A stretch of DNA of 64,000 bases from contig JAFGHO010000057.1 of NCBI GenBank assembly GCA_016930085.1, positions 129,233-193,232 on the forward strand, read 5' to 3'. Both the position numbers and the translations under genes were made by a program. Shown here in pieces: positions 1-64,000 of this stretch; position 1 is the first letter of the stretch, and each line of letters opens with the position of its first letter. A model generated the notes under the pieces. The model saw only the letters and a list, made by a program, of their open reading frames with translations. It did not search any database and had not been told where the DNA came from. Source of the DNA: Spirochaetales bacterium. Lineage in GTDB: Bacteria > Spirochaetota > Spirochaetia > SZUA-6 > JAFGRV01.

Positions 1-984
1 GAAAATAACGCGGTAAAAAGGAAAGATGAAAATAAAAAGAAACCCCGTATCAAGCCGGTGGTCGACAAAAAAAACCAAAAAGAGGAATCGGTCGAACCGG
101 TAAAGGAGATAACGGCCCGGCCCGGTGACGATATCGAGATTTCACTGAATAAAATAGGGTGGATTTTCCACGGTTATGAGAAAAACAGCGATGCAGGTTG
201 TTTCAAACTCATTTCAAAGCAGACAGGATACGGGGAAACCCTTTTTCTGTTCAGGGCGCTAAAGCCATGCATTATGGTCCTCCGATTTTCGCTGCAGGAC
301 AATTATTCCGGGATAGAGCAGCAGGAAACCGTACGGGTGCATGTGACTGACGATACGGAAGTGGCGTCCGGAATGAACGATACGTCGGATTTTTATACAC
401 AGAGCAATCGTGCCGAAGCGTTGTATGAAGCGGGGAAATATGATGCCGCCCTTGAGGAATACCTTTCACGCTATACCGACGGTTCTTCCTTTCTCAATGA
501 CAGGATCGCCGAACTCTATGCATTGCTGGGTGATGATGAAAAGGCCGCCGGTTACTGGGAAAAAAATATCGATGACGAGCAGGAGTTTGGAGAAAATGCC
601 GTCAGACAATTATTCCGGATCGCGGTAAAACGGAAAAACGCTTCGGATATTGCGCGGCTGCTTGAGGAAATTTTTCGTTTCAGACCTCTTCCCCCGGTCG
701 ATCATATGATAACGGCAATGGAAGTTTTTACGAAATCGAATGATGCCGGGGTTGCCGTTGCATCGCTTGAAAAATATCTCGATCAGTATGACGATCAAAC
801 GGGAAAAGATTATCTTTATTACATGCTGGCGGGTTTTTATGAACGTTCCGGGGCGATGAGGGATTTGAAGTACTCGCGGTATTATTATGAAAAAGTATGT
901 GATGAGTTTCCCTCAAGTCCGTGGGCACTCCCTGCCGCCGAACGGGTCATGTACCTGAACAGGCATTTTTTCTTTGTTCAATAG
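1..984 (+). CDS. TPR-like repeat protein, 5' end outside the window
   Basis: The reading frame is open from base 1, so the true start lies upstream; 327 residues are visible. The first ~40 residues are very rich in Lys, Glu and Asn and look like a linker. Residues ~40-120 form a beta-rich segment with alternating hydrophobics and aromatics. After that come helical pairs with Ala/Tyr/Gly spacing typical of tetratricopeptide-type repeats (for example around AEALYEAGKYDAALEEY). No catalytic motif is seen. By analogy with other spirochaete TPR proteins it may be an envelope scaffold, but this is inference. It ends 220 bases before ffh, which has its own promoter. Confidence 0.6.
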   Translation, partial: ENNAVKRKDENKKKPRIKPVVDKKNQKEESVEPVKEITARPGDDIEISLNKIGWIFHGYEKNSDAGCFKLISKQTGYGETLFLFRALKPCIMVLRFSLQDNYSGIEQQETVRVHVTDDTEVASGMNDTSDFYTQSNRAEALYEAGKYDAALEEYLSRYTDGSSFLNDRIAELYALLGDDEKAAGYWEKNIDDEQEFGENAVRQLFRIAVKRKNASDIARLLEEIFRFRPLPPVDHMITAMEVFTKSNDAGVAVASLEKYLDQYDDQTGKDYLYYMLAGFYERSGAMRDLKYSRYYYEKVCDEFPSSPWALPAAERVMYLNRHFFFVQ

Positions 985-1112
985 GATCGTGAAAAGGATA
1001 CTTTTCATACGTGATGAGGATGAGCGAAAAAACGGCGTGATACGTAAGCCCGCGATATAGATTCACCCCCTCCCGAATGAGTATATTATACCAATAATAT
1101 GGCGGACTCATG

Positions 1113-1141
1113 TTGACACGATGATGTTTTTCGATTATAAA
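1113..1141 (+). promoter_or_regulatory. Sigma-70 promoter for ffh
   Basis: TTGACA at 1113-1118 and TATAAA at 1136-1141 are separated by 17 bases. Transcription should begin near 1148, leaving a leader of about 57 bases before ffh, whose Shine-Dalgarno AAGGGAG lies at 1194-1200. Confidence 0.65.
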
Positions 1142-1204
1142 GATAAATTCGAACAAGCACATGCATCGCTGGTAATAAAAGGAGTAGACAGGTAAGGGAG
1201 TATC

Positions 1205-2539
1205 ATGATCGAAGGCCTGAGTAAAAAACTCACTGATATTGTGAGACAGATTTCGGGAAAAGCGCATATTTCGGAAGCGAATATAAGGGATGCAATCAAT
1301 GAAATAAAGATAGCCCTGCTTGAAGCGGACGTCAATCTCCGCGTCGTACGGCGGTTTATCAACAGCACGACGGAAGAAGCCCTCGGAGAAACGGTGTTCA
1401 AGACGGTCACTCCCGGCGATCAGTTTATCAAGATCGTCCATGACAAACTAGTAAGCCTTCTGGGTGATCAGAAGCAGGATTTGAAACTGAAGGGCCCGGA
1501 TACCAGGTCCGTTATTCTCCTTCTCGGACTTCAGGGATCGGGGAAGACAACCACTGCCGCGAAACTCGGGGTGTTTTTAAAAAAAAAGGGAAGGAACTGT
1601 TTGCTGGTCGCCGCAGATCTCATCCGGCCGGCCGCCGTCGAACAGTTATCGGTCCTCGGCCGGCAGGCTGGAATAGATGTGTTTCGGGAAGAGAAAAAAA
1701 ATTCCCTTGATGTTGTCAAACACGCCCTGAAACATGCTGAAAAAAATCAGTTTGATACGGTGATCATTGATACGACCGGACGGCTGCAGATCGACGAAAT
1801 GATGATGAAAGAGATCAAGGCGCTGAAACAGTATGCCAAACCGGATGAATTGCTTCTTGTCGCGGACGCCATGACCGGGCAGAACGCTGTCGATATCGCA
1901 AAAGAGTTCGACGGGCAGCTCGATCTATCCGGTGTGATTTTAAGCAAGTTCGATTCGGACACACGGGGCGGGGCCGCTTTTTCCATAAAAAGCATTACCG
2001 GTAAACCGATCAAATTCATTGGTGTCGGAGAAAAGCAGGATGATCTTGAGCAATTCTATCCGGACAGGATCGCCTCCCGGATACTGGGAATGGGAGATAT
2101 TGTCACCCTTGTCGAAAAAGCCCAGGAAACCATACAGATCGAAGAGGCGGAAGCCCTTAAACGAAAAATCGAAGACAAGACCTTCGATCTTGAAGATTAT
2201 CTTGAACAATTCAAGAAGATGAGGAAAATGGGGAGTATCGGGGCTCTCCTTGAGATGATACCCGGTATGAAGGGCCAGATTAATGAGGATGCAATCGATG
2301 AACGGGATCTGCGACATCAGGAAGCGATTATCCTTTCCATGACCCATTCGGAAAGGAAAAATTACAGAATCATCGGGCCTTCACGGAAAACGAGAATTGC
2401 GAAGGGGAGTGGAACCTCTGTATTCAAGGTGAACAAACTTCTCAAGCAATTCGAGAAAACAAGGCTTGTGATGAAAAAGATGGGTAGAAAGAAATATCAG
2501 GAGCAGATGATGTCACGATTGGGGGGTTTTCAGGGATAA
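1205..2539 (+). CDS. ffh: Signal recognition particle protein Ffh
   Basis: Ffh is the GTPase that binds signal sequences of nascent membrane proteins and, with SRP RNA and FtsY, delivers ribosomes to the Sec translocon. The 444 residues show an N-terminal helical domain, the P-loop GLQGSGKTT near residue 108, DTTGR near 189, SKFD near 247 followed by DTRGG, and a Met-rich C-terminal M domain. The length is normal for the family. The ATG is preceded by AAGGGAG four bases upstream. The rpsP promoter begins six bases after the stop, so ffh looks monocistronic. No SRP RNA gene was found in the window. Confidence 0.97.
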   Translation: MIEGLSKKLTDIVRQISGKAHISEANIRDAINEIKIALLEADVNLRVVRRFINSTTEEALGETVFKTVTPGDQFIKIVHDKLVSLLGDQKQDLKLKGPDTRSVILLLGLQGSGKTTTAAKLGVFLKKKGRNCLLVAADLIRPAAVEQLSVLGRQAGIDVFREEKKNSLDVVKHALKHAEKNQFDTVIIDTTGRLQIDEMMMKEIKALKQYAKPDELLLVADAMTGQNAVDIAKEFDGQLDLSGVILSKFDSDTRGGAAFSIKSITGKPIKFIGVGEKQDDLEQFYPDRIASRILGMGDIVTLVEKAQETIQIEEAEALKRKIEDKTFDLEDYLEQFKKMRKMGSIGALLEMIPGMKGQINEDAIDERDLRHQEAIILSMTHSERKNYRIIGPSRKTRIAKGSGTSVFKVNKLLKQFEKTRLVMKKMGRKKYQEQMMSRLGGFQG

Positions 2540-2544
2540 TCGGT

Positions 2545-2572
2545 TTGACAATGCTCAGACATATGATATAAT
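2545..2572 (+). promoter_or_regulatory. Sigma-70 promoter for the rpsP operon
   Basis: Perfect TTGACA at 2545-2550 and perfect TATAAT at 2567-2572 with a 16-base spacer, starting six bases after the ffh stop. It is the strongest consensus promoter seen in the window, fitting a ribosomal-protein operon. Confidence 0.8.
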
Positions 2573-2578
2573 GGCGCC

Positions 2579-2841
2579 TACACTGCGCGAACGCGGAACT
2601 ATGGCTGTTCAAGTATCGAAAAAAGCTATATTTGCGGTTAAGGAGGAAGGATAGTAACCCGGTAATGATAGTGCCGGGAAAAATAAAGATACCTTGTTAC
2701 CTGTCTCTCCCGTGAAGAGGAGAAATAGTCAAACAAAAAGCTTAGTCGGACAATGAATTTATTTCCATGAACATATGACATATCGTATGAAAACTGGAAG
2801 AGAAACCAATAGATGTATACTTATTAGAAAAGGAGGATTGA
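2579..2841 (+). promoter_or_regulatory. Long untranslated leader of the rpsP operon
   Basis: About 260 bases separate the predicted transcription start from rpsP, with no convincing ORF. The stretch holds a Shine-Dalgarno-like AAGGAGG at 2640-2646 without a usable start codon at normal distance. A small hairpin has arms CCCGG (2658-2662) and CCGGG (2674-2678). A leader this long could carry ribosomal-protein autoregulation, but I do not recognise a known motif. Confidence 0.35.
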
Positions 2842-3093
2842 GTGGCAGTCAGAATCAGACTCAAACGATTAGGCACAATTAAACGTCCTTATTTCAGAAT
2901 TGTGGTGATGGATTCGCGTGCTCCACGTGACGGTAAAATACTCGAGGAAGTCGGTTTTTACCATCCGATCGAAACAGAAGAAAAACAGATCACCATAAAA
3001 GAAGAAAGGATTCGCGATTGGCTTAATAAGGGTGCAAAAACATCAAATACGGTAAGGCGGCTCTTGAACAAAAAGCAAATTTATATTAAATAA
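2842..3093 (+). CDS. rpsP: 30S ribosomal protein S16
   Basis: S16 is a small assembly protein of the 30S subunit that binds 16S rRNA. The 83 residues begin MAVRIRLKRLG and contain RVVMDSR-like and GFYHP motifs typical of the family (here FRIVVMDSRAPRDGK and GFYHPIE). The start is GTG at 2842, supported by AAAGGAGG ending six bases upstream; the next residue pattern AVRIRL confirms it. It is the first gene of the rpsP-khpA-rimM-trmD-rplS operon, an arrangement common across bacteria. Confidence 0.97.
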   Translation: MAVRIRLKRLGTIKRPYFRIVVMDSRAPRDGKILEEVGFYHPIETEEKQITIKEERIRDWLNKGAKTSNTVRRLLNKKQIYIK

Positions 3094-3120
3094 ATCATTT
3101 ACGTGAGAAAGGAGTATACT

Positions 3121-3354
3121 GTGGAAAAGGATCTTGTTGAATACATCGCAAAGTCACTGGTCGATCACCCGGATAATGTCGAGGTGAATGTTGTTGAAGG
3201 AGAGAAGTCGACAATTCTGGAACTCAAGGTTGCACAGGAAGATATCGGTAAAGTCATTGGAAAGAGCGGAAGAATCGCGCGGGCTATCAGAACGATATTA
3301 AGCGCTGCTGCTGCAAAAACGGAAAAAAGGGTAGTTCTGGAAATACTTGATTGA
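3121..3354 (+). CDS. khpA: KH-domain RNA-binding protein KhpA
   Basis: A single KH-domain protein of 77 residues with the GxxG loop GKSG in the context [10 protein letters not shown]. KhpA proteins bind RNA in the cytoplasm and in some bacteria pair with KhpB/Jag to influence cell division and envelope growth. I chose GTG 3121 instead of GTG 3103 because AAAGGAG at 3106-3112 sits eight bases before 3121 and the resulting length matches the family. The stop TGA overlaps the rimM ATG, indicating translational coupling. The position between rpsP and rimM is the usual one for khpA. Confidence 0.93.
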
Positions 3355-3857
3355 TGGAGAGACTCGCCGCAGGTATTATCCTGACAAGCTTCGGACTACA
3401 CGGGGAATTGAAAGTAAAAAGCCTTTCAGGTGAAACGGATCACTTCTTTCGGATGAAAGAGGTTTTTATAAAGCAGGGAGAGAATTCCCTCCGGTTTCAG
3501 GTAGAGGGAATCAGGAAAAAGAGCGGGGATATCGTTATTTTAAAGCTTTGCGGCATTGATACCCCTGAAGACGGCAAGCGGTATCGCGGCAGGGAACTAT
3601 GGGTCTCACGAGAATATGCTTGTCCTGTTTATGAGGATGAATATTATTATGGAGATTTATGCACATGCACCGTCATCCATAATGATCGTGAAATCGGGAA
3701 GGTTATTTCTGTTTTTGAGACGGGTTTGTCGCATGTGCTTGAAGTCGCAGACATTAATGGCGTTATCGTACATATCCCCTTCACAAACAGGGTTGTCGGG
3801 GAGGTAAATATCAGGGAAAACAAGATATTCCTGATGAAGGAAGCTGAAATAGATTGA
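3354..3857 (+). CDS. rimM: Ribosome maturation factor RimM
   Basis: RimM assists late 30S subunit assembly around S19 and 16S rRNA helix 31/33b. The 167 residues begin ERLAAGIILTSFGLHGELKVKS, matching the RimM N-terminal G-xx-hG-hxGE-hxV pattern. The C-terminal half, with the PRC-barrel-like segment around GKVISVFETGLSHVLEV and the end IPFTNRVVGEVN, also fits. ATG 3354 overlaps the khpA stop; a TTG one codon upstream is less likely. The stop overlaps the trmD start by four bases. Confidence 0.94.
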   Translation: MERLAAGIILTSFGLHGELKVKSLSGETDHFFRMKEVFIKQGENSLRFQVEGIRKKSGDIVILKLCGIDTPEDGKRYRGRELWVSREYACPVYEDEYYYGDLCTCTVIHNDREIGKVISVFETGLSHVLEVADINGVIVHIPFTNRVVGEVNIRENKIFLMKEAEID

Positions 3858-4609
3858 TATTTCATGTATTAACGCTTTTTCCTGAAGCATTTTCCGGTTT
3901 TCTCGCCAGTTCGATACTGGGAAAGGCGATAGTGGGTAAATTGCTTGATGTCAACCTTGTCGATATCAGGGATTTCGCTTGCGATAAACACCGAACCTGT
4001 GACGACTACACCTATGGCGGAGGACCGGGAATGGTATTAAAACCGGAACCGCTATCCGCCTGTCTTGAGGATGTAGGAAAGGCGGGGAAGAGGATCATTT
4101 ATCTCACGCCTTCGGGAAAGTTGTTTCATCAGGCATATGCGGAAAATCTGGCCCGTGAAGAAGAGGTAGTCCTTATTTGCGGACGATATGAAACAATCGA
4201 TCAGAGGATAATCGATCGTTATGTCGATGATGAAATCTCGATCGGAGATTATATTCTGGCATCCGGTGAAACCGCGGCGATGGTGGTAATCGATGCTGTT
4301 TCACGGCTGGTCCCCGGTGTGATCAAAAAGGAGTCGTTGGAAGAAGAAAGTTTTACAAAGGGACTCCTTGAATATCCGCAATACACGAGACCGGAGGAGT
4401 TTTTGGGAATCAGGGTGCCGGAGGTGCTTCTTTCCGGCCACCATGAGAATATAAGAAAGTGGCGGCTGAAAAAAAGTCTCGAAAAGACTTTACACAACAG
4501 GCCGGAACTTATTGAAGAGAGAGACCTGACAGAGGAAGAAAAAGAGTTTCTTAGAGATCTTCAAGGAGAAGGAGAAGACAATGGATGTGATGAAAGCGAT
4601 CCAAAATGA
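3854..4609 (+). CDS. trmD: tRNA (guanine-37-N1)-methyltransferase TrmD
   Basis: TrmD uses S-adenosylmethionine to methylate G37 next to the anticodon of tRNAs reading CNN codons, preventing +1 frameshifts. The 251 residues start [12 protein letters not shown] and include [27 protein letters not shown] and [11 protein letters not shown], the knotted SPOUT fold and SAM-binding loops. The start is TTG at 3854, overlapping the rimM stop; homologous length and the FPE motif support it. The 3' end overlaps rplS by 29 bases. Confidence 0.96.
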
Positions 4610-5066
4610 ACAGATAAAAGATAGAAAGGACATCTTCAGCATCGGTGATACGGTAAAAGTCCATTTCAAAATTATTGAGGGAAAAACAGAGCGTATTCAG
4701 ATGTTTGAAGGAGTTTGTATCGCAAAAAAGGGAAGCGGTGTCAGCAAGACCTTTACGGTAAGGAAAATTTCGTATGGTGTCGGGGTAGAAAGAATATTTC
4801 CACTCAATTCACCAAAAATAGAGAAGATTGAGATCATTCGTCGTGGAAAGGTTCGAAGGGCCAAACTATATTATTTGCGCAACAGGATCGGAAAAGCCGC
4901 GAAAATTGCAGAACTTCTTGGGAAGAAAAATAAAAAGGTACAGATGACCGTTACCGATGGCGATGATTCGGATGTAACGCCGGAAAAAACGGCGGAAGTG
5001 ACGGATATCAATATCGCCCCCGAAAGCGTGAAAGACACCTCCGATAAGGAAAAAAATAAATCCTGA
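4581..5066 (+). CDS. rplS: 50S ribosomal protein L19 with C-terminal extension
   Basis: L19 lies at the 30S-50S interface. Residues 1-115 match the family well, with [37 protein letters not shown] and [16 protein letters not shown]. The protein is 161 residues long against the usual ~115, because of an extra ~45-residue tail rich in Asp, Thr and Glu. ATG 4581 is preceded by AAGGAGAAGG-like purines inside the end of trmD, so the genes are coupled. It is the last gene of the rpsP operon; 226 bases follow before the next ORF. Confidence 0.95.
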
Positions 5067-5292
5067 TACACACGGTTCATGTGATTGACGACATGAGGGC
5101 ACGAACCCGATGTTAAAAGGATCGGAAAGATCCGCGACCGTCATCGTTCGCGAAGGTTGACAGAATAAAATAGGTATCATCGGGACGAAAAAACCGCATT
5201 GTAGTACTCGATACAATTTTAGAGAATGTTCGAATATACCGATTGTAGGATAAAGGGCAGCATAGTCTGTCCGGTCTCAACGGAACATATAT

Positions 5293-6297
5293 ATGTATTC
5301 GGAAATAAAACCCGTCACCTTGAACATTACGCTCAGGCAGGGCCTGTCAATAAAATCCGGAGAAATTGTAACGGTAAACATTATCAAACAACTTTCTGGA
5401 AATAAATGGGCGGTTGGAATCCGCGGAAAAGTATTCCCGGCGTTTTCCGAGTTTTCCCTTACGCCGGGCAAAACGATAAAGGCGGAGGTAATCGCCACGG
5501 GCCGTTCGATCAAACTCAAAATAATCACAGAAGAAGCAAGCAGAATTATGGAGTTGATCAAAGGGCAGGGGCTTCCCGACGATTCCCTTTCAAGGGTGAT
5601 CATTACGAGTCTTCTGAAATCAGGCCTTATGCTCGACAGCACAATCATCGCTAAAATGCGACACTACCTCCAAAGGAAAAAGGACTCATCAGCCAGACTT
5701 GCACGGATACTGGCTTCGCTTATCGATAAAAACATCGATATTAGCGGCGAAGGAGTTGAAGCCCTCGTCGATATCATGAGATTCGGTGAAGATGGCGGCA
5801 GAAAACATGACAGTAAAAAGGAAAATTTCCATAAAAACGCTGAAAAGCTTAAAGAAGAACTCGAAAAACAGCTTGAGGGTGGCGGAGATCAAGAAAACTG
5901 CTTAAAACTGTATAACCATATGAAAGGCTCAAGCCAGACATGGTTTGTGATTCCATACGCGGTAAGGACCGGAAACGAACAATTGACCGGCACAATACGG
6001 ATTCAATACAATCAGTATCATAAAAAAGTCGAGCGATGCGTCTGTATCGTCAATGACTCGTCTTCGGTTCGATGGAGTTTTTATATCCGGCCTAAAAAAG
6101 GGAAAAAACAAATAAATATTTTTTGTAATAATGATGGAAAGCGCATACTATGTGAAAAAAAAATTGACGAATTGCGTGTAAAAGTACGAAATGCGGGAGT
6201 TGAAATTGACGATATTATACATAAGGAAGATGAGTTTGATGGATTTTCTCCCGATTGGGAGATTTCTCATTATAAAAAGATCAATACGATGACGTGA
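5293..6297 (+). CDS. FliK/YlqG-like protein of unknown role
   Basis: A 334-residue protein without signal peptide or membrane segment. The N-terminal ~80 residues are beta-rich (TLNITLRQGLSIKSGEIVTVNI; IKAEVIATGRSIKLKI). The C-terminal part (~205-310) has a fold-like pattern (GTIRIQYN, WSFYIRP, KIDELRVKVRNAGVEI) resembling the C-terminal domain of flagellar hook-length proteins (FliK). The next gene encodes a FlhB-like C-terminal domain. The pair recalls the Bacillus ylqG-ylqH pair, which also lies downstream of trmD-rplS. Similarity is by eye and modest. There is no clear Shine-Dalgarno before ATG 5293. Confidence 0.55.
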   Translation: MYSEIKPVTLNITLRQGLSIKSGEIVTVNIIKQLSGNKWAVGIRGKVFPAFSEFSLTPGKTIKAEVIATGRSIKLKIITEEASRIMELIKGQGLPDDSLSRVIITSLLKSGLMLDSTIIAKMRHYLQRKKDSSARLARILASLIDKNIDISGEGVEALVDIMRFGEDGGRKHDSKKENFHKNAEKLKEELEKQLEGGGDQENCLKLYNHMKGSSQTWFVIPYAVRTGNEQLTGTIRIQYNQYHKKVERCVCIVNDSSSVRWSFYIRPKKGKKQINIFCNNDGKRILCEKKIDELRVKVRNAGVEIDDIIHKEDEFDGFSPDWEISHYKKINTMT

Positions 6298-6320
6298 TAT
6301 TTTATATGGGATGTGTTATA

Positions 6321-6566
6321 ATGGAAGAGGCAGTCGCTGTAAAATATACCGAAGAACTTCCCGCTCCTTTTATCATTGCAAAGGGAAAGGGACGGATTGC
6401 GGAAATCATCAGGAAAATAGCAGCGGAACATCATATTCAAATCGTCTGCCGGCCTGAACTTGCCGATGCGCTGATCGAGATTGATATCGGGGATTTTATT
6501 CCGGAAGAATATTACAGGATTATTGCCGAAATACTGATATTCGTAAGGAATTTACAGGGGTATTGA
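6321..6566 (+). CDS. Orphan FlhB-like C-terminal domain protein (YlqH-type)
   Basis: About 81 residues resembling the cytoplasmic C-terminal domain of the flagellar export switch FlhB/YscU without the membrane part: [21 protein letters not shown], then [43 protein letters not shown]. The NPTH autocleavage site of full FlhB lies before this region and is absent. Such orphan domains exist in several flagellated bacteria; their role is uncertain. The frame stays open to GTG 6294, which overlaps the previous stop, and ATG 6306 is another option. I chose ATG 6321 because homology-like sequence starts there. The stop overlaps the HD-GYP start. Confidence 0.8.
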
Positions 6567-7720
6567 TGAGAAAAATTAAAACAAGCGATCTGAAGGAAGG
6601 AATGAAATTCGATAAACCCGTTTATATCGACGGGAACAATCTACTTGTGCCGCCGAATATTCCGATCAAGCAAAAGGATATTGAACGGCTTATCAGGTGG
6701 GAGATACTTGAGGTCGAAACCGAAGGGGAGGTAATCGAGGAGAAGAAGATCGATCTGAATATTCCATTCGAAGAATTTTCGGAATCGATGACGGGCAGAG
6801 AACGCGACAGTTTCGTGATCTATCTCAATTTTGTCGAAAGGATTGAGGATATATTCGATGATATAGCGAAACAGGATAAGGGACTCAGACAGGCGGTTCA
6901 CACAAAGATCGACGATCTCGTTAAGGATATTCTCGATGAAATGAATCAGCAGGACCATGATTTGATTCAGTATATCCTGCTCGGAAGCAAGAATGAAGTA
7001 AAATTATCGACAAGCTCCCTCAATTGCGCGCTGCTGTCCGGGGTTATCGGACAAAATTGCAAGCTTATCCACTTCAGACTATTGCAGCTTGTTACCGGCG
7101 CGATGCTTCATGACATCGGAATGGTGCGTGTTCCTGATGAAATTGTGAATAAAAAAGAGAAACTGGTAAAAGATGAATATAATACCTTGCGAATGCATAC
7201 CATTCATTCGTATAAAATAATTTTACAGGAACTTTCGTATCCGGAAGATGTTGCGGCTATCGCCCTCTATCACCACGAAAAATGGGACGGTACTGGATAC
7301 CCGAAACAGCTGAAGGGAGATCAAATCCCGTTGGCCGCAAGGATTGTCGCCGTAACCGACGCCTATGAAGCCATGGTAAACGAACGGCCGTATAGAAGCG
7401 CTCTCATCGGCTATAATGCCATGAAAAACATGTTGAGTGATAACGGAACTCATTTTGATCCTGGGATACTCAAGGTTTTTTTGAAATGCATCGGAATTTA
7501 TCCGATCGGGAGTTATGTGTTATTGAACGATTCGCATATCGGGAAGGTGATTGAAGTCAACAGTATGGCCCCGATGCGTCCGAAAGTTCAGATTCTCTAT
7601 GAAAAATCGGGCGAAAAACTCCTCAATAAGGAAACGATCGATTTGATGGATAATGGGGATCTATTTATCATCAGGGCGATCGATCCAAAGGAAATAGGTG
7701 AAGATGCGGAACAGGCGTAA
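6566..7720 (+). CDS. HD-GYP domain protein, probable c-di-GMP phosphodiesterase
   Basis: A soluble 384-residue protein. The N-terminal ~130 residues carry a short segment ([29 protein letters not shown]) often found before HD-GYP domains, followed by a helical region. The HD-GYP domain covers roughly 150-340: [11 protein letters not shown], then [35 protein letters not shown]. The metal ligands and GYP signature appear intact, so hydrolysis of cyclic di-GMP is plausible. ATG 6566 overlaps the stop of the FlhB-like gene, tying it to flagellar-type genes. A C-terminal ~70-residue beta-rich segment follows the HD-GYP domain. Confidence 0.88.
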
Positions 7721-8066
7721 ATTAAAAGGCAATCTCGGAGAAGAAAAAGCGGCACGTTTCCTTATTGCAGAACAATATAAAATTTGCGAGAAGAATTTCA
7801 GAACGCAAAGCGGGGAGATTGACATTATCGCTGAAAAAGAGGATGAACTTGTATTTATCGAAGTAAAGACGTGGGACAGTCTGACGGAGGAATCGCTTGA
7901 ACAGGCAATAAATCGCGAAAAACAGCAGAGAATGGTACGTATTTCTAAATATTATCTTGTGAATCATCCGCAATATAACGATTATAATATCAGGTTTGAT
8001 ATAATTTTTTTGACGTTGAAAAACGAAGAGATAATGCACATCAAAAACGCTTTTAGTGAGGGATGA
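7704..8066 (+). CDS. YraN family (UPF0102) endonuclease-like protein
   Basis: A 120-residue protein with the restriction-endonuclease-like core of the YraN family: [36 protein letters not shown] and a C-terminal IRFDIIFL. Glu-15-type, Asp and ExK residues of the PD-(D/E)xK fold are in place. The cellular substrate of this family is not settled. ATG 7704 lies inside the HD-GYP gene end; GTG 7698 is an alternative, and the AAGGA at 7688-7692 fits either. YraN commonly follows trmD-rplS or rnhB in other bacteria. Confidence 0.9.
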
Positions 8067-8072
8067 AGAGAA

Positions 8073-8210
8073 GTGATCAGAATAGCAAAGAAAACGGATC
8101 CTAAAAGGCTGGAAGAACTCAAGAAAAAGATACATAATGAAGAATATCTCGCAGTTGCTATCGATATGATTGCACAGAACCTGACAAAAAGCCTTTTAAA
8201 CGAGGATTAG
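8073..8210 (+). CDS. Small 45-residue hypothetical protein
   Basis: A compact ORF from GTG 8073 to TAG 8210, six bases after yraN and three bases before the next gene. The product starts MIRIAKKTDPKRLEELKKKI and continues as a charged amphipathic helix pair (HNEEYLAVAIDMIAQNLTKSL). A purine-rich GAAGAGAAG lies immediately upstream. Tight packing between two coding genes and a protein-like composition support it. I recognise no domain; other spirochaetes may have an equivalent at this spot, but that is memory-based and unverified. Confidence 0.6.
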   Translation: MIRIAKKTDPKRLEELKKKIHNEEYLAVAIDMIAQNLTKSLLNED

Positions 8211-8213
8211 GAG

Positions 8214-8582
8214 ATGCGGACAAATAATAACAGACGGCGTCATAATTATCGGAGCCGGTATGATAAATCAAACAGATCGCGGGACAAAAACAGTGAAAGT
8301 CCGATATGCCCCCTATGTGAAAAACCGGTTCGTGAACTGATCAGTGCGATTTCGTATAAAAATAACATGCCTGCACATTTCGATTGTGTGTTGCGGGAGA
8401 TACGGAAAAGTGAAGAACTGAATCAGAATGAAAAAGTATGTTACCTCGGGAAAGGGAGCTTCGGCATTATCACGTTTAGAAATCCGTCAAGTCCCATAAA
8501 GTTTCTCATCAGAAAGAGAATACAATATGAAGAACAGACGGAAATCCCCGAATGGCGGAAAACAATACCAAGAAAAATATAG
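8214..8582 (+). CDS. Small putative zinc-binding protein
   Basis: A 122-residue basic protein. The first ~28 residues are very rich in Arg, Asn and Ser and look disordered. A possible zinc site follows: CPLCEKPV near residue 32, then HFDCVLREI near 62, giving CxxC and HxxC pairs. The C-terminal half (KVCYLGKGSFGIITF) is beta-like. A nucleic-acid-binding or ribosome-associated role would fit the composition but is not shown. The gene starts three bases after the 45-residue ORF and ends the rightward gene run that began at ffh. Confidence 0.65.
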   Translation: MRTNNNRRRHNYRSRYDKSNRSRDKNSESPICPLCEKPVRELISAISYKNNMPAHFDCVLREIRKSEELNQNEKVCYLGKGSFGIITFRNPSSPIKFLIRKRIQYEEQTEIPEWRKTIPRKI

Positions 8583-8653
8583 TCAATGTACTTTTCTATC
8601 GAGTCGTTATCGTTCGACCCTCATTGTCGGCCGGATAAACATACATAACGCCT

Positions 8654-9412
8654 CTATTTTTGTTTCATGTCCTGAATGACTTCGAGTGCCTTGTTGCGAA
8701 CCGTTTTGATATAATTCCCCTGCGCGATTTTGATCAGGGCGGTATAGCCGTTCGGATGGGTAAGCCTTCCTTTGTGTTTTTCGGAAATTTTCTGTAAAGA
8801 AAGCACTACCGCATATGCCAGGTTATTGTCGGGATTGACCTTGCTTTCTCTCTCGATAACCCAGGCGAGGGATTTACTTATTTCACCGTCGTTATCTCCT
8901 TCAGAATGGGCATATTCACCCAACGCCCATGCGGCTTCCGCTTTTACCATCGGCTCCTCGTCATTGATGAGAAACTTGATCAACGCTTCTTTCGACCGTT
9001 CAGTCCGAATCCAGCCAAGTAATTCGCATGCCTTTCTGCGGACTTCGGGAAAATTGTTGATGAGTCTGTTTCCGGAATATTTTTTTGTAATACTTCCCTC
9101 AGCGCCCAGATAGATAAGGAGTTCCTCGATTTTTGCCGGTATTTTATCAGGTGGAATCGGTGGAGGTGATTCATTGTCGCCGGCTTTTCCGGATCGCTGG
9201 TTATTGAGAAACGTCTCGATAATCGCAAGTGCTTCGATTTGTGTCTGTCTGTCATCCGAATACACCTGTCTCTCAACGACCAGGATTTCCGGATTTTCGA
9301 GATAAATATCTTCTATCTCCTTTTCATTATCACCGGCATCCTGTGAAAATCCCGTTACCGAACCCAGAAGCGTTAACGCAGTTATGATTACGATAATAGA
9401 CCGGTATTTCAT
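8654..9412 (-). CDS. Exported HEAT-repeat protein
   Basis: About 252 residues. An N-terminal signal peptide (MKYRSIIVIITALTLLGSVTGFSQ) suggests export to the periplasm. After a low-complexity acidic stretch come HEAT-type helical repeats: EVRRKACELLGWIRTERSKEALIKFL, PMVKAEAAWALGEYA, and KTVRNKALEVIQDM. Such repeats usually form protein-binding solenoids. I chose ATG 9412 over GTG 9421 because GAGGTG lies six to seven bases before it. It lies just downstream of a lipoprotein gene on the same strand, with a gap of 46 bases, and may share its transcript. Confidence 0.75.
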   Translation of the reverse strand: MKYRSIIVIITALTLLGSVTGFSQDAGDNEKEIEDIYLENPEILVVERQVYSDDRQTQIEALAIIETFLNNQRSGKAGDNESPPPIPPDKIPAKIEELLIYLGAEGSITKKYSGNRLINNFPEVRRKACELLGWIRTERSKEALIKFLINDEEPMVKAEAAWALGEYAHSEGDNDGEISKSLAWVIERESKVNPDNNLAYAVVLSLQKISEKHKGRLTHPNGYTALIKIAQGNYIKTVRNKALEVIQDMKQK

Positions 9413-9458
9413 TATATTCACCTCATTTTATAATATTCAAAGTCAGGGTAATAACCTA

Positions 9459-9998
9459 TTACCACACGCTGATTTTCCATATATCATTCTGCTTTTCAAG
9501 AAAAAATAAAATGACATATTCATCATCGCTTTCTACATATGTATATGCCTTTACATGTGTATCGTCAATAAAGGCAATTTTATCAAGCGGTGCATTGATC
9601 CTGCTTGGAACGACGATATGATAGAAATAATCTTTTAGATTATGAATAACGACATTCTGGTTTTTTAACATCGGTTTTTCCGATAATTCACGCAGGTAAA
9701 CGGGATCGCTTTTTTTTTCCATATATTCCGGTGTTAAAAAAGAAAGCCATTTGTCATATTCTCTTTTTTGAATAATCGTATTGAATGAAAGAATTATTTC
9801 CTCGATTTCCTGAAATGCCCGATCATATTCTTCCCTGGTCGGTTGATATTCCTCCGAAGGCTCTGTATCTTCCGATTCCGCCTCAATTGTTCCGTTTCCG
9901 GTTTCTATTTTCCCCCGACTGTCATGGACCGAACTCGATTGACAATTCATCACGCTTATGCTACATACACCAATGAGAAAAAATAATATACTTCTCAT
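9459..9998 (-). CDS. Putative lipoprotein of unknown function
   Basis: A 179-residue protein with a lipoprotein signal: MRSILFFLIGVCSISVMNC, with Cys19 as the probable lipidation site. Residues ~25-60 are acidic and low in complexity. The rest forms an alpha+beta domain (REYDRAFQEIEEIILSFNTIIQKREYDKWLSFLTPEYM; FIDDTHVKAYTYVESDDEYVILFFLEKQNDIWKISVW) that resembles SnoaL/NTF2-like folds with a closing WKISVW strand. The promoter lies so close to the ATG that the message is probably leaderless; no Shine-Dalgarno is present. Function unknown. Confidence 0.7.
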   Translation of the reverse strand: MRSILFFLIGVCSISVMNCQSSSVHDSRGKIETGNGTIEAESEDTEPSEEYQPTREEYDRAFQEIEEIILSFNTIIQKREYDKWLSFLTPEYMEKKSDPVYLRELSEKPMLKNQNVVIHNLKDYFYHIVVPSRINAPLDKIAFIDDTHVKAYTYVESDDEYVILFFLEKQNDIWKISVW

Positions 9999-10006
9999 TT
10001 GTATAT

Positions 10007-10035
10007 ATTGTATATATATATCGTTGTTTTGTCAA
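10007..10035 (-). promoter_or_regulatory. Promoter of the lipoprotein gene, probably leaderless
   Basis: On the minus strand, TTGACA (10035-10030) and TACAAT (10012-10007) are 17 bases apart. Only eight bases separate the -10 box from the ATG at 9998, so transcription should start at or next to the A of the start codon. Confidence 0.6.
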
Positions 10036-10135
10036 AAACAATTTTATGGATGAAAGATCGAAAGCAACGATCTGATTGATTGCCATATTTATTGCCTGAT
10101 TGGCTATAAGATCCGCTTATTTCATAACTTTTGAC

Positions 10136-10164
10136 TTGACAAGGATAGCGCAATAGGTTATTTT
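10136..10164 (+). promoter_or_regulatory. Promoter of rpmF
   Basis: TTGACA at 10136-10141 and TATTTT at 10159-10164 with a 17-base spacer. The predicted start near 10171 coincides with the first arm of the hairpin described next. Confidence 0.55.
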
Positions 10165-10170
10165 CACTGC

Positions 10171-10200
10171 ATTGAGGCTGTTTGAAGCCTCAATTATTTT
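10171..10200 (+). terminator. Terminator-like hairpin in the rpmF leader
   Basis: A perfect 9-base-pair stem (arms 10171-10179 and 10186-10194, six-base loop) with GAGGCT/AGCCTC in its core is followed by TATTTTA. It lies between the rpmF promoter and the gene, so it may attenuate transcription or protect the 5' end of the mRNA. Confidence 0.5.
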
Positions 10201-10219
10201 AAGATGAGGTAGTAGGAAT

Positions 10220-10408
10220 ATGGCAGTACCAAAATATAAAACATCAAAAGCACGATCAAGAAGAAAACGATCGATAAATATGCAATTGGGGGTACCCAAT
10301 TTCATCAGCTGTTCTCAATGTGGCAACCGAATCATGCGACACCGGGTATGTCCAAAATGCGGTTTTTATCGTGGAAAAGAGGTTTTTAAACCGGAACAGC
10401 TTGATTAA
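10220..10408 (+). CDS. rpmF: 50S ribosomal protein L32
   Basis: L32 is a small zinc-ribbon protein of the large subunit. The 62 residues start MAVPKYKTSKARSRRKRS and carry CSQCGNRIMRHRVCPKCGFY, giving two CxxC pairs that bind zinc. Length and start match the family. Shine-Dalgarno GATGAGG precedes the ATG. It is followed by acpP and rnc. In many bacteria a YceD-like gene precedes rpmF; none is present here. Confidence 0.97.
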   Translation: MAVPKYKTSKARSRRKRSINMQLGVPNFISCSQCGNRIMRHRVCPKCGFYRGKEVFKPEQLD

Positions 10409-10458
10409 TCCGCTCAACTATGATTATAGTTTTGTACTGCGAATGCATTAAATACGGA

Positions 10459-10488
10459 TTGAGGGCGTAGCCAATTTTACCATATAGA
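10459..10488 (+). promoter_or_regulatory. Possible secondary promoter before acpP
   Basis: TTGAGG at 10459-10464 and TATAGA at 10483-10488, 18 bases apart, precede the acpP Shine-Dalgarno AGGAGG. The match is fair only; acpP may equally be read through from rpmF. Confidence 0.3.
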
Positions 10489-10509
10489 TAAAATAGGAGG
10501 AATACATTA

Positions 10510-10752
10510 ATGGATGAACTTTTTGAGAAAGTAAAAAAACTCATTGCTGAAAACCTTGAAATCGACGAAGACAAGATTACAATGGAGGCATCGTTCCGTC
10601 AGGACCTTGGCGCGGATAGTCTCGAAACCTATGAACTCGTCTATGCAATTGAAGAAGAACTCGGGATAAGAATTCCTGATGAAAAAGCGAATGAGTTCGA
10701 AACAGTCGGTGATGCTTTCAATTATTTGAAATCTCAACTTGCCAATAAGTAA
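10510..10752 (+). CDS. acpP: Acyl carrier protein
   Basis: ACP carries growing fatty acyl chains on a phosphopantetheine arm during fatty acid synthesis in the cytoplasm. The 80 residues include the attachment site GADSLETYEL (Ser37), followed by the acidic helix EEELGIRIPDEKANEFETVGDAFNYL. It starts at ATG 10510 behind a strong AGGAGG. It lies between rpmF and rnc, a spacing seen in many bacteria; the fatty acid synthesis genes themselves are not in this window. Confidence 0.95.
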   Translation: MDELFEKVKKLIAENLEIDEDKITMEASFRQDLGADSLETYELVYAIEEELGIRIPDEKANEFETVGDAFNYLKSQLANK

Positions 10753-10761
10753 ACGATATTA

Positions 10762-11523
10762 GTGGGGTTAATAAAAAAAGATCACAATTTTAAAGCGCCA
10801 CCTGTTTCCCCGGAGAGGTTCAAAGAATTACAACTGTTTCAGAAATATGTCGGATTAAGGTTCAGAAGACTCGATCTTCTGAACCTTGCTTTTACCCACC
10901 GCTCATATACGAACGAGTTTCAGGGAGAAATCGATAATAATGAAAAATTGGAGTTTCTCGGTGATTCTGTTTTGGGATTGGTGGTAAACGAGTACCTCTA
11001 TCTGCACCTGACGGACAAGACGGAAGGGCATATGTCGAAGATAAAATCTTTTGTCGTAAGTGAAACCTCACTGGAATCCATCGCAAAGCAGATCAAGATA
11101 GAGAATTTCATTCTTATCGGCAAGGGAGAAGAGTATTCCGGCGGCAGAACAAAAAAGGCGATTATCGCGGACGCGATGGAGGCCTTAATCGGTGCCTACT
11201 ATCTCGATTCGGGTTTTGCGAACGCAAAAAAGTTTATACACAGGCTTTTTATCCCTGAAATAAACAAGGTACTGGAAAACAAGCATCAGAAGGATTACAA
11301 GACATTACTGCAGGAATATATACAAAAAAGATACAAAACATATCCCAAATATACGATCATTCAGAAAAAGGGTCCCGACCACGACAAAACATTCTGGATT
11401 TCGGTAGTAATTAATGGAAAACCATACGGTCCAGGACAGGGCAAAAATAAAAAAGAAGCAGAACAAAACGCAGCACAAATCGCTTACAAGACGCTTACGG
11501 ATAAAAAACAGAAATCGGAATAA
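10762..11523 (+). CDS. rnc: Ribonuclease III
   Basis: RNase III cuts double-stranded RNA, including rRNA precursors. The 253 residues contain the catalytic signature NEKLEFLGDSVLGLVVNEYL, the second acidic motif KAIIADAMEALIGAYYLDSG, and a C-terminal double-stranded-RNA-binding domain (DYKTLLQEYIQKRY to KKEAEQNAAQIAYKTL). Length is slightly over the usual ~230 because of an N-terminal extension. GTG 10762 is the only good start in frame and is nine bases after the acpP stop; the Shine-Dalgarno is weak. Confidence 0.95.
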   Translation: MGLIKKDHNFKAPPVSPERFKELQLFQKYVGLRFRRLDLLNLAFTHRSYTNEFQGEIDNNEKLEFLGDSVLGLVVNEYLYLHLTDKTEGHMSKIKSFVVSETSLESIAKQIKIENFILIGKGEEYSGGRTKKAIIADAMEALIGAYYLDSGFANAKKFIHRLFIPEINKVLENKHQKDYKTLLQEYIQKRYKTYPKYTIIQKKGPDHDKTFWISVVINGKPYGPGQGKNKKEAEQNAAQIAYKTLTDKKQKSE

Positions 11524-11525
11524 AC

Positions 11526-11560
11526 GGAAAAACTGGGAGTTAAAGAAGTTTTAACGCCCC
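11526..11560 (-). terminator. Terminator of the CCA-adding enzyme gene
   Basis: Hairpin with arms GGG.GTTAAA (11535-11544) and TTTAAC.CCC (11550-11559). Read on the minus strand it is followed by AGTTTTTCC, a U-rich tail, so it best serves the leftward gene. Confidence 0.5.
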
Positions 11561-11606
11561 GTAGGGTGAAAAATGTCGTATTATAATATCATTCGTGCTT
11601 ATTCCT

Positions 11607-12959
11607 TCATTTCTTTCGAAGCCGATCCTCATAAAACCGCAACGCAATTGCCAGTAAACGAGACCGTGAATTGAGTTCCGGATCCTCGATAACCGCCTCA
11701 AGAAGGTAAGCGAGGATTGTCCCGACCACAGGACCGGGATGTATTGAAAGACCGTTGATAATGTCGTCTCCATTGATTGCCAAATCAGATAAAGTCAACG
11801 CATGGTCTTGTGCAAGTATCGCTTCGATCCTTTTTTTAAAGTCGGCGATATTTTTGCTGATAAATTTTCTTCTGCACATACCGGCCTGATCCGCTCTCCG
11901 TAACATGATAATGTCTGCGATGTGATCGATACCGACACGGGTAAGAAACCGCCTTACGGCGGCATCCGTCCACTCCGGATCGTAGGAAAACATATGGTGG
12001 AGAATAAGATGTGATATTTTTTTTATCTCGTTATTCGAAAACCGAAGACGCGCGGTTATCTCCCGAGCCATATCGGCAGAAACCTTTTCGTGACGATAAA
12101 ATCTTATTTCTCCGTTTTCATTACGAACCTGTGTTCGTGATTTCCCGATATCATGAAGGAGTGCCGCGATGCGAACGGGGAGATTGTCCTGCGGCGCCGC
12201 TTCGCATGAATAAAGACTATGATAATAGACATCAAAGCAATGGAGTTCTCCCTGTTCGATACCACGGCACGCATCAAGTTCGGGAAGAACATAAACGAGA
12301 AGGCCGGTTTCCTTCATCAGTTCAAATCCCATAGCCGGATGTAATGAACACACTATTTTAATCAATTCGTCACGTATTCGCTCATATGATATCGCTGTGA
12401 TATTTGCCGCCAGTCCCGTCATCGAAGATTTCGTTCGCGGTTCAATGTTAAAATCAAGCTGAGCGGCAAACCTGCACGCCCGGAGAAGGCGGAGGGCATC
12501 CTCGTTAAAACGTTCCACAGGATTCCCGATAGCACGGATCACCTTTTTTTTCAGATCGCGAGTTCCATGATGCGGATCGACGATTTTTCTTGTATGGAGA
12601 TCATAGGCAATAGCGTTGATCGAAAAATCACGGCGTTTGAGATCTTCATAAATGGATGACGTGTATGAGATTGCATCCGGTCTTCTTTTATCGGAATAGT
12701 CGCCGTCGATTCTGAATGTCGTTACCTCGAAGGTTTTATTCAAAAAGAGGACGGTGACGGTCCCGTGTTTGATCCCCGTTGGGATTGTCTTTGGAAAGAT
12801 CCTTTTCACCTCATGCGGCATGGCATCGGTGGCGATATCAAAATCTGATAACTGCCTCCCGAGAAGCTTATCCCGGACCGCGCCGCCGACCAGAAAACAT
12901 TGGTACCCATGATCGTGAAAAAGAGCGGCAAGACGATATAGCTTTTCGGGAAATTTCAT
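11607..12959 (-). CDS. cca: tRNA nucleotidyltransferase (CCA-adding enzyme) with HD domain
   Basis: A class II nucleotidyltransferase of 450 residues that adds or repairs the 3' CCA of tRNAs. The catalytic head has LVGGAVRDKLLGRQLSDFDIATDA with the DxD metal pair, then RRDFSINAIAYD and RFNEDALRLLRACRFAAQL. An HD domain (ALLHDIGKSRT, LILHHMFSYDPEW) lies in the middle, as in the CCA/poly(A) polymerase subfamily. Neither tRNA gene in this window encodes its CCA end, so such an enzyme is required. A poly(A) polymerase role cannot be excluded from motifs alone. It is convergent with rnc. Confidence 0.9.
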   Translation of the reverse strand: MKFPEKLYRLAALFHDHGYQCFLVGGAVRDKLLGRQLSDFDIATDAMPHEVKRIFPKTIPTGIKHGTVTVLFLNKTFEVTTFRIDGDYSDKRRPDAISYTSSIYEDLKRRDFSINAIAYDLHTRKIVDPHHGTRDLKKKVIRAIGNPVERFNEDALRLLRACRFAAQLDFNIEPRTKSSMTGLAANITAISYERIRDELIKIVCSLHPAMGFELMKETGLLVYVLPELDACRGIEQGELHCFDVYYHSLYSCEAAPQDNLPVRIAALLHDIGKSRTQVRNENGEIRFYRHEKVSADMAREITARLRFSNNEIKKISHLILHHMFSYDPEWTDAAVRRFLTRVGIDHIADIIMLRRADQAGMCRRKFISKNIADFKKRIEAILAQDHALTLSDLAINGDDIINGLSIHPGPVVGTILAYLLEAVIEDPELNSRSRLLAIALRFYEDRLRKK

Positions 12960-13256
12960 TACGGAACTCCATACACTTCTTTTTATTGATGCTTTAATGC
13001 GGTTTTCTCACAAACACTCTGTATTTCCCGTTAATTGTTTTTAAGAAAAACAATTGTTATTTATACCAAAAAGCACGATGCATCAATGAGAAAAGCGCAA
13101 AAACCCCGCTTCGATATGAAAGTCGCTGTATAATAAATCGGTACCGTATATTTCGGTAATTAACCGACTACTCGGGAGAATTCCGGGTTCGCATGGCTTA
13201 TATCACCGTTCATGTCGATACGGGTAAAAACACATCATCTTGAGTATAATATAGCG
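12960..13256. other. Non-coding stretch between cca and the flaB region
   Basis: About 300 bases with no credible ORF on either strand. It holds TATAAT-like boxes at 13127-13132 and 13245-13250 on the plus strand, neither with a good -35 element. The second lies upstream of an orphan terminator. Confidence 0.4.
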
Positions 13257-13354
13257 AACGTGCATTGAAAAGAGTAGGGCGGACGCATCTTTTAAGCACC
13301 CATGGAACACTGCATTACTTTATCGGCACCTTCAAATGAAGGTGCCGCTTTTTT
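13257..13354 (+). ncRNA. Candidate small RNA ending at an orphan terminator
   Basis: A perfect TATAAT (13245-13250) would give a start near 13257. About 70 bases later comes a strong intrinsic terminator on the plus strand with no plus-strand gene in front of it. The intervening sequence has no start codon with a ribosome site. No good -35 box is present and I recognise no known RNA family, so this is a candidate only. Confidence 0.3.
13324..13354 (+). terminator. Strong intrinsic terminator without an upstream plus-strand gene
   Basis: Perfect 10-base-pair stem CGGCACCTTC (13324-13333) / GAAGGTGCCG (13338-13347), four-base loop, then CTTTTTT. The T-run is on the plus strand only; read leftward the stem is preceded by A residues and followed by ATAAAG, so it is not a classical terminator for flaB. 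Confidence 0.7.
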
Positions 13355-13374
13355 GTGTCTTGAATAATGACGGG

Positions 13375-14247
13375 TTACTGAAAGAGTTGGAGTATCGTCT
13401 GGGGTTTTGTATTTGCCTGGGCGAGCATTGCCGTTGACGATTGAACAAGAATCTGGTTTTTTACAAAACTGACCATGATTTCCGCCATATCGGCATCACG
13501 GATTCGCGATTCGGAAGCCTGAAGATTTTCCGCCCCGGCCAACAGACCGGTCATGGTGTGCTCGAGTCTCGTCTGATACGCACCAAGGTCTGCTCTTTGC
13601 TTACCGATTTTCTGAAGTGCTTCATCGACAAGACCGATCACCATGTTGGACCGGTCGGGTGTCGAAAGCGAAATAAATGTTGCCGCATGCGCAAAGCCCT
13701 GCTTACTCTGAATACCGAGTGCCTGTGCCGTCATCGTATGGATATAGACTCGTTCACGCTGGTCCATATTCGCTCCCATATGGAACCACATACTACCGGT
13801 TATCAGATTTTCTCCCATATCACGGGCAAACCGCCCGGTCAAGAGATTCATGCCGTTGAATTGGGCATGTGAAGCGACCCTGTTGACTTCATCGACAAGC
13901 TGGGATACTTCGACCTGGATCTGAAGCCGGTCTTCGTCAGAATAAATACCGTTCGAACTCTGGATGGCGAGTTCCCTGATCCGCTGTAAAATATTCTGAC
14001 TTTCCTGCAGATACCCCTCAGCCGTCTGAATAAATGAAATACCGTCCTGTGCGTTTTTTTCCGCGCGAAGCATCCCCCGGATCTGGGTTCTCATTTTCTC
14101 TGAAACGGCAAGCCCCGATGCATCATCGGATGCACGGTTGATTCTGTATCCGGATGAGAGTTTTTCCATATCCTTACTCACTTCAAGGTTGTTAAACTTG
14201 AGCTGGCGGTGGGCAAAAATCGCACTCATATTATGATTGATAATCAT
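13375..14247 (-). CDS. flaB: Flagellin FlaB, periplasmic flagellar filament core protein
   Basis: FlaB forms the core of the spirochaete periplasmic flagellum. The 290 residues start [20 protein letters not shown], with the conserved D0/D1 helices ([60 protein letters not shown]). The spirochaete-type middle is [19 protein letters not shown], and the C-terminal helix is [27 protein letters not shown]. The frame runs 28 codons further upstream, but ATG 14247 is preceded by AAGGAGG and gives the family length (~286). It appears monocistronic, with a sigma-28-like promoter. Confidence 0.97.
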
Positions 14248-14273
14248 CCAATCCTCCTTGATTGTATGTATGA

Positions 14274-14292
14274 AAAGACATCCATGTCTTTT
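14274..14292 (-). promoter_or_regulatory. Inverted repeat in the flaB leader
   Basis: An inverted repeat with arms AAAAGAC and GTCTTTT around ATCCAT lies between the predicted sigma-28 start site and the flaB Shine-Dalgarno. It could form a weak mRNA hairpin in the 5' leader. On the plus strand it is followed by a T-run, but no plus-strand gene ends here. Confidence 0.35.
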
Positions 14293-14316
14293 TTTTGTGA
14301 AGCGCCTTCTCATTAA

Positions 14317-14343
14317 TACTCGGTAAAACAAAGCGCGGCTTTA
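14317..14343 (-). promoter_or_regulatory. Sigma-28 (FliA)-like promoter of flaB
   Basis: On the minus strand TAAA (14343-14340), a 15-base spacer and ACCGAGTA (14324-14317) resemble the flagellar consensus TAAA-N15-GCCGATAA; five of eight -10 positions match, including the CCGA core. The site is ~70 bases upstream of the flaB ATG, as expected for a late flagellar gene. Confidence 0.6.
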
Positions 14344-14434
14344 GTGATAAATGAGTCGGGATCATTCATGTAATAAAAGGCAAGGATTACCTCAGCGGAA
14401 TACGAGGAATGTGAATGCGGCGCATTCGTCCCTG

Positions 14435-14935
14435 CTAGAGATTTTTCAGATAAACTGCAGCTTTTTTTATTTTCATCGTCGTATCCATGGGGTTCTCAAT
14501 GAGAATACGTTTACCTGCGATCAGGTCGACAATGCCTGTTTCAGCGGGATAGCGGGGGATTATATGGATATGGAGATGGTCGATCGATGCGCCGGCAGAT
14601 TTTTTCATGTTGTATCCTATATTGTATCCGGAAGGCGTATAGAGTTGATCGAGAATGTTGAGAAATTCCTTTTTCAGTAATGTAAACCTTTTTTCCTCCT
14701 GTGCATTATAGTCACGGATATCCTCGATATGCCTGAGCGGGAAAATAATGATATGACCGGGATTATACGGATAAAGATTCACACAGACGATGAAAAAGTC
14801 ATCCCTGTATACCGATAAATCGACTACATGGGGTTCCTTGTCCCGTATCGAACACAAAATGCAACCGGGTGGTTTTTCACCCCTGACATATGTAATTTTG
14901 TTGAAACACAGGAAATATTGATCGGACAAATGCAT
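14435..14935 (-). CDS. HIT domain nucleotide hydrolase/transferase
   Basis: A 166-residue histidine-triad protein. The N-terminal part has CILCSIRDKEPH, a CxxC pair typical of bacterial HIT proteins with a structural zinc. The C-terminal triad is HLHIHIIPRYP, in which the middle His attacks the nucleotide phosphate. NPGHIIIFPLRHIEDI also matches the fold. Substrates are usually adenylyl-linked nucleotides (ApnA, AMP-lysine); the exact one cannot be read here. ATG 14935 follows AAAGG; GTG 14938 is an alternative. It lies upstream of flaB on the same strand, but flaB has its own promoter. Confidence 0.93.
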   Translation of the reverse strand: MHLSDQYFLCFNKITYVRGEKPPGCILCSIRDKEPHVVDLSVYRDDFFIVCVNLYPYNPGHIIIFPLRHIEDIRDYNAQEEKRFTLLKKEFLNILDQLYTPSGYNIGYNMKKSAGASIDHLHIHIIPRYPAETGIVDLIAGKRILIENPMDTTMKIKKAAVYLKNL

Positions 14936-15262
14936 CACCTTTCTTTATCTGATTTTCTGCACGGTATACCCGAGAAACAGACTCGGCCGTTTTTGCATAT
15001 AAGCAGAAAAGCCGTGTGCCGGCGGTCCCGGCGATGTTTCGTCGACGTGCGGATGATATCACCCCTTGTTTATTTATAATGTAAACGGGTATGAAAAGCA
15101 ATATATTTCCGAGTTTATGAAGATCGAACATTATTGGCAATATATTGTTGTAAAATGGATTTCGGCGCTTTTCTCTTTATGCAAAGTGTTTTTACCTTAA
15201 ATAAACTTTTTTATATAACATACAATCAGTACTATTGGGGGCTTGTGTAAAAGAAAACCGAA

Positions 15263-16099
15263 CTAATCTTCCTCCTCGTCTGTGTATTCCGGTGTATGTG
15301 TCGTGAATCCCTCCCTATTCATGTAGAGAAAATCTACAATCGCCGGATATTTTTGCAGCACATCCTTGTATGTTTTTAAATTAAGGATTATCTCATCCAT
15401 TTCCCGCTCGATTGCCCTGATATGTCTCTCTTTTTCTTCCTGTAATGTGGCGATTTTTTTGTCGAGAAATGAAAGAAACCACGATTTCAGTGAAATATAT
15501 TCATCATAATCAGGGATCCGTAATGATTTTGGTTCAAGCCTTATAAGGGAGACGGCGTCATAGACGGTTTCATGAGCGATCAGTGTTCGTAGGCGGGCGA
15601 GAAATTCCTGTTTTTTCAGGTTGAGGGTGGCGGGATCTTTAATAATAATCGCCGTGACTTTTTCCGTCAGACCGGTCGCGATGTCATGATACCATATGTC
15701 GAGTGTTTCCGGCGTCAAACCGGATTTGACAAGCGAGGGTAACTTTTCCGGTATTATATCGAACACAAGGTAAAAGACAAGGCTGAATGAAAATTCGGAT
15801 GATGCAGTGTCGGTCTCTTCTCCTTCGGTAATATCTTCAGTGCCGAGATTGCTGTTGAGGGGAACATCGATATCGGCATGGTAGGGATTAAGATTGAACC
15901 GATACATAGTGAACACGGTCGGAAGGAGTTTTTCCCATCTCCACAACCAGATATCCGGTCCGTATACCTTCTCTTCAAGACCGGACAGTTTTGTCTGGAT
16001 AACCGCATATGTGTTTTCCTTCACGTGTACCAATCCGACAAGAAAAATCACGATTCCGAAAACAAGAATAATTACAAATCCTATGATAACCTTTTTCAT
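15263..16099 (-). CDS. Membrane-anchored protein, possibly SPFH/band-7-like
   Basis: A 278-residue protein with one N-terminal membrane segment (KKVIIGFVIILVFGIVIFLVGLV) and the rest probably periplasmic. The segment just after it (HVKENTYAVIQTKLSGLEEKVYGPDIWLWRWEKLLPTVFTMYRFNL) resembles the start of band-7/SPFH domains. A beta-rich part follows and then a long coiled coil (FLDKKIATLQEEKERHIRAIEREMDEIILNLKTYKDVL). Spirochaetes often encode such proteins; its function is unknown. ATG 16099 has AAAGGTG five bases upstream. The resemblance is by eye only. Confidence 0.5.
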   Translation of the reverse strand: MKKVIIGFVIILVFGIVIFLVGLVHVKENTYAVIQTKLSGLEEKVYGPDIWLWRWEKLLPTVFTMYRFNLNPYHADIDVPLNSNLGTEDITEGEETDTASSEFSFSLVFYLVFDIIPEKLPSLVKSGLTPETLDIWYHDIATGLTEKVTAIIIKDPATLNLKKQEFLARLRTLIAHETVYDAVSLIRLEPKSLRIPDYDEYISLKSWFLSFLDKKIATLQEEKERHIRAIEREMDEIILNLKTYKDVLQKYPAIVDFLYMNREGFTTHTPEYTDEEED

Positions 16100-16419
16100 G
16101 CGTTCACCTTTTCAACCATTAATGATCCCGCTATGACTATAAAGGAAAAAAAAGATATACTCAATCGACGATATGAAATGAGGGCCCTATGCCGGATGCC
16201 ACGGGTGCGCCTGTGCATATCCCCTCATGTCAGACAACAGGGATTACCTGCGGGAAACAGTGTTCCCGAAAAGACCGTCAGTGAGAGACGGATCAATATT
16301 GATGCGGGGGTCAATATTGATATTATTGGCTTCAACCGATATATTAATACATGGCTGATCATGATTTTATGTTGGTAGTCGAATATTCGGCGGTCACAAT
16401 AATATTTGCCTGAATATAA
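16100..16419. other. Divergent intergenic region with tandem palindromes
   Basis: The ~320 bases between two divergent membrane-protein genes hold no credible ORF. The notable element is a pair of identical palindromes at 16292-16320, listed separately. Confidence 0.4.
16292..16320. promoter_or_regulatory. Two tandem TCAATATTGA palindromes, possible operator
   Basis: TCAATATTGA occurs at 16293-16302 (extended to a 12-base palindrome by flanking A/T) and again at 16311-16320. Centres are 18 bases apart, so two dimers could bind on nearly the same helix face. It lies ~100 bases before the plus-strand gene at 16420. The regulator is unknown. Confidence 0.4.
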
Positions 16420-16770
16420 ATGGAAACGATGATATTCGGTAAACAGATACGAAAGACCTGGTTATTTCATGTACTGGGCAAACTCACCCTCTTTCTCGTG
16501 CTTTTTTCCCTACTCCTTCTCTTTTTATATATCGTCGGAAATTTCCAGGAATTTCTCGATGCGACGCAGATATTCCTCCTGAAGACACTTGAAATTACTT
16601 TGCTTGCTTCGGCAATTATTGCGACCTACTACATCGTATTTCTCTTTCTCATTGCTTTTCTTGAGAAGAAAATATATCTCCTCCGGCTTGTACTCGCTAT
16701 CATCGCCATCATTATCTGCCTGTTTCTCTTCATCGCCCTCAAGTTTCTTACATCATGGCTCGTGTTTTAA
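16420..16770 (+). CDS. Small integral membrane protein
   Basis: A 116-residue protein that is almost entirely hydrophobic. Three membrane segments are visible: about 18-40 (VLGKLTLFLVLFSLLLLFLYIVG), 52-80 (LLKTLEITLLASAIIATYYIVFLFLIAF) and 88-112 (LRLVLAIIAIIICLFLFIALKFL). A short basic N-terminus suggests the N-terminus is cytoplasmic. No family is recognised. Its last 18 bases overlap the end of the convergent cyclic-nucleotide-binding gene. Confidence 0.6.
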   Translation: METMIFGKQIRKTWLFHVLGKLTLFLVLFSLLLLFLYIVGNFQEFLDATQIFLLKTLEITLLASAIIATYYIVFLFLIAFLEKKIYLLRLVLAIIAIIICLFLFIALKFLTSWLVF

Positions 16771-17409
16771 TGATGAGTGTTCACGATCGTAATTTTCGAT
16801 AAAACGTTTGATAATAAGCTGGATGAGATAATACCCGAATGTGGGATTCTGATAATACAACTGGGTAATCGTGCTTTCATGTATCGTCATAAGTTGACCG
16901 TCTTCGACACACATGGCGGTGGCGGTTCTTGTTTTATAGGGTGAAAATATACCGATTTCTCCGATGATATTGCCTTCCGTCACCGTCTGTCCGATTTCTT
17001 CCAAATACACCTTCCCCTTCTGAATATAAAATATCTCCGGGGCGGGGCTTCCTTTTTTAAAGAGCACTTCTCCTTCAGCCATGTTTCGCTTTGTCATGAA
17101 CGGAACGAGACTGTCGAGTGAATATTCTCCCTGCGATGCGGCTTTTACCTTTGCGATTAGTTTTTTCATTTGTACGAGGCGCACGACATTGAGAGGAAAG
17201 AGAAAGACATGGAGAAAAAAAACAGGTCCCAGCCCCCCGAAAAAACCGTAGGTAATAAAAAAAATATTGGAACAGATAGCAAAAATTCTCAAAGGGATAA
17301 TCGTTTTCATATAAAAGGTGATTGCCGTAAAAAGCGATGCAATATAGCCGACAACGACAATCCAGCTTATCGTGCGGAAGGATTCGATCAGATTGTATAT
17401 ATATTCCAT
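16753..17409 (-). CDS. Membrane protein with cyclic-nucleotide-binding domain
   Basis: A 218-residue protein. Residues ~15-85 contain three hydrophobic segments (ISWIVVVGYIASLFTAITFYM; IIPLRIFAICSNIFFITYGFFGGLG; FFLHVFLFPLNVVRLV), an arrangement seen in Popeye-like and bacterial cNMP membrane proteins. Residues ~100-200 form a CAP_ED beta-roll (GEVLFKKGSPAPEIFYIQKGKVYLEE; GNIIGEIGIFSPYKTRTATAMCVEDGQLMTI). The FGEIA-(L)-(..)-PRTA phosphate cassette appears as IGEIGIFSPYKTRTAT, with the Arg kept. There is no DNA-binding domain, so it probably acts as a membrane sensor. Ligand unknown. Shine-Dalgarno GGGGG precedes the ATG. Confidence 0.8.
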   Translation of the reverse strand: MEYIYNLIESFRTISWIVVVGYIASLFTAITFYMKTIIPLRIFAICSNIFFITYGFFGGLGPVFFLHVFLFPLNVVRLVQMKKLIAKVKAASQGEYSLDSLVPFMTKRNMAEGEVLFKKGSPAPEIFYIQKGKVYLEEIGQTVTEGNIIGEIGIFSPYKTRTATAMCVEDGQLMTIHESTITQLYYQNPTFGYYLIQLIIKRFIENYDREHSSLKHEP

Positions 17410-17808
17410 ACCAATCCCCCTTTCCTTTCGATTGACTCATTCATATGCATTCATTCACGCAACAGTGACATGTTCTTATATGGTAGTTGATTTTTATTGA
17501 AAAATCGACCATTTTTATAACCGGGAACGACCTCCATCCTCAAAGACCGGTGCGGAAAACTTCTCTATCCGCTGCAAGAGGACGTTCGATCGAAAAATAT
17601 CATAATTTACAGCTGTTCACCGGACGGCTTAAACTCGTGCTATTTGAAAAAGAGAGAATGTACTCTTCGAAACCGACCATAAGGTTCTCCCGATACGCGG
17701 GCTTTCCGTAAGCGGAGGAGTGAAAGGTCGCGACTGGTTGACCGGTAAATGGTGAAATTAGTTAAAACCATATAAAACCGCACAATGCACCGGATTTTTT
17801 GACTTTCA
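17410..17808. other. Intergenic region before the alcohol dehydrogenase
   Basis: About 400 bases with no convincing gene. A plus-strand ORF of 74 codons at 17487-17711 lacks a ribosome site and protein-like composition. A stem with arms around GATTTTT (from ~17487) and AAAAATC (to ~17510), followed by T residues, could be a weak terminator. Confidence 0.35.
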
Positions 17809-17838
17809 TTGACACGGTATTCCGAATCCTGTTATAGT
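17809..17838 (+). promoter_or_regulatory. Promoter of the alcohol dehydrogenase gene, probably leaderless
   Basis: TTGACA at 17809-17814 with TTATAG (17832-17837, 17-base spacer) or TATAGT (17833-17838, 18-base spacer). The ATG at 17845 is only six bases past the -10 box, so the first transcribed base should be at the start codon. Confidence 0.6.
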
Positions 17839-17844
17839 GAATAC

Positions 17845-18990
17845 ATGATCAAGCCATTTGCATTCGAATGTCCGCAATATATCCATTTCGGGCCGGGTGA
17901 GCGAAACCGACTCGGCACTATCGCGGCCGCTTTCGGCAAAAAGATTTTTTTTATTACAGGCCGCAGATGGTTCGAGCAATCAGGCTGGAAACAGGTCTTT
18001 TCGAAAATTCTTGACGGATGTACTGTCTGTTTCAGAAAATGCGAATCAGGAGAGCCGACCGTGGAAAGCATATCGAGGGTCACAGAACAGGCCCGTGAGT
18101 TCGATCCTGACCTCATTATCGGGTGCGGCGGCGGGTCTGTCATCGATACGGCTAAAGCGGTATCGGGACTCGTTCGTGAAAGTGACGGTATCGGGGATTA
18201 TTGTGAAGGAATTGGGAAGGGGAAAAAACTCGATAAAAGCGGCGTCCCCTGGATCGCGATTCCCACAACGGCGGGAACGGGTGCGGAGGCAACAAAGAAC
18301 GCCGTTGTGATATCCAAAACCCATCGCGCGAAAAAGAGTTTTCGATCTCCCTTTCTCCTGGCTTCTACGATTATCGTTGATCCCGAACTGACTGCCGGTC
18401 TCGATCCATATATTACCGGTATTTCAGGTCTCGACGCCCTCGTACAGCTTATAGAATCCTTTGTTTCAAAAAAGGCAACACCGATGCCCCGTGCATTGGT
18501 GAAACACGCTTTTCCCGTCATGCTCGATGCTCTTTTCAATCTCGGAAAGGATATAAAAGATATGCGTGCCCGTACGGGGGCGGCCTATGGGGCCTTGATA
18601 AGCGGAATCGCCCTTGCCAATTCAGGACTGGGGGCGGTTCACGGGTTTGCGTCGGGGATTGGCGGTCTTTTTGATATTCCGCACGGGCTTCTCTGTGCCG
18701 AATTCCTTGTACCGGTTCTGAAGATGAATGCCGATGCCATACGAGAAGATATGCGGGTATTGTGCGGCGGTGCAAGAGAGAATTCAAACGACGATCCCGT
18801 TGAAATGCTGATCGAAAAAACGATCATGCTGCTGGATCTTTTCAACATACCGAAAGACCTCGGGCGATACGGGATCGATAAATCATTAATCACTTCGATA
18901 GCGGAAAAATCCGAGGGTTCGAGTATGTCCGGAAATCCGAAGACTTTGAGTCTGCGGGAAAAAGAAGAAATCATCCTCAGTGTCGTATGA
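17845..18990 (+). CDS. Iron-containing alcohol dehydrogenase family protein
   Basis: A 381-residue group III alcohol dehydrogenase, NAD(P)-dependent and cytoplasmic, typically reducing aldehydes in fermentation. Visible motifs are FGPGERNRLG near the start, the nucleotide loop IGCGGGSVIDTAKAVSG, AIPTTAGTGAEATKNAV, and the metal region SGLDALVQLIESF followed by GAVHGFASGIGGLFDIPHG. The family metal ligands are one Asp and three His. Here the Asp and the last two His are present, but the first His (normally DALxHxxE) is Gln. ATG 17845 is preferred over an upstream TTG because that codon lies inside the promoter. The substrate cannot be inferred. Confidence 0.88.
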   Translation: MIKPFAFECPQYIHFGPGERNRLGTIAAAFGKKIFFITGRRWFEQSGWKQVFSKILDGCTVCFRKCESGEPTVESISRVTEQAREFDPDLIIGCGGGSVIDTAKAVSGLVRESDGIGDYCEGIGKGKKLDKSGVPWIAIPTTAGTGAEATKNAVVISKTHRAKKSFRSPFLLASTIIVDPELTAGLDPYITGISGLDALVQLIESFVSKKATPMPRALVKHAFPVMLDALFNLGKDIKDMRARTGAAYGALISGIALANSGLGAVHGFASGIGGLFDIPHGLLCAEFLVPVLKMNADAIREDMRVLCGGARENSNDDPVEMLIEKTIMLLDLFNIPKDLGRYGIDKSLITSIAEKSEGSSMSGNPKTLSLREKEEIILSVV

Positions 18991-19041
18991 TCCGGGATCT
19001 TCGATTGAGTGTTCAAGCGGTTCATACGATAATAAAATGGA

Positions 19042-19851
19042 ATGTTTGAACAGGATATACATATTCCACTGAAAACCTCTGTCGATGTCGCGCGGATACG
19101 AAGAAGCTGCAGAATTGTCGAAAAGGTCCTGCGAAATCTGGCAGTGTATGTGAGAAAAGGGACCACAACAGCGGAACTTGATACGCTTGCCGAACAGATG
19201 ATAAAAAAAAACGGGGGGCATCCCGCGTTGAAGGACTATAACGGATTTCCCGCATCGATTTGTACTTCGGTCAATCATGTCGCGGCGCACGGACTGCCGT
19301 CGGATTACGCTTTGGACGACGGCGATATTGTTACTATCGATACAACCATCTCGATCGACGGCTGGTATGGCGACGGTGCCTGGACATTTTGTGTCGGGGC
19401 ATTACGGCCGGATACGAAAAGGGTGATCAGGGCCGCATGGCAGTCTTCTCTTGCGGGAATCATGGCGATAAGGCCGGGGGGATACATCGGCGATATCGGA
19501 TTTTCAATACAGGCAATCGCCCTAAAACACGGGTGTTCGATTGTTCAGGAATATGTCGGTCACGGGATCGGACAGAAGATGCATGAAGATCCGCGGATTC
19601 CGAATATCGGTGCAAAAGGAACGGGCATGAGAATAGTACCTGGTATGGTTTTTACCATCGAACCGTTGATCAGTATCGGGAATCCGGAAGTGACGATTAC
19701 CGAAGACGGTTGGTCGATCGTCACATGCGATAATTCTCTTACCGCTCAATTTGAGCACACGGTTGCCGTGTTCAGGGACCGGATAGAAATTCTCACACTT
19801 TCTGTGGGAAATATGAAAGAAAATGTTGACTATCCCCCGTATTTTTTATAA
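19042..19851 (+). CDS. map: Methionine aminopeptidase, type I
   Basis: Removes the initiator Met from nascent proteins. The 269 residues show the full dinuclear metal site: TIDTTISIDGWYGDGAWTF supplies two Asp, GHGIGQKMHEDP the His, FTIEPL a Glu and QFEHTVAV the last Glu. HGLPSDYAL carries the substrate-contact His. No N-terminal zinc-finger or SH3-like extension is present. ATG 19042 has only a weak ribosome site (ATGGAATG). It follows the alcohol dehydrogenase by 51 bases on the same strand and precedes two tRNA genes. Confidence 0.95.
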   Translation: MFEQDIHIPLKTSVDVARIRRSCRIVEKVLRNLAVYVRKGTTTAELDTLAEQMIKKNGGHPALKDYNGFPASICTSVNHVAAHGLPSDYALDDGDIVTIDTTISIDGWYGDGAWTFCVGALRPDTKRVIRAAWQSSLAGIMAIRPGGYIGDIGFSIQAIALKHGCSIVQEYVGHGIGQKMHEDPRIPNIGAKGTGMRIVPGMVFTIEPLISIGNPEVTITEDGWSIVTCDNSLTAQFEHTVAVFRDRIEILTLSVGNMKENVDYPPYFL

Positions 19852-19874
19852 GATTGTCCGTGTTGTTCTAAAGC

Positions 19875-19916
19875 TTTTTCACCCCTTCCCCCCCAAGCAG
19901 GGGAAGGGGTGAAAAA
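19875..19916. repeat. Perfect 17-base-pair inverted repeat between map and tRNA-Thr
   Basis: Arms 19875-19891 (TTTTTCACCCCTTCCCC) and 19900-19916 are exact reverse complements around an 8-base loop. The T-run is at the 5' side in either orientation and no U-tail follows, so it is not a textbook terminator. It might act as a processing or transcription-end structure, or be an intergenic repeat. Confidence 0.7.
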
Positions 19917-19968
19917 CGAATATCTCTTGGATAACGGCTTTGAGGGCCTGATAGCAAGAGAATATGAT

Positions 19969-20042
19969 GCCACCTTAGCTCAGCTGGCCAGAGCACGTGA
20001 CTTGTAATCTCGGGGTCCTCGGTTCGAATCCGAGAGGTGGCT
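19969..20042 (+). tRNA. tRNA-Thr (anticodon TGT)
   Basis: A 74-base cloverleaf. Acceptor arms are GCCACCT/AGGTGGC, D stem GCTC/GAGC, anticodon loop CTTGTAA, and T arm CTCGG-TTCGAAT-CCGAG. The anticodon TGT reads ACN threonine codons, chiefly ACA. The anticodon stem CGTGA/TCTCG has a T-T mismatch at the 29-41 position. The CCA end is not encoded. Confidence 0.95.
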
Positions 20043-20214
20043 TTTCTTTTCAATCAAAGCGTGGATAAAATCAATCGGCAGGGAATAAGGTTTTCACCAT
20101 AAAAATTGACATAAAAATACTTGAATAAATTTGTATAATTCGATAGATTGCTTTATATATTTGGCGCGGGTATACGAGCCGCAGAAAGGCGGCTGCGGCA
20201 GTGCCTGTTCGTGA

Positions 20215-20296
20215 GGGGAGATTCCCGAGTGGTCAAAGGGGGCAGACTGTAAATCTGTTGGCTCAGCCTTCGAAGGTTCAAATCCTTCTCTCCCCA
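20215..20296 (+). tRNA. tRNA-Tyr (anticodon GTA)
   Basis: An 82-base class II tRNA. Acceptor arms are GGGGAGA/TCTCCCC, discriminator A, anticodon loop CTGTAAA with anticodon GTA, a long variable arm typical of bacterial tRNA-Tyr, and T arm GAAGG-TTCAAAT-CCTTC. CCA is not encoded. It lies ~170 bases after tRNA-Thr; that gap holds no gene. Confidence 0.95.
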
Positions 20297-20420
20297 TTTA
20301 TATTTCATACGTAAGCAGAGTTCACCGAATTCTATAATCGTCATGATCAATATAACGTCTTTTTTTCCGAATATTTTCCATAAAGATAAAACCTGAAAAT
20401 TACGGTGAGGTTTTACATCA

Positions 20421-20921
20421 TTGATCGATAAATTGATAAAACCATTCTATGGCGACGGACTTCACTTTGAGTGTACAAAATGTTCGGCATGTTGCCGCCA
20501 TACTCCCGGTTATGTATTCCTTTCGAAAAACGATATATCATCACTTCTTTCGGCCCTGCAACTTCCTTTTTCACGGTTTTTCAGTGAATTCTGCAGGATT
20601 GTTCCGACGATAAGCGGGACAAAGATAAGTCTTATAGAAAAATCCAATTACGATTGTATTTTCTGGAGTAATGACGGATGTCTCTATTATGAACACCGTC
20701 CCTTCCAGTGCAGGAGTTTTCCATTCTGGACATCGTATATGGGTTCACGGAATAAATGGAAATCCCTAAAAAGCTTTTGTCCCGGTATTGACAATGGTAT
20801 CCTTCATTCAGGCAAAGAGATCAACCGCTGGATGGAAAATGTTAAAAAGGAAGACTATTATTACAGCCGCCGGGACTTCGAGAATCACCTGATGTCGAAT
20901 GAGGTCGAGGAAAAGGGATGA
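20421..20921 (+). CDS. YkgJ family cysteine-cluster protein
   Basis: A 166-residue protein with the cysteine pattern of the YkgJ (zinc- or iron-chelating) family: FECTKCSACCRHTPGYVFLS at residues ~17-36 and DCIFWSNDGCLYYEHRPFQCRSFPFW at ~78-103, plus a further Cys in SFCPGI. The cluster probably binds Fe or Zn; the role of the family is not settled. The start is TTG 20421 with GTGAGG upstream. The stop overlaps the next gene by four bases (ATGA), so the two are translationally coupled. Confidence 0.85.
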   Translation: MIDKLIKPFYGDGLHFECTKCSACCRHTPGYVFLSKNDISSLLSALQLPFSRFFSEFCRIVPTISGTKISLIEKSNYDCIFWSNDGCLYYEHRPFQCRSFPFWTSYMGSRNKWKSLKSFCPGIDNGILHSGKEINRWMENVKKEDYYYSRRDFENHLMSNEVEEKG

Positions 20922-21862
20922 AAATAAAGTTCTGGGGAGTAAGAGGTTCGATACCGACTCCACTCACATCGAAACAGATTAAAAGCAGAATTTCAGCCGT
21001 TATACAGCGAATCAAACCCGCGGATCTGACGTCTCCGGAAAACAGAGAGTTGTTTCTTGCCCGGTTGCCCGAGGACATTTTCGGGACGGTAGGAGGAAAT
21101 ACCACCTGCATAGAGGTAAAGATCGATGCCCCGCGATGTTTTGTTATCGATGCGGGGACGGGTATCCGTGAACTCGGCAATTATTATACTACGGAAGAAA
21201 AACATATCCATGAGTTTCATATCTTTTTCACCCATTTCCACTGGGATCATATCCAGGGAATACCTTTTTTTTCACCCGCCTTTAACAAGCGGAACACGAT
21301 ATTTTTATATAGCCCCGTACCGGATTTCGAAAAATATTTGAGAGACCAGATGAGATTTCCCTATTTCCCGGTCGGGATGGATATTCTTCCCGCGGACATT
21401 CACTTTATCGAACTGAACGGGACGAAGCTGACAATCGATAATACGGAGATTGCGTGGAAGAGAATGAAACATCCCGGCGGATCGTTCGCCTATAAAGTTG
21501 TGCATAAAGGGAAAAGCGCCATCGTGGCAACGGATTCGGAAATTACGGAAAAAGAGTTTCTGAGGGATGAGGAGAATACGGTCTTTTTTAAGGATGCGCA
21601 TGTATTGATCCTTGATTCCCAGTATACGCTGGAAGAATCGATCGACAAAATTGATTGGGGCCATTCATCATATAGTATCGATGTGGACCTTGCGTCGGTA
21701 TGGGGGGTAAAAAATCTTGTTCTTTTTCACCATGAGCCACTCTATAACGATAAAAAAATAATTGGTATCGAGCGATTATCGAAGTGGTATCTCAATCATC
21801 TGAAAAACAAATATTTGAGTATTATGGTTGCCGTTGAAGGAAAGGAAATCGTAATCGAGTAA
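20918..21862 (+). CDS. Metallo-beta-lactamase-fold hydrolase
   Basis: A 314-residue protein with the MBL fold of the phosphodiesterase-like branch: it starts MKIKFWGVRGSIPTP and has GGNTTCIEV, FVIDAGTGIRELG, the metal motif THFHWDHIQGIPFF (HxHxDH), a His in MKHPGGSFAY, the Asp in IVATDSE, and a final His in FHHEP. This layout matches MBL proteins next to cyclic-nucleotide or RNA phosphodiesterases, but the substrate cannot be told. An insertion of ~40 residues follows GSIPTP. It overlaps the YkgJ gene start-stop and is followed after three bases by a small ORF. Confidence 0.88.
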   Translation: MKIKFWGVRGSIPTPLTSKQIKSRISAVIQRIKPADLTSPENRELFLARLPEDIFGTVGGNTTCIEVKIDAPRCFVIDAGTGIRELGNYYTTEEKHIHEFHIFFTHFHWDHIQGIPFFSPAFNKRNTIFLYSPVPDFEKYLRDQMRFPYFPVGMDILPADIHFIELNGTKLTIDNTEIAWKRMKHPGGSFAYKVVHKGKSAIVATDSEITEKEFLRDEENTVFFKDAHVLILDSQYTLEESIDKIDWGHSSYSIDVDLASVWGVKNLVLFHHEPLYNDKKIIGIERLSKWYLNHLKNKYLSIMVAVEGKEIVIE

Positions 21863-21865
21863 TAC

Positions 21866-22054
21866 ATGGAAGAGAAATTCGTTTTGGGATTGTCAAAAAA
21901 AGAACTCATTGATCTTTATTTGGCACTCAAACAAGACGAACTTCGTCTTGGTGAATCAGTCGCCGCAATTCTCATGCGCCTGGAAAAGGAATTATATTCC
22001 CTGCTTACGATCGATGAACTGGAAAAAATACAGAGAAAAAATGAATATCCCTGA
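21866..22054 (+). CDS. Small 62-residue hypothetical protein
   Basis: Two predicted amphipathic helices: KEEL-like LSKKELIDLYLALKQDELRLGESVAAILMRLEKELYSLLTIDELEKI. No Cys, no membrane segment. It begins three bases after the MBL-fold gene, so it is probably the third gene of that operon. No family is recognised. Confidence 0.6.
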   Translation: MEEKFVLGLSKKELIDLYLALKQDELRLGESVAAILMRLEKELYSLLTIDELEKIQRKNEYP

Positions 22055-22176
22055 CTATTGATTTTTTTACCGGAAAAGGTGATTTTATTGACAAGCACTC
22101 TTGATAAAAAGAATATACGGGCCTGAAAAAAGAAAGTAATCATCGCTATGAAAAAGAAAGGATCAACATTACATTC

Positions 22177-23220
22177 GTGAAAGGGATTGTGAGAGTTTTT
22201 TTTATTTTATTCAGTATCTTTTTTGTTCTCGCCATCGGTTGCGGAATCGTCATTTTGTATTGCAACAGCGCACCGGAATCACAAGACGCAGCAGACATTA
22301 ATTTCATTATCAGGAAGGGAGAAACCCTGCTTCAAATATCACAAAATCTCGAAAAAGAAGGACTAATTCGATCCGCTTTTTTCCTGCGATTCGTCGGGAA
22401 AATTCTCGATACCGAAAAGGATTTCGACGCGGGTTATTACGTTATTAAACGGGGGTTGACGACATTTGATATCCATAATCTGATTGTCAGCGGAGGGGAG
22501 TCCCCAGTCAGGATTACCATTCCCGAAGGATGGACAAAAACAAAAATCGCTCTCCATTATGAAGCGAACGGACTTTCGACGAAGGACGAAATATTGAAGG
22601 CGATACGTTCGGAGGAACTGCGCGAAAAATATTCGATTCCCGGTGCCGATTGCGAGGGATTTCTGTTTCCCGAGACCTATTTTTTTTCCCGATCGACCTC
22701 TGCAACAAAAATCGTCGATACGATGATAGAAACCTTTTTCGGAAAACTGGAAGAAATCGGCGTGGAATATCAAGTTGTTCCGGCAAATAAGCTGTATGCG
22801 AAGGTAATTATGGCTTCGATAATCGAACGTGAATATCGATTACCGGAAGAGGCGCCTATTATCGCCTCCGTTTTCTATAACCGGGACAGGCGAAGCGTCG
22901 GGCTTGAATCCTGTGCGACGATCGAATATATTATTACCGAGATTTACGGCCAACCCCATCCCGAATATATCACCCTCGACATGAAGGAAATCGATTCTCC
23001 CTATAACACCTATAAATGGCACGGTCTCCCGCCCGGTCCGGTTTCGAATCCGGGTCTTGTCGCGTTGAGGGCGGCATTCTATCCCGCAAAAACCGATTAT
23101 TGGTACTTTTGTGTCAAGGATCCCTCAACCGGAGAACATTATTTTTCCGAAGACCTTGAAGAGCATAATGCGGCCAAATGGTACTATCTGAAAAAATATG
23201 GAAGTCCGCCGGGGCGGTGA
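22177..23220 (+). CDS. mltG: Endolytic murein transglycosylase MltG
   Basis: MltG cuts nascent peptidoglycan glycan strands and so ends their elongation. The 347 residues have one N-terminal membrane anchor (VFFILFSIFFVLAIGCGIVILY), a LysM-like segment (FIIRKGETLLQISQNLEKEGLI), and the YceG catalytic domain. That domain contains CEGFLFPETYFF, the catalytic Glu in VIMASIIEREYRL, LESCATIEYI, and SPYNTYKWHGLPPGPVSNPG. The start is GTG 22177, whose ribosome site is weak; a tiny ORF from ATG 22148 ends in TGA overlapping this GTG. The stop TGA overlaps the dnaG ATG by one base. Confidence 0.93.
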   Translation: MKGIVRVFFILFSIFFVLAIGCGIVILYCNSAPESQDAADINFIIRKGETLLQISQNLEKEGLIRSAFFLRFVGKILDTEKDFDAGYYVIKRGLTTFDIHNLIVSGGESPVRITIPEGWTKTKIALHYEANGLSTKDEILKAIRSEELREKYSIPGADCEGFLFPETYFFSRSTSATKIVDTMIETFFGKLEEIGVEYQVVPANKLYAKVIMASIIEREYRLPEEAPIIASVFYNRDRRSVGLESCATIEYIITEIYGQPHPEYITLDMKEIDSPYNTYKWHGLPPGPVSNPGLVALRAAFYPAKTDYWYFCVKDPSTGEHYFSEDLEEHNAAKWYYLKKYGSPPGR

Positions 23221-24977
23221 TGGATATGAGTAACCTCGAAGAAGCAAAGGCGGAGATCAAACGGCAAATCAGTATTACGGAGTTGATCGGCGGATATGTC
23301 CGCCTGAATAAAAAGGGATCGAAGTATTGGGGATTGTGTCCTTTCCATTCGGAAAAAACCGCTTCCTTTTCCGTCACCCCCGATAAAGAAATGTATTACT
23401 GCTTCGGCTGTCATAAGTATGGGGATATTTTTACTTTTATGATGGAAATCGAGAAGCTGTCGTTTATGGAGGCTTTGAAACTCCTTGCGAAAAAAGCGAA
23501 TGTCACCCTCTCGATACATCATGATCCCCAGCTCGATTTAAAACGGGAATCCCTCTATGACCTCTACAGACGACTCACCGGAAGTTTTCACTACCTGTTG
23601 ATGAAGAGTAGTAAGGCGGCCCATGCGCGCCGGTATCTCGAACTGCGGGGAGTGAGCCCGGAGTTGATCGAACGATTTCAACTCGGTTATGCGCCGGCGA
23701 GTAATTCGTGGCTGCTTTCAATGCTTGAAAAGCATAATTACTCCATCGAGTTTATCGGGTCTTCTGGTTTGTTTATGGAAAAGCGGAAACGATACATCCC
23801 GTATTTTTTCAACAGAATCATGTTTCCGATCCGCAACAGCCGGGGAGAAGTCATCGCGTTCGGCGGGCGCAGTCTTTCTGAGGGTGGTCCCAAATACCTC
23901 AATTCACCGGAAACAGAGATATTTAAAAAGGGTAACAATCTTTTCGGGCTGCATCATGCATCAGGGGCTATAAAGGAAAACAAGTGCGCCTATATTGTCG
24001 AAGGATATATGGACGTTCTGTCGCTGCATAAAGGCGGTATTCCCCATTGTGTCGCTCCCCTCGGGACCGCACTTACCGAAGCACAGGCACGGCTTATATG
24101 CCGGTATACGGATAATATCATCCTGCTTTTCGACGGCGATACGGCCGGTATCGCCGCATCACTCAAGGCACTGGAATGTCTTATGGGGTTTGATTGTGAG
24201 ACCGGAGTTGTCAGACTGCCGGAAGGCCGGGATCCGGACGACATTTTACAAAAACATGGTAGCAATGAGTTGAAAAAAATGTTAAAATCTCCTATTAATA
24301 GTATTAAGTATCTGTTAACGATTGCCTCGGAGAGGTACGATAGCGGTACGCCAAGAGGGAAAGAGGAAATATTTCAGTTTATTGTACCGTACCTGAAAAG
24401 AATCTCGTCACAAATAAAACGTGATGGATATTTTGAGATAATTGCCGATGCTATACATATTGATATAGCATCGATACGAAAAGATTATGAGAAACAGCAG
24501 CGACTATTACCAATAAAGGCCGAAAAAAAAGAAAAAGCTGTTCATATAACCGACGAGTTGTTTTTTATGCTGGCATTAACGGCACTGAGATACTATTTTT
24601 CGGATGTGCGAAATAGTATATCGGTAAACCATTTAAAGGATGAATGGGCAAAGGAAATTTATATTGCACTGGAGGAGTGTTTCCGGGACGGAGATGATTC
24701 ACTTAATTCATTACTCGAAAAAATAGAAAATGATGAACTCAGGGTATTGATCTTAGAAAAGAATACATCTGATGAGTTCACCCTTAATCCCGAAAAAATA
24801 ATAGCGGACGGGATTGCGGGGATAAAAAAGCGGAATTTGCTTGAAAAAAGAGAAGAAATCTCGTTACTTATCAAACAATATGAAAAAACAGAACCATGGA
24901 AAATGAAAGATCTCCTTGTTGAAAAAATGGTCTTGGACAAGGAATATGAAGAATTAAGGATGAAAGAAGATGTCTGA
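23220..24977 (+). CDS. dnaG: DNA primase
   Basis: Makes RNA primers at the replication fork with DnaB helicase. The 585 residues include the N-terminal CHC2 zinc finger ([31 protein letters not shown]), the RNAP-like basic region, and the Toprim metal site ([38 protein letters not shown]). A divergent C-terminal helicase-interaction domain follows. ATG 23220 overlaps the mltG stop; the frame is open 14 codons upstream, but the residues there do not match the family. The 3' end overlaps rpoD by eight bases, giving the classic dnaG-rpoD pair. Confidence 0.96.
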
Positions 24978-26700
24978 ATTAGAGAATGATCCGGCAGTAA
25001 AAAAGCTTCTTGAGTTTGCCAGAACAAAGAAAAACATCAGTTTTGATGAGGTGAATGATTTTCTCCCGGACTATATTATCAATACGGAAAAAATGGATGA
25101 AGTGATTTCGATCCTGGAGAAGAACAGCATAAAACTTCAGGAGGAGCCGATAAATCTTGATATCGAAATCGATATCGAAAAAGAACCGGCCCAGAAGAAG
25201 AAACTGGTTGCACACCACAAGGATTCATCGATCGACGATCCGATACGGCTTTATCTTAAAGAAATCGGAAAGGAAAATCTCCTGACCGCTGAACAGGAGG
25301 TTATCCTTTCAAAACGGATGGAGGACGGCAACAATATCGTAAAACGGGTGATAAAATCATCGGGAATTTTCATTAACGAACTTTTTATCGTGGGGATGAA
25401 AATTCTGTCGAAAAGCGACCCGCGTAATATGAACCTCACAAAAAAACAGATTTCCGAGTTTCTTGCCGAAAAAAGGCGGCTGAATCAATCGTATCTCGAT
25501 GTGTGCAGAGAAAACTTTATACAACTCAAACAGTATATTGATTATAAAAAAAGTCTGCATTGCTCCGAAAAGGAATTGTTCAAAGACGAAAACCTTAAAA
25601 AACAGAAGAAGGATATTCTCAAACGACTCAAGAATGTCGAGCTTCATCCCTATGAGATTACCTCGCTTATAGAAAAGTTTTTTAAGGCAAAAAAAATAAT
25701 AAAAAACTATCGAAGGGAACAGGAGCGGATACAAAAAACCCTGAAACTCGAGAATATCAAGGAACTGAGAGGTCTCGGCAAGGCACTTACCATTCCCCGC
25801 AAGCGGGAAGAGAAAGAACGTGAACTCGGTATGTCTCCCGATGAAATAAAACGGCGTATTCAGGAGTTTCATGCAAGCAGAAACAAGCTCAGGAACCTGG
25901 AGTTCGATTTTGAAGTACCGGTCGAGGAGATCCTTAAAATGGCGAATGAGATAGCCCGTGGTAAGGTGATGCTCGAAGGTGCGAAGAACAAGCTGATCAA
26001 AGCCAATCTGCGTCTTGTCGTCAGTATCGCAAAGAAATATACGAATCGCGGATTGCATTTTTTCGATCTCGTACAGGAGGGCAATATCGGGCTTATCAAG
26101 GCGGTAGAAAAGTTCGAGTATCGAAAGGGATACAAGTTTTCCACCTACGCGACATGGTGGATCAGGCAGGCGATCACGAGGTCTATTTCGGACCAGGCGC
26201 GGACGATCCGGGTTCCCGTTCATATGATCGAGCAGATCAATAAGGTAATCAGGGAATCCCGGCAGCTTATGCAGATTCTCGGCAGAGAACCAACGAATGA
26301 GGAAATCGCCGAAAGGCTCGGATGGCCGATAAGCCGCGTGAAATCGGTGAAAAATGTCGCCCGCGAACCTATTTCGCTCGAAACACCGATCGGTGAAGAA
26401 GAAGACTCCCTGCTGGGTGATTTTATCGAGGATAAGGAAATCGAAAACCCGGCCAGCCAGACGGCGTTCAAGTTGTTGCAGGAACAGCTGGAAGAAGTGC
26501 TGACCACGCTTCCTAAAAGGGAGCAGGATGTATTGAAGATGAGGTTCGGGCTCGAAGACGGATATTCATTGACACTCGAAGAAGTCGGACTTTATTTCAA
26601 TGTCACACGTGAAAGGATCAGACAGATTGAGGCAAAGGCATTACGGCGGCTTCGTCATCCGAAGCGAAGCAGAAAACTGAGGGATTACCTCGATCACTGA
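24970..26700 (+). CDS. rpoD: Primary sigma factor RpoD (sigma-70)
   Basis: The housekeeping sigma factor, 576 residues. Region 1.2 appears as [33 protein letters not shown] long charged non-conserved insert follows. Region 2 is [60 protein letters not shown]. Region 3 is [16 protein letters not shown], and region 4 ends with [20 protein letters not shown]. Region 1.1 is only partly recognisable. The intact 2.4 and 4.2 segments agree with the TTGACA/TATAAT promoters noted in this window. ATG 24970 lies inside the dnaG end. Confidence 0.97.
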
Positions 26701-26752
26701 GGCGGAAAATTGTTATATTATTGTCATAAAATATAGTTAAGGAGAACAAGCA

Positions 26753-27505
26753 ATGTTACAGGATGTATTTGCCAAATTACGCGCGCTGCAGGAGATACTT
26801 TCGAAAAAGTTCGAAATTGACAGGGATATGAAGGAAATTCCCAAAATACTCACGACAAAGGAAGAGCTGTTGAACAGATTGAAAAAATCCTTTATCGATA
26901 AGAATGCGGAAATTGAAGCAAAAAAACTTAAAATCAAGGACATCCAGCAGAAAATGTTGGATGCGGAAGCTGAAAGAGACAAGTACGAGCAGCAGATGGA
27001 TGTGATAAAGACTCAGCGGGAGTACGAGGCGCTTGATAAAGAGATAAAAACAGCGGCGGAAAAGGAAGTCGAATTGAGGAGAAATCTCCAGAAAGAGGAA
27101 AAGGCGCTTGAAGAAATGGTAAAGAATCTTGAAAAAGAAGAGGTGATGATAAAAAAGCAGGAAGAAGATATAAAAACCGAGAATTCGAGAATCAAACATG
27201 AATTGAAGGAGAAGTCAAAGCAGCTCAAGAGTCTTCAAAAAGAAGAAGAAAAAATAACACCCGGACTCGATGAGGAGATATTGTTCAAATTCGAACGAAT
27301 TATCCGGAGCAAGGCGGGTGTCGGAATCGTCCCCATTCGTAACGGTATTTGTACCGGCTGTCACATGATATTGACGGGACAGTTCACCAATGATGTCAGG
27401 CTGCTCGATATGATCATGTTTTGTCCGAATTGTTCGAGGATTCTCTTTTTTCCGGAGGATGAAACGGAAAATGAATCCGGAGAAGTGATCGAAGCCGAAG
27501 CATAA
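26753..27505 (+). CDS. Coiled-coil protein with C-terminal C4 zinc ribbon
   Basis: A 250-residue soluble protein. Residues ~15-175 form a long continuous coiled coil with heptad Leu/Ile and very many Lys/Glu. The C-terminus has GICTGCHMILTGQF and MIMFCPNCSRILFF, two CxxC pairs that bind zinc. This matches the family of zinc-ribbon proteins with an HP-0958/CT398-like hairpin. Members have been linked to flagellar or secretion functions and to RNA handling; the role here is open. AAGGAG precedes the ATG. RNase P RNA starts at the very next base after the stop. Confidence 0.88.
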   Translation: MLQDVFAKLRALQEILSKKFEIDRDMKEIPKILTTKEELLNRLKKSFIDKNAEIEAKKLKIKDIQQKMLDAEAERDKYEQQMDVIKTQREYEALDKEIKTAAEKEVELRRNLQKEEKALEEMVKNLEKEEVMIKKQEEDIKTENSRIKHELKEKSKQLKSLQKEEEKITPGLDEEILFKFERIIRSKAGVGIVPIRNGICTGCHMILTGQFTNDVRLLDMIMFCPNCSRILFFPEDETENESGEVIEAEA

Positions 27506-27867
27506 GGCGGGCCAGGTTATCGCTGCCGTCAATTGACAGGCAGAGGAAAGTCCGGACTCCATAGAGCAGGATACCGGAGAAACTCCGGGCTCTCCGAAAG
27601 GAGAGACAGCACGTGCCACAGAAAAGATACCGCCGATCAGTCTTTATTCAGGGAATAAAGACTGATCGGTAAGGGTGAAAAGGCGGTGTAAGAGACCACC
27701 TCCCGTCCCGGCAACGAACGGGGAGAGGTAAACCTTATCCGGAGCAAAGCCAAGCAGCAGAGGATTGCTCGTCCATTAATCTGCGGGTGGGCTGCAAAAG
27801 AGATTCGGCAACGATTCTCTTCAGATAGATGATAACCACAAACAGAATCCGGCTTATAAGCCCGCCT
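27506..27867 (+). ncRNA. rnpB: RNase P RNA (type A)
   Basis: The catalytic RNA that removes tRNA 5' leaders. The 5' end (GGCGGGCC) pairs with the 3' end (AAGCCCGCC). The universally conserved P4 strands are present as GAGGAAAGTCCGGACTCC at ~27543-27560 and ACAGAATCCGGCTTA at ~27843-27857. Other hallmarks are the purine-rich J segments and a P12-like long hairpin (GATCAGTCTTTATTC and its complement, ~27634-27665). The pairing ends, followed by eight or more T residues, double as an intrinsic terminator. No separate promoter is obvious between it and the upstream gene. Confidence 0.95.
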
Positions 27868-28177
27868 TTTTTTTTCAACATGCATCCTCATATACCCACC
27901 CGACCCTGTACTCAATTTACCGACTGACGGCTTGAGGACGGGTGCGTTTACAATCCGAAGCGGAGGTTTTCAGAACCGTGAAACATTTCTTTTGACTCTT
28001 CGATTGAACCGGTTATACCTGCCGTTTGGTAGATCTATCGAGGATGACCTCGATATAAACATGTCGAAAGAAAGCTGAAAGAAGCCGTCAAAAAAGGGGC
28101 CGCATCACTTTTTTTTTGACATTGACGAAAAAAAAAACAAAGAAAAAAAGCTTTTTACAGGATTTTAATGAAATGAA
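27868..28177. other. Intergenic region between rnpB and the mre cluster
   Basis: About 310 bases without a credible gene. It holds the rnpB poly-T tail, a perfect 8-base-pair hairpin at 28036-28055 (TATCGAGG-ATGA-CCTCGATA) with no T-run, and long A and T tracts at ~28112-28152 just before the next promoter, which could bend DNA. Confidence 0.4.
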
Positions 28178-28206
28178 TTGACTTTTTATTAAATGTTGGA
28201 TTTAAT
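28178..28206 (+). promoter_or_regulatory. Promoter of the TPR-mreBCD-mrdA-rodA cluster
   Basis: TTGACT at 28178-28183 and TTTAAT at 28201-28206, 17-base spacer, preceded by A/T tracts. The predicted start near 28213 leaves only ~9 bases before ATG 28222, with no Shine-Dalgarno. Confidence 0.5.
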
Positions 28207-28221
28207 ACTTTTATAACGATT

Positions 28222-29163
28222 ATGATAAATATAGACAGATATAGTTATTCCGGTAATTACAAACGTAAAAGGAAGAAATGGAAGATCGCCGTTTTTCTTT
28301 TATTGTTTATTCTGTGTGCGGCGGGGGTGGTTTTTTTTCTCATTCCCGCACTCGATATACCGGTGCTTGTCTCGTTCAGTAATGTTTATAAAAATATGAA
28401 AGAACTCTGGAATAATAAAAGCTATGAAGAAATCATCTCGCTTTGTGATGAGCATCTTTTAAAAAAACCGATGGATCCGCTGCTTTTAACCTACCGTGGT
28501 TTTTCATTTTTCTATAAGGCTAAAAATGAAAATGATGAAAAGGATACATTACTCGATAAAACCATTTTCAATCTTCGAAAAGCGAGACTCCGCCCGGTTA
28601 CGGGGTTTCAGGGTGAAATAGAATATATTTTGGGACTGACGTATTTTTTAAAAGGGAAATACTATTACGATCTTTCAATAAAAAGTATGGAAAACTCTCT
28701 TGCATCGGGTTACAAAGGACTCGATTCATACCGATGCCTTGGGCTTGCTTATGGTGGACTTGGTGAAACGGAAAAGGAACTCGATTATTTTCTTGAAGCG
28801 TTACAGGAAGAAGAAACCGATTATTCGCTTCTTTCTGTCGGTGAAGCCTGCATGAAAAACAATCAAAACGCGAAGGCGGAAGAATATTTATTGCGGGCAC
28901 TCAATAAAACGGAAGATATAAATATCGAACAGCAATGCAGGTTTCACCTGGGCGAGATTTATATGGCGAACGAGGATTATCTCAAGGCGGAGCAACAGTA
29001 CTTGAGAATTCTCGAAGTGAACAATCGATCGGCGAATGCCCACTTCTACCTTGGTGTTATTTACGATAAATTGAATGACAGGATCAAAGCCCGCGCCCAA
29101 TGGCGGGAGACGTTGAGAATCGATCCTTCACATTATCAGGCGAAACGCCATTTATATAAATAA
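28222..29163 (+). CDS. Membrane-anchored TPR protein upstream of mreB
   Basis: A 313-residue protein. A basic N-terminus (NYKRKRKKWK) and one membrane segment (IAVFLLLFILCAAGVVFFLIPAL) are followed by tetratricopeptide repeats that fill the rest; clear ones are YRCLGLAYGGLGETEKELDYFLEAL, CRFHLGEIYMANEDYLKAEQQYLRIL and AHFYLGVIYDKLNDRIKARAQWRETLRIDP. By the positive-inside rule the TPR part is periplasmic. Placement directly before mreB suggests an envelope scaffold for elongation, which is inference. No Shine-Dalgarno precedes the ATG. Confidence 0.8.
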   Translation: MINIDRYSYSGNYKRKRKKWKIAVFLLLFILCAAGVVFFLIPALDIPVLVSFSNVYKNMKELWNNKSYEEIISLCDEHLLKKPMDPLLLTYRGFSFFYKAKNENDEKDTLLDKTIFNLRKARLRPVTGFQGEIEYILGLTYFLKGKYYYDLSIKSMENSLASGYKGLDSYRCLGLAYGGLGETEKELDYFLEALQEEETDYSLLSVGEACMKNNQNAKAEEYLLRALNKTEDINIEQQCRFHLGEIYMANEDYLKAEQQYLRILEVNNRSANAHFYLGVIYDKLNDRIKARAQWRETLRIDPSHYQAKRHLYK

Positions 29164-29226
29164 TGGTTTGCTGCCAAATCAGGGCATATAACCCTTTGGA
29201 TACGGAAATAGTTTGGAGGTTTAAGT

Positions 29227-30261
29227 ATGGGGATCGGCAAAATTTTTAATTTTTTCTCTGCTGATATAGGAATAGATCTCGGTACATGCAATACGCTTGT
29301 CTATGTGAAAGGGAGGGGAATTGTACTGAGTGAACCGTCGGTTGTCGCCGTCGAACGCGGTACGAAAAAGGTCGTTGCCGTCGGTTATGAAGCAAAAAAA
29401 ATGCTCTGGAAAACGCCCGGTGAGATTATCTGTATTCGACCGCTCAGGGATGGTGTTATTGCCGATTTTGAAACAACGGAAAAAATGATCAGATATTTTG
29501 TCGGGAAGGTTCTTCCCAAACGGTGGTTTGTGAAACCGAGGATGGCTATCGGCGTTCCCACCTGCATTACGGAAGTCGAGAAACGGGCGGTCCGTGAAAG
29601 CGCTGAACAGGCGGGGGCACGGGATCCGGTTTATCTGATCGAGGAATCCATGGCCGCCGCGCTTGGCGCCGATATACCGATTTCAGAACCGGCGGGAAAC
29701 ATGATATGTGATATCGGGGGCGGCACAACCGAAATATCGGTGATTTCACTCGACGGAATGGTGGTTTCGAACTCAATCCGCGTCGGGGGGGACGAGTTCG
29801 ACGATTCGATTATCAAACATGTGCGGAACGTCCATAATCTCATCATCGGGGAGTCGACCGCGGAAAATATCAAGATGACGATAGGTACGGCAACACCGGA
29901 TAATAAAATAGAGAAAATGGAGATAAAGGGAACGGACGCGATTACCGGTTTACCTCGAAGGCTGGAACTCGATTCGGTCGAAGTAAGGGACGCCCTCCAG
30001 GAACCGATCAATATCGTCATCGAGGAAATCAAAAAAACACTCGGTCAGACCCCGCCCGAACTCGCGGCAGACATTATCGAGCGGGGTATCGTGATGACCG
30101 GCGGCGGTTCGCTACTCAAGGGATTTCCGAAACTCATCGCAAAAGAGACGGGTGTACCGGCGATTCTGGCGGATAATCCGCTTATCTGTGTCGCTTTAGG
30201 GGCGGGAAAATATCTTGAAATGATAAGAGACAATAACAAGAAGCTTTACAATATTATGTAA
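29227..30261 (+). CDS. mreB: Rod-shape determining protein MreB
   Basis: Bacterial actin that polymerises under the inner membrane and directs lateral wall synthesis. The 344 residues include the actin phosphate loops ([53 protein letters not shown]), [13 protein letters not shown], and the adenosine motif [18 protein letters not shown]. The N-terminal amphipathic stretch (IGKIFNFFS) is suited to membrane binding. GGAGG lies upstream of ATG 29227. First of mreB-mreC-mreD-mrdA-rodA. Confidence 0.97.
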
Positions 30262-30300
30262 TCGGCAATCCGTTAAAATTGCCGATCATGAGAATAACAG

Positions 30301-31164
30301 ATGCGCAGTATTAAATCATTTTATCGGAAACATTCGCGGAGTATTATTTTTATTATGCTTCTTGTATTCGGTATACTCCTCTTAATCGGTTCCAGGAATC
30401 CGGGTGTGAGGCAATTCGAATCGGTAGGATTTTCGTTTTTTTCGACCTTCCAGTCCGGGATTGCCGATCTGACTGTTTCCTTTTCAGAAGCTTTTTCATA
30501 TCTTGGTGATTATAAAAAACTCAAGACTGAACTGGAGGATACCAAAAATAAATTAGAGTTGTTCTATACACTAACCAACGAACTTTCGGAATTGAAACGA
30601 CAGAACAGAATCCTTAGGGGATTGCTCGGTTTTTCATATATGATTCCTTCGCTTTATGGGGATGATGTAAGGCAGATACCGGCGGTTATAATCGCAAAAC
30701 AGCCCGGTAATCATGCGCTTTCTTTTGTGGTGAACAGGGGGGAGAAGGATGGCGTCAAGGTCGACATGCCGGTAGTCGCCTGGTATTCGAAGCATCAGGG
30801 ACTCGTCGGAAAGGTGGTCGACACGGGAATAAATACCGCCGTTGTCATGCCGCTTTTCAATGATTCCTTTCATATTGCCGCAAGCTTTGAATCGTCCGGG
30901 TATGAAGGTCTTGTGAAGGGGATGGGTGATAACACTCCGCATGTCCTTCTGCAATATCTGGAAAAGCAGGCCAAATCGGAAATCAAATACGGAGACCTTC
31001 TCGTAAGCTCGGGGGTAGGCCGGTTGTTTCCGAAGGGAATACATATCGGGAAGGTGAAGGTCATTACATCAAAGCCGTATGAAACATCGATGGAGTGTGA
31101 GCTCGAGCCTGTCGTCGATTTTTCCCGTTTACGGGAGGTTTTTATCCTGGATACAGACGGATAG
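30301..31164 (+). CDS. mreC: Rod-shape determining protein MreC
   Basis: MreC links MreB to periplasmic wall enzymes. The 287 residues have one membrane segment (SIIFIMLLVFGILLLIGS), a coiled coil (YKKLKTELEDTKNKLELFYTLTNELSELKRQNRILRGLLGF), and a double beta-barrel domain (IIAKQPGNHALSFVVNRGEKDGVKVDMPVV; GLVGKVVDTGINTAVVMPL; VSSGVGRLFPKGIHIGKV). The length is normal. The last codons overlap a 23-base tandem duplication; both copies would end the protein at the same residue, so the product is unaffected. Confidence 0.95.
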   Translation: MRSIKSFYRKHSRSIIFIMLLVFGILLLIGSRNPGVRQFESVGFSFFSTFQSGIADLTVSFSEAFSYLGDYKKLKTELEDTKNKLELFYTLTNELSELKRQNRILRGLLGFSYMIPSLYGDDVRQIPAVIIAKQPGNHALSFVVNRGEKDGVKVDMPVVAWYSKHQGLVGKVVDTGINTAVVMPLFNDSFHIAASFESSGYEGLVKGMGDNTPHVLLQYLEKQAKSEIKYGDLLVSSGVGRLFPKGIHIGKVKVITSKPYETSMECELEPVVDFSRLREVFILDTDG

Positions 31165-31196
31165 GATATCCGAATACAGACGGATAGGATATCCGA
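31151..31196. repeat. 23-base tandem duplication across the mreC stop
   Basis: The unit beginning ATACAGACGGATAGGATA occurs twice without spacing, at 31151-31173 and 31174-31196. The first copy contains the mreC stop TAG. Each unit includes a small inverted repeat CGGATA-GGA-TATCCG. Confidence 0.85.
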
Positions 31197-31249
31197 ATAT
31201 AGCCTAACGAATCCGGATCGTTCAAATACATCTGAATATGGACTGATAG

Positions 31250-31765
31250 ATGGGAGAAAAGCTAAAGATAGTCGTCGTGACGCTGATCATTCTTTTGTCG
31301 GCATTAATACTTCAATCGACACTGCTCAATTATATCGCCATCAATGGCGTCAAACCCGATCTTTCCCTAATCATTCTGGTATTTATCAGCTACAGACGGG
31401 GAAGTGTCGTCGGAGAAGTATCCGGGTTTTTCGCCGGTTTATTCGAGGATTTTATCACTATCACGCCTCTTGGTTTTTCATCCATTGTCAAGACAATTCT
31501 TGGATTCCTCTACGGGCTGCTTCAGGGTAATATCGTTATCGATGTCGTTTTCATTCCCATACTTTTCGTTGTTGCGGCAACGGTGATCAAAGGATTTCTT
31601 ATATGGATGATCGCTTTGGTATTTTCATTATCCCAATATGCAACCAGTTTCTTTCATTTCAATACCCTTATCGAACTTGTTTATAATGCAATACTGGGGC
31701 CTTTTATTTTCGCACTTTTAAAACTTATAAGGATATTCAAGGAGGAAGATAAAGAAAAAGCGTGA
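31250..31765 (+). CDS. mreD: Rod-shape determining protein MreD
   Basis: A 171-residue polytopic membrane protein with about five membrane segments (for example IVVVTLIILLSALILQSTLLNYI; PDLSLIILVFISYRRG; VDVVFIPILFVVAATVIKGFLIWMIALVF). The motif NGVKPDLSLIILVFISYRRGSVVGEVSGFFAGLFEDF is characteristic of MreD. It works with MreC in the elongasome. The ribosome site is weak. It lies 85 bases after mreC, past the tandem duplication. Confidence 0.92.
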   Translation: MGEKLKIVVVTLIILLSALILQSTLLNYIAINGVKPDLSLIILVFISYRRGSVVGEVSGFFAGLFEDFITITPLGFSSIVKTILGFLYGLLQGNIVIDVVFIPILFVVAATVIKGFLIWMIALVFSLSQYATSFFHFNTLIELVYNAILGPFIFALLKLIRIFKEEDKEKA

Positions 31766-31829
31766 AAAAAAGACAAAGCGGCAATTGTGTAAATCATTCT
31801 GAGGCATTGACGCGAAGGAAGATGTTCCG

Positions 31830-33698
31830 ATGGGAGAAATAGTATTCAGAAGCCCGCAAACAAAAATAAACAGGTCGCGTATTTTTTTTATCAATATCGT
31901 CATTATTTTTTCTCTCTCCTTACTTATTATCTACCTTTTTATTCTTCAGATTGTGATGGGATTCAAATACAGGCAGCAGGCACAGGAGATACTAAAGCGG
32001 GATATACCGATACTCGCACAACGGGGCCAGATATTTGACTGCAATTACGATATTCCCCTTGTCTATAATATCGATTCATTTGCCATCAATCTCACGCCGG
32101 GTGATGTCAAGCCGGGAGCAATGAACGGGTTATTCGAGAAACTTGCCGCAGTTCTTTCGATGGAAACAACAGAGATTAAAAAAAGGGTTCCAGAGAAATT
32201 ATATAAATCCTATCAACCGATTGAAATTAAAAGCGGGGTATCATTCAGAACCGTTGCCTACCTTGCCGAACATAACGGTCAGTTCCCCGGAATAACCTGG
32301 CACAGCAAGCCGATACGGGGATATCTATTGTCAAATTCATTGTCCCACATCCTGGGGTACACAGGTTATATTACCGACGAAGAGCAGAACACCCTTTATA
32401 ACAAGGGTATCAATCTCAACTCGACAATCGGAAAATCCGGGATTGAAAAACAGTATGATATGCTTTTACGCGGTAAGGACGGAAAACGGTTTAAACTCGT
32501 CGATGTCAAAGAAAAACAATTACACGAAAAACTCGATGAAGATATACCACCCGAACCCGGAAAATCGCTTGTCCTGACCATCGACAGACACATCCAAACA
32601 CTTGCCGAAAAAGCCCTTGGAGAACGGATCGGCGCCGTTTTAGTCCTCAAACCCGCTACGGGGGAAATCCTGGCGCTGGTTTCGTATCCGTGGTTTGATC
32701 CGAATATTTTTTCTTCCGAGGATGCGGCCGAACAATTCAAAAAACTCTCGCTCGATCCGACGTTTCCGTTTTACAACAGGGCGATTCAGGCCCCGTATCC
32801 CCCCGCATCGGTATTCAAGATTGTCATGACCACCGCTATAATCGAAGAGAAGGTATTTCCCGTCAATGAACGCATCAATTGTACGGGAGCCATGGAACTT
32901 GGAGATCGGGTTGCGCATTGCTGGAAAGAACACGGTCACGGTAAAATGGATCTGTTTGACGGTTTTGCGAACTCCTGCAATATTTATTATTTTACCGTGG
33001 GTGTCGAATACCTTAAGATCGAGCATATTATCAATTATGCCCGGATGTTCGGATTGGGAAAACCGACGGGTATCGATCTGCCGGAAGAAATCGGCGGATT
33101 TCTTCCAACCCCTGAATGGAAGGAAAAAAAGGAACATATGAAGTGGCTCGGTGGGGATACGATGAACATATCGATCGGTCAGGGATGGATCACCGTCACC
33201 CCCCTGCAGCTTGCCAATGTCGTGGCAATGGTGGCAAACGAGGGAGTCGTCTACAAGCCGCATGTCCTTGCGGAAATCAGGGACCCCACTACCGGCGATA
33301 TTATCGAAAAAAAGGAAAGGGAGGTACTCGCGACCTCATATGTGAGTCGGGAAACATTCAAACAGGTTCAAAAAGCCATGAGACTGGTCGTCACGGATGG
33401 GACGGCGGCTCTGGTCAGTACGAAAGCGACAGAGGTGGCCGGAAAAACCGGAACACCGGAAATCGGGATCGAAGAACTATATCATTCCTGGTTTGCCGCT
33501 TATGCGCCTTATCAGACGGACAATCCTGAAGATCGTATCGTCGTTGTCGCCATTATCGAAAAATCTACCCTGAAAGAATGGTGGGCTTCGAAAACAGCCA
33601 ATATCATTTTCCAGGGAATCTTCGCGCATCAGACATTTGAAGAGGCGATGGTGTCCCTTTATCCGTGGCTGAGGAACACCTATAAGGAAGAGGAATGA
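31830..33698 (+). CDS. mrdA: Penicillin-binding protein 2 (MrdA)
   Basis: A class B transpeptidase that cross-links peptidoglycan during elongation. The 622 residues have one N-terminal membrane anchor (IFFINIVIIFSLSLLIIYLFILQIV), a dimerisation/pedestal region (REIL-like ILAQRGQIFDCNYDIPL; GKSGIEKQYDMLLRGKDG), and the transpeptidase domain. The active-site motifs are PASVFK (SxxK), FANSCNIYY (SxN) and GKTGTPE (KTG). AAGGAAG lies eight bases before ATG 31830. The stop overlaps the rodA start by four bases. Confidence 0.96.
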   Translation: MGEIVFRSPQTKINRSRIFFINIVIIFSLSLLIIYLFILQIVMGFKYRQQAQEILKRDIPILAQRGQIFDCNYDIPLVYNIDSFAINLTPGDVKPGAMNGLFEKLAAVLSMETTEIKKRVPEKLYKSYQPIEIKSGVSFRTVAYLAEHNGQFPGITWHSKPIRGYLLSNSLSHILGYTGYITDEEQNTLYNKGINLNSTIGKSGIEKQYDMLLRGKDGKRFKLVDVKEKQLHEKLDEDIPPEPGKSLVLTIDRHIQTLAEKALGERIGAVLVLKPATGEILALVSYPWFDPNIFSSEDAAEQFKKLSLDPTFPFYNRAIQAPYPPASVFKIVMTTAIIEEKVFPVNERINCTGAMELGDRVAHCWKEHGHGKMDLFDGFANSCNIYYFTVGVEYLKIEHIINYARMFGLGKPTGIDLPEEIGGFLPTPEWKEKKEHMKWLGGDTMNISIGQGWITVTPLQLANVVAMVANEGVVYKPHVLAEIRDPTTGDIIEKKEREVLATSYVSRETFKQVQKAMRLVVTDGTAALVSTKATEVAGKTGTPEIGIEELYHSWFAAYAPYQTDNPEDRIVVVAIIEKSTLKEWWASKTANIIFQGIFAHQTFEEAMVSLYPWLRNTYKEEE

Positions 33699-35002
33699 AA
33701 AGAACAGGTTTTTTTGGTTTTGACATCGTCCTTCTCTGCTCGACACTGGTACTCGTTGTCATCGGCGTCCTCTTTATCTATTCAAGCGGAGTGACCGCCA
33801 CCGGTGTTTCCTTTTCCGATGAGTATATAAAACAGATCGTGTGGCTTGTGACCGGTCTTGTTCTTCTGGCGATCATTCTTTTTATCGATTATTCCTATTT
33901 GATGAATCTCTCTTTATATATCTACGGTTTCTTCATACTTCTGCTCGTTTTTACACTTTTTTTCGGCAAGGTCGTTAACGGGGCACGGTCATGGCTGGGG
34001 TTTGCGGAAGCCGGCGTTCAGCCTTCCGAATTCATGAAACTCGCGACCATCCTGTTCCTCGCTTTTTATTATGTGACGGTGGGAAACAGCATTGTCAAAC
34101 TCAGGTATTTTCTTGTCGGGCTGGCGATAACGCTGCTTCCTGTTTTCTTGATCGTCCTGCAGCCGGATGTGGGCACGGCTTTGGTGTTTTTCCCTATCTT
34201 CATCGTCATGTCGGTCGCGGCGGGCGCGAGGATACGGCATCTTGTCTTCTTTATTGCGACTTTTTTTTCTTTCACGCTTCTTGTCGTTCTTCCTTTTATC
34301 GAAGAATATATCCTCGGCGAGGAATATCCGATTTTCTCATTTTTACGTTCACCGGAGATCCTCCTCATATTCATATTGTTCCTGCTTCTCATTATCGGGA
34401 TCGCGGTGTTCGGTTATTTCAAATTCAAGCGAAAGGTCTTTTACTGGATAATCTTTACCTGTCTCATTCTGATTCTCGCGCTTTTCGGAACATTGCTTTT
34501 AGGCTCGGATATTCAGAGTTATCAGATCAAGCGGATAGTCAGTTTCTTCAATCCCTATGACGATTACTGGGATTCAGGGTGGCACACGATACAATCCATG
34601 ACGGCGATCGGTTCAGGCGGATTTATAGGCAAGGGGTATCTTCAGGGAACACAGAGTCATTATCAGTATCTGCCCCAGCAGAGTACCGACTTCATTTTCT
34701 CGTTGATCGCGGAAGAATGGGGATTTCTCGGCGGCAGCCTGGTCATCGCCCTCTTTCTGCTGCTTTTAGTCCGCGGCATTAACATCATTTCCGGCACTTC
34801 CGATAAATTCGCCGTTTTAACCGGCGTAGGAATCATCGGTATGATTTATTTTCATGTCGTCATCAATATCGGTATGTCAATGGGAATCATGCCTATTACC
34901 GGGATTCCTCTTCTTTTTCTATCCTACGGCGGCTCCTCTCTCTGGACGGCGCTTATCGGTATCGGTATCCTGCTAAATATTTCTTTCAGGCGTTACAGGT
35001 AA
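33695..35002 (+). CDS. rodA: Peptidoglycan glycosyltransferase RodA
   Basis: A SEDS-family polymerase that builds glycan strands with PBP2 in the inner membrane. The 435 residues hold about ten membrane segments. Diagnostic motifs are VVNGARSWLGFAEAGVQPSEFMKLATILF, LLPVFLIVLQPDVGTALVFFPIF, STDFIFSLIAEEWGFLGG, and GMSMGIMPITGIPLLFLSYGGSSLW near the end. The ATG overlaps the mrdA stop (ATGA), showing translational coupling of the two partners. Confidence 0.96.
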   Translation: MKRTGFFGFDIVLLCSTLVLVVIGVLFIYSSGVTATGVSFSDEYIKQIVWLVTGLVLLAIILFIDYSYLMNLSLYIYGFFILLLVFTLFFGKVVNGARSWLGFAEAGVQPSEFMKLATILFLAFYYVTVGNSIVKLRYFLVGLAITLLPVFLIVLQPDVGTALVFFPIFIVMSVAAGARIRHLVFFIATFFSFTLLVVLPFIEEYILGEEYPIFSFLRSPEILLIFILFLLLIIGIAVFGYFKFKRKVFYWIIFTCLILILALFGTLLLGSDIQSYQIKRIVSFFNPYDDYWDSGWHTIQSMTAIGSGGFIGKGYLQGTQSHYQYLPQQSTDFIFSLIAEEWGFLGGSLVIALFLLLLVRGINIISGTSDKFAVLTGVGIIGMIYFHVVINIGMSMGIMPITGIPLLFLSYGGSSLWTALIGIGILLNISFRRYR

Positions 35003-35005
35003 GCG

Positions 35006-37495
35006 ATGGATACAATCAGCCTCGAAAAAGATCTGCGGAAGATACTCCTTTCCGTTGAAAAGCCCGGAAGATATACGGGAGGCGAGTATGGTCTCCGGTC
35101 GGCGGACGGCGATTATTCACTCTCGATCGCACTCTCGTATCCCGATCTGTATGAAATCGGTATGTCGAATCTCGCCGTTCGTCTTCTGTATACCCGGTGT
35201 CAGTCTGTTGCCGGTTTGCGGTGCGAACGGATCTTTGCCCCCGCACCGGATTTCGAGGAGCAGCTGCGGTCACACGATCTCCCGCTTTTCAGTCTTGAAA
35301 CATACCGTGTCCTCAAGCGTTTCGATATTATCGGATTTTCGATCGGCTATGAACTCACGGTAACCAATATGCTCGCTATTTTGGATCTGGGCGGGGTTCA
35401 TCTTCATGCCGATGAACGGCCGGACGATGAACCGATCGTCATCGCCGGTGGACCGTCCGTCGTCAATCCCGTTCCGTACGGCAGGTTCGTCGATTGCGTG
35501 TACCTGGGGGACGGGGAAATGTTTGTCGACCATTGTTTGAAAGAACTGGTTGAGTTGAAAAGAAAGGGAGCCGGCCGGAAAGACCTGCTTGAGCGAATTC
35601 TAAAAGAAGAAGCTGTGTGGAGCGGCAGCCTGTCGAAAAAAAATGTTAGAAAATATGTATGGATGGATTTCCACAGGGAGACGGCCCCTCCGCTTTTACC
35701 CGTTCCTTCCATTGCGGCCGCGCATGATCACGGGATTGTCGAGATCATGCGCGGTTGTCCGCACGGCTGCCGGTTCTGCTCGGCAAGCGGCTACTACAGG
35801 CCGTACCGGATAAAACATCCCGATGCAATTATTCGGGAAATCGAACATCTTGTTTTTACCTGCGGGTACAGGCGGATATCGCTTGCTTCACTTTCAAGCG
35901 GTGATTACCCCTCGATCGATTTCCTGGTCAATCTTTTAGTGAAACGTTACACGCACCTTGGCGTTTCTTTCGGGCTGCCGTCACTGCGTATCGACAGCAT
36001 GGCCCTGCATATCCTCTCCGATATCGCGGAAGTGCGAAAAAGCGGACTAACCTTTGCCATCGAAACACCCCTTGAATCATGGCAGAAGGGAATTAATAAG
36101 ACCGTCTCACTTCAAAAAACAATCGCCTTACTGAAAGAGGCAAGAACACAGGGATGGAAAAAAGCGAAGTTCTATTTTATGATAGGGCTTCCGCTTTATA
36201 GCGGTGACGAATCGGATGAAATTGTCGATTTTATTCTCACCATAAAAAAACAAACCCGCATGCAGCTGCATATCAATCTTTCGACGTTTGTCCCCAAAGC
36301 CCATACGCCGTTTCAATGGGCCCGGCAACTCGCCGAAGAAGATGCATTGCGGCGTATAATGGCGATAAAGCGGAGACTCGCCGGTGAATCATGTAAAGTC
36401 ACCTATCATTCGCCTTTTGCATCAATGCTCGAGGGAATCATCGCACGGGGAGACCGACGGATAGGTGAGGTGATCGAAAACGCGTTTGTCCGGGGCGCCC
36501 GTCTCGATGCATGGGAGGAGTATCTGAATCGCGATCTGTGGCGTTCCGTTTTCAGGGATGCCGGATGGGATGTCGAAAGCGAGGGTATTCGAAAAAGGGG
36601 TTTTCATGAAAAACTTCCATGGGAATCCTCTGCGGGCGGTATGTCCTCGACATCGTATTTAAAAAAGGAGTGGCGGAGGGCTGTGAGAGGGGAATTAACA
36701 CCTTCCTGTCGCACTCAATGCAAGAATCCCTGCGGGGTTTGTCGTGATAAAACGGCGGTCTGTGATACGGTAACGGAAACCGACATCGAGAAAAGCTTTA
36801 CTCTCCCCATGAAAAGCCTTGTCACGGGAAAAGAGCGAAAACTGCTTTTCTCTTTTTCAAAAAAGGGGAAGGCCGCCTATCTTTCGCACCTTAACTGTAT
36901 GCACCTTTTCGAGCGCGCATTGCTGCGGGCGGGGTATCATGCTTGTTTTACATCGGGCTATAATCCAAAGCCGGTTATCAGCTTCGCGGCTCCACTCGCA
37001 CTCGGCATCGAATCTCGTGATGAAATTGCACATATCGAACTCCGTAATCTCGATGACGCCGCATCGTTTATTGACAGGATGAACGAAGTGCTTCCTGAAG
37101 GCTTGGCCGTCCGGGAAGCAAAACCGTTGAAGAATTGGGTTGCGGGTACAAAGAAAGTGTCGCTGCCTTCACTTTATTGGGGTTCGGATTATATCGTAAG
37201 AAGCAGCGAAGGAATCGCTACGGTCATACATCTTTATGCCCGTATCAATGAAGTGAACGAAGGAAGCGGTGAAGACTCCGGTTTTGCACCGGCGCTGGAG
37301 GCTTTTTTCATGATGAACGACGGTATATGCGTCAGATGGAAAAATATTGAGCAGAAGGGCATCAACATTCAATCGTTTTTGAAATGGCTTCTGGGTAACG
37401 ATCCGCATGAAACGGGGATACATCTGTTACGTCACGCGACCCTTGCCGAAAATAACGAGGGGCAGCCGGAGAGCTATTTCAATGTTGTCGAATAA
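35006..37495 (+). CDS. B12-binding-type radical SAM protein fused to a DUF2344-like domain
   Basis: An 829-residue fusion. The N-terminal ~190 residues resemble a B12-binding-like fold (LSYPDLYEIGMSNLAVRLLY; VIAGGPSVVNPVPYGRFVDCVYLGDGE). The radical SAM core has the cluster motif RGCPHGCRFCSASGYYRPYR (CxxxCxxC) near 250. The C-terminal ~200 residues (KLLFSFSKKGKAAYLSHLNCMHLFERALLRAG; SGYNPKPVISFAAPLALGIES) match the DUF2344/TIGR03936 type. In other bacteria the two parts are often fused or adjacent, near rodA or the RNase G gene. The reaction is unknown. A Cys-rich linker (CRTQCKNPCGVCRDKTAVC) separates the parts. It starts four bases after rodA. Confidence 0.88.
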   Translation: MDTISLEKDLRKILLSVEKPGRYTGGEYGLRSADGDYSLSIALSYPDLYEIGMSNLAVRLLYTRCQSVAGLRCERIFAPAPDFEEQLRSHDLPLFSLETYRVLKRFDIIGFSIGYELTVTNMLAILDLGGVHLHADERPDDEPIVIAGGPSVVNPVPYGRFVDCVYLGDGEMFVDHCLKELVELKRKGAGRKDLLERILKEEAVWSGSLSKKNVRKYVWMDFHRETAPPLLPVPSIAAAHDHGIVEIMRGCPHGCRFCSASGYYRPYRIKHPDAIIREIEHLVFTCGYRRISLASLSSGDYPSIDFLVNLLVKRYTHLGVSFGLPSLRIDSMALHILSDIAEVRKSGLTFAIETPLESWQKGINKTVSLQKTIALLKEARTQGWKKAKFYFMIGLPLYSGDESDEIVDFILTIKKQTRMQLHINLSTFVPKAHTPFQWARQLAEEDALRRIMAIKRRLAGESCKVTYHSPFASMLEGIIARGDRRIGEVIENAFVRGARLDAWEEYLNRDLWRSVFRDAGWDVESEGIRKRGFHEKLPWESSAGGMSSTSYLKKEWRRAVRGELTPSCRTQCKNPCGVCRDKTAVCDTVTETDIEKSFTLPMKSLVTGKERKLLFSFSKKGKAAYLSHLNCMHLFERALLRAGYHACFTSGYNPKPVISFAAPLALGIESRDEIAHIELRNLDDAASFIDRMNEVLPEGLAVREAKPLKNWVAGTKKVSLPSLYWGSDYIVRSSEGIATVIHLYARINEVNEGSGEDSGFAPALEAFFMMNDGICVRWKNIEQKGINIQSFLKWLLGNDPHETGIHLLRHATLAENNEGQPESYFNVVE

Positions 37496-37700
37496 TCGCC
37501 GGAATGACGGGGTATGGATCGATACCGACTGCTTCCGGATAACCGCAATATAATAGCGCCATTTCGAAGTGAAAAGGTCATTGATCGCTGCTAATTACCG
37601 GAACCAGTGTTTCCGCCGTCACATCCGACATCGACACCACTCTCCACACTGTCGAGAGTGTGTATGCCGTCCGTAAGGAGTCCGGGTCAAAAATCTTTAC
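37496..37700. other. Intergenic region before the gltX promoter
   Basis: About 200 bases with no supported gene. A short inverted repeat (CACTCTC...GAGAGTG, ~37637-37660) is present. A minus-strand ORF at 37578-37841 overlaps the strong plus-strand promoter and the leader ORF and is not supported. Confidence 0.4.
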
Positions 37701-37729
37701 TTGACCATGATTCCATACTCCTGTATAAT
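37701..37729 (+). promoter_or_regulatory. Promoter of the gltX operon
   Basis: TTGACC at 37701-37706 and perfect TATAAT at 37724-37729 with a 17-base spacer. Transcription should start near 37736, ~40 bases before the leader ORF and ~136 bases before gltX. Confidence 0.7.
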
Positions 37730-37776
37730 AAAGGCCGTTTTTTCCGATAACGTAATAATAAGAGGAGTTACTATTT

Positions 37777-37875
37777 ATGAACTCATCCGTGGTGTGTGCC
37801 CGATTCAGGGCGGAAAGAGGGCAGAATAATGAGTGCGTCATTGTAAACGATTCATTCGTGCGGGTTGCTTCATGA
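37777..37875 (+). CDS. 32-residue leader ORF coupled to gltX
   Basis: ATG 37777 has AGAGGAG at 37761-37767, nine bases upstream, and the frame ends at TGA 37873-37875, which overlaps the gltX ATG (ATGA). The product begins MNSSVVCARFRAERGQNNE and contains four Arg and two Glu. gltX itself has no ribosome site, so ribosomes ending here probably reinitiate on gltX. The peptide has no recognisable function and may act only through its translation. Confidence 0.5.
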   Translation: MNSSVVCARFRAERGQNNECVIVNDSFVRVAS

Positions 37876-39353
37876 GTGTCCGTGTTCGCTATGCGCCCTC
37901 ACCGACCGGTCTGCAACATATCGGCGGTGTGAGAACAGCGCTTTTCACCTATTTTTTTGCACGCTCGTGTGGCGGAACCTTTATCCTCCGTATCGAGGAT
38001 ACGGACAGGGAACGCTTTTATGAGGAGGCACTCAGGGATATATATGACACGTTCAGCTGGCTGGGAATAGAATGGGATGAAGGTCCGGATAAAGGCGGAG
38101 CGTACGGACCGTATTTTCAGTCGGAACGGAAGGATCTCTACCGGGAGTATGCCGAAAAACTCGTGGAAAAGGGCACCGCATATCGCTGCTATTGCACGCA
38201 GGAGCGGCTTGCGGCATTGAGGGAGACTCAGTCGTCTTTGGGCGGTGAAACGGGATATGACCGGCATTGCAGGTCGTTGAGCGTGGAAGAGAGAAGTGAA
38301 TATGAAGAGCAACATATCGATTCCGTGATCCGGCTTGCCGTCCCCGCAGAAGGTGAGACACGCTTTCATGACGAACTCCTCGGGGATATCAGCAGACGGA
38401 ACAGTGAAATCAATCCTGACCCCGTTCTTCTTAAATCGGACGGGTTTCCCACCTATCACCTTGCCAATGTCGTGGATGATCATCTGATGAAGATTACCCA
38501 TGTGTTCCGTGCACAGGAATACATTCCATCGGTACCGTTATATACGATCATGTATGATGCACTCGGCTGGGAAGAACCGAAATACTGCCATCTTCCCATG
38601 GTGATGGGACCGGACGGGCATAAACTATCCAAACGTCACGGGTCGACCAGTATCCGCGAGTTCAGGGAAAAGGGGTATCTTCCGGAGGCGATTATCAATT
38701 ACGTGACCCTGCTTGGTTGGTCGTACGACGGGGTCAGGGAGTTTTTTTCACTCGGAGAGTTAAAAAAACTGTTTTCGATCGAGAAACTCAACAAGGCATC
38801 GGCCACCTTCGATTATAAAAAACTCGAATGGTTTAACGGGAATTATATACGGAAAAAAAGCCATGAAGAGATGAAGTCGTTGCTCATGCCGTATCTGACC
38901 GGTGAAAAGCTGGTCGGCGATCCGCCGACCCGTGAAGAGATGAAGGTGATCGACGGGATGATCCCCCTCGTTCATGAACGGCTCAAGGTGTTGTCGGAGA
39001 TTACCGGCCTGGTGGGTTTCCTCTTCAGGGAAGTCGAGATTTCAGATTACAGGCAGTTGATTCCGAAGCGGCTCGACAGGGAGAAAACGATGCTGGTATT
39101 AAAAGAAAACCTTCGTCTGCTTGAGGGATTCCGTGAACGTTCGGATGAAGAAAACGAAAACCGGTTCCGGGAAGCCGCTTCCGGGTGCGGAGTAAAGCTC
39201 GGGGATTTCCTTTTGCCATTACGGATATCGATTACCGGTTCCACCGTTTCACCCCCGCTTTTTGAATCGCTGCGGCTGCTCAAGAGCGAGGTCGCAAGCG
39301 GCCGGGTGGAAAAGGCATTACACATGATTGAAGCTGCCGGAGAAAAGGAGTAA
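37872..39353 (+). CDS. gltX: Glutamyl-tRNA synthetase
   Basis: Class I synthetase that charges tRNA-Glu. The 493 residues begin SVRVRYAPSPTGLQHIGGVRTAL, carrying the HIGH-type motif HIGG, and have KLSKRHGSTSI as the KMSKS motif. Other landmarks are LRIEDTDRERF and FPTYHLANVVDDHLMKITHVFRAQE. The C-terminal anticodon-binding helical domain is complete. Whether it is discriminating or also charges tRNA-Gln cannot be read. ATG 37872 is chosen over ATG/GTG codons up to 37833 because family similarity starts there and it overlaps the leader ORF stop. Confidence 0.95.
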   Translation: MSVRVRYAPSPTGLQHIGGVRTALFTYFFARSCGGTFILRIEDTDRERFYEEALRDIYDTFSWLGIEWDEGPDKGGAYGPYFQSERKDLYREYAEKLVEKGTAYRCYCTQERLAALRETQSSLGGETGYDRHCRSLSVEERSEYEEQHIDSVIRLAVPAEGETRFHDELLGDISRRNSEINPDPVLLKSDGFPTYHLANVVDDHLMKITHVFRAQEYIPSVPLYTIMYDALGWEEPKYCHLPMVMGPDGHKLSKRHGSTSIREFREKGYLPEAIINYVTLLGWSYDGVREFFSLGELKKLFSIEKLNKASATFDYKKLEWFNGNYIRKKSHEEMKSLLMPYLTGEKLVGDPPTREEMKVIDGMIPLVHERLKVLSEITGLVGFLFREVEISDYRQLIPKRLDREKTMLVLKENLRLLEGFRERSDEENENRFREAASGCGVKLGDFLLPLRISITGSTVSPPLFESLRLLKSEVASGRVEKALHMIEAAGEKE

Positions 39354-39358
39354 ATGAC

Positions 39359-40693
39359 ATGTCGGATAGTGTTACAATGGATAAACTGATTTCTCTTTGC
39401 AAAAGACGGGGATTCATCTTTCAGTCGAGCGAAATCTACGGGGGATTGACTTCCGCCTGGGATTACGGACCGATGGGTATCGAACTCAAGAACCGTATTA
39501 AAAGATACTGGTGGCGTGAGATGACCCAGTTGAATGACAATATCGTGGGTATTGACGCCGCGATCATGATGCACCCCCGCGTCTGGGAAGCCTCCGGTCA
39601 TGTCGAAAACTTTACCGACCCCCTTGTCGACTGTAAAAACTGTAAACTCCGGTTTCGCGCGGATATGCTGGAAGAAGAAGCAATGAAGAATCACCGCTGT
39701 CCCGAGTGCGGTGGTGAACTTACCGATCCGCGCAACTTCAATCTTATGTTCAAAACCCATCTCGGACCGGTTGAGGATGCCGGTTCGATCGTCTTCCTCC
39801 GTCCCGAAACGGCACAGGGGATCTATGTCAATTATAAAAACGTGCTCCAGACAAGCAGACTGAAAATTCCTTTCGGGATCGCCCAGGTGGGCAAGGCGTT
39901 CAGGAACGAGATAACGACCAAGAATTTTATTTTCAGAACATGCGAGTTCGAACAGATGGAGATGCAGTATTTTGTCCATCCGAAAGAGGATGACAGGTGG
40001 TTCGAGTACTGGATGCAAAAACGTTTCGATTATTATCTTTCCATGGGTATCAGGAAAAGCAAGTTACGCTTTCACGAGCATGGCCCGGGCGAACTTGCCC
40101 ATTATGCGAAAAAGGCGTTCGATATCGAATACGAGTTTCCATTTGGTTTCAAGGAGTTCGAGGGTATCCATAACAGAACAGATTACGACCTTGGCAGGCA
40201 TATGGAGTATTCGGGAAAAGACCTTACTTTTCTGGATGACATCACCCGCGAACGGTATACTCCCTTTATCATTGAGACATCGGCGGGGCTGACACGGACG
40301 GTACTGGTCGTGCTGAGTGACGCGTACGACGAGGAAGAGGTCGAAGGTGAAACAAGAACCGTACTCAGGTTTCATCCGATTCTTGCGCCGGTCACCATCG
40401 GTGTATTTCCCCTTGTAAAAAAGGACGGTCTTGCGGAACTGGCCAAAGATATCGAAACATCGCTTCGGGACGATTTTACCACCTTTTACGACCAGGGGGG
40501 CGCCATCGGAAGACGCTACAGAAGGCAGGACGAAATAGGAACGCCGTATTGTATTACGATCGATTATCAGACAAAGGACGACAATACGGTCACGCTGCGT
40601 TTCAGGGATTCGATGGAACAGGTGCGGGTAAAGGTTCCCGAAATAGCGGCCAGAGTCAGGAATGAGATTAAAATATACAGGAGGGGTGAATAA
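39359..40693 (+). CDS. glyQS: Glycyl-tRNA synthetase, dimeric type
   Basis: A class II synthetase of the homodimeric (eukaryote-like/Gram-positive) type, 444 residues. It starts MDKLISLCKRRGFIFQSSEIYGGLTSAWDYGPMG and carries a zinc-like site (CKNCKLRF, HRCPECGGEL). Motif 2 is GKAFRNEITTKNFIFRTCEFEQMEMQYF, and motif 3 lies around FIIETSAGLTRTVLVVL. The C-terminal anticodon domain (ILAPVTIGVFPLVKKDGL; RYRRQDEIGTPYCITID) is normal. AAGGAG lies eight bases upstream. Five bases separate it from gltX. Confidence 0.95.
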   Translation: MSDSVTMDKLISLCKRRGFIFQSSEIYGGLTSAWDYGPMGIELKNRIKRYWWREMTQLNDNIVGIDAAIMMHPRVWEASGHVENFTDPLVDCKNCKLRFRADMLEEEAMKNHRCPECGGELTDPRNFNLMFKTHLGPVEDAGSIVFLRPETAQGIYVNYKNVLQTSRLKIPFGIAQVGKAFRNEITTKNFIFRTCEFEQMEMQYFVHPKEDDRWFEYWMQKRFDYYLSMGIRKSKLRFHEHGPGELAHYAKKAFDIEYEFPFGFKEFEGIHNRTDYDLGRHMEYSGKDLTFLDDITRERYTPFIIETSAGLTRTVLVVLSDAYDEEEVEGETRTVLRFHPILAPVTIGVFPLVKKDGLAELAKDIETSLRDDFTTFYDQGGAIGRRYRRQDEIGTPYCITIDYQTKDDNTVTLRFRDSMEQVRVKVPEIAARVRNEIKIYRRGE

Positions 40694-41928
40694 TGGCCGG
40701 AGCATTCGATGTATTGAAGGAACGGGGGTTCATCCGGCAATGCTCGGATGACACCGAATGCATGAAACTCCTGAACGGCGGAAATGTCACCTTTTATGCC
40801 GGATTCGATCCGACGGGCAACAGCCTTCATGTCGGACACCTTGTTCCGCTTTTTGCCATGGCCCATCTTCAGCGCACCGGCCATAGACCGATCGCCCTGG
40901 TCGGCGGCGGAACGGCAAGGATCGGAGACCCGTCCGGGAAAACAGAGACAAGAAAAATGCTGTCGGTCGACGACATTCGGGCAAACGCCGAATCCTTTAA
41001 AACCCAGATCTCGCGGTTTATCGATTTTTCGGGAAACAAAGCGATTATGGTCGATAATGCCGACTGGCTTTCGGACCTCAATTATATCGATTTTCTCAGG
41101 GAAATCGGCAGGCATTTTTCCGTCAACAGGATGCTTGGTTTCGAGGCATATAAACAGCGGATGGAAACGGGACTTTCATTTATCGAGTTCAATTACCAGA
41201 TTCTCCAGTCCTATGATTTTCTTGTTCTCTTTCAAAAATACGGCTGCGTTCTCCAGCTTGGCGGGGACGACCAGTGGGGAAATATCGTATCGGGTATCGA
41301 GCTCATACGCAGGATGACGGGAAAACAGGCATACGCTTTGACTTCTCCGCTGATCATGCGTTCGGACGGGAAAAAAATGGGAAAGACCGAAAAAGGGGCA
41401 CTTTACCTTGATCCCGAACTGGTGAGTCCTTATGAGTTTTATCAGTACTGGGTCAATATCGCGGATGCGGATGTAAGAAAATTCCTTCTGCTCTATACAT
41501 TTCTCCCGGTTTCGGAAATCGAAAAACTTGCCGTACTGAAGGATAAAGAAGCGAACGAAGCGAAAAAGGTACTCGCGTTCGAACTCACTTCGATCGTTCA
41601 CGGAAAAGAAGCAGCGATGAAAGTCAAAACTTCATCCGAAGCGCTTTTCGCCCGGGAGGGGGATACGGGCGATGCCGATGCGGTGACAATGGACCTCTCG
41701 AAAAACGGGTTTGCCCAGGAGGGCAATATCGTGCGGCTTTTCGTCGCATCCGGACTTTGCGGAAGTACTTCGGAGGCCAGGCGGCTGATTCAGCAGGGCG
41801 GGGCGTATGTGAACGGGGAAAACGTAACCGATATCGAAAAGGATTTTGGCACTGCAGACCTGAAAGACGGTTCGCTTCTCTTACGGGCGGGGAAAAAACG
41901 GTACTGCAGAATCGTCGTACGGGAATGA
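40693..41928 (+). CDS. tyrS: Tyrosyl-tRNA synthetase
   Basis: Class I synthetase, 411 residues. Motifs are YAGFDPTGNSLHVGHLVPLFAM (HVGH), the tyrosine-binding NYQILQSYDFLVLFQKYGCVLQLGGDDQWGNI, and KMGKTEKGALYLD as the KMSKS equivalent. A C-terminal S4-like domain (IVRLFVASGLCGSTSEARRLIQQGGAYVNGENV) binds tRNA. ATG shares its first base with the glyQS stop. It is the third synthetase gene in a row. The window's own tRNA-Tyr lies elsewhere (20215). Confidence 0.96.
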   Translation: MAGAFDVLKERGFIRQCSDDTECMKLLNGGNVTFYAGFDPTGNSLHVGHLVPLFAMAHLQRTGHRPIALVGGGTARIGDPSGKTETRKMLSVDDIRANAESFKTQISRFIDFSGNKAIMVDNADWLSDLNYIDFLREIGRHFSVNRMLGFEAYKQRMETGLSFIEFNYQILQSYDFLVLFQKYGCVLQLGGDDQWGNIVSGIELIRRMTGKQAYALTSPLIMRSDGKKMGKTEKGALYLDPELVSPYEFYQYWVNIADADVRKFLLLYTFLPVSEIEKLAVLKDKEANEAKKVLAFELTSIVHGKEAAMKVKTSSEALFAREGDTGDADAVTMDLSKNGFAQEGNIVRLFVASGLCGSTSEARRLIQQGGAYVNGENVTDIEKDFGTADLKDGSLLLRAGKKRYCRIVVRE

Positions 41929-42560
41929 TGGCGGTCATGAATACACATACTAACGAAGAAATAGAAATTAAATGCTCTCTCGATGCCCTCATGTACAGGG
42001 AAATACTGAAGCTGTCGCCGTACAGACCTGTTCCGGTTCTCCAGGAAAACCATTTTTTCGATACCGTAAAAATGTACCTTCTTAAAAAGAAGTGGGTGCT
42101 TCGATTGCGTATCGAACCGGAAAACGCCTATCTCACGACCAAGGGGCCGGAAAAACTGCTTGATGCCGTTTATAAAAGGATAGAATATGAAAGCGGTATT
42201 TCCCGGCATAAGGCATCGGCACTCCTTGCGGGATTCGATCTTGCTTCGATTCCGGAAACCGCATGCCGGGAACTCGTCAAACGCTTTGGGGACCGCTTTG
42301 TGGTTCCGTTTCTTTCATTCTGCAACGAACGGATATATATTCCATGGAAGTCGTGGAGACTGGAAATTGATAAAACGACGATCAACGATTCGATTTTTTA
42401 TGAACTCGAAGCCGAAGCCGGAAACGACGATATCGATGATCTCGAGGCGGAATTAAGGGAGATGTTCTGGAAAAACGGATGGCAGTTCAGACCCTCGAAT
42501 ATGAGCAAGTTCAAACGCGCCCTGGATATCATGGGTAGTGAGGCATGCGGCAGCGTGTAG
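41928..42560 (+). CDS. CYTH-domain protein (triphosphate tunnel metalloenzyme)
   Basis: A 210-residue protein with the CYTH signature ExExK near the start (NEEIEIKCSL), then VLQENHFFDTVKMYLLKKKWVLRLRIEPENAYLTTKGP and IEYES. Alternate charged residues of the beta-tunnel (R-R, K, E-E at YELEAEAGNDDIDDLE) are present. Family members are triphosphatases or class IV adenylate cyclases; which applies here cannot be told. I chose ATG 41928, which overlaps the tyrS stop, though the frame stays open inside tyrS. The gene overlaps the next by 16 bases. Confidence 0.85.
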   Translation: MAVMNTHTNEEIEIKCSLDALMYREILKLSPYRPVPVLQENHFFDTVKMYLLKKKWVLRLRIEPENAYLTTKGPEKLLDAVYKRIEYESGISRHKASALLAGFDLASIPETACRELVKRFGDRFVVPFLSFCNERIYIPWKSWRLEIDKTTINDSIFYELEAEAGNDDIDDLEAELREMFWKNGWQFRPSNMSKFKRALDIMGSEACGSV

Positions 42561-43444
42561 TCCTCGTCTTTCTGGACGGCGTCGGGCTTTGCGGTGATTC
42601 GCCGTCGAATCCCTTTACCCGGGCGGATATGCCCTGTCTGAAAAGCCTCGTCGGCGGTCCGCTGACGAACGAATCGGTGAGATGTACGGAAACACTGGTT
42701 TTCAAAGGGACCGATGCCTGCCTTGGTGTTCCGGGGATCCCACAAAGTGCGACGGGACAAACGGCCCTGTTTACCGGAATCAATGCCCCGGCAATGATAG
42801 GGTATCATTTCCCCGCATTTCCCAATCAGCCGCTCAAACGCCTTATTGCCCGGCATTCGCTGCCCCTTCGCATAAAGAAAGCGGGATATTCGACTATCTT
42901 TGCAAACGCATATACCCCCTCATATTTTGAAATGGTAAAAGCGGGAAAACGGGAACATTCGGTTACCACCCTCTCCTTCATGGCGGCCGGTATACCGTTT
43001 CTCACCGTATCCGACCTGAACGCGGGGAGGGCGGTATACTGGGATATTACAAACGAAATAATCCTTAACGTATATGGTTTGGATGTGCCGGCCGTCACTC
43101 CCGAAGAAGCCGGCCGTCATTGCGGGGCTTTCTCAAGGGATTATGATTGTGTCGTTTTCGAAAGCTTTCTTCCTGATATCGCCGGCCATAAAGGGGATTT
43201 GGAAGCGGCCGTCGGTGTCTGCGAACGCCTCGACGGCTTTTTTTACGGGATACTGGATACGATGGGAGAAGAGACAACACTCATTGTATGCAGCGATCAC
43301 GGGAATTGTGAGGATACTTCTCGCAAGGACCATACGATGAATCCGGCAATGTTTCTCGCGGCAGGCAGGGGAGCGGCATTTTTTACAGATGTCGATGCGA
43401 TCACCGATATTGCGCCCCGGGTTCTCTCCCTGCTTTCGGGATAA
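42545..43444 (+). CDS. Alkaline phosphatase superfamily metalloenzyme
   Basis: A 299-residue protein of the phosphoglycerate/phosphopentomutase branch of the alkaline phosphatase superfamily. VVLVFLDGVGLCGDSPSNPF provides the first metal Asp. PQSATGQTALFTGIN holds the probable Ser/Thr nucleophile. FESFLPDIAGHKGD, CSDHGNCED and KDHTMNP supply the remaining Asp/His ligands. It is much shorter than phosphoglycerate mutase (~510), lacking the inserted transferase domain. The substrate is unknown. It is the last gene of the gltX-glyQS-tyrS-CYTH operon. Confidence 0.8.
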   Translation: MRQRVVLVFLDGVGLCGDSPSNPFTRADMPCLKSLVGGPLTNESVRCTETLVFKGTDACLGVPGIPQSATGQTALFTGINAPAMIGYHFPAFPNQPLKRLIARHSLPLRIKKAGYSTIFANAYTPSYFEMVKAGKREHSVTTLSFMAAGIPFLTVSDLNAGRAVYWDITNEIILNVYGLDVPAVTPEEAGRHCGAFSRDYDCVVFESFLPDIAGHKGDLEAAVGVCERLDGFFYGILDTMGEETTLIVCSDHGNCEDTSRKDHTMNPAMFLAAGRGAAFFTDVDAITDIAPRVLSLLSG

Positions 43445-43571
43445 TGGTGCAGGTGAAAAAGGGTGAATACGTCGGGGATTATCAATTATTTTTATCTTTT
43501 TTCACACATTAATATACCGGTACAGCAAACGTTTCATCTGCCATTATGTGCTTGACAGTGGGCAATCCCGT

Positions 43572-44102
43572 TTAATCCTTCCATCGAAGGACGCGTCTGA
43601 TCTGCTCGACAAATTCGACAGGAAACCTGACATAGACGATTTCATCCGGTTCGAACCATAGCTTTATTTCACGCTCCGCTTCTCCCTTGTTTTCGGAACA
43701 ATGGATGACATTCTCATATATGCCGGTTTTTGAATGGATTCTTCCGTACTTGCCGCGGATTGTCTCGGGTTTAGCATCTTCGGGATTTGTCGCACCCGCA
43801 CGTTCACGTACCCGTTGTATAATGTCTTTCCCTTCATAGACAAGGGCAAAGATTCTGTTCGTATGCCCGTCTCCGGCGAAATAATTGATCAGTTCGTCGA
43901 AAAAGGGTTTATGTTTCAAATTGATATAATGTTCGATGGCCAGTTCCCTGCTTACTTTTACCAGTTTGGCCCCGACGATGATGTTATCCGGATGGGCCAG
44001 CAGTGCAATAATATTTCCGGTTAATGACCGTTTTATACCATCGGGCTTGATAAGCACGAGGGTTTGTTCGATATCCGTTTTCTCTTCATACGCATCTGCC
44101 AT
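43572..44102 (-). CDS. ndk: Nucleoside diphosphate kinase, long variant
   Basis: Transfers the gamma phosphate between nucleoside triphosphates through a phospho-His. The 176 residues have TLVLIKPDGIKRSLTGNII, AIEHYINLKHKPFFDELI, GATNPEDAKPETIRGKYG and the active-site ENVIHCSEN. About five extra residues lie between IRGKYG and the catalytic NVIH, three or so precede FALVYEG, and the C-terminus is longer than the usual ~140-residue enzyme. I chose ATG 44102 (MADAYEE), nine bases after AAGG; ATG 44108 and upstream codons are alternatives. Confidence 0.9.
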   Translation of the reverse strand: MADAYEEKTDIEQTLVLIKPDGIKRSLTGNIIALLAHPDNIIVGAKLVKVSRELAIEHYINLKHKPFFDELINYFAGDGHTNRIFALVYEGKDIIQRVRERAGATNPEDAKPETIRGKYGRIHSKTGIYENVIHCSENKGEAEREIKLWFEPDEIVYVRFPVEFVEQIRRVLRWKD

Positions 44103-44287
44103 ATACATTATCCTTCTGTTATCCAATTGTTTATAATCGTTAGAGCCCGGCTTACCTCTCATATAGGATTGAATATCAAAGTAAAAATACACCGGCAAAG
44201 GTCATTCTCCTCAGGCGGCGGTATTTTTACAAAATATACCGGAAAATAAAAGGCATTGCCTTTAATAAAATATCAATTGAAGCCGAA

Positions 44288-44329
44288 AAGACCGCCTCAT
44301 TGACCGTCACCTCAATGAACGGAGGTCTT
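44288..44329 (-). terminator. Probable terminator of aat
   Basis: Interrupted hairpin with outer arms AAGACC (44288-44293) and GGTCTT (44324-44329) and inner arms CATTGA/TCAATG. On the minus strand TTTTCGG follows. It lies in the ~280-base gap between aat and ndk, which holds nothing else obvious. Confidence 0.4.
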
Positions 44330-44479
44330 CTGCTTTTGCTTATCTGTTTTTCTCTAAGAATATATGTATTTGCATCGCTTGCGTCAAGTATATAACGGCC
44401 TATTCCGGGTCATTTTATCACGGTTATGTACCGGGTTTCACGGCACATATGCCGCCCTGCTTGACATTCGTATGTCGTT

Positions 44480-45190
44480 TTACGGATATTCCCATCGCGA
44501 GGGAACGTTATGGTGTATCCCTGATTCTTTGAGCAGGCGGAGGAAGATAAGCCGGGGAACCGGAATGGCGCCGAGATTCATCAGGTGTGGGGTGACCTGT
44601 TGGCAGTCGATAAAAGTAAAATTTTGTCCTTTGAGGAAACACGAAAGATGGTAAAGGGCAAGTTTTGAGGTGTTCGGTGTTTCTGAAAACATGGATTCGC
44701 CGAAAAAACATTTTCCCAATGAGAGCCCGTAAAGCCCGCCGCAAAGCCTCGATTCTTCATAGATACCGACGCAATGGCCGATTTTTTTTTCGAAAAGTTC
44801 TTCATAGGTGTCGATGATGCGTTCATTGATCCATGTCCCGTTTTGATGTTTTCTTTTAATTGTCGCGCATTTATAGACAATCTCTCTGAAATCCATGTCA
44901 AATTTTACCTCATACTTTTTACCGGCAATAATTCGACGGAGACGCTTTGAGACATGAAACATGTCGGGGAGGAGAATGAGACGGGGATCAGGGGAATACC
45001 ACGGTATCGGATCTTCACCGGACCAGGGGAAAATACCTTTTGAATAGGCCTCGATCAGGACAGGGACCGTCAGTTTTCCGCCGATAGCGACCAGTCCCGA
45101 GTAATCGATGGGTGCAAGGTGATCCGGAAATACTGGGTGTTGCGTCGAGGTTATTATAAACGGTGTCATCGTACCAAGAATATACATCAT
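44480..45190 (-). CDS. aat: Leucyl/phenylalanyl-tRNA--protein transferase
   Basis: Aat adds Leu or Phe to proteins with N-terminal Lys/Arg, marking them for the N-end rule pathway (ClpS-ClpAP). The 236 residues show FPDHLAPIDYSGLVAIGGKLTVPVLIEAYSKGIFPWSGEDPIPWYSPDPRLIL, then GTWINERIIDTYEELF, GHCVGIYEESRLCGGLYGLSLGKCFFGESMFS, and FIDCQQVTPHLMNLGA, all typical. The first ATG has no Shine-Dalgarno; ATG at codon 8 (MTPFIITS) is an alternative. No clpS or clpA is seen in this window. Confidence 0.95.
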   Translation of the reverse strand: MMYILGTMTPFIITSTQHPVFPDHLAPIDYSGLVAIGGKLTVPVLIEAYSKGIFPWSGEDPIPWYSPDPRLILLPDMFHVSKRLRRIIAGKKYEVKFDMDFREIVYKCATIKRKHQNGTWINERIIDTYEELFEKKIGHCVGIYEESRLCGGLYGLSLGKCFFGESMFSETPNTSKLALYHLSCFLKGQNFTFIDCQQVTPHLMNLGAIPVPRLIFLRLLKESGIHHNVPSRWEYP

Positions 45191-45433
45191 TTTATAAACA
45201 ATTTAAAGAGAGAAAATGGCCTCGTGTATATAGATGAGGGGCAATGTCGATATTCTTGACCGCCGCCGCATGATCCTGCTCGACATCGGGGAAAAAGGTG
45301 CCGTATGGTATGTTGTCCATGTTTTATTTTTATTTTATATCTTGCGTTAAGAGATCAGGGTATCTCCGTAAAATGACGATAATGGTGATATCATACAAAG
45401 TAATTAATTTAATCAACTTTTATTTTTTTTTGC
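45191..45433. other. Divergent intergenic region between aat and cfpA
   Basis: About 240 bases with no gene on either strand, AT-rich toward cfpA. No clear repeats or operators were seen besides the cfpA promoter. Confidence 0.4.
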
Positions 45434-45461
45434 TTGACTTTTTATGAATAATGATTATGAT
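45434..45461 (+). promoter_or_regulatory. Promoter of cfpA
   Basis: TTGACT at 45434-45439 and TATGAT at 45456-45461 with a 16-base spacer, preceded by a T-run (45422-45431) that may act as an UP element. Start is expected near 45468, ~26 bases before the ATG. Confidence 0.6.
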
Positions 45462-45493
45462 CATTTTAAGAATTAATTTATAAGGAGTAAAAT

Positions 45494-47506
45494 ATGGCAG
45501 CAGTTGATTTACCAAAAAGTCCAAATGTGTTTCATCCTGAAAAGCCGAGTGCTGTTGGTTCAAGGAACTCTCTGGCACAGGAGTTCAGGGATCAGCAGGC
45601 GGAAGTTGATCTCCTTTTAAGTGAAGAAGTCGATAAGGTGATGAACCATGTCATTTCAAAATTACCGAAAGATGTTCTGCACCGGATCGATGTTATGGGC
45701 GGGCTCAAGGAGAAACTTTATAATTATTTCAACCAGAATTACCAGAATATGTTTAATAGATATGTTGTCACAACAGAAGACGAAATGGCCAAAAAGGTGA
45801 GAAATTTCGTTGATAAAGAAGAAATGAAGATTCTCGCCCGTTATACACCCAGGGAAATCGCGGCATTGCTCGATCAGATCGGTGGAATGGATAAATTCAA
45901 TACCGGTGAAATCGAGAAATCGATTGTCAATATGTACGGCCATCTCCAGGGTCATATTCAGCGCGGCGTGAACGACCTTGAAAACCTGACAAACTCTATT
46001 TTGAGGCAAAAAACCGATGTGGGTGCCTTTATCCGCGGTGAAAATGCATATTCAATCGTAAAATGTGCGTTCAAGGACAATATTCATAAGCCGAAAACAG
46101 TTACCGACGTCAAACTTTCAGTGAATATTTTGGATGCCGAGCTTATCAGTCCGATTTTTCATTATCAGGTAACGGTCGAATATCTCATCAAAGACCTCCT
46201 CTCCAACTATATTATCGACAAGATCGACAAGGAGATCGAAAAGTACAAGGACGAACTCGTTGACGAAGGAAAAGAGGAAATGTCCGATGCCCAGGTCATC
46301 TTTGAGAGAATGAGAAGGGTCGAAGAGCACACGGGAGACGATAAGGAAAATCCAAAATCAAAGCGTTATTTCATGTTCAGCAAGCAACTCATGGAACGTG
46401 TCGAAGGGCTTCGGGCCGAAATACCGCCGGAAGAGTTTGACGCACTGAATATCAGAGAAAATCTCAAGAAGATCATCGATATTGAAAATATCAGAAACAG
46501 GGGATTCAATACGGCGATCAACTCGATCACTTCGATCCTCGATACTTCCAAAATGGGATATCAGTATGTCGAAAATTTGAAAAACGCTCGTGAACTCATT
46601 CTCAGGGAGTATGAGGATACGAATTCGAACGCCCTGCCGGACGAGCGCTTTAATATCCGCATGAAATACTATGATAATGCCCAGCTTATTGAAGAAAGAA
46701 GGGCATACGATGTCCAGATCAAATCTTTTGAAATCGAAGTCCAGCATATCTGGGATGTGCTGGAGATGATCTATGAGGATTCCAAGTTCCTCAAGGGAAT
46801 CGTCGATTTTAACGATCTTGCAAAGAAGACAAAGAACAAGATCAGGAACAAGATCAAGGCAAAGACCGGAGATCCGCTTTATGAAGATATCGATAAGATG
46901 TGGGATGAGATTACATTCATAAAACCGTCGGATACCGATGTCGAGCGGATGAACAGGACGTATATCTTTGAAAAGTCCAAAATGAAGAAGCGATTGCTGC
47001 TCATGAATAAGAAACTTTCGGATATGTACGGGTACAGTTATCCGAAAAAGCGAAGGGTCATGGAAGAAAGGCTTCAATACCTCGAGAGTGAATTCCAGAT
47101 GTTCGATTACATGATCAATCCGTATCACGTACAGCCCGGATTGCTGCTGGATGTGGATATTACATCGATCAAGAAAAAGAAGGCGACACTCGACGGTATG
47201 GCAAATGTATTGAACGAGTTCCTCCACGGTGTTTCAAAAGGCTTTCAGGATGCGGCATTTGCTTCATTCTCACGAAGACGATCGACCGTCAGAGAAGATA
47301 TCGCGCAATCATTCGCCGCCGGTTCCTCGGAATTGTCATACGAGAAAGGCGAATCAAACGATTATCTCAATATGATGGCGAGCGGAGGAGAAATCGAACA
47401 AAAGACCACCAGATCCGTGAGGAAATCGGCCGGGAAAAGGGGACCTAAAAAGGGAAGTTCGAGAGGTCGAAAAAAGAGTGGCGGCGGCGGATTAAGAGAA
47501 ATTTAG
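45494..47506 (+). CDS. cfpA: Cytoplasmic filament protein CfpA
   Basis: CfpA forms the ribbon of cytoplasmic filaments that runs beneath the flagella of treponemes and related spirochaetes and is needed for normal division and motility. The 670 residues start [20 protein letters not shown] and are almost wholly helical with long charged coiled coils and no membrane segment. Length agrees with treponemal CfpA (~78 kDa). The last ~30 residues are a basic Gly/Ser/Lys/Arg tail ([18 protein letters not shown]). AAGGAG lies six bases before ATG. It is monocistronic, with its own promoter and a strong terminator. Identification rests on recalled sequence similarity. Confidence 0.9.
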
Positions 47507-47537
47507 TCGGAATAAACCGAATCGATGTTGTAATAGG

Positions 47538-47568
47538 AAAGGCCGCATGAAGATGCGGCCTTTTTTTT
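47538..47568 (+). terminator. Intrinsic terminator of cfpA
   Basis: Stem AAAGGCCGCA/TGCGGCCTTT with a six-base loop (47538-47563), followed by a T-run to 47568, ~30 bases after the cfpA stop. The A-run on the other side lets it serve hypE as well. Confidence 0.9.
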
Positions 47569-47633
47569 GAAAAGATAGTCTCACTTGTTGCCCCCCTGAT
47601 AACAAGGGAGCGGTAATGCGATCCGTCATGCTC

Positions 47634-48680
47634 TCAGCAGATCCGTGGAAACATATCTCCATGAAGCATATCGACGACACGTTCTCCGCCGATTGTGGTT
47701 TTGAGAAATACCTTTCCCATTCCCGTACCGGCACCGCTTCCCATTTTCCGGCATCTGCCGATTATACATGCATCCTTTCCAAGGGGATGCCGCTTCATGA
47801 CGTCGAGAATGATCGATCCTGTTTCAGCTTCGGCAACGACGACCACCTTTCCCTCGTTGGCGATATAAAGCGGATCATATCCGGTCATCTCACAGATCGC
47901 TTTTACTTCGTTTTTGACAGGCAGACGTTCTTCTTCGATTTCAATATCAATAGAGCTTTTTTCTACAAACTCATTAAGGGTTGTTGCAAGCCCACCGCGT
48001 GTCGGGTCGCGCATGAGGCGTATCGTGCCGGGGGGTACGGCTTTAAGGATACTTTCGATAAGTCCGTTTAAAGGCGCACAATCACTTTTCAATTGCGTGG
48101 TTAACGGAAAATTTTCTCTTGCGGTCAAAACGGCGATACCGTGATCTCCAATGGTCCCCGAGATGATAACAAGATCACCATCCTGAAGACGACCTTTTGG
48201 GAGTACGGTTCCGGGTTTTTCGATACCGATACCTGAAGTTGTGATAAAAAGTCCGTCGACCTTGCCTTTTTCAACAACCTTTGTATCACCGGTAACGATG
48301 GAGACACCGGCATGTCCTGCAGTTTTTTGCATGGATGCCGCGATTGAAGAAAGGGACGTGAGGGAGAACCCTTCCTCGATAACAAACGCGGCGCTCAAAA
48401 AAAGCGGTTGCGCCCCCATGACCGAAATATCATTGACCGTTCCGCTTACGGCAAGTGTTCCTATATCACCACCGGGAAAAAAAAGGGGATGGACGACGTA
48501 TGCGTCGGTTGTAAAAACAAATGACGCATTGCCGGAAGTGAAAACCGCCCCGTCCGATAACTGATTCAATATCGGATTGCCGAAAGTGGAAATGAATAAA
48601 TCGTCGATAAGTTGATGGGTTAGTCTGCCGCCGTTCCCATGGGCCAATGTGATGCTGTTTTGTTTCTTTTTATCTCCCAC
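47634..48680 (-). CDS. hypE: Hydrogenase maturation protein HypE
   Basis: HypE dehydrates the carbamoyl group handed over by HypF to a thiocyanate on its C-terminal Cys, supplying the CN ligands of [NiFe] hydrogenase. The 348 residues have ITLAHGNGGRLTHQLI and DGAVF near the start, FTTDAYVVHPLFFPGGDIGTLAVSGTVNDISVMGA, GVSIVTGDTKVVEKG, and MRDPTRGGLATTLNE. The sequence ends MFPRIC, keeping the essential terminal Cys. It lies ~6.3 kb from hypD, hypC and hypF on the same strand, with unrelated genes between. Confidence 0.95.
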   Translation of the reverse strand: MGDKKKQNSITLAHGNGGRLTHQLIDDLFISTFGNPILNQLSDGAVFTSGNASFVFTTDAYVVHPLFFPGGDIGTLAVSGTVNDISVMGAQPLFLSAAFVIEEGFSLTSLSSIAASMQKTAGHAGVSIVTGDTKVVEKGKVDGLFITTSGIGIEKPGTVLPKGRLQDGDLVIISGTIGDHGIAVLTARENFPLTTQLKSDCAPLNGLIESILKAVPPGTIRLMRDPTRGGLATTLNEFVEKSSIDIEIEEERLPVKNEVKAICEMTGYDPLYIANEGKVVVVAEAETGSIILDVMKRHPLGKDACIIGRCRKMGSGAGTGMGKVFLKTTIGGERVVDMLHGDMFPRIC

Positions 48681-48943
48681 TGCCGTTTCTCCTTTTATGC
48701 CGTATCATATCGTTTCCGGCCGGTAACATCAAGAATATTTATCAGGCTGTCAAAAAGAAGAGGAAGTGTAAAAATCATTTTTTTATTTAAATGTATATTG
48801 ACCTCTTTATTAAGGAAGGCGATTGTCCCTTGTATAATCGTCTGATTTCGTGTAAACTGTTCACCCTGAAATGGTTGATACCGTCTCTTCGTGCGGTAGA
48901 TTAATTGTCCGATATTCTATATTAGGAAATGAAAAAGGACGCG

Positions 48944-51238
48944 ATGCAAAAGAACTGTCCTACCATCGGGCTTCTCATTCCACGACTGGAAGAAAGTTAT
49001 CAGGCGCGTGTATGGCCCGGTGTCGTCGATTATGCACAGGAACATAACACCAATCTCATCCTTTTTGTCGGCAAACCCCCGCAGTCGCCGTACGGATATG
49101 ATTATCAGCACAATACCGTCTATAATATCGTGAACAAGCGGTATATCGACGGCCTTGTTCTTGTCTCGGGGAATCTAGGCAATTTTCTGACGACGAAAGA
49201 ACTCGAGAAATTTTTAAAACAATTCAGACCGATTCCGATGGTAAGTATCGCCCTTGAAATTTCAAATATTCCGAGTGTGCTTGTGGATAATGAAAGCGGT
49301 ATACGGCAGGGCATCACTCATCTCATCAAGGATCATGGATTCAGGCGGATTGCCTTTATCAGGGGGACGGAAACACATCAGGAGGCGGAGCGGCGTTTCG
49401 CTACCTTTATCAAGGTACTGGAAGAGTATGGAATACCATTCGACAAGGAACTTACCGTTTCCGGAGATCTTGTTCCTTCGACGGGTTTCAATGCGATTAA
49501 AATACTCATTGATGAAAAGCAGGCGAGTTTTGACGCCATTGTTGCCGCAAATGACGGTATCGCCCTTGGAGCAATCAAGGCATTGCAGGCACGCGGTATA
49601 AGGGTTCCGCATGATATTGCGGTTATCGGTTTTGATGATATCGACGAGGCGACATACATTACACCGCCTTTGACCACGGTAAAACAGCCCCTCTATGAAC
49701 AGGCGAAAACTGCGATCAAGATATTGCTGGATATGATCGAGGGGAGTACCGTCCCGGACAGTATCAGTCTTCCCACCACATTGGTCATACGCGAATCCTG
49801 CGGATGTTTCCCGGATTCTATCGCAAATGAGGTACTCACAAGAAAACATAAAAAGAAAAAATATAAAACCCTCGAAGAAGCACTGAGCAAAATGAGGTCC
49901 TCGATACTCAATACGATTGTCACTACAATCGAGATTTCACAGATTGAAAAAGAAAGATTTACAGTCTGGATAAAACAGCTTATCGACAATCTCGTTATCG
50001 ATTTACGTTCGGGAACCGGTTCGGATTCCTTCACCCGCTGTCTCAATGAAATTCTCATTCAAAAGACGATGAACAGAACACAGTTCAATATGTGGCTGGA
50101 TATTCTTGAGAAAATGAGGGTCAATATAAGTTCGTTTCTCAAGGACTTCAGGCGGGAATCGTTGATCCAGCTTATCTTTCATCAGGCATGGACACGGGTT
50201 CGCGAAATTATGATGCGTTCACTGTATTACAAACGTATTCAGTTCGAGTATGATTTCGGTTTGCTTGGAGAAGTCAGCCAGGCACTTATTACAACGATCG
50301 ATATGAAAGAGCTGATGAATGCGATTGCTTCCGAGTTTCCCAAAATAGGCATCGACAGCAGTTATATCGTGCTCTACAAGCAGAACGATGCCGATGTTTC
50401 AGAGGTAAAATGGAAATTACCGGCGACAAGCGAACTCATGCTTGCGTTTAACAGAGAGCGCAGGATGATTTTAGGCGTACCGAACAAGACATTCCGCACC
50501 GCGACGTTGCTGCCCGGCAGGCTGCTCCGAATAGGAACAAGACGTACCCTGATATGCATGTCGCTTTTTTTCAGGGACGATCAATTCGGATATATCCTTT
50601 TTGAACTCGGACCGCGGGAAGAAATCATTTATGAAACACTTCGAAGCCAGATAAGCAGTGCCATAAAAAGCGCATTGCTTTTTCAGAAACATCTTGAGAC
50701 GGAGGAAGAACTAAAGAAAATACTCGATCAGCTTGAACGTACGAACAAGGAACTTCAAAGTCTTTCATTGCGGGATGAATTGACGGGACTCTATAACAGA
50801 AGAGCGTTTCTCACGCTCGGTGAACAATATATGAAACTTGCACAACGCACCGGAAGAATATTTCTTCTCTTTTTTGCGGATATGGACGGATTAAAAAAAA
50901 TCAACGATACATTCGGCCACCGTGAAGGAGACGGTTCAATTATCAAGGCAGCTGAGATACTAAGAAAATCATTCAGACAGGCGGATATCATCGCACGATT
51001 CGGAGGAGACGAGTTTACCATCATCGCCATCGATGCGACCCAGGAGGATGTCATAAAACTCACCAACAATCTACAGAATAACATTCTCTCCTATAACAGA
51101 ACATCTAAAAAACCGTATAAACTCGCGATCAGTATGGGTTATTCCGTTTTCAGGGCGGATGTCGATGCGGATTTTGAAAAACTCATTTATGAAGCGGACA
51201 CGAACCTGTATGAACACAAAAGAATGAAAAAAAATTGA
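48944..51238 (+). CDS. LacI-type sugar-binding domain fused to a GGDEF diguanylate cyclase
   Basis: About 764 residues. The N-terminal ~290 resemble the periplasmic-binding-like effector domain of LacI regulators (TIGLLIPRLEESYQARVWPGVVDYA; GFRRIAFIRGTETHQEAERRF; IVAANDGIALGAIKALQARGIRVPHDIAVIGFDD). No helix-turn-helix and no signal peptide precede it, so it should be cytoplasmic. A helical middle and a GAF-like part (~430-590) follow, then a short coiled coil. The GGDEF domain contains RDELTGLYNRRAF, FADMDGLKKINDTFGHREGD and an intact FGGDEF, with inhibitory-site RQAD five residues before it. ATG 48944 has AAGGA four bases upstream; ATG 48929 is the alternative. It probably makes c-di-GMP in response to a small ligand. 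Confidence 0.85.
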   Translation: MQKNCPTIGLLIPRLEESYQARVWPGVVDYAQEHNTNLILFVGKPPQSPYGYDYQHNTVYNIVNKRYIDGLVLVSGNLGNFLTTKELEKFLKQFRPIPMVSIALEISNIPSVLVDNESGIRQGITHLIKDHGFRRIAFIRGTETHQEAERRFATFIKVLEEYGIPFDKELTVSGDLVPSTGFNAIKILIDEKQASFDAIVAANDGIALGAIKALQARGIRVPHDIAVIGFDDIDEATYITPPLTTVKQPLYEQAKTAIKILLDMIEGSTVPDSISLPTTLVIRESCGCFPDSIANEVLTRKHKKKKYKTLEEALSKMRSSILNTIVTTIEISQIEKERFTVWIKQLIDNLVIDLRSGTGSDSFTRCLNEILIQKTMNRTQFNMWLDILEKMRVNISSFLKDFRRESLIQLIFHQAWTRVREIMMRSLYYKRIQFEYDFGLLGEVSQALITTIDMKELMNAIASEFPKIGIDSSYIVLYKQNDADVSEVKWKLPATSELMLAFNRERRMILGVPNKTFRTATLLPGRLLRIGTRRTLICMSLFFRDDQFGYILFELGPREEIIYETLRSQISSAIKSALLFQKHLETEEELKKILDQLERTNKELQSLSLRDELTGLYNRRAFLTLGEQYMKLAQRTGRIFLLFFADMDGLKKINDTFGHREGDGSIIKAAEILRKSFRQADIIARFGGDEFTIIAIDATQEDVIKLTNNLQNNILSYNRTSKKPYKLAISMGYSVFRADVDADFEKLIYEADTNLYEHKRMKKN

Positions 51239-51417
51239 TTTTTACTTCGAATCTGAGATGACTCCCTGCGGTAATAAAAAACGGGAACGCATTGTATTAA
51301 TGTGGCTGGTTTTTATGGTACTTTTATGTGAAATCACTACTTGTAACGAAAAATGAATTTATTTATCTTTTATACCGATAGTAAAAACCATGTCGTGCCG
51401 GAAGGAGAATAAATGCG

Positions 51418-52443
51418 ATGAAACATAACAAAATGATATCCGTCTGTTTTACGGCAATTACCAGTGCCGTGGCATTCTTTTTATTCACCGGATGTTCCGG
51501 GAATACGATCGAGGGACCGGCAATCAGGTTCGAAAAGCCGGCACATAATTTCGGAGAGGTCGATGAGGGAACGGATGTCACCGTTACATTCAAATTCACA
51601 AATCCGGGAAGCGAATCCCTTGTCATCAATGGTATTTATCCTTCGTGCGGATGTATGGTAACCGGTGATTATGACAGGGAGGTCGGTCCGGGGAAAAGGG
51701 GGACGATCCCTGTGGTTTTCGATACATCGGGGCTGCAGGGGCAGACGGTAAAGACGATAAAAATAGCAACAAATGCCGATGAAGGCGAACCGCAGGTCAT
51801 CACGATTGAAGGATATATCCGGGTCGCGGTGGAAGTCCACCCGAAAACACTCGCACTTGGTGAAATCGACGATACTACGAAAATACTGAAAGGGGAGGTC
51901 ATCCTCATCAATAAAACGAATGACCCGATGCAGATTCGGGAAGTGACATCGCCGGAACGAACAACGATAGGATCCGTCACCATTGAACCGGATAAACAGT
52001 ATTCGATTCAGATAACCGTCGGCCCGCCTTTTGATAAAGGATACATACAGCAAAAGGCGGTCATAAAGACAAATCTCAAGCAGAAACCTGAGATTGTCAT
52101 CGATTATTCATATTTTTATCCGCCCCTGATCGATGTCAAACCCGAAGCCTTTTACGTGTTCCCTTCCGATTTCGAAATGGCGGAAATATCGAGAACGTTC
52201 TACATATACAGCCGGTGGGAAAAACCCCTCGAAATAAAGGATGTCGTCATCAACAAAAAACCGGTCAATTATCTTATCGATGAAATAGAACCCGGGCGTG
52301 TGTATAAGATCACATTTTCTTTTAATCCGGGTTCGGAATATTCATACACCGATCCTCCGAACATCACGTTCCGTATTCCCAATGCCCCCGAACGTACCGA
52401 TTATTCGATACCGATCAAAGACGGAAACACAGCGTCACCTTAA
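51418..52443 (+). CDS. DUF1573-type lipoprotein
   Basis: A 341-residue protein. The signal peptide ends in LFTGC (Cys26), so it is probably lipidated. Residues ~38-135 match DUF1573-like Ig folds (IRFEKPAHNFGEVDEGTDVTVTFKFTNPGSESLVINGIYPSCGCMVTGDYDREVGPGKRGTIPVVFDTSGL), with the CGC motif. Two more Ig-like segments follow. Such proteins are usually surface or periplasmic. AAGGAG lies ten bases before this ATG; a two-codon ORF at 51413 sits between and ends in the overlap ATGA. Confidence 0.8.
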   Translation: MKHNKMISVCFTAITSAVAFFLFTGCSGNTIEGPAIRFEKPAHNFGEVDEGTDVTVTFKFTNPGSESLVINGIYPSCGCMVTGDYDREVGPGKRGTIPVVFDTSGLQGQTVKTIKIATNADEGEPQVITIEGYIRVAVEVHPKTLALGEIDDTTKILKGEVILINKTNDPMQIREVTSPERTTIGSVTIEPDKQYSIQITVGPPFDKGYIQQKAVIKTNLKQKPEIVIDYSYFYPPLIDVKPEAFYVFPSDFEMAEISRTFYIYSRWEKPLEIKDVVINKKPVNYLIDEIEPGRVYKITFSFNPGSEYSYTDPPNITFRIPNAPERTDYSIPIKDGNTASP

Positions 52444-52565
52444 TAAAAGGTTTCTCTAAAGACACCGCCAGGTTTCGGCAAGACCGCCGTGGATACCGGA
52501 GGTACTTGTCGGGCCTTGCCGTATGTCCGGGCGGTCCGGTTTCTGATGAGTGTATATGCGATATC

Positions 52566-52928
52566 TCATGTATCCATTAGCATGATATGATCGAATTTAT
52601 CGATGAGGGGACTGATGCTTTTAAAAACGGATATCTGCCAGGGTATCCTTTTCACATAATGTATAACGGTAAAAATTTTCTTTTGATTCAGTTTCTTTAT
52701 GAAATTGATGAGCGGGACCACGGTGGCGGAATTAATATTCTTGAGTCTGCCAAAGGTTATAATGAGCTTTTTACCCAAAACCGGAAAAATTTCATCAAGC
52801 ACCGGTTTGAGTGAATTGTTCGGATTTACCTCGACACTCTTTCCGACCCAGTGAAGGAGTGTCGTCCCCTCGTTATCCACAACGTACAATGTGAGAGAAC
52901 CGATTTTTTTCACTACCTTGATTCCCAT
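52566..52928 (-). CDS. Possible STAS-like small protein
   Basis: About 120 residues from ATG 52928 (MGIKVVKKIGSLTLYVVDNEGTTLLHWVGKSVEV). The pattern LKPVLDEIFPVLGKKLIITFGRLKNINSATVVPLINFIKKLNQKKIFTVIHYVKRIPWQ resembles a STAS fold: a beta strand, a loop with Asn-Ser where phosphorylated Ser lies in anti-sigma antagonists (here NINSATV), and a helix. The family match is by eye. It is alone between convergent and same-strand neighbours; function unknown. The frame extends five codons to 52943, but that part adds nothing recognisable. Confidence 0.5.
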   Translation of the reverse strand: MGIKVVKKIGSLTLYVVDNEGTTLLHWVGKSVEVNPNNSLKPVLDEIFPVLGKKLIITFGRLKNINSATVVPLINFIKKLNQKKIFTVIHYVKRIPWQISVFKSISPLIDKFDHIMLMDT

Positions 52929-52978
52929 CCCGCAACAATACATTATGAATTATTATTTTTCAAGGGTAAAAATATAAA

Positions 52979-53019
52979 GGCACCTATAAAAACCCGCAAA
53001 AAAGGTTTCTAGAGGTGCC
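52979..53019 (-). terminator. Terminator of the DUF4380 gene
   Basis: Outer arms GGCACCT (52979-52985) and AGGTGCC (53013-53019) with inner AAACC/GGTTT pairing. On the minus strand it is followed by TTTATATTTTTA. Confidence 0.55.
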
Positions 53020-53042
53020 CATAATTTAGGAGACATGATCGA

Positions 53043-53906
53043 TTACAGTAATTTCCTTATTTCATCCGCGTTGCCGGGATCAACCCCTTTACCGGTTAAA
53101 ATCCATTCCTCGGTATGTTCGAAGGTAAGTCCGGGAGTAAATGTCAAAAGCGGGCCGAGTGTTTCAAGTTCGACGAAATCGCTGCATTGAAAGGATTGGA
53201 TGGCGCAATTGTCGTCAGGGTAGCAGGTGAGGGGAAGCCGGTCGAATTTCTTGATGAACGTGTAGTTATTGTGGGTGATACCGATGAAGCCTTCGTCACC
53301 CGATGTCCCTACCTTTCCTTTTTCACCGTTCGGTTTTATAAGAAAGAGATCGGGGGTTTTACTGTATTGCTCACTTCCGATATTGGTGGCGTGATCGAGC
53401 CATTGCTGCCAATACACGATTTTATTCGTTTTCCAATCGCCTTTTGAGCGCCAGGGAAGAAAAGCCGTCCCCTGCGGAACGACGCAGGTGATCGCCCAAA
53501 GGGCGCCGTCATAGAGATGGCCGTCGTGATTCGTCACCCGGTGCCGGATAACGACGCGACCCTGCCTGTCGATGATCGTAATCGATTTGTCGAAGTTGAG
53601 GACGGGATCACGTGAGGTTACCGTCAGTTCTCCCTTGCCCTCTATTACCGAACAGGGGTGATTGTCCGGATGTTCCGTCTGTATTCGTTCGGGAGAGATC
53701 CAGAGGCGGTGTCCTCCGTAGAAGATGAATTCGTCCTGTTTCGAAAGATCCTCGTTCATATTGATATAAAGGATATTTTCCTTCCCGGTAAAGCCAAAAT
53801 GGAGTATTCGGGGGCCGAACAGTGTGGTAATGACCAATGTCTTGTCGCCGATCGTAACCTCATAACACTCTTTATACGATGCATATTCAACTTTTTTTAT
53901 TTCCAT
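53043..53906 (-). CDS. DUF4380 / galactose-mutarotase-like protein
   Basis: A 287-residue protein with a beta-sandwich pattern of the mutarotase-like superfamily and strong local agreement with DUF4380: LVITTLFGPRILHFGFTGKENILYI, FIFYGGHRLWISPERIQTEHPDNHPC, and GALWAITCVVPQGTAFLPW. Family members are thought to act on sugars but no reaction is established. No signal peptide. ATG 53906 lies six to seven bases after GGAGG; ATG 53912 is too close to it. It stands alone between two terminators. Confidence 0.8.
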   Translation of the reverse strand: MEIKKVEYASYKECYEVTIGDKTLVITTLFGPRILHFGFTGKENILYINMNEDLSKQDEFIFYGGHRLWISPERIQTEHPDNHPCSVIEGKGELTVTSRDPVLNFDKSITIIDRQGRVVIRHRVTNHDGHLYDGALWAITCVVPQGTAFLPWRSKGDWKTNKIVYWQQWLDHATNIGSEQYSKTPDLFLIKPNGEKGKVGTSGDEGFIGITHNNYTFIKKFDRLPLTCYPDDNCAIQSFQCSDFVELETLGPLLTFTPGLTFEHTEEWILTGKGVDPGNADEIRKLL

Positions 53907-54065
53907 TTTCATCCTCCGCTCAAATTACTTTTCTGCGATACCTGGTCATTCATATACGACAAAACGATTTATTGCAAGGGGTTTTGCAGCGATCTTCTTG
54001 CCGTCAGTGTCGTTTTAACCTGATGAATTGCACCGTGTGCCGGACAAAACTTCCGTCCGATTGAT

Positions 54066-54105
54066 AAAAAAAGTGCCGGACGTTCGGAAACGCCGGCACC
54101 GTTTT
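54066..54105 (-). terminator. Strong bidirectional terminator
   Basis: GTGCCGG-A-CGTT-CGGA-AACG-CCGGCAC (54073-54099), with an A-run before and a T-run after, so it works on both strands. It follows the minus-strand lipoprotein gene at 54187. Confidence 0.85.
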
Positions 54106-54186
54106 TGAATGGTTCGCCAAACTCCCGCTAATGAAACGATGTTTCATTCACCGTTCAGGAAGCGGTATTGCCCGTGATGGAAGTCG

Positions 54187-54777
54187 CTATTCGAGGCGAA
54201 TGTTGTCGATATAGACCGAACCTTCAAGACCCTCGGGGCCGTTGATTTTGAAAATAAGGCGTTTCACATCATCCATATGGTTCAACCGGCCCGTCAGTTC
54301 CCATCCTGTTGCCGCATGTTTATATGCCTGCGACGTCAAATCAAAGATGATATCCTTGTTTTTCCCTGCCGGCAGCGGGAAGGCGTCGGATTCAATCCAG
54401 TACCAATCATCGCCCGTGCAGACGGCAAAGGCGATGGTCAGTTCCGTTCCCGTCGGATTGACCGCATCGACGTGAAGCTTTATCGCCTCCGCCCAGTCGT
54501 ATTTTTCGAATCCTTCACCGTAAAATGCCGCGCCTTTATTGTTCGACTGAAACTTGAATGTACATTCGAGGGATTTCTTCCCCTGGGTCGCATTTTTGTC
54601 GCTTGTGGATGCCGCCAATGAATTGTCGCCGTCTTTCCACGAATTACCGACGGCAATCCAGTAATGTGTTTCTTCGAATCCTTCGAAGAGTTCCCCGACA
54701 GGTGCGGGTCCTGAAACACAACCCGATATCAAAGCGAGAGTAAAAAGCATACCGAAATAAAAAATTGTTTTTTTCAT
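54187..54777 (-). CDS. Lipoprotein with carbohydrate-binding-like domain
   Basis: A 196-residue protein starting MKKTIFYFGMLFTLALISGC, a lipoprotein signal with Cys20. The mature part is one beta-sandwich-like domain (ALSA-like NATQGKKSLECTFKF, KYDWAEAIKLHVDAVNPTGTELTIAFAVCTGDDWYWIES, GSVYIDNIRLE) that resembles CBM/galactose-binding modules ending in the typical YIDNIRL strand. ATG 54777 follows AAGGAGG; 12 further codons upstream are unsupported. Probably a surface-bound glycan-binding protein. Confidence 0.7.
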   Translation of the reverse strand: MKKTIFYFGMLFTLALISGCVSGPAPVGELFEGFEETHYWIAVGNSWKDGDNSLAASTSDKNATQGKKSLECTFKFQSNNKGAAFYGEGFEKYDWAEAIKLHVDAVNPTGTELTIAFAVCTGDDWYWIESDAFPLPAGKNKDIIFDLTSQAYKHAATGWELTGRLNHMDDVKRLIFKINGPEGLEGSVYIDNIRLE

Positions 54778-54965
54778 TTTTTCCTCCTTGCATGTATATG
54801 GCTTTAAATACACAATAACTAAACCGGTTTACCATCGTACAACGGCCGGCTGATTTTGTCAATGAGAGAAAAATGAAATATCGGATTTTTCCGGATAATG
54901 TACGGCCGCGCACTGTGCCGGGGAAAAATATCGTTCGACAACCGGTGTGTTTCCGTATGTTTTAT

Positions 54966-56069
54966 TCAACGATTCCCGTATCGATAATATGCCGAACAGG
55001 TTCCTTCGGCGCTTACCATACAAGCCCCTTTCGGGTCCTGCGGAGTACAGGCTGTTGAAAAAAGAGGACATTCGAGGGGCGTTTTGGCGCCTCGCATTAT
55101 ATGGCCGCAGATACAGCCGGGCACTTCACGCTCTTCGGGGAGTTCGAGAGAGAAAAGAAACTCGGCATCGAATTCCCTGTACTCCTCCGAGACGGCAAGA
55201 CCGCTTCCCGGGATCGTACCAATGCCGCGCCATCGGGAATCGCAGGGCGTAAATACCGCGCGCATAACATCCTGTGCCCTTTTATTGCCTTCAGGTCTGA
55301 CGGCACGGGTATACTGGTTTTCAACGTCATGACGGCCTTCTGCGATCTGGGCAACGATCATATCGATCGTGGAAAGAATGTCGGGCGGCTCAAATCCTGA
55401 AACAACACAGGGGATGCCGAACGTTTCCGCGATCGGACGATAGATCGCCGTGCCGGTGATTGAAGAGACGTGGCCGGGACAGATAAGCCCGTCTATATTG
55501 AGATCATCCGATGAGAGGAGGGCGTAGAGTGCTTCCGGCATTGTTTTTAATGCGGAGAGGACGGAAAATCCGGCGATACCCCGTTCCCGTGCTTCGATTA
55601 TCGAGACGGCAACAGAGGGGGCGGTCGTTTCAAAACCGATTCCCAGGAAGACGGTGTTTTTCCCCGGATTGTCTTCAGCGATTGAAAGCGCCTCGGTTGG
55701 CGAAAGACAAATACGAATATCACTTCCCGACGCCCGTTCCTCAAGAAGGCTGGATCTGGAACCGGGAACCCTGATCATATCACCGAATGTGGTGATGATG
55801 AAGTCGGGACGCCGGCCAAGCTCGATCGCCGTATCGATAAACCGGTTCGGGGTCACACATACGGGACAACCGGGACCGCTCAACAGTGCGATCGATTCAG
55901 GCAGAAGGTTTCGGATGCCGAATTTGAAGATCGCGTTCGTATGACCGCCGCATACTTCCATGAGCCGGATCGGGACCTCGTTGTTGATCCCGGCCATTCT
56001 GTCTGCAATTGAGCGCGCGATATATCGGGCGGCTTTAGCCTGCCTGAACTCGTCGATGTAACGTATCAT
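54966..56069 (-). CDS. hypD: Hydrogenase maturation protein HypD
   Basis: HypD is an iron-sulfur protein that, with HypC, assembles the Fe(CN)2CO group. The 367 residues include LMEVCGGHTNAIFKFGIRNLLPESIALLSGPGCPVCVTP, ITTFGDMIRVPGS, and FLGIGFETTAPSVA. The C-terminal Cys region (GCICGHIMRGAKTPLECPLFSTACTPQDPKGACMVSAEGTCSAYYRY) binds the cluster. All expected Cys are there. ATG overlaps the hypC stop by four bases. Confidence 0.96.
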   Translation of the reverse strand: MIRYIDEFRQAKAARYIARSIADRMAGINNEVPIRLMEVCGGHTNAIFKFGIRNLLPESIALLSGPGCPVCVTPNRFIDTAIELGRRPDFIITTFGDMIRVPGSRSSLLEERASGSDIRICLSPTEALSIAEDNPGKNTVFLGIGFETTAPSVAVSIIEARERGIAGFSVLSALKTMPEALYALLSSDDLNIDGLICPGHVSSITGTAIYRPIAETFGIPCVVSGFEPPDILSTIDMIVAQIAEGRHDVENQYTRAVRPEGNKRAQDVMRAVFTPCDSRWRGIGTIPGSGLAVSEEYREFDAEFLFSLELPEEREVPGCICGHIMRGAKTPLECPLFSTACTPQDPKGACMVSAEGTCSAYYRYGNR

Positions 56070-56323
56070 GCTTCTGAAACCTTGGGGCCGCTATCTGAGT
56101 CGCCGGATGATATTTCGTCGATTTCACGGAAAAGATCGAGGGTTTTTTTTGCTTCCGCGCGGTCGAGTCTTTCAATGGCGAATCCGGCGTGGATGATGAG
56201 ATAGTCCCCGATTACCGCTTCGGGGACGAGGGCAAGATTGACGTCATACATCACATTGCCGGCGGAAACCCTCCCGGCATTATTCTTTTTTTCTATAAGC
56301 TTCATTGGTATTGCAAGACACAT
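56066..56323 (-). CDS. hypC: Hydrogenase maturation chaperone HypC
   Basis: An 85-residue HypC/HybG protein starting MCLAIPMKLIEKK; Cys2 binds the iron precursor. It also has GDYLIIHAGFAIERLD. The tail is longer and acidic. AAGGGAG lies inside the end of hypF, four bases separate the two genes, and the stop overlaps hypD. It is the middle gene of the hypF-hypC-hypD operon. Confidence 0.95.
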   Translation of the reverse strand: MCLAIPMKLIEKKNNAGRVSAGNVMYDVNLALVPEAVIGDYLIIHAGFAIERLDRAEAKKTLDLFREIDEISSGDSDSGPKVSEA

Positions 56324-56327
56324 ATCG

Positions 56328-58655
56328 TTACTCCCTTGTTATATTATTTGCGATGACCGCCTGTCCAAGTGATATTCCCCCGTCATTGCAGGGAACCCGG
56401 GAATGATTATAAACACGGAAGCCCCCCGCTTCAAGGACATCGAGGGTTTTTTGAAGCAGGTACATATTCATAAAACACCCGCCGCTTAAGGCAACGCGGC
56501 GGAGTCCGGTTTTTTCGGAAACGATGGTGCATATCCCGTACAAAAGTTCAACCAGGCCGTTATGAAAAGCGGCTGCTATCCCTGATACCGGTTTTTTATG
56601 TGCGATATCTTCCGCCACCCGTGTTATACACTCCCCCCATGAAAGAATAAAAAAACCGTTTTTTTCGACAATGGGAAAGGGGTAGGCCGGTGTGTCGCCG
56701 TTGCCGATCCGTTGTTCGAGTTCGACGGCGCCCTGTCCTTCGTAGCGGGCTAAAAGCCGTACGCCGGTGAGGGCCGCAATCCCGTCGAAAAGCCTGCCGC
56801 AGCTTGATGTCGGTAAACTGTTCACTCCTTCCTTTATCTGCCATAAGGCGATACCGATTTCCTGTTCCGGTATCGTCTTCCATGATGAAGGTAGATGGCC
56901 CAGGCATTCGTCACCGAAAACGGCATACAGGTATGAAAGAGCCATACGCCACGGGCGTTTTATTGCCGCTTCACCCCCCGGAAGGGGGATAGCTTCGAAA
57001 GACGCGACGCGTTCATATGCCTTTTCGTCTGCAACAAGCACTTCCCCGCCCCAGATCGTCTCATCGGCCCCGAAGCCGGTTCCGTCCAGGGCGATACCGA
57101 TCACGTTACCGGTAATCTCATTATCCGCCATGCAGCTTGCGATATGGGCGTGATGGTGCTGGACTGCGATGCGGGGTATGCCGGTGAGGTAAGCGAATTC
57201 AAGCGGGGGGTTGCGGACAAATGCCGTACTTATATAAGAGGGGTGGAGGTCGTGCGCGACGATCCCGGGGGTGCAGTCGAACATTGCTTTCAGATGGCCG
57301 ATGGCCTGAAGAAACGATGCGTATGTCCGGGTTTCTATGAGGTCACCGATATGATGGGAGATAATCGCCTGGTTCTCTTTTCCGAAGCATATGGTATTCT
57401 TCTGTTCCGCCCCGACGGCAAGAACATGGGGGTTGAAATACCCATTGATGCGGAGGGGGGTGGGTACGGCCCCTCTGGATCTGCGAAAGGGGTAGTCGTT
57501 TCCCCGCCACAGCCGGATAACCGAATCGTCACAGCGAATGAGGATATCACGGTTACCGGTAACAAAATAATCGGCAATATCGGAAAGCCGCAGGAACGCA
57601 TCCTCGTTCGTATGGGCGATCGGCTCCTCGGATATATTTGCGGAGGTCATGACGAGGGGGGCGGAAAAATACCGGAAGAGAAGGTGATGTATCGGGGTAT
57701 AGGGAAGCATGATACCGATCAGCCTGCTTGCGGGGGCGATCTGCCGGGCGAGACGCGTTCCGCTTTTTCTTTCAAGAAGGAGGATGGGCCGGTCCTGCTT
57801 CGACATTCTCATGCCTTCTTCCGGTGAAAGTACGGCGTACGCGGCTGTCTGTTCGAGATCGCTTACCATGACCGCGAACGGTTTATCCTGCCTGAATTTC
57901 CGTTTTCTGAGTTCGGTAACCGCCGCCTCATTTCCTGCATCGCAGGCAAGATGGTATCCCCCGATTCCCTTGATCGCAATGATCCGGCCTTCTTCGAGAA
58001 GTGAAGCGAGGTGAGAGAAAAATATTTCATAATCCTTTCCGCGGGAAGGTGAAAGAAGAACATGTCCGCAGTTGTCGGTGAGGGCAAGATGGGGCCCGCA
58101 GGCGTGGCATGCATTCGGCTGCGCGTGGAATCTCCTGTTTGAGGGATCCCGATATTCTGAGGCGCATTCGGGACACATCGTGAAGGGGGCCATGGTGGTT
58201 CGTGCACGGTCATAGGGAATGTCGGCGGTAATTGTATAGCGGGGGCCGCATTGGGTGCAGTTGATGTAGGGATAGGCGTATCGTCTGTTTCCGGGATCGA
58301 GTAATTCACGAATACATGCCTCACACACGGTGAGATCAGGGGAAATACGGGCGAATTTCGTTTGGGAGTAACGGCTTTCCCTGATCGTGAACCCTGAGAA
58401 ATGACGACTATTCTTGCGGGCGGAAACTTCGATCGTATCGATGACCGCCTGAAGGGGACGATCCGTTTCGATCGCACGGATAAACTCATCGACATTGTCC
58501 CCGCTGCCGCAGGCAATAATCTCGACACCATGGGGATTGTTCTGTATATAACCGCCTATTCCCATTTTTCCGGCGAGATTGAAGACAAAGGGTCTGAATC
58601 CCACGCCCTGAACAATGCCTTTTATCAATACTTTCACCGTTTTTTTATCGTTCAT
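56328..58655 (-). CDS. hypF: Carbamoyltransferase HypF
   Basis: HypF uses carbamoyl phosphate and ATP to form the carbamoyl group used by HypE. The 775 residues show, in order, an acylphosphatase domain (VLIKGIVQGVGFRPFVFNLAGKMGIGGYIQNN), two zinc fingers (CEACIRELLD, CTQCGPRYT, CPECASEYRDPSNRRFHAQPNACHACGP), a YrdC-like domain (IAIKGIGGYHLACDAGNEAAVTELRKRK), and a Kae1-like domain (VQHHHAHIASCMADNE; GIALDGTGFGADETIWGGE; VALSGGCFMNMYL). It is complete. The first gene of its operon. Confidence 0.96.
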   Translation of the reverse strand: MNDKKTVKVLIKGIVQGVGFRPFVFNLAGKMGIGGYIQNNPHGVEIIACGSGDNVDEFIRAIETDRPLQAVIDTIEVSARKNSRHFSGFTIRESRYSQTKFARISPDLTVCEACIRELLDPGNRRYAYPYINCTQCGPRYTITADIPYDRARTTMAPFTMCPECASEYRDPSNRRFHAQPNACHACGPHLALTDNCGHVLLSPSRGKDYEIFFSHLASLLEEGRIIAIKGIGGYHLACDAGNEAAVTELRKRKFRQDKPFAVMVSDLEQTAAYAVLSPEEGMRMSKQDRPILLLERKSGTRLARQIAPASRLIGIMLPYTPIHHLLFRYFSAPLVMTSANISEEPIAHTNEDAFLRLSDIADYFVTGNRDILIRCDDSVIRLWRGNDYPFRRSRGAVPTPLRINGYFNPHVLAVGAEQKNTICFGKENQAIISHHIGDLIETRTYASFLQAIGHLKAMFDCTPGIVAHDLHPSYISTAFVRNPPLEFAYLTGIPRIAVQHHHAHIASCMADNEITGNVIGIALDGTGFGADETIWGGEVLVADEKAYERVASFEAIPLPGGEAAIKRPWRMALSYLYAVFGDECLGHLPSSWKTIPEQEIGIALWQIKEGVNSLPTSSCGRLFDGIAALTGVRLLARYEGQGAVELEQRIGNGDTPAYPFPIVEKNGFFILSWGECITRVAEDIAHKKPVSGIAAAFHNGLVELLYGICTIVSEKTGLRRVALSGGCFMNMYLLQKTLDVLEAGGFRVYNHSRVPCNDGGISLGQAVIANNITRE

Positions 58656-58742
58656 AATGACCCGGCATTAATATACCGATTTTTTATCCATAATGAAAGG
58701 GGTTGGCGGTAATGGCTGAGGCGTATAAAATGTAATTAATTC

Positions 58743-58771
58743 TTGCAACCCGCACACAATACGACTATCAT
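58743..58771 (+). promoter_or_regulatory. Promoter, probably leaderless, of the gene at 58779
   Basis: TTGCAA at 58743-58748 and TATCAT at 58766-58771, 17-base spacer. GTG 58779 lies seven bases past the -10 box, so transcription probably begins at the start codon. Confidence 0.5.
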
Positions 58772-58778
58772 TAACTAT

Positions 58779-59978
58779 GTGAATAGATTATTACGTATAA
58801 TATCCATCATATTGTTGGCAATCCTGCCATGCATTGCCGGTTTTCCCATGGCAAAGACAGAATATGAAATTACCGATACCCTCACCCTCGATGACGGGGA
58901 AAACGGAAAGGATGTCAACAATCTGGGCGGCCCATGCGGTCCCTATTCGGATGCGATGCAGTTACCCGATAAGGGAAAATCAACGATCACCTTCGATCGT
59001 CACTATTCACCGGGACATGATTCCGGACACTGTCTTTATTTCACCTACGACCTTAAGCCGGGTTTTTCAACACCGTATGCGGGATTCATGTGGAGTCTGC
59101 AGCCCGGTTATGCATCAATGGATGTAAGCGGATATTCGGGGATACGGTTTTATGCACGGGGAAGCGGAGCGTTCCGGGTTCATTTTGGAACGGATGAAAC
59201 ACGCAAGGAATTCAACCACTTCGGCTCGCGGCCGGTCACCCTCACCGGCGACTGGCTGCCGTATTCGATATCCTTTTCTGAGCTGCATCAGCGGTGGGGA
59301 ACAAAGAAAAGTTGGAACAGTGAAGCGGTTTATTCTTTCGAGATACATCTCGATAGTACTATCACGAAATCCGGAGAAATATATATCGACACAATCGAGT
59401 TCTATAAGGCGGTCAAAAAGGAGAAAGCCCTCCATATCGGTCCGGATAACGGAACCGGCATCTTTCGGACGGGACACAGAAAGACAGTCGATTACCTTTC
59501 CGTCTTGTGCCGGGCCCATATGGATATACCGGTAAGCGAACACAGGTCCGTCGTCACTTCGGGAAACTCCTTCCTGGCTGAGGGAATCTATAATATCGTC
59601 TTTCCTCAGGCGGTGATCGGTTTCGGTGGAACCCTGCAAAGCAGTGTGCTTTCAGGAAGGCTTAATCTAGCGGAAACAATGACGACCTATGTCATGGCCG
59701 TTGCAGCCTCGGCAAGGATTCTTACCAATTTCAATGCACCGCTTTTTGCCGGTGCGGAAATCGGTGCCGGGGGCGGCATCATGTTTTTCGGCGCCCCGGA
59801 ATCGGCGGAGGTCCCTGCGATACGTCCGTTTCCGGTTGTTTATCTCGATACATCCGTCGGATCATATTTCGGTCCGTCCGTGTCGTTCGCCCTCTGTTTC
59901 CAGGCAACATTCCTTTATGAAGGCGAGGCTTTTTACGCCGGCCTTTCGCCCGGCCTTGCCTTTGAAATAGGATTGTAA
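58779..59978 (+). CDS. Exported protein with CIA30/CBM11-like domain and barrel-like C-terminus
   Basis: 399 residues. A signal peptide (MNRLLRIISIILLAILPCIAGFPMA) is followed by a beta-sandwich domain (~30-220) with GYASMDVSGYSGIRFYARGSGAFRVHF, WLPYSISFSELHQRWGTKK and YIDTIEFYKA, typical of CIA30 or CBM11-like folds. The C-terminal ~140 residues have alternating amphipathic strands (VIGFGGTLQSSVLSGRL; VGSYFGPSVSFALCFQATFLYEGEAFYAGLSPGLAFEIGL), suggesting an outer-membrane barrel. GTG 58779 gives a proper signal peptide and fits the promoter; TTG 58743 is the upstream alternative. Function unknown. Confidence 0.6.
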   Translation: MNRLLRIISIILLAILPCIAGFPMAKTEYEITDTLTLDDGENGKDVNNLGGPCGPYSDAMQLPDKGKSTITFDRHYSPGHDSGHCLYFTYDLKPGFSTPYAGFMWSLQPGYASMDVSGYSGIRFYARGSGAFRVHFGTDETRKEFNHFGSRPVTLTGDWLPYSISFSELHQRWGTKKSWNSEAVYSFEIHLDSTITKSGEIYIDTIEFYKAVKKEKALHIGPDNGTGIFRTGHRKTVDYLSVLCRAHMDIPVSEHRSVVTSGNSFLAEGIYNIVFPQAVIGFGGTLQSSVLSGRLNLAETMTTYVMAVAASARILTNFNAPLFAGAEIGAGGGIMFFGAPESAEVPAIRPFPVVYLDTSVGSYFGPSVSFALCFQATFLYEGEAFYAGLSPGLAFEIGL

Positions 59979-60171
59979 TCCGGATAATGCAGGAATATAC
60001 TAACAACCGGTTGCCTCAACTAGCAGAAGGAGGTGGAGAAAGCCCAGTGAAAAAACATATCCGGTGAGGTGCTCATGCGAGGAAGACGATTTTCTTTCGC
60101 ACGTTTGAAATCAGGGTCATGGTGTGGTAGATTCTGAAGCAGTAACAATTAATAAAGGAGTACCACCTGAT

Positions 60172-62040
60172 ATGAAGCTTTGTATTGTCATTGTCCTGTT
60201 ATTTCAATCATTTTTTTTATACTGCGATTTTCCCGAAGGTATCGACGAAAACAGGCTGGCAGGATTGTTTTCTGTCGCTGTTATGGGAATATGTAATGAG
60301 GATCCGAGTGTCCCGGAACCGTTCTATACCGATATATCCGATCATCTTCTGCATGGAATCGAACGGCTCGGCCGTTTCAAGACAAAATCATATATGTCCT
60401 TGACACTTTCCCCTTCCCGTATTCCACTCCTGTGTGCGTATATGAAGAATAAACGGCTTGCGGAAGCAGTATCCCGGTGCAATGGAGATCACGTTTCGGA
60501 AAAGAAAGGCGACGGGCGGGACTTTTTCGAGACAGTGAAAGAGATGTCGATCCGGGAAATAAGGGAAACATTTGGTGAAGAGGTTGCCGGTCTCCTCGAG
60601 AAGGCAAGGGGGGGTGATCGGGACATCACCGATAACGGGGAGCGAATGCCGGGTGATGAATATGAAAGACTTTTTTACGAGTTTCCCGAACAAATGTGTG
60701 AGACCATCATGAAAGAACAATACCTTTTGATTCCGCACGTCGGAGGGTTTTCAACCGAATCGAATATGTCAAGGGAAAAAAACAAAATACTTGATGAAGA
60801 CGAAGAAGGAAACAAAAAAAGGATCTTTCAAACGATGATCACCTTGCGCTCGACATCACAATTTACGGTGACGGTATTCATTCTCGATACGCGAAAAGGT
60901 GAGGTCGTTATGAAAGATACTCGTCTCATTGAATACACGAATGAGATTTCGCGGGATTTCAGGCGGGAAGCAGGTGAAGATCGCGGTGATAAAGCGGGAA
61001 GCCCACTCGGTAATATATTAAAGAACCTGCTTGATATCGATGATGATGAGGATGCGGAAGACAAGCAGGAACGGGAAATTCGAAGGGAATTGCGTTCGAA
61101 GAAAAATATCCTTGAAGCGGAAACGCGAAGCGGTGCGGCGGTGGCTTGCGGTACATATCTTTATACCCTCCTTTCAACAGCGTCTGTCTTTCATATCGAT
61201 ACCACGATCGTGAAGGCAGCGGGTGGTATAGTGTACCTCAACAAAGGACGCAAGTGGGATATCGGTGAGGGGGATGAGTTTTTGATCGGCGGCGGTACGG
61301 TGGATGAGGTCTTTATACGCGTGAAAAAATCGGAACCAATGTATTCAATAGGACAGGTGATCTGGGGAAAAATGGATGAAAATGCGGTCGCGACACCATG
61401 CAACAGGGCGCATGTGAATATTGAAGGGCGCGCGGGGATGTATACAGTCGAAGGTCTCGATGTTTACAGCGCTTGCTCCCTTTATTATGCAACCGGCGGC
61501 GATTTTCCGTATAAAAGGGAGTATCAGGTATGGCCTTATTTTTCACTCTGGCTTGATGTTGAAATCGGTTATTCTTTTATCGTTGCCCTTGATTTCGGGG
61601 GAGGATTTTCACCGTATGAAAAAAATACATGGTTTATCGACGGGACGACGGGATTGGGATTACGGTTTTTTCTGGGCAGAGTGACACTCGAAGCATATAC
61701 TTTGGCCGGGGCAATGATATTTTTTAACGAACGGCAGTACTCCTCATTAAATGCGGCCTCACTCGGCCTTTCCCCGCCCGGTTCCGACGATATCCTTTTG
61801 ACGATGACATCACTCAACTGCTTCGTCAAACCGACCATCGGGGCAAGCTACATGTTTTCACCGTTTCTGTCCATGAACCTCAAAGCGGATTACCGCTATA
61901 ATTTTTATAACGGCTTTCTTTCCGTGGAGAGAAAAGAAGTCTCTGCCGACAGCGCATACCATACGGACATTATCGAAGGGAATCCACTTTTCAGTCTGGA
62001 CGGAATAACCGTAACGCTGAGTATGATGATGCGGTTTTAG
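60172..62040 (+). CDS. Large exported protein with outer-membrane-like C-terminus
   Basis: 622 residues. A signal peptide (MKLCIVIVLLFQSFFLYC) is followed by a mixed domain with a highly charged stretch (~275-330, NLLDIDDDEDAEDKQEREIRRELRSKK). From ~430 the sequence alternates as amphipathic strands (YQVWPYFSLWLDVEIGYSFIVALDFGGGF; FIDGTTGLGLRFFLGRVTLEAYTL; SMNLKADYRYNFYNG) and ends in Phe (MMMRF), as outer-membrane barrels do. AAGGAG lies 11-13 bases before ATG 60172; the upstream 16 codons would spoil the signal. It converges on the subtilase-linked gene 12 bases away. Confidence 0.65.
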   Translation: MKLCIVIVLLFQSFFLYCDFPEGIDENRLAGLFSVAVMGICNEDPSVPEPFYTDISDHLLHGIERLGRFKTKSYMSLTLSPSRIPLLCAYMKNKRLAEAVSRCNGDHVSEKKGDGRDFFETVKEMSIREIRETFGEEVAGLLEKARGGDRDITDNGERMPGDEYERLFYEFPEQMCETIMKEQYLLIPHVGGFSTESNMSREKNKILDEDEEGNKKRIFQTMITLRSTSQFTVTVFILDTRKGEVVMKDTRLIEYTNEISRDFRREAGEDRGDKAGSPLGNILKNLLDIDDDEDAEDKQEREIRRELRSKKNILEAETRSGAAVACGTYLYTLLSTASVFHIDTTIVKAAGGIVYLNKGRKWDIGEGDEFLIGGGTVDEVFIRVKKSEPMYSIGQVIWGKMDENAVATPCNRAHVNIEGRAGMYTVEGLDVYSACSLYYATGGDFPYKREYQVWPYFSLWLDVEIGYSFIVALDFGGGFSPYEKNTWFIDGTTGLGLRFFLGRVTLEAYTLAGAMIFFNERQYSSLNAASLGLSPPGSDDILLTMTSLNCFVKPTIGASYMFSPFLSMNLKADYRYNFYNGFLSVERKEVSADSAYHTDIIEGNPLFSLDGITVTLSMMMRF

Positions 62041-62052
62041 GACGGTTTTTTA

Positions 62053-62268
62053 TCATGCCTTGCCATCGGCCTTCATCTTCTGCTCATCCTCGACATACCG
62101 GACGGAGGGGTGCGTTTTCAGGCGGTTTTTGACATCCTCCGATGCTTTATATGAATATATCCGTAATACCGGTATACGCTTGATCCGTTTCAGGTGAAAA
62201 TCCTTCTCTATTTTTTCTATTTCCTCTTCTCCGGTATTTTCATGATACCTGACCGCGATACGTTTCAT
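62053..62268 (-). CDS. Stand-alone propeptide / inhibitor I9-like protein
   Basis: A 71-residue protein starting MKRIAVRYHENTGEEEIEKI. The pattern strand-helix-strand-strand-helix and the end RLKTHPSVRYVEDEQK match the I9 fold of subtilisin propeptides, which close with a V-x-YVE-D/E-x-x segment. No signal peptide is present. ATG overlaps the stop of the subtilase gene (ATGA), so the two are co-translated. I infer a partner or inhibitor of that protease. The match is by eye; a short unrelated alpha/beta protein is the alternative. The upstream 47 codons of the frame lie inside the subtilase gene and are unsupported. Confidence 0.6.
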   Translation of the reverse strand: MKRIAVRYHENTGEEEIEKIEKDFHLKRIKRIPVLRIYSYKASEDVKNRLKTHPSVRYVEDEQKMKADGKA

Positions 62269-64000
62269 TTTTTCACCAGTATATACGGGAGTATGAATGC
62301 GAGAAGCCCGTTTGCGACCAGAAAGATCATGGCGGCTGCACCGTCGGGAAGCGGACTCAATTCCTGAAGCAGGATACCGTCTGCAACCAGTTTCGCGGCA
62401 AATCCGCAAATGAGACCGACGGAGAAACGGCGTTTGACGTCGTCCCTGAAATTGAGAAGAACGGTAAAGAGAACGGGAATCAGTATATTATGCCAGAGGA
62501 TCGAAGGCTTTGAGAGGAAAAACAGTACCCTGTCGTAATCGAGTATTGAATTGAAAATGAGTCCGGTAAAACGTTCCGGCAGGATGGTGAAGGGAAAGAT
62601 GTTCTGCAGAAAATATCCGATCATAGCAAGACCGTTCGCCCCCAATATAAGCCCCACATAGGTAAGGGGCACGTGAAGGTTGTCAATCGTGTCGATTTTC
62701 TTTCGCGTCCTGTCAAAAACGAGAAACATGAACAGTGCGATGATCAAGGTCAGCACCGATGTCAGTGTGGATGTGGTAATCGGCCCGGTATTGTAATACG
62801 GTTTGTCGGGAACGAGCGGCTGTTTCGATTTACCGGGAGGGGACGGCGTTTTTCGGTTAACGGCGTTCAGTGGATTGATAAACGGGAGGTCGGCGATCCT
62901 GCGGTCGGAACTTCTTACGAGTATGTCCCTCATTTCTTTCGGGGTCCTGACTCCGGACTGATAGAGGATCGCGCAAATACCGGCAACATGGGGAGAAGCC
63001 ATACTAGTTCCCTGGAAATAGTAGAAGTAATCGTCCCTGTCTTTTTCATAGTTTTTATAGTTTCTGGAAAGAAAGGCGGGACCATTCTGGAGAATGCCGG
63101 CGCCCGCTTCCTTGGAAATATTACCGCCGGGTGCGATCACGTCCACACCGGTTCCATAGTTGGAATAACGTGCAAGCTCGTAATCCGGCCCGGACGCGGC
63201 AACGGAAATAACGGTTTCGTAGCGGCCGGGATATCCGGAATAGCCGGAACTTTCGTTTCCCGCCGATGCGACAACGATCACGTTTTTGTCCCAGGCGTAC
63301 CGGCAGGCGTCGGAAAGTATCTGAGAGAATCCGCCTCCTCCAAGACTCATATTGATGATATTTGCCCCGTTATCCACCGCATACACGATCGCTTCCGCGA
63401 TATCGACCGTACTCCCGTATCCGCTTTTACTGAGTACTTTGAGGGGCATTATTTTTGCTTCCCATGCGATTCCCGCCACACCGCGGCCATTGTTGGTGTC
63501 CTGGCCGATCGTTCCGGCGACATGACTCCCGTGTCCGTGATCGTCTTCAAAATCGGAGGAGTTGGTGATGAAATTATATCCCCGGAAAAGACGTGAAGGA
63601 GAAAGGTCCCCGAGTTTTTTCGATACCCCCGTATCGATAACGGCGACAACGACCCCATTTCCGGTCCCCTTTTTCCAGACTTCTTCCATGGAAAACTGCT
63701 TCAGATTCCACTGTCTGGCGAACAGGGGATCATTACTCGAGGTTTTCATCCGGTAATTCGGTTCTATGGACTGGACGATATCGGAGGACTGTAATTGTCG
63801 AAGACTGCCTATCAGGGAATTGAGTTCTTCCGGCTGGATATCATATTTTGAAACCTTTAGGAGGCGGTGTTTTTTCGAGAACACATTGGAGTTCTTGAAT
63901 GAAAAGACGTGTTCACTGAAAGAAAAGCCGTACTTCCCGGCTATCTTTTGTACGGATGAAGCGTCTTTTCCCGGAGAAACGGAAACAACGAGTTCTCCGT
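62265..64000 (-). CDS. Membrane-anchored subtilase (peptidase S8), 5' end outside the window
   Basis: The frame stays open to the window edge, so the start lies beyond 64000; ~577 residues are visible. The first ~90 look like a propeptide (GELVVSVSPGKDASSVQKIAGKYG; SLRQLQSSDIVQSIEPNYRM). The catalytic triad is complete: AVIDTGVS (Asp), DDHGHGSHVAGTIG (His) and GTSMASPHVAGICAIL (Ser), with the oxyanion Asn in VVVASAGNES. After the catalytic domain and a Pro-rich linker come about five membrane segments (LTLIIALFMFLVF; VGLILGANGLAMIGYFL; ILIPVLFTVLL; LICGFAAKLVADGILL; MIFLVANGLLAFILPYIL). The protease domain should be held at the membrane facing the periplasm. Confidence 0.9.
   Translation of the reverse strand, partial: GELVVSVSPGKDASSVQKIAGKYGFSFSEHVFSFKNSNVFSKKHRLLKVSKYDIQPEELNSLIGSLRQLQSSDIVQSIEPNYRMKTSSNDPLFARQWNLKQFSMEEVWKKGTGNGVVVAVIDTGVSKKLGDLSPSRLFRGYNFITNSSDFEDDHGHGSHVAGTIGQDTNNGRGVAGIAWEAKIMPLKVLSKSGYGSTVDIAEAIVYAVDNGANIINMSLGGGGFSQILSDACRYAWDKNVIVVASAGNESSGYSGYPGRYETVISVAASGPDYELARYSNYGTGVDVIAPGGNISKEAGAGILQNGPAFLSRNYKNYEKDRDDYFYYFQGTSMASPHVAGICAILYQSGVRTPKEMRDILVRSSDRRIADLPFINPLNAVNRKTPSPPGKSKQPLVPDKPYYNTGPITTSTLTSVLTLIIALFMFLVFDRTRKKIDTIDNLHVPLTYVGLILGANGLAMIGYFLQNIFPFTILPERFTGLIFNSILDYDRVLFFLSKPSILWHNILIPVLFTVLLNFRDDVKRRFSVGLICGFAAKLVADGILLQELSPLPDGAAAMIFLVANGLLAFILPYILVKK

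Follow-up and report, generated by a model that had tools for sequence, protein, structure and literature searches.

Stand-alone propeptides of subtilases

Subtilase propeptides act as intramolecular chaperones and as inhibitors and are normally fused to the enzyme, and stand-alone forms have been characterised in fungi, plants and apicomplexan parasites. The yeast protein Pbi2, or IB2 (MEROPS family I9), is a cytoplasmic inhibitor of vacuolar proteinase B, a subtilase with its own propeptide (PMC10512327), and in Plasmodium the propeptide-like protein SUB1-ProM is encoded beside subtilisin-like genes with a synteny that is conserved across the genus (PMC6993865). Among bacteria, ASP and ORF2 of Aeromonas sobria are encoded in an operon in which the C terminus of the downstream product occupies the protease active site (PMC5638518), while in the PopC/PopD system of Myxococcus xanthus the partner complexes a subtilisin-like protease in the cell and blocks its secretion (PMC6434023). 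Stand-alone I9 proteins in eukaryotes and separate subtilase chaperones in bacteria are already known; the literature searched, the coverage of which was incomplete, yielded no leaderless I9 protein whose partner is a membrane subtilase with a propeptide of its own.

The 64,000-nucleotide stretch of spirochaete DNA analysed here (the window, from genome G000) ends in a gene pair that can be set against each of these systems. An S8 subtilase of 611 aa in full (62265..64000, minus strand; PF00082, 182 bits), whose 5' end lies beyond the window, is followed by a small ORF of 71 aa (minus strand, 62053-62268) that overlaps the stop codon of the subtilase and encodes a stand-alone protein without a signal peptide, which is propeptide-like (I9 fold) as judged from an AF2 model, Foldseek and Pfam. 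The subtilase starts at position 64100 (G000:C57:193332), 100 bases outside the window, and its full ORF was read as L001 6498-8333.

Like Pbi2, the small protein is a stand-alone protein of I9 fold that is predicted to be cytoplasmic, with a putative S8 target that has its own propeptide and is predicted to lie in another compartment. Pbi2 is, however, eukaryotic, proteinase B is vacuolar and not multi-spanning, and inhibition has been demonstrated for Pbi2 whereas here we infer it; we prefer to think of the small protein as one that may work like Pbi2, by analogy, rather than class it as a Pbi2 member. It shares with SUB1-ProM the position next to a subtilase gene, although SUB1-ProM comes from a eukaryotic parasite, probably resides with its target in the parasitophorous vacuole, and is a potent inhibitor by measurement. 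The order of a bacterial subtilase gene and then a gene for a partner protein is that of ASP and ORF2, but ASP is a secreted, kexin-like enzyme that has no propeptide and needs ORF2 to mature, whereas the small protein, at 71 aa and leaderless, accompanies a protease that keeps its propeptide. Membership of the ASP/ORF2 type of external chaperone was rejected on account of the propeptide fold at residues 34-115 of the subtilase and the lack of a signal peptide in the small protein. PopC and PopD likewise combine a subtilisin-like protease with an intracellular partner, as proposed here, but PopC lacks a signal peptide and stays in the cell until it is secreted, whereas the protease described here is a membrane protein.

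Conservation of the gene pair

The coordinates of both genes given in an earlier note on this DNA, and the 4-base ATGA overlap between subtilase stop and small-gene start (62265..62268, minus strand), proved correct when the sequence was re-read. The overlap is also found in G003; in G001 the two genes are separated by 1 base and in G004 by about 40 bases. Frameshifting at ATGA into a C-terminal fusion was discounted as a conserved mechanism because two of the four genomes, G001 and G004, lack the overlap. All four genomes with the pair have a Shine-Dalgarno-like motif before the small-gene start, in the window GGTGA (62273..62277, minus strand), inside the 3' end of the subtilase gene and 4 bases before the small-gene ATG.

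In three further genera (G001, G003 and G004) the orthologous subtilase gene is followed immediately by an orthologue of the small gene, coding for 68-74 aa. Identity is 34-41% between the small proteins and 56-63% between the subtilases, and this low identity is what might speak for a propeptide duplicate that has lost its function and survives as a decaying remnant. We consider such a remnant most improbable, as the frame is open in four genera, start codons and Shine-Dalgarno-like motifs are present, and the pattern of selection disfavours it: across the six orthologue pairs, identity at codon positions 1, 2 and 3 is 0.43-0.51, 0.51-0.61 and 0.24-0.39, with position 2 the most conserved and position 3 the least in every pair, which indicates selection on the protein. 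The orthologues, together with this codon pattern, mark the 71-aa frame as a real gene and no accidental ORF.

The proposed absence of a signal peptide was borne out, with no hydrophobic segment in any orthologue. An in-frame stop lies 4-5 codons before the small-gene start in G001 and G004, so that no signal peptide is possible there, and these stops rule out a longer small protein with a signal peptide. Since a signal peptide is excluded and hydrophobic segments are lacking, the small protein is expected to be cytoplasmic. The same observations bear on the possibility that it serves as a folding helper in trans, like Aeromonas ORF2, and/or as a reversible inhibitor that would reach the far side of the inner membrane by leaderless export. 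The next gene after that for ASP encodes a chaperone that also acts as an inhibitor (PMC5638518), and pairs of this kind, in which the partner is exported, were seen elsewhere in the phylum. However, with a signal peptide impossible in two orthologues, and with a subtilase that keeps its own propeptide where ASP is described as propeptide-deficient (in the title of a work cited in PMC5638518), we regard such a role as unlikely.

The pair is present in four of the five genomes of the family, and both genes are absent from the fifth (G002), although these are draft genomes and single absences such as that of G002 (92% complete) are not certain. Within the order the small gene occurs in 4 of 26 genomes, all in one family, and 21 others are without both genes; the same four genomes have a full-length subtilase orthologue, and the other genomes searched contain only distant S8 relatives. 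The small gene thus stands next to every orthologous subtilase found, in a set of four sequences. No further cases were found in a phylum sample of 393 genomes, and a subtilase scan of GTDB contigs returned one locus, whose sequence matches the G001 contig. A mobile module was rejected as an explanation, there being no relatives in plasmids, phages or viral contigs.

The genes around the pair, which we name from their sequence and take to be as follows, differ from genome to genome: DUF711-type and shikimate-kinase-like in G000, fumarate-hydratase-like and J-domain in G001, GtrA-like and lipoprotein in G003, and CotH-like and GNAT-like in G004. The conserved unit is the gene pair, not the neighbourhood. 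This persistence in different surroundings, together with a presence and absence that track the linked subtilase, argues against a small protein that inhibits another protease, either a cytoplasmic subtilase or one from a phage or neighbour, with adjacency reflecting common regulation only. Four further S8-domain proteins are encoded in the genome, one of them apparently cytoplasmic and IetS-like, and the small protein is closer to fervidolysin-type propeptides than to the propeptide of the linked subtilase, but we judge another target to be distinctly unlikely. Just past the window the contig ends in a short tandem repeat of GGGGAATGCCGCTTCTGC units (L001 about 11000-11066), probably the point where the assembly stopped.

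The membrane subtilase

The main features attributed to the subtilase in the earlier note were all recovered. The N-terminal anchor is a hydrophobic helix (residues 7-25), and the own propeptide (63738..64000, minus strand, beginning at residue 34, whose codon falls just outside the window) is predicted to adopt the propeptide fold over residues 34-115, with elements in the order b-a-b-b-a-b and a weak S8_pro-domain match. The AF2 model of the full-length protein, built from four sequences, has a mean pLDDT of 52.8 with low confidence in the catalytic domain and membrane block, and only its propeptide part, where block pLDDT is mostly 65-88, was used. The catalytic domain (residues 147-399; 62904..63662, minus strand) has an intact Asp-His-Ser triad, D156, H190 and S366, which together with the oxyanion residue N282 is invariant among the four subtilase orthologues. 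The best NCBIfam match, the T7SS mycosin model TIGR03921, was rejected as an assignment at 177 bits, below the equivalog cut-off of 278.75.

Hydropathy places five segments after the catalytic domain, in a C-terminal membrane block (62274..62771, minus strand) that partly matches DUF5942 (PF19366; 29.5 bits against a cut-off of 23.8). Positive charge is found in the loops after segment 1 (DRTRKK) and segment 3 (RDDVKRR) and at the C terminus (KK); by the positive-inside rule all three would be cytoplasmic, which puts the catalytic domain outside the inner membrane. The subtilase is accordingly drawn, as a prediction from hydropathy and charge, as crossing the membrane six times with its catalytic domain facing outwards, while a simple hydropathy scan splits the middle of the block differently in two orthologues. 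DUF5942 is rare in the phylum sample and goes unmentioned in the literature searched, and in the block of the window (62274-62771) the polar motifs DxDR, WHN, KRRF and AKL are invariant.

Fold and active-site features of the small protein

An AF2 model of the small protein, built from the four orthologues, has a pLDDT of 83.9 and the element order b-a-b-b-a-b of a subtilase propeptide. The top Foldseek match is the BPN' prosegment (1spb_P; TM 0.73, E 0.0024, probability 1.00), followed lower down by other subtilase, furin-type and fervidolysin prodomains, and the matches include POIA1, a stand-alone inhibitor of the I9 family (TM 0.64). None has an E value of 0.001 or better, and weak Foldseek E values are common for proteins this short. 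The I9-like fold that had been suspected from the residue pattern is thus present in the predicted structure, with subtilase prosegments as the best matches in the PDB.

By sequence, the window protein falls just below the cut-offs of both PF22148 (Fervidolysin_NPro-like; E 0.003, 18.4 bits against 21) and PF05922 (E 0.015, 16.4 bits against 21.2), the G004 orthologue passes that of PF22148 with 32 bits against 21, and the G003 orthologue has no match to curated Pfam propeptide models. To judge from the G004 orthologue, the small protein may have the same domain as fused fervidolysin-type propeptides, but the PF22148 matches in the phylum survey all lie in frames of at least 202 aa, which are mostly long enough to suggest that a protease is fused to the propeptide. 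Searched against PDB sequences, the small-protein profile gave weak matches, to subtilase prosegments only, and the C-terminal half aligns weakly to subtilisin prosegments (..VxYVEed..). The VRYVEDE motif of the earlier note is present, but it is not the end of the protein as claimed there: a tail of nine more residues (QKMKADGKA) comes after it.

The BPN' prosegment has 77 residues, the last of which is P1. Its Glu69 and Asp71 serve as caps for two helices of the protease (PMC6993865). The corresponding part of the small protein is a putative capping residue, Glu60, with the C-terminal tail (E60-A71; 62056..62091, minus strand), which by analogy would enter the protease active site; both capping and reach were judged by sequence register. 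Glu60 is invariant in the four orthologues and the residue at +2 is E, E, S or D, acidic in three of the four. Past this Glu the tails of the orthologues extend for 8-12 residues, the distance from Glu69 in BPN' being 8, and the residue at +5, which would be P4, is hydrophobic throughout (M, F, F, I), with M or V at the matching position of the own propeptide. In the own propeptide, residue 8 after the Glu is followed by a (S)(S/N)DPL stretch that is expected at the mature N terminus. Read in this register, the features used for active-site binding are kept in the small protein, which suggests a product-like inhibitor.

The retention of the capping Glu, the tail length and the hydrophobic +5 residue, all of which serve active-site binding in propeptides, argues against a regulator that does not inhibit but holds the nascent catalytic domain in an unfolded, export-competent state or reads the cytoplasmic loops of the membrane block. 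A regulator of this kind would accommodate the compartment mismatch with the folded enzyme, yeast Pbi2 has a second role in vacuole fusion (PMC10512327), and the DUF5942 block has strongly conserved polar residues and no function mentioned in the literature searched; we consider it quite unlikely.

The earlier note had described the small gene as a second, detached copy of the propeptide. The fold is indeed that of a detached propeptide, but a recent duplicate of the own propeptide was rejected: the two profiles are barely related (hhalign E 0.0099, probability 4%) and match different Pfam models. The detached propeptide is nearer to fervidolysin-type propeptides than to the own propeptide, and either was taken over from another subtilase or became detached a long time ago.

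A possible guard against unexported enzyme

On balance we lean slightly towards the small protein being a cytoplasmic I9-type inhibitor dedicated to the adjoining membrane subtilase and guarding against unexported enzyme. The subtilase would be synthesised as a zymogen that includes its propeptide and held in the membrane by the N-terminal helix and the five-helix C-terminal block, and translation of the small gene would be coupled to that of the protease, so that inhibitor is made wherever protease is made. The inhibitor would bind as a propeptide does, its sheet packed on two surface helices that are capped by the Glu and its tail occupying the active-site cleft in the manner of a cleavage product, and protease that folded, matured or was cut loose in the cytoplasm would be silenced. 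The analysis itself establishes the gene, its predicted fold, the linkage, the missing export signal and selection on the protein; translational coupling, binding, inhibition and the guarding role are all steps that we infer. As the enzyme is predicted to fold outside and brings its own propeptide, a guard would make most sense; of the two roles offered in the earlier note, cytoplasmic inhibition appears to fit better than chaperoning, since the own propeptide is kept and folding takes place across the membrane.

A guarding inhibitor is favoured by the propeptide fold, the POIA1 match, the close gene spacing and a pair that is kept in four genera amid different flanking genes and is missing as a whole elsewhere, as well as by the capping Glu, the tail length, the hydrophobic +5 residue, the leaderless product and the predicted outside position of the catalytic domain, with yeast Pbi2 as a precedent. 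Against it, the inhibitor and the catalytic domain should rarely meet, since their predicted compartments differ, the own propeptide is already one safeguard, and in sequence the detached protein is rather unlike the propeptide of its cognate subtilase; the window protein also lies under the Pfam cut-offs, and no more than four orthologues are known.

The original observation was right and, after this analysis, stands slightly stronger than it was stated. The chances are a little short of even that the pair represents a bacterial module of two genes whose products, a multi-spanning membrane subtilase and a separately encoded propeptide-type inhibitor confined to the cytoplasm, are obligate partners. 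Such a module would be a counterpart of the Pbi2 arrangement, and its inhibitor perhaps the first leaderless stand-alone I9 protein to be reported from a bacterium. If so, the same solution to protease leakage arose in bacteria, with the inhibitor inside and the enzyme sent out. The gene pair is a small and easily tested system, and a dedicated inhibitor would provide a handle on the DUF5942 membrane block, for which we found no described function.

Other detached propeptides and S8 proteins

Further detached propeptide domains were seen elsewhere in the phylum. At L058 1-1824 (G228:C1:3543000-3547000) and L059 1-2051 (G219:C53:23500-27500) a kexin-like S8 protease with a P-domain is immediately followed by an exported protein of about 200 aa, an arrangement that resembles Aeromonas ASP/ORF2 within the spirochaete phylum. 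These exported proteins carry a C-terminal PF22148 domain, above the cut-off in G228 and just under it in G219, and end in S-R-R or S-P-R. Similar exported propeptide-domain proteins of 200-220 aa are encoded at L057 1763-2371 (minus strand, G155) and L056 1664-2332 (minus strand, G177), with no subtilase beside them in the 4 kb read.

In the genome of the window, an apparently cytoplasmic S8 protein at L011 862-3345 (minus strand, G000:C88) matches the PADLOC IetS anti-phage models (E 2e-37). Another contig of the same genome (L055 3-2480; G000:C25:15000-20000) encodes a dockerin serpin, an adjacent dockerin protein that matches PF22148, the fervidolysin-type propeptide domain, and one more dockerin protein, a cluster that suggests scaffold-borne protease inhibitors.
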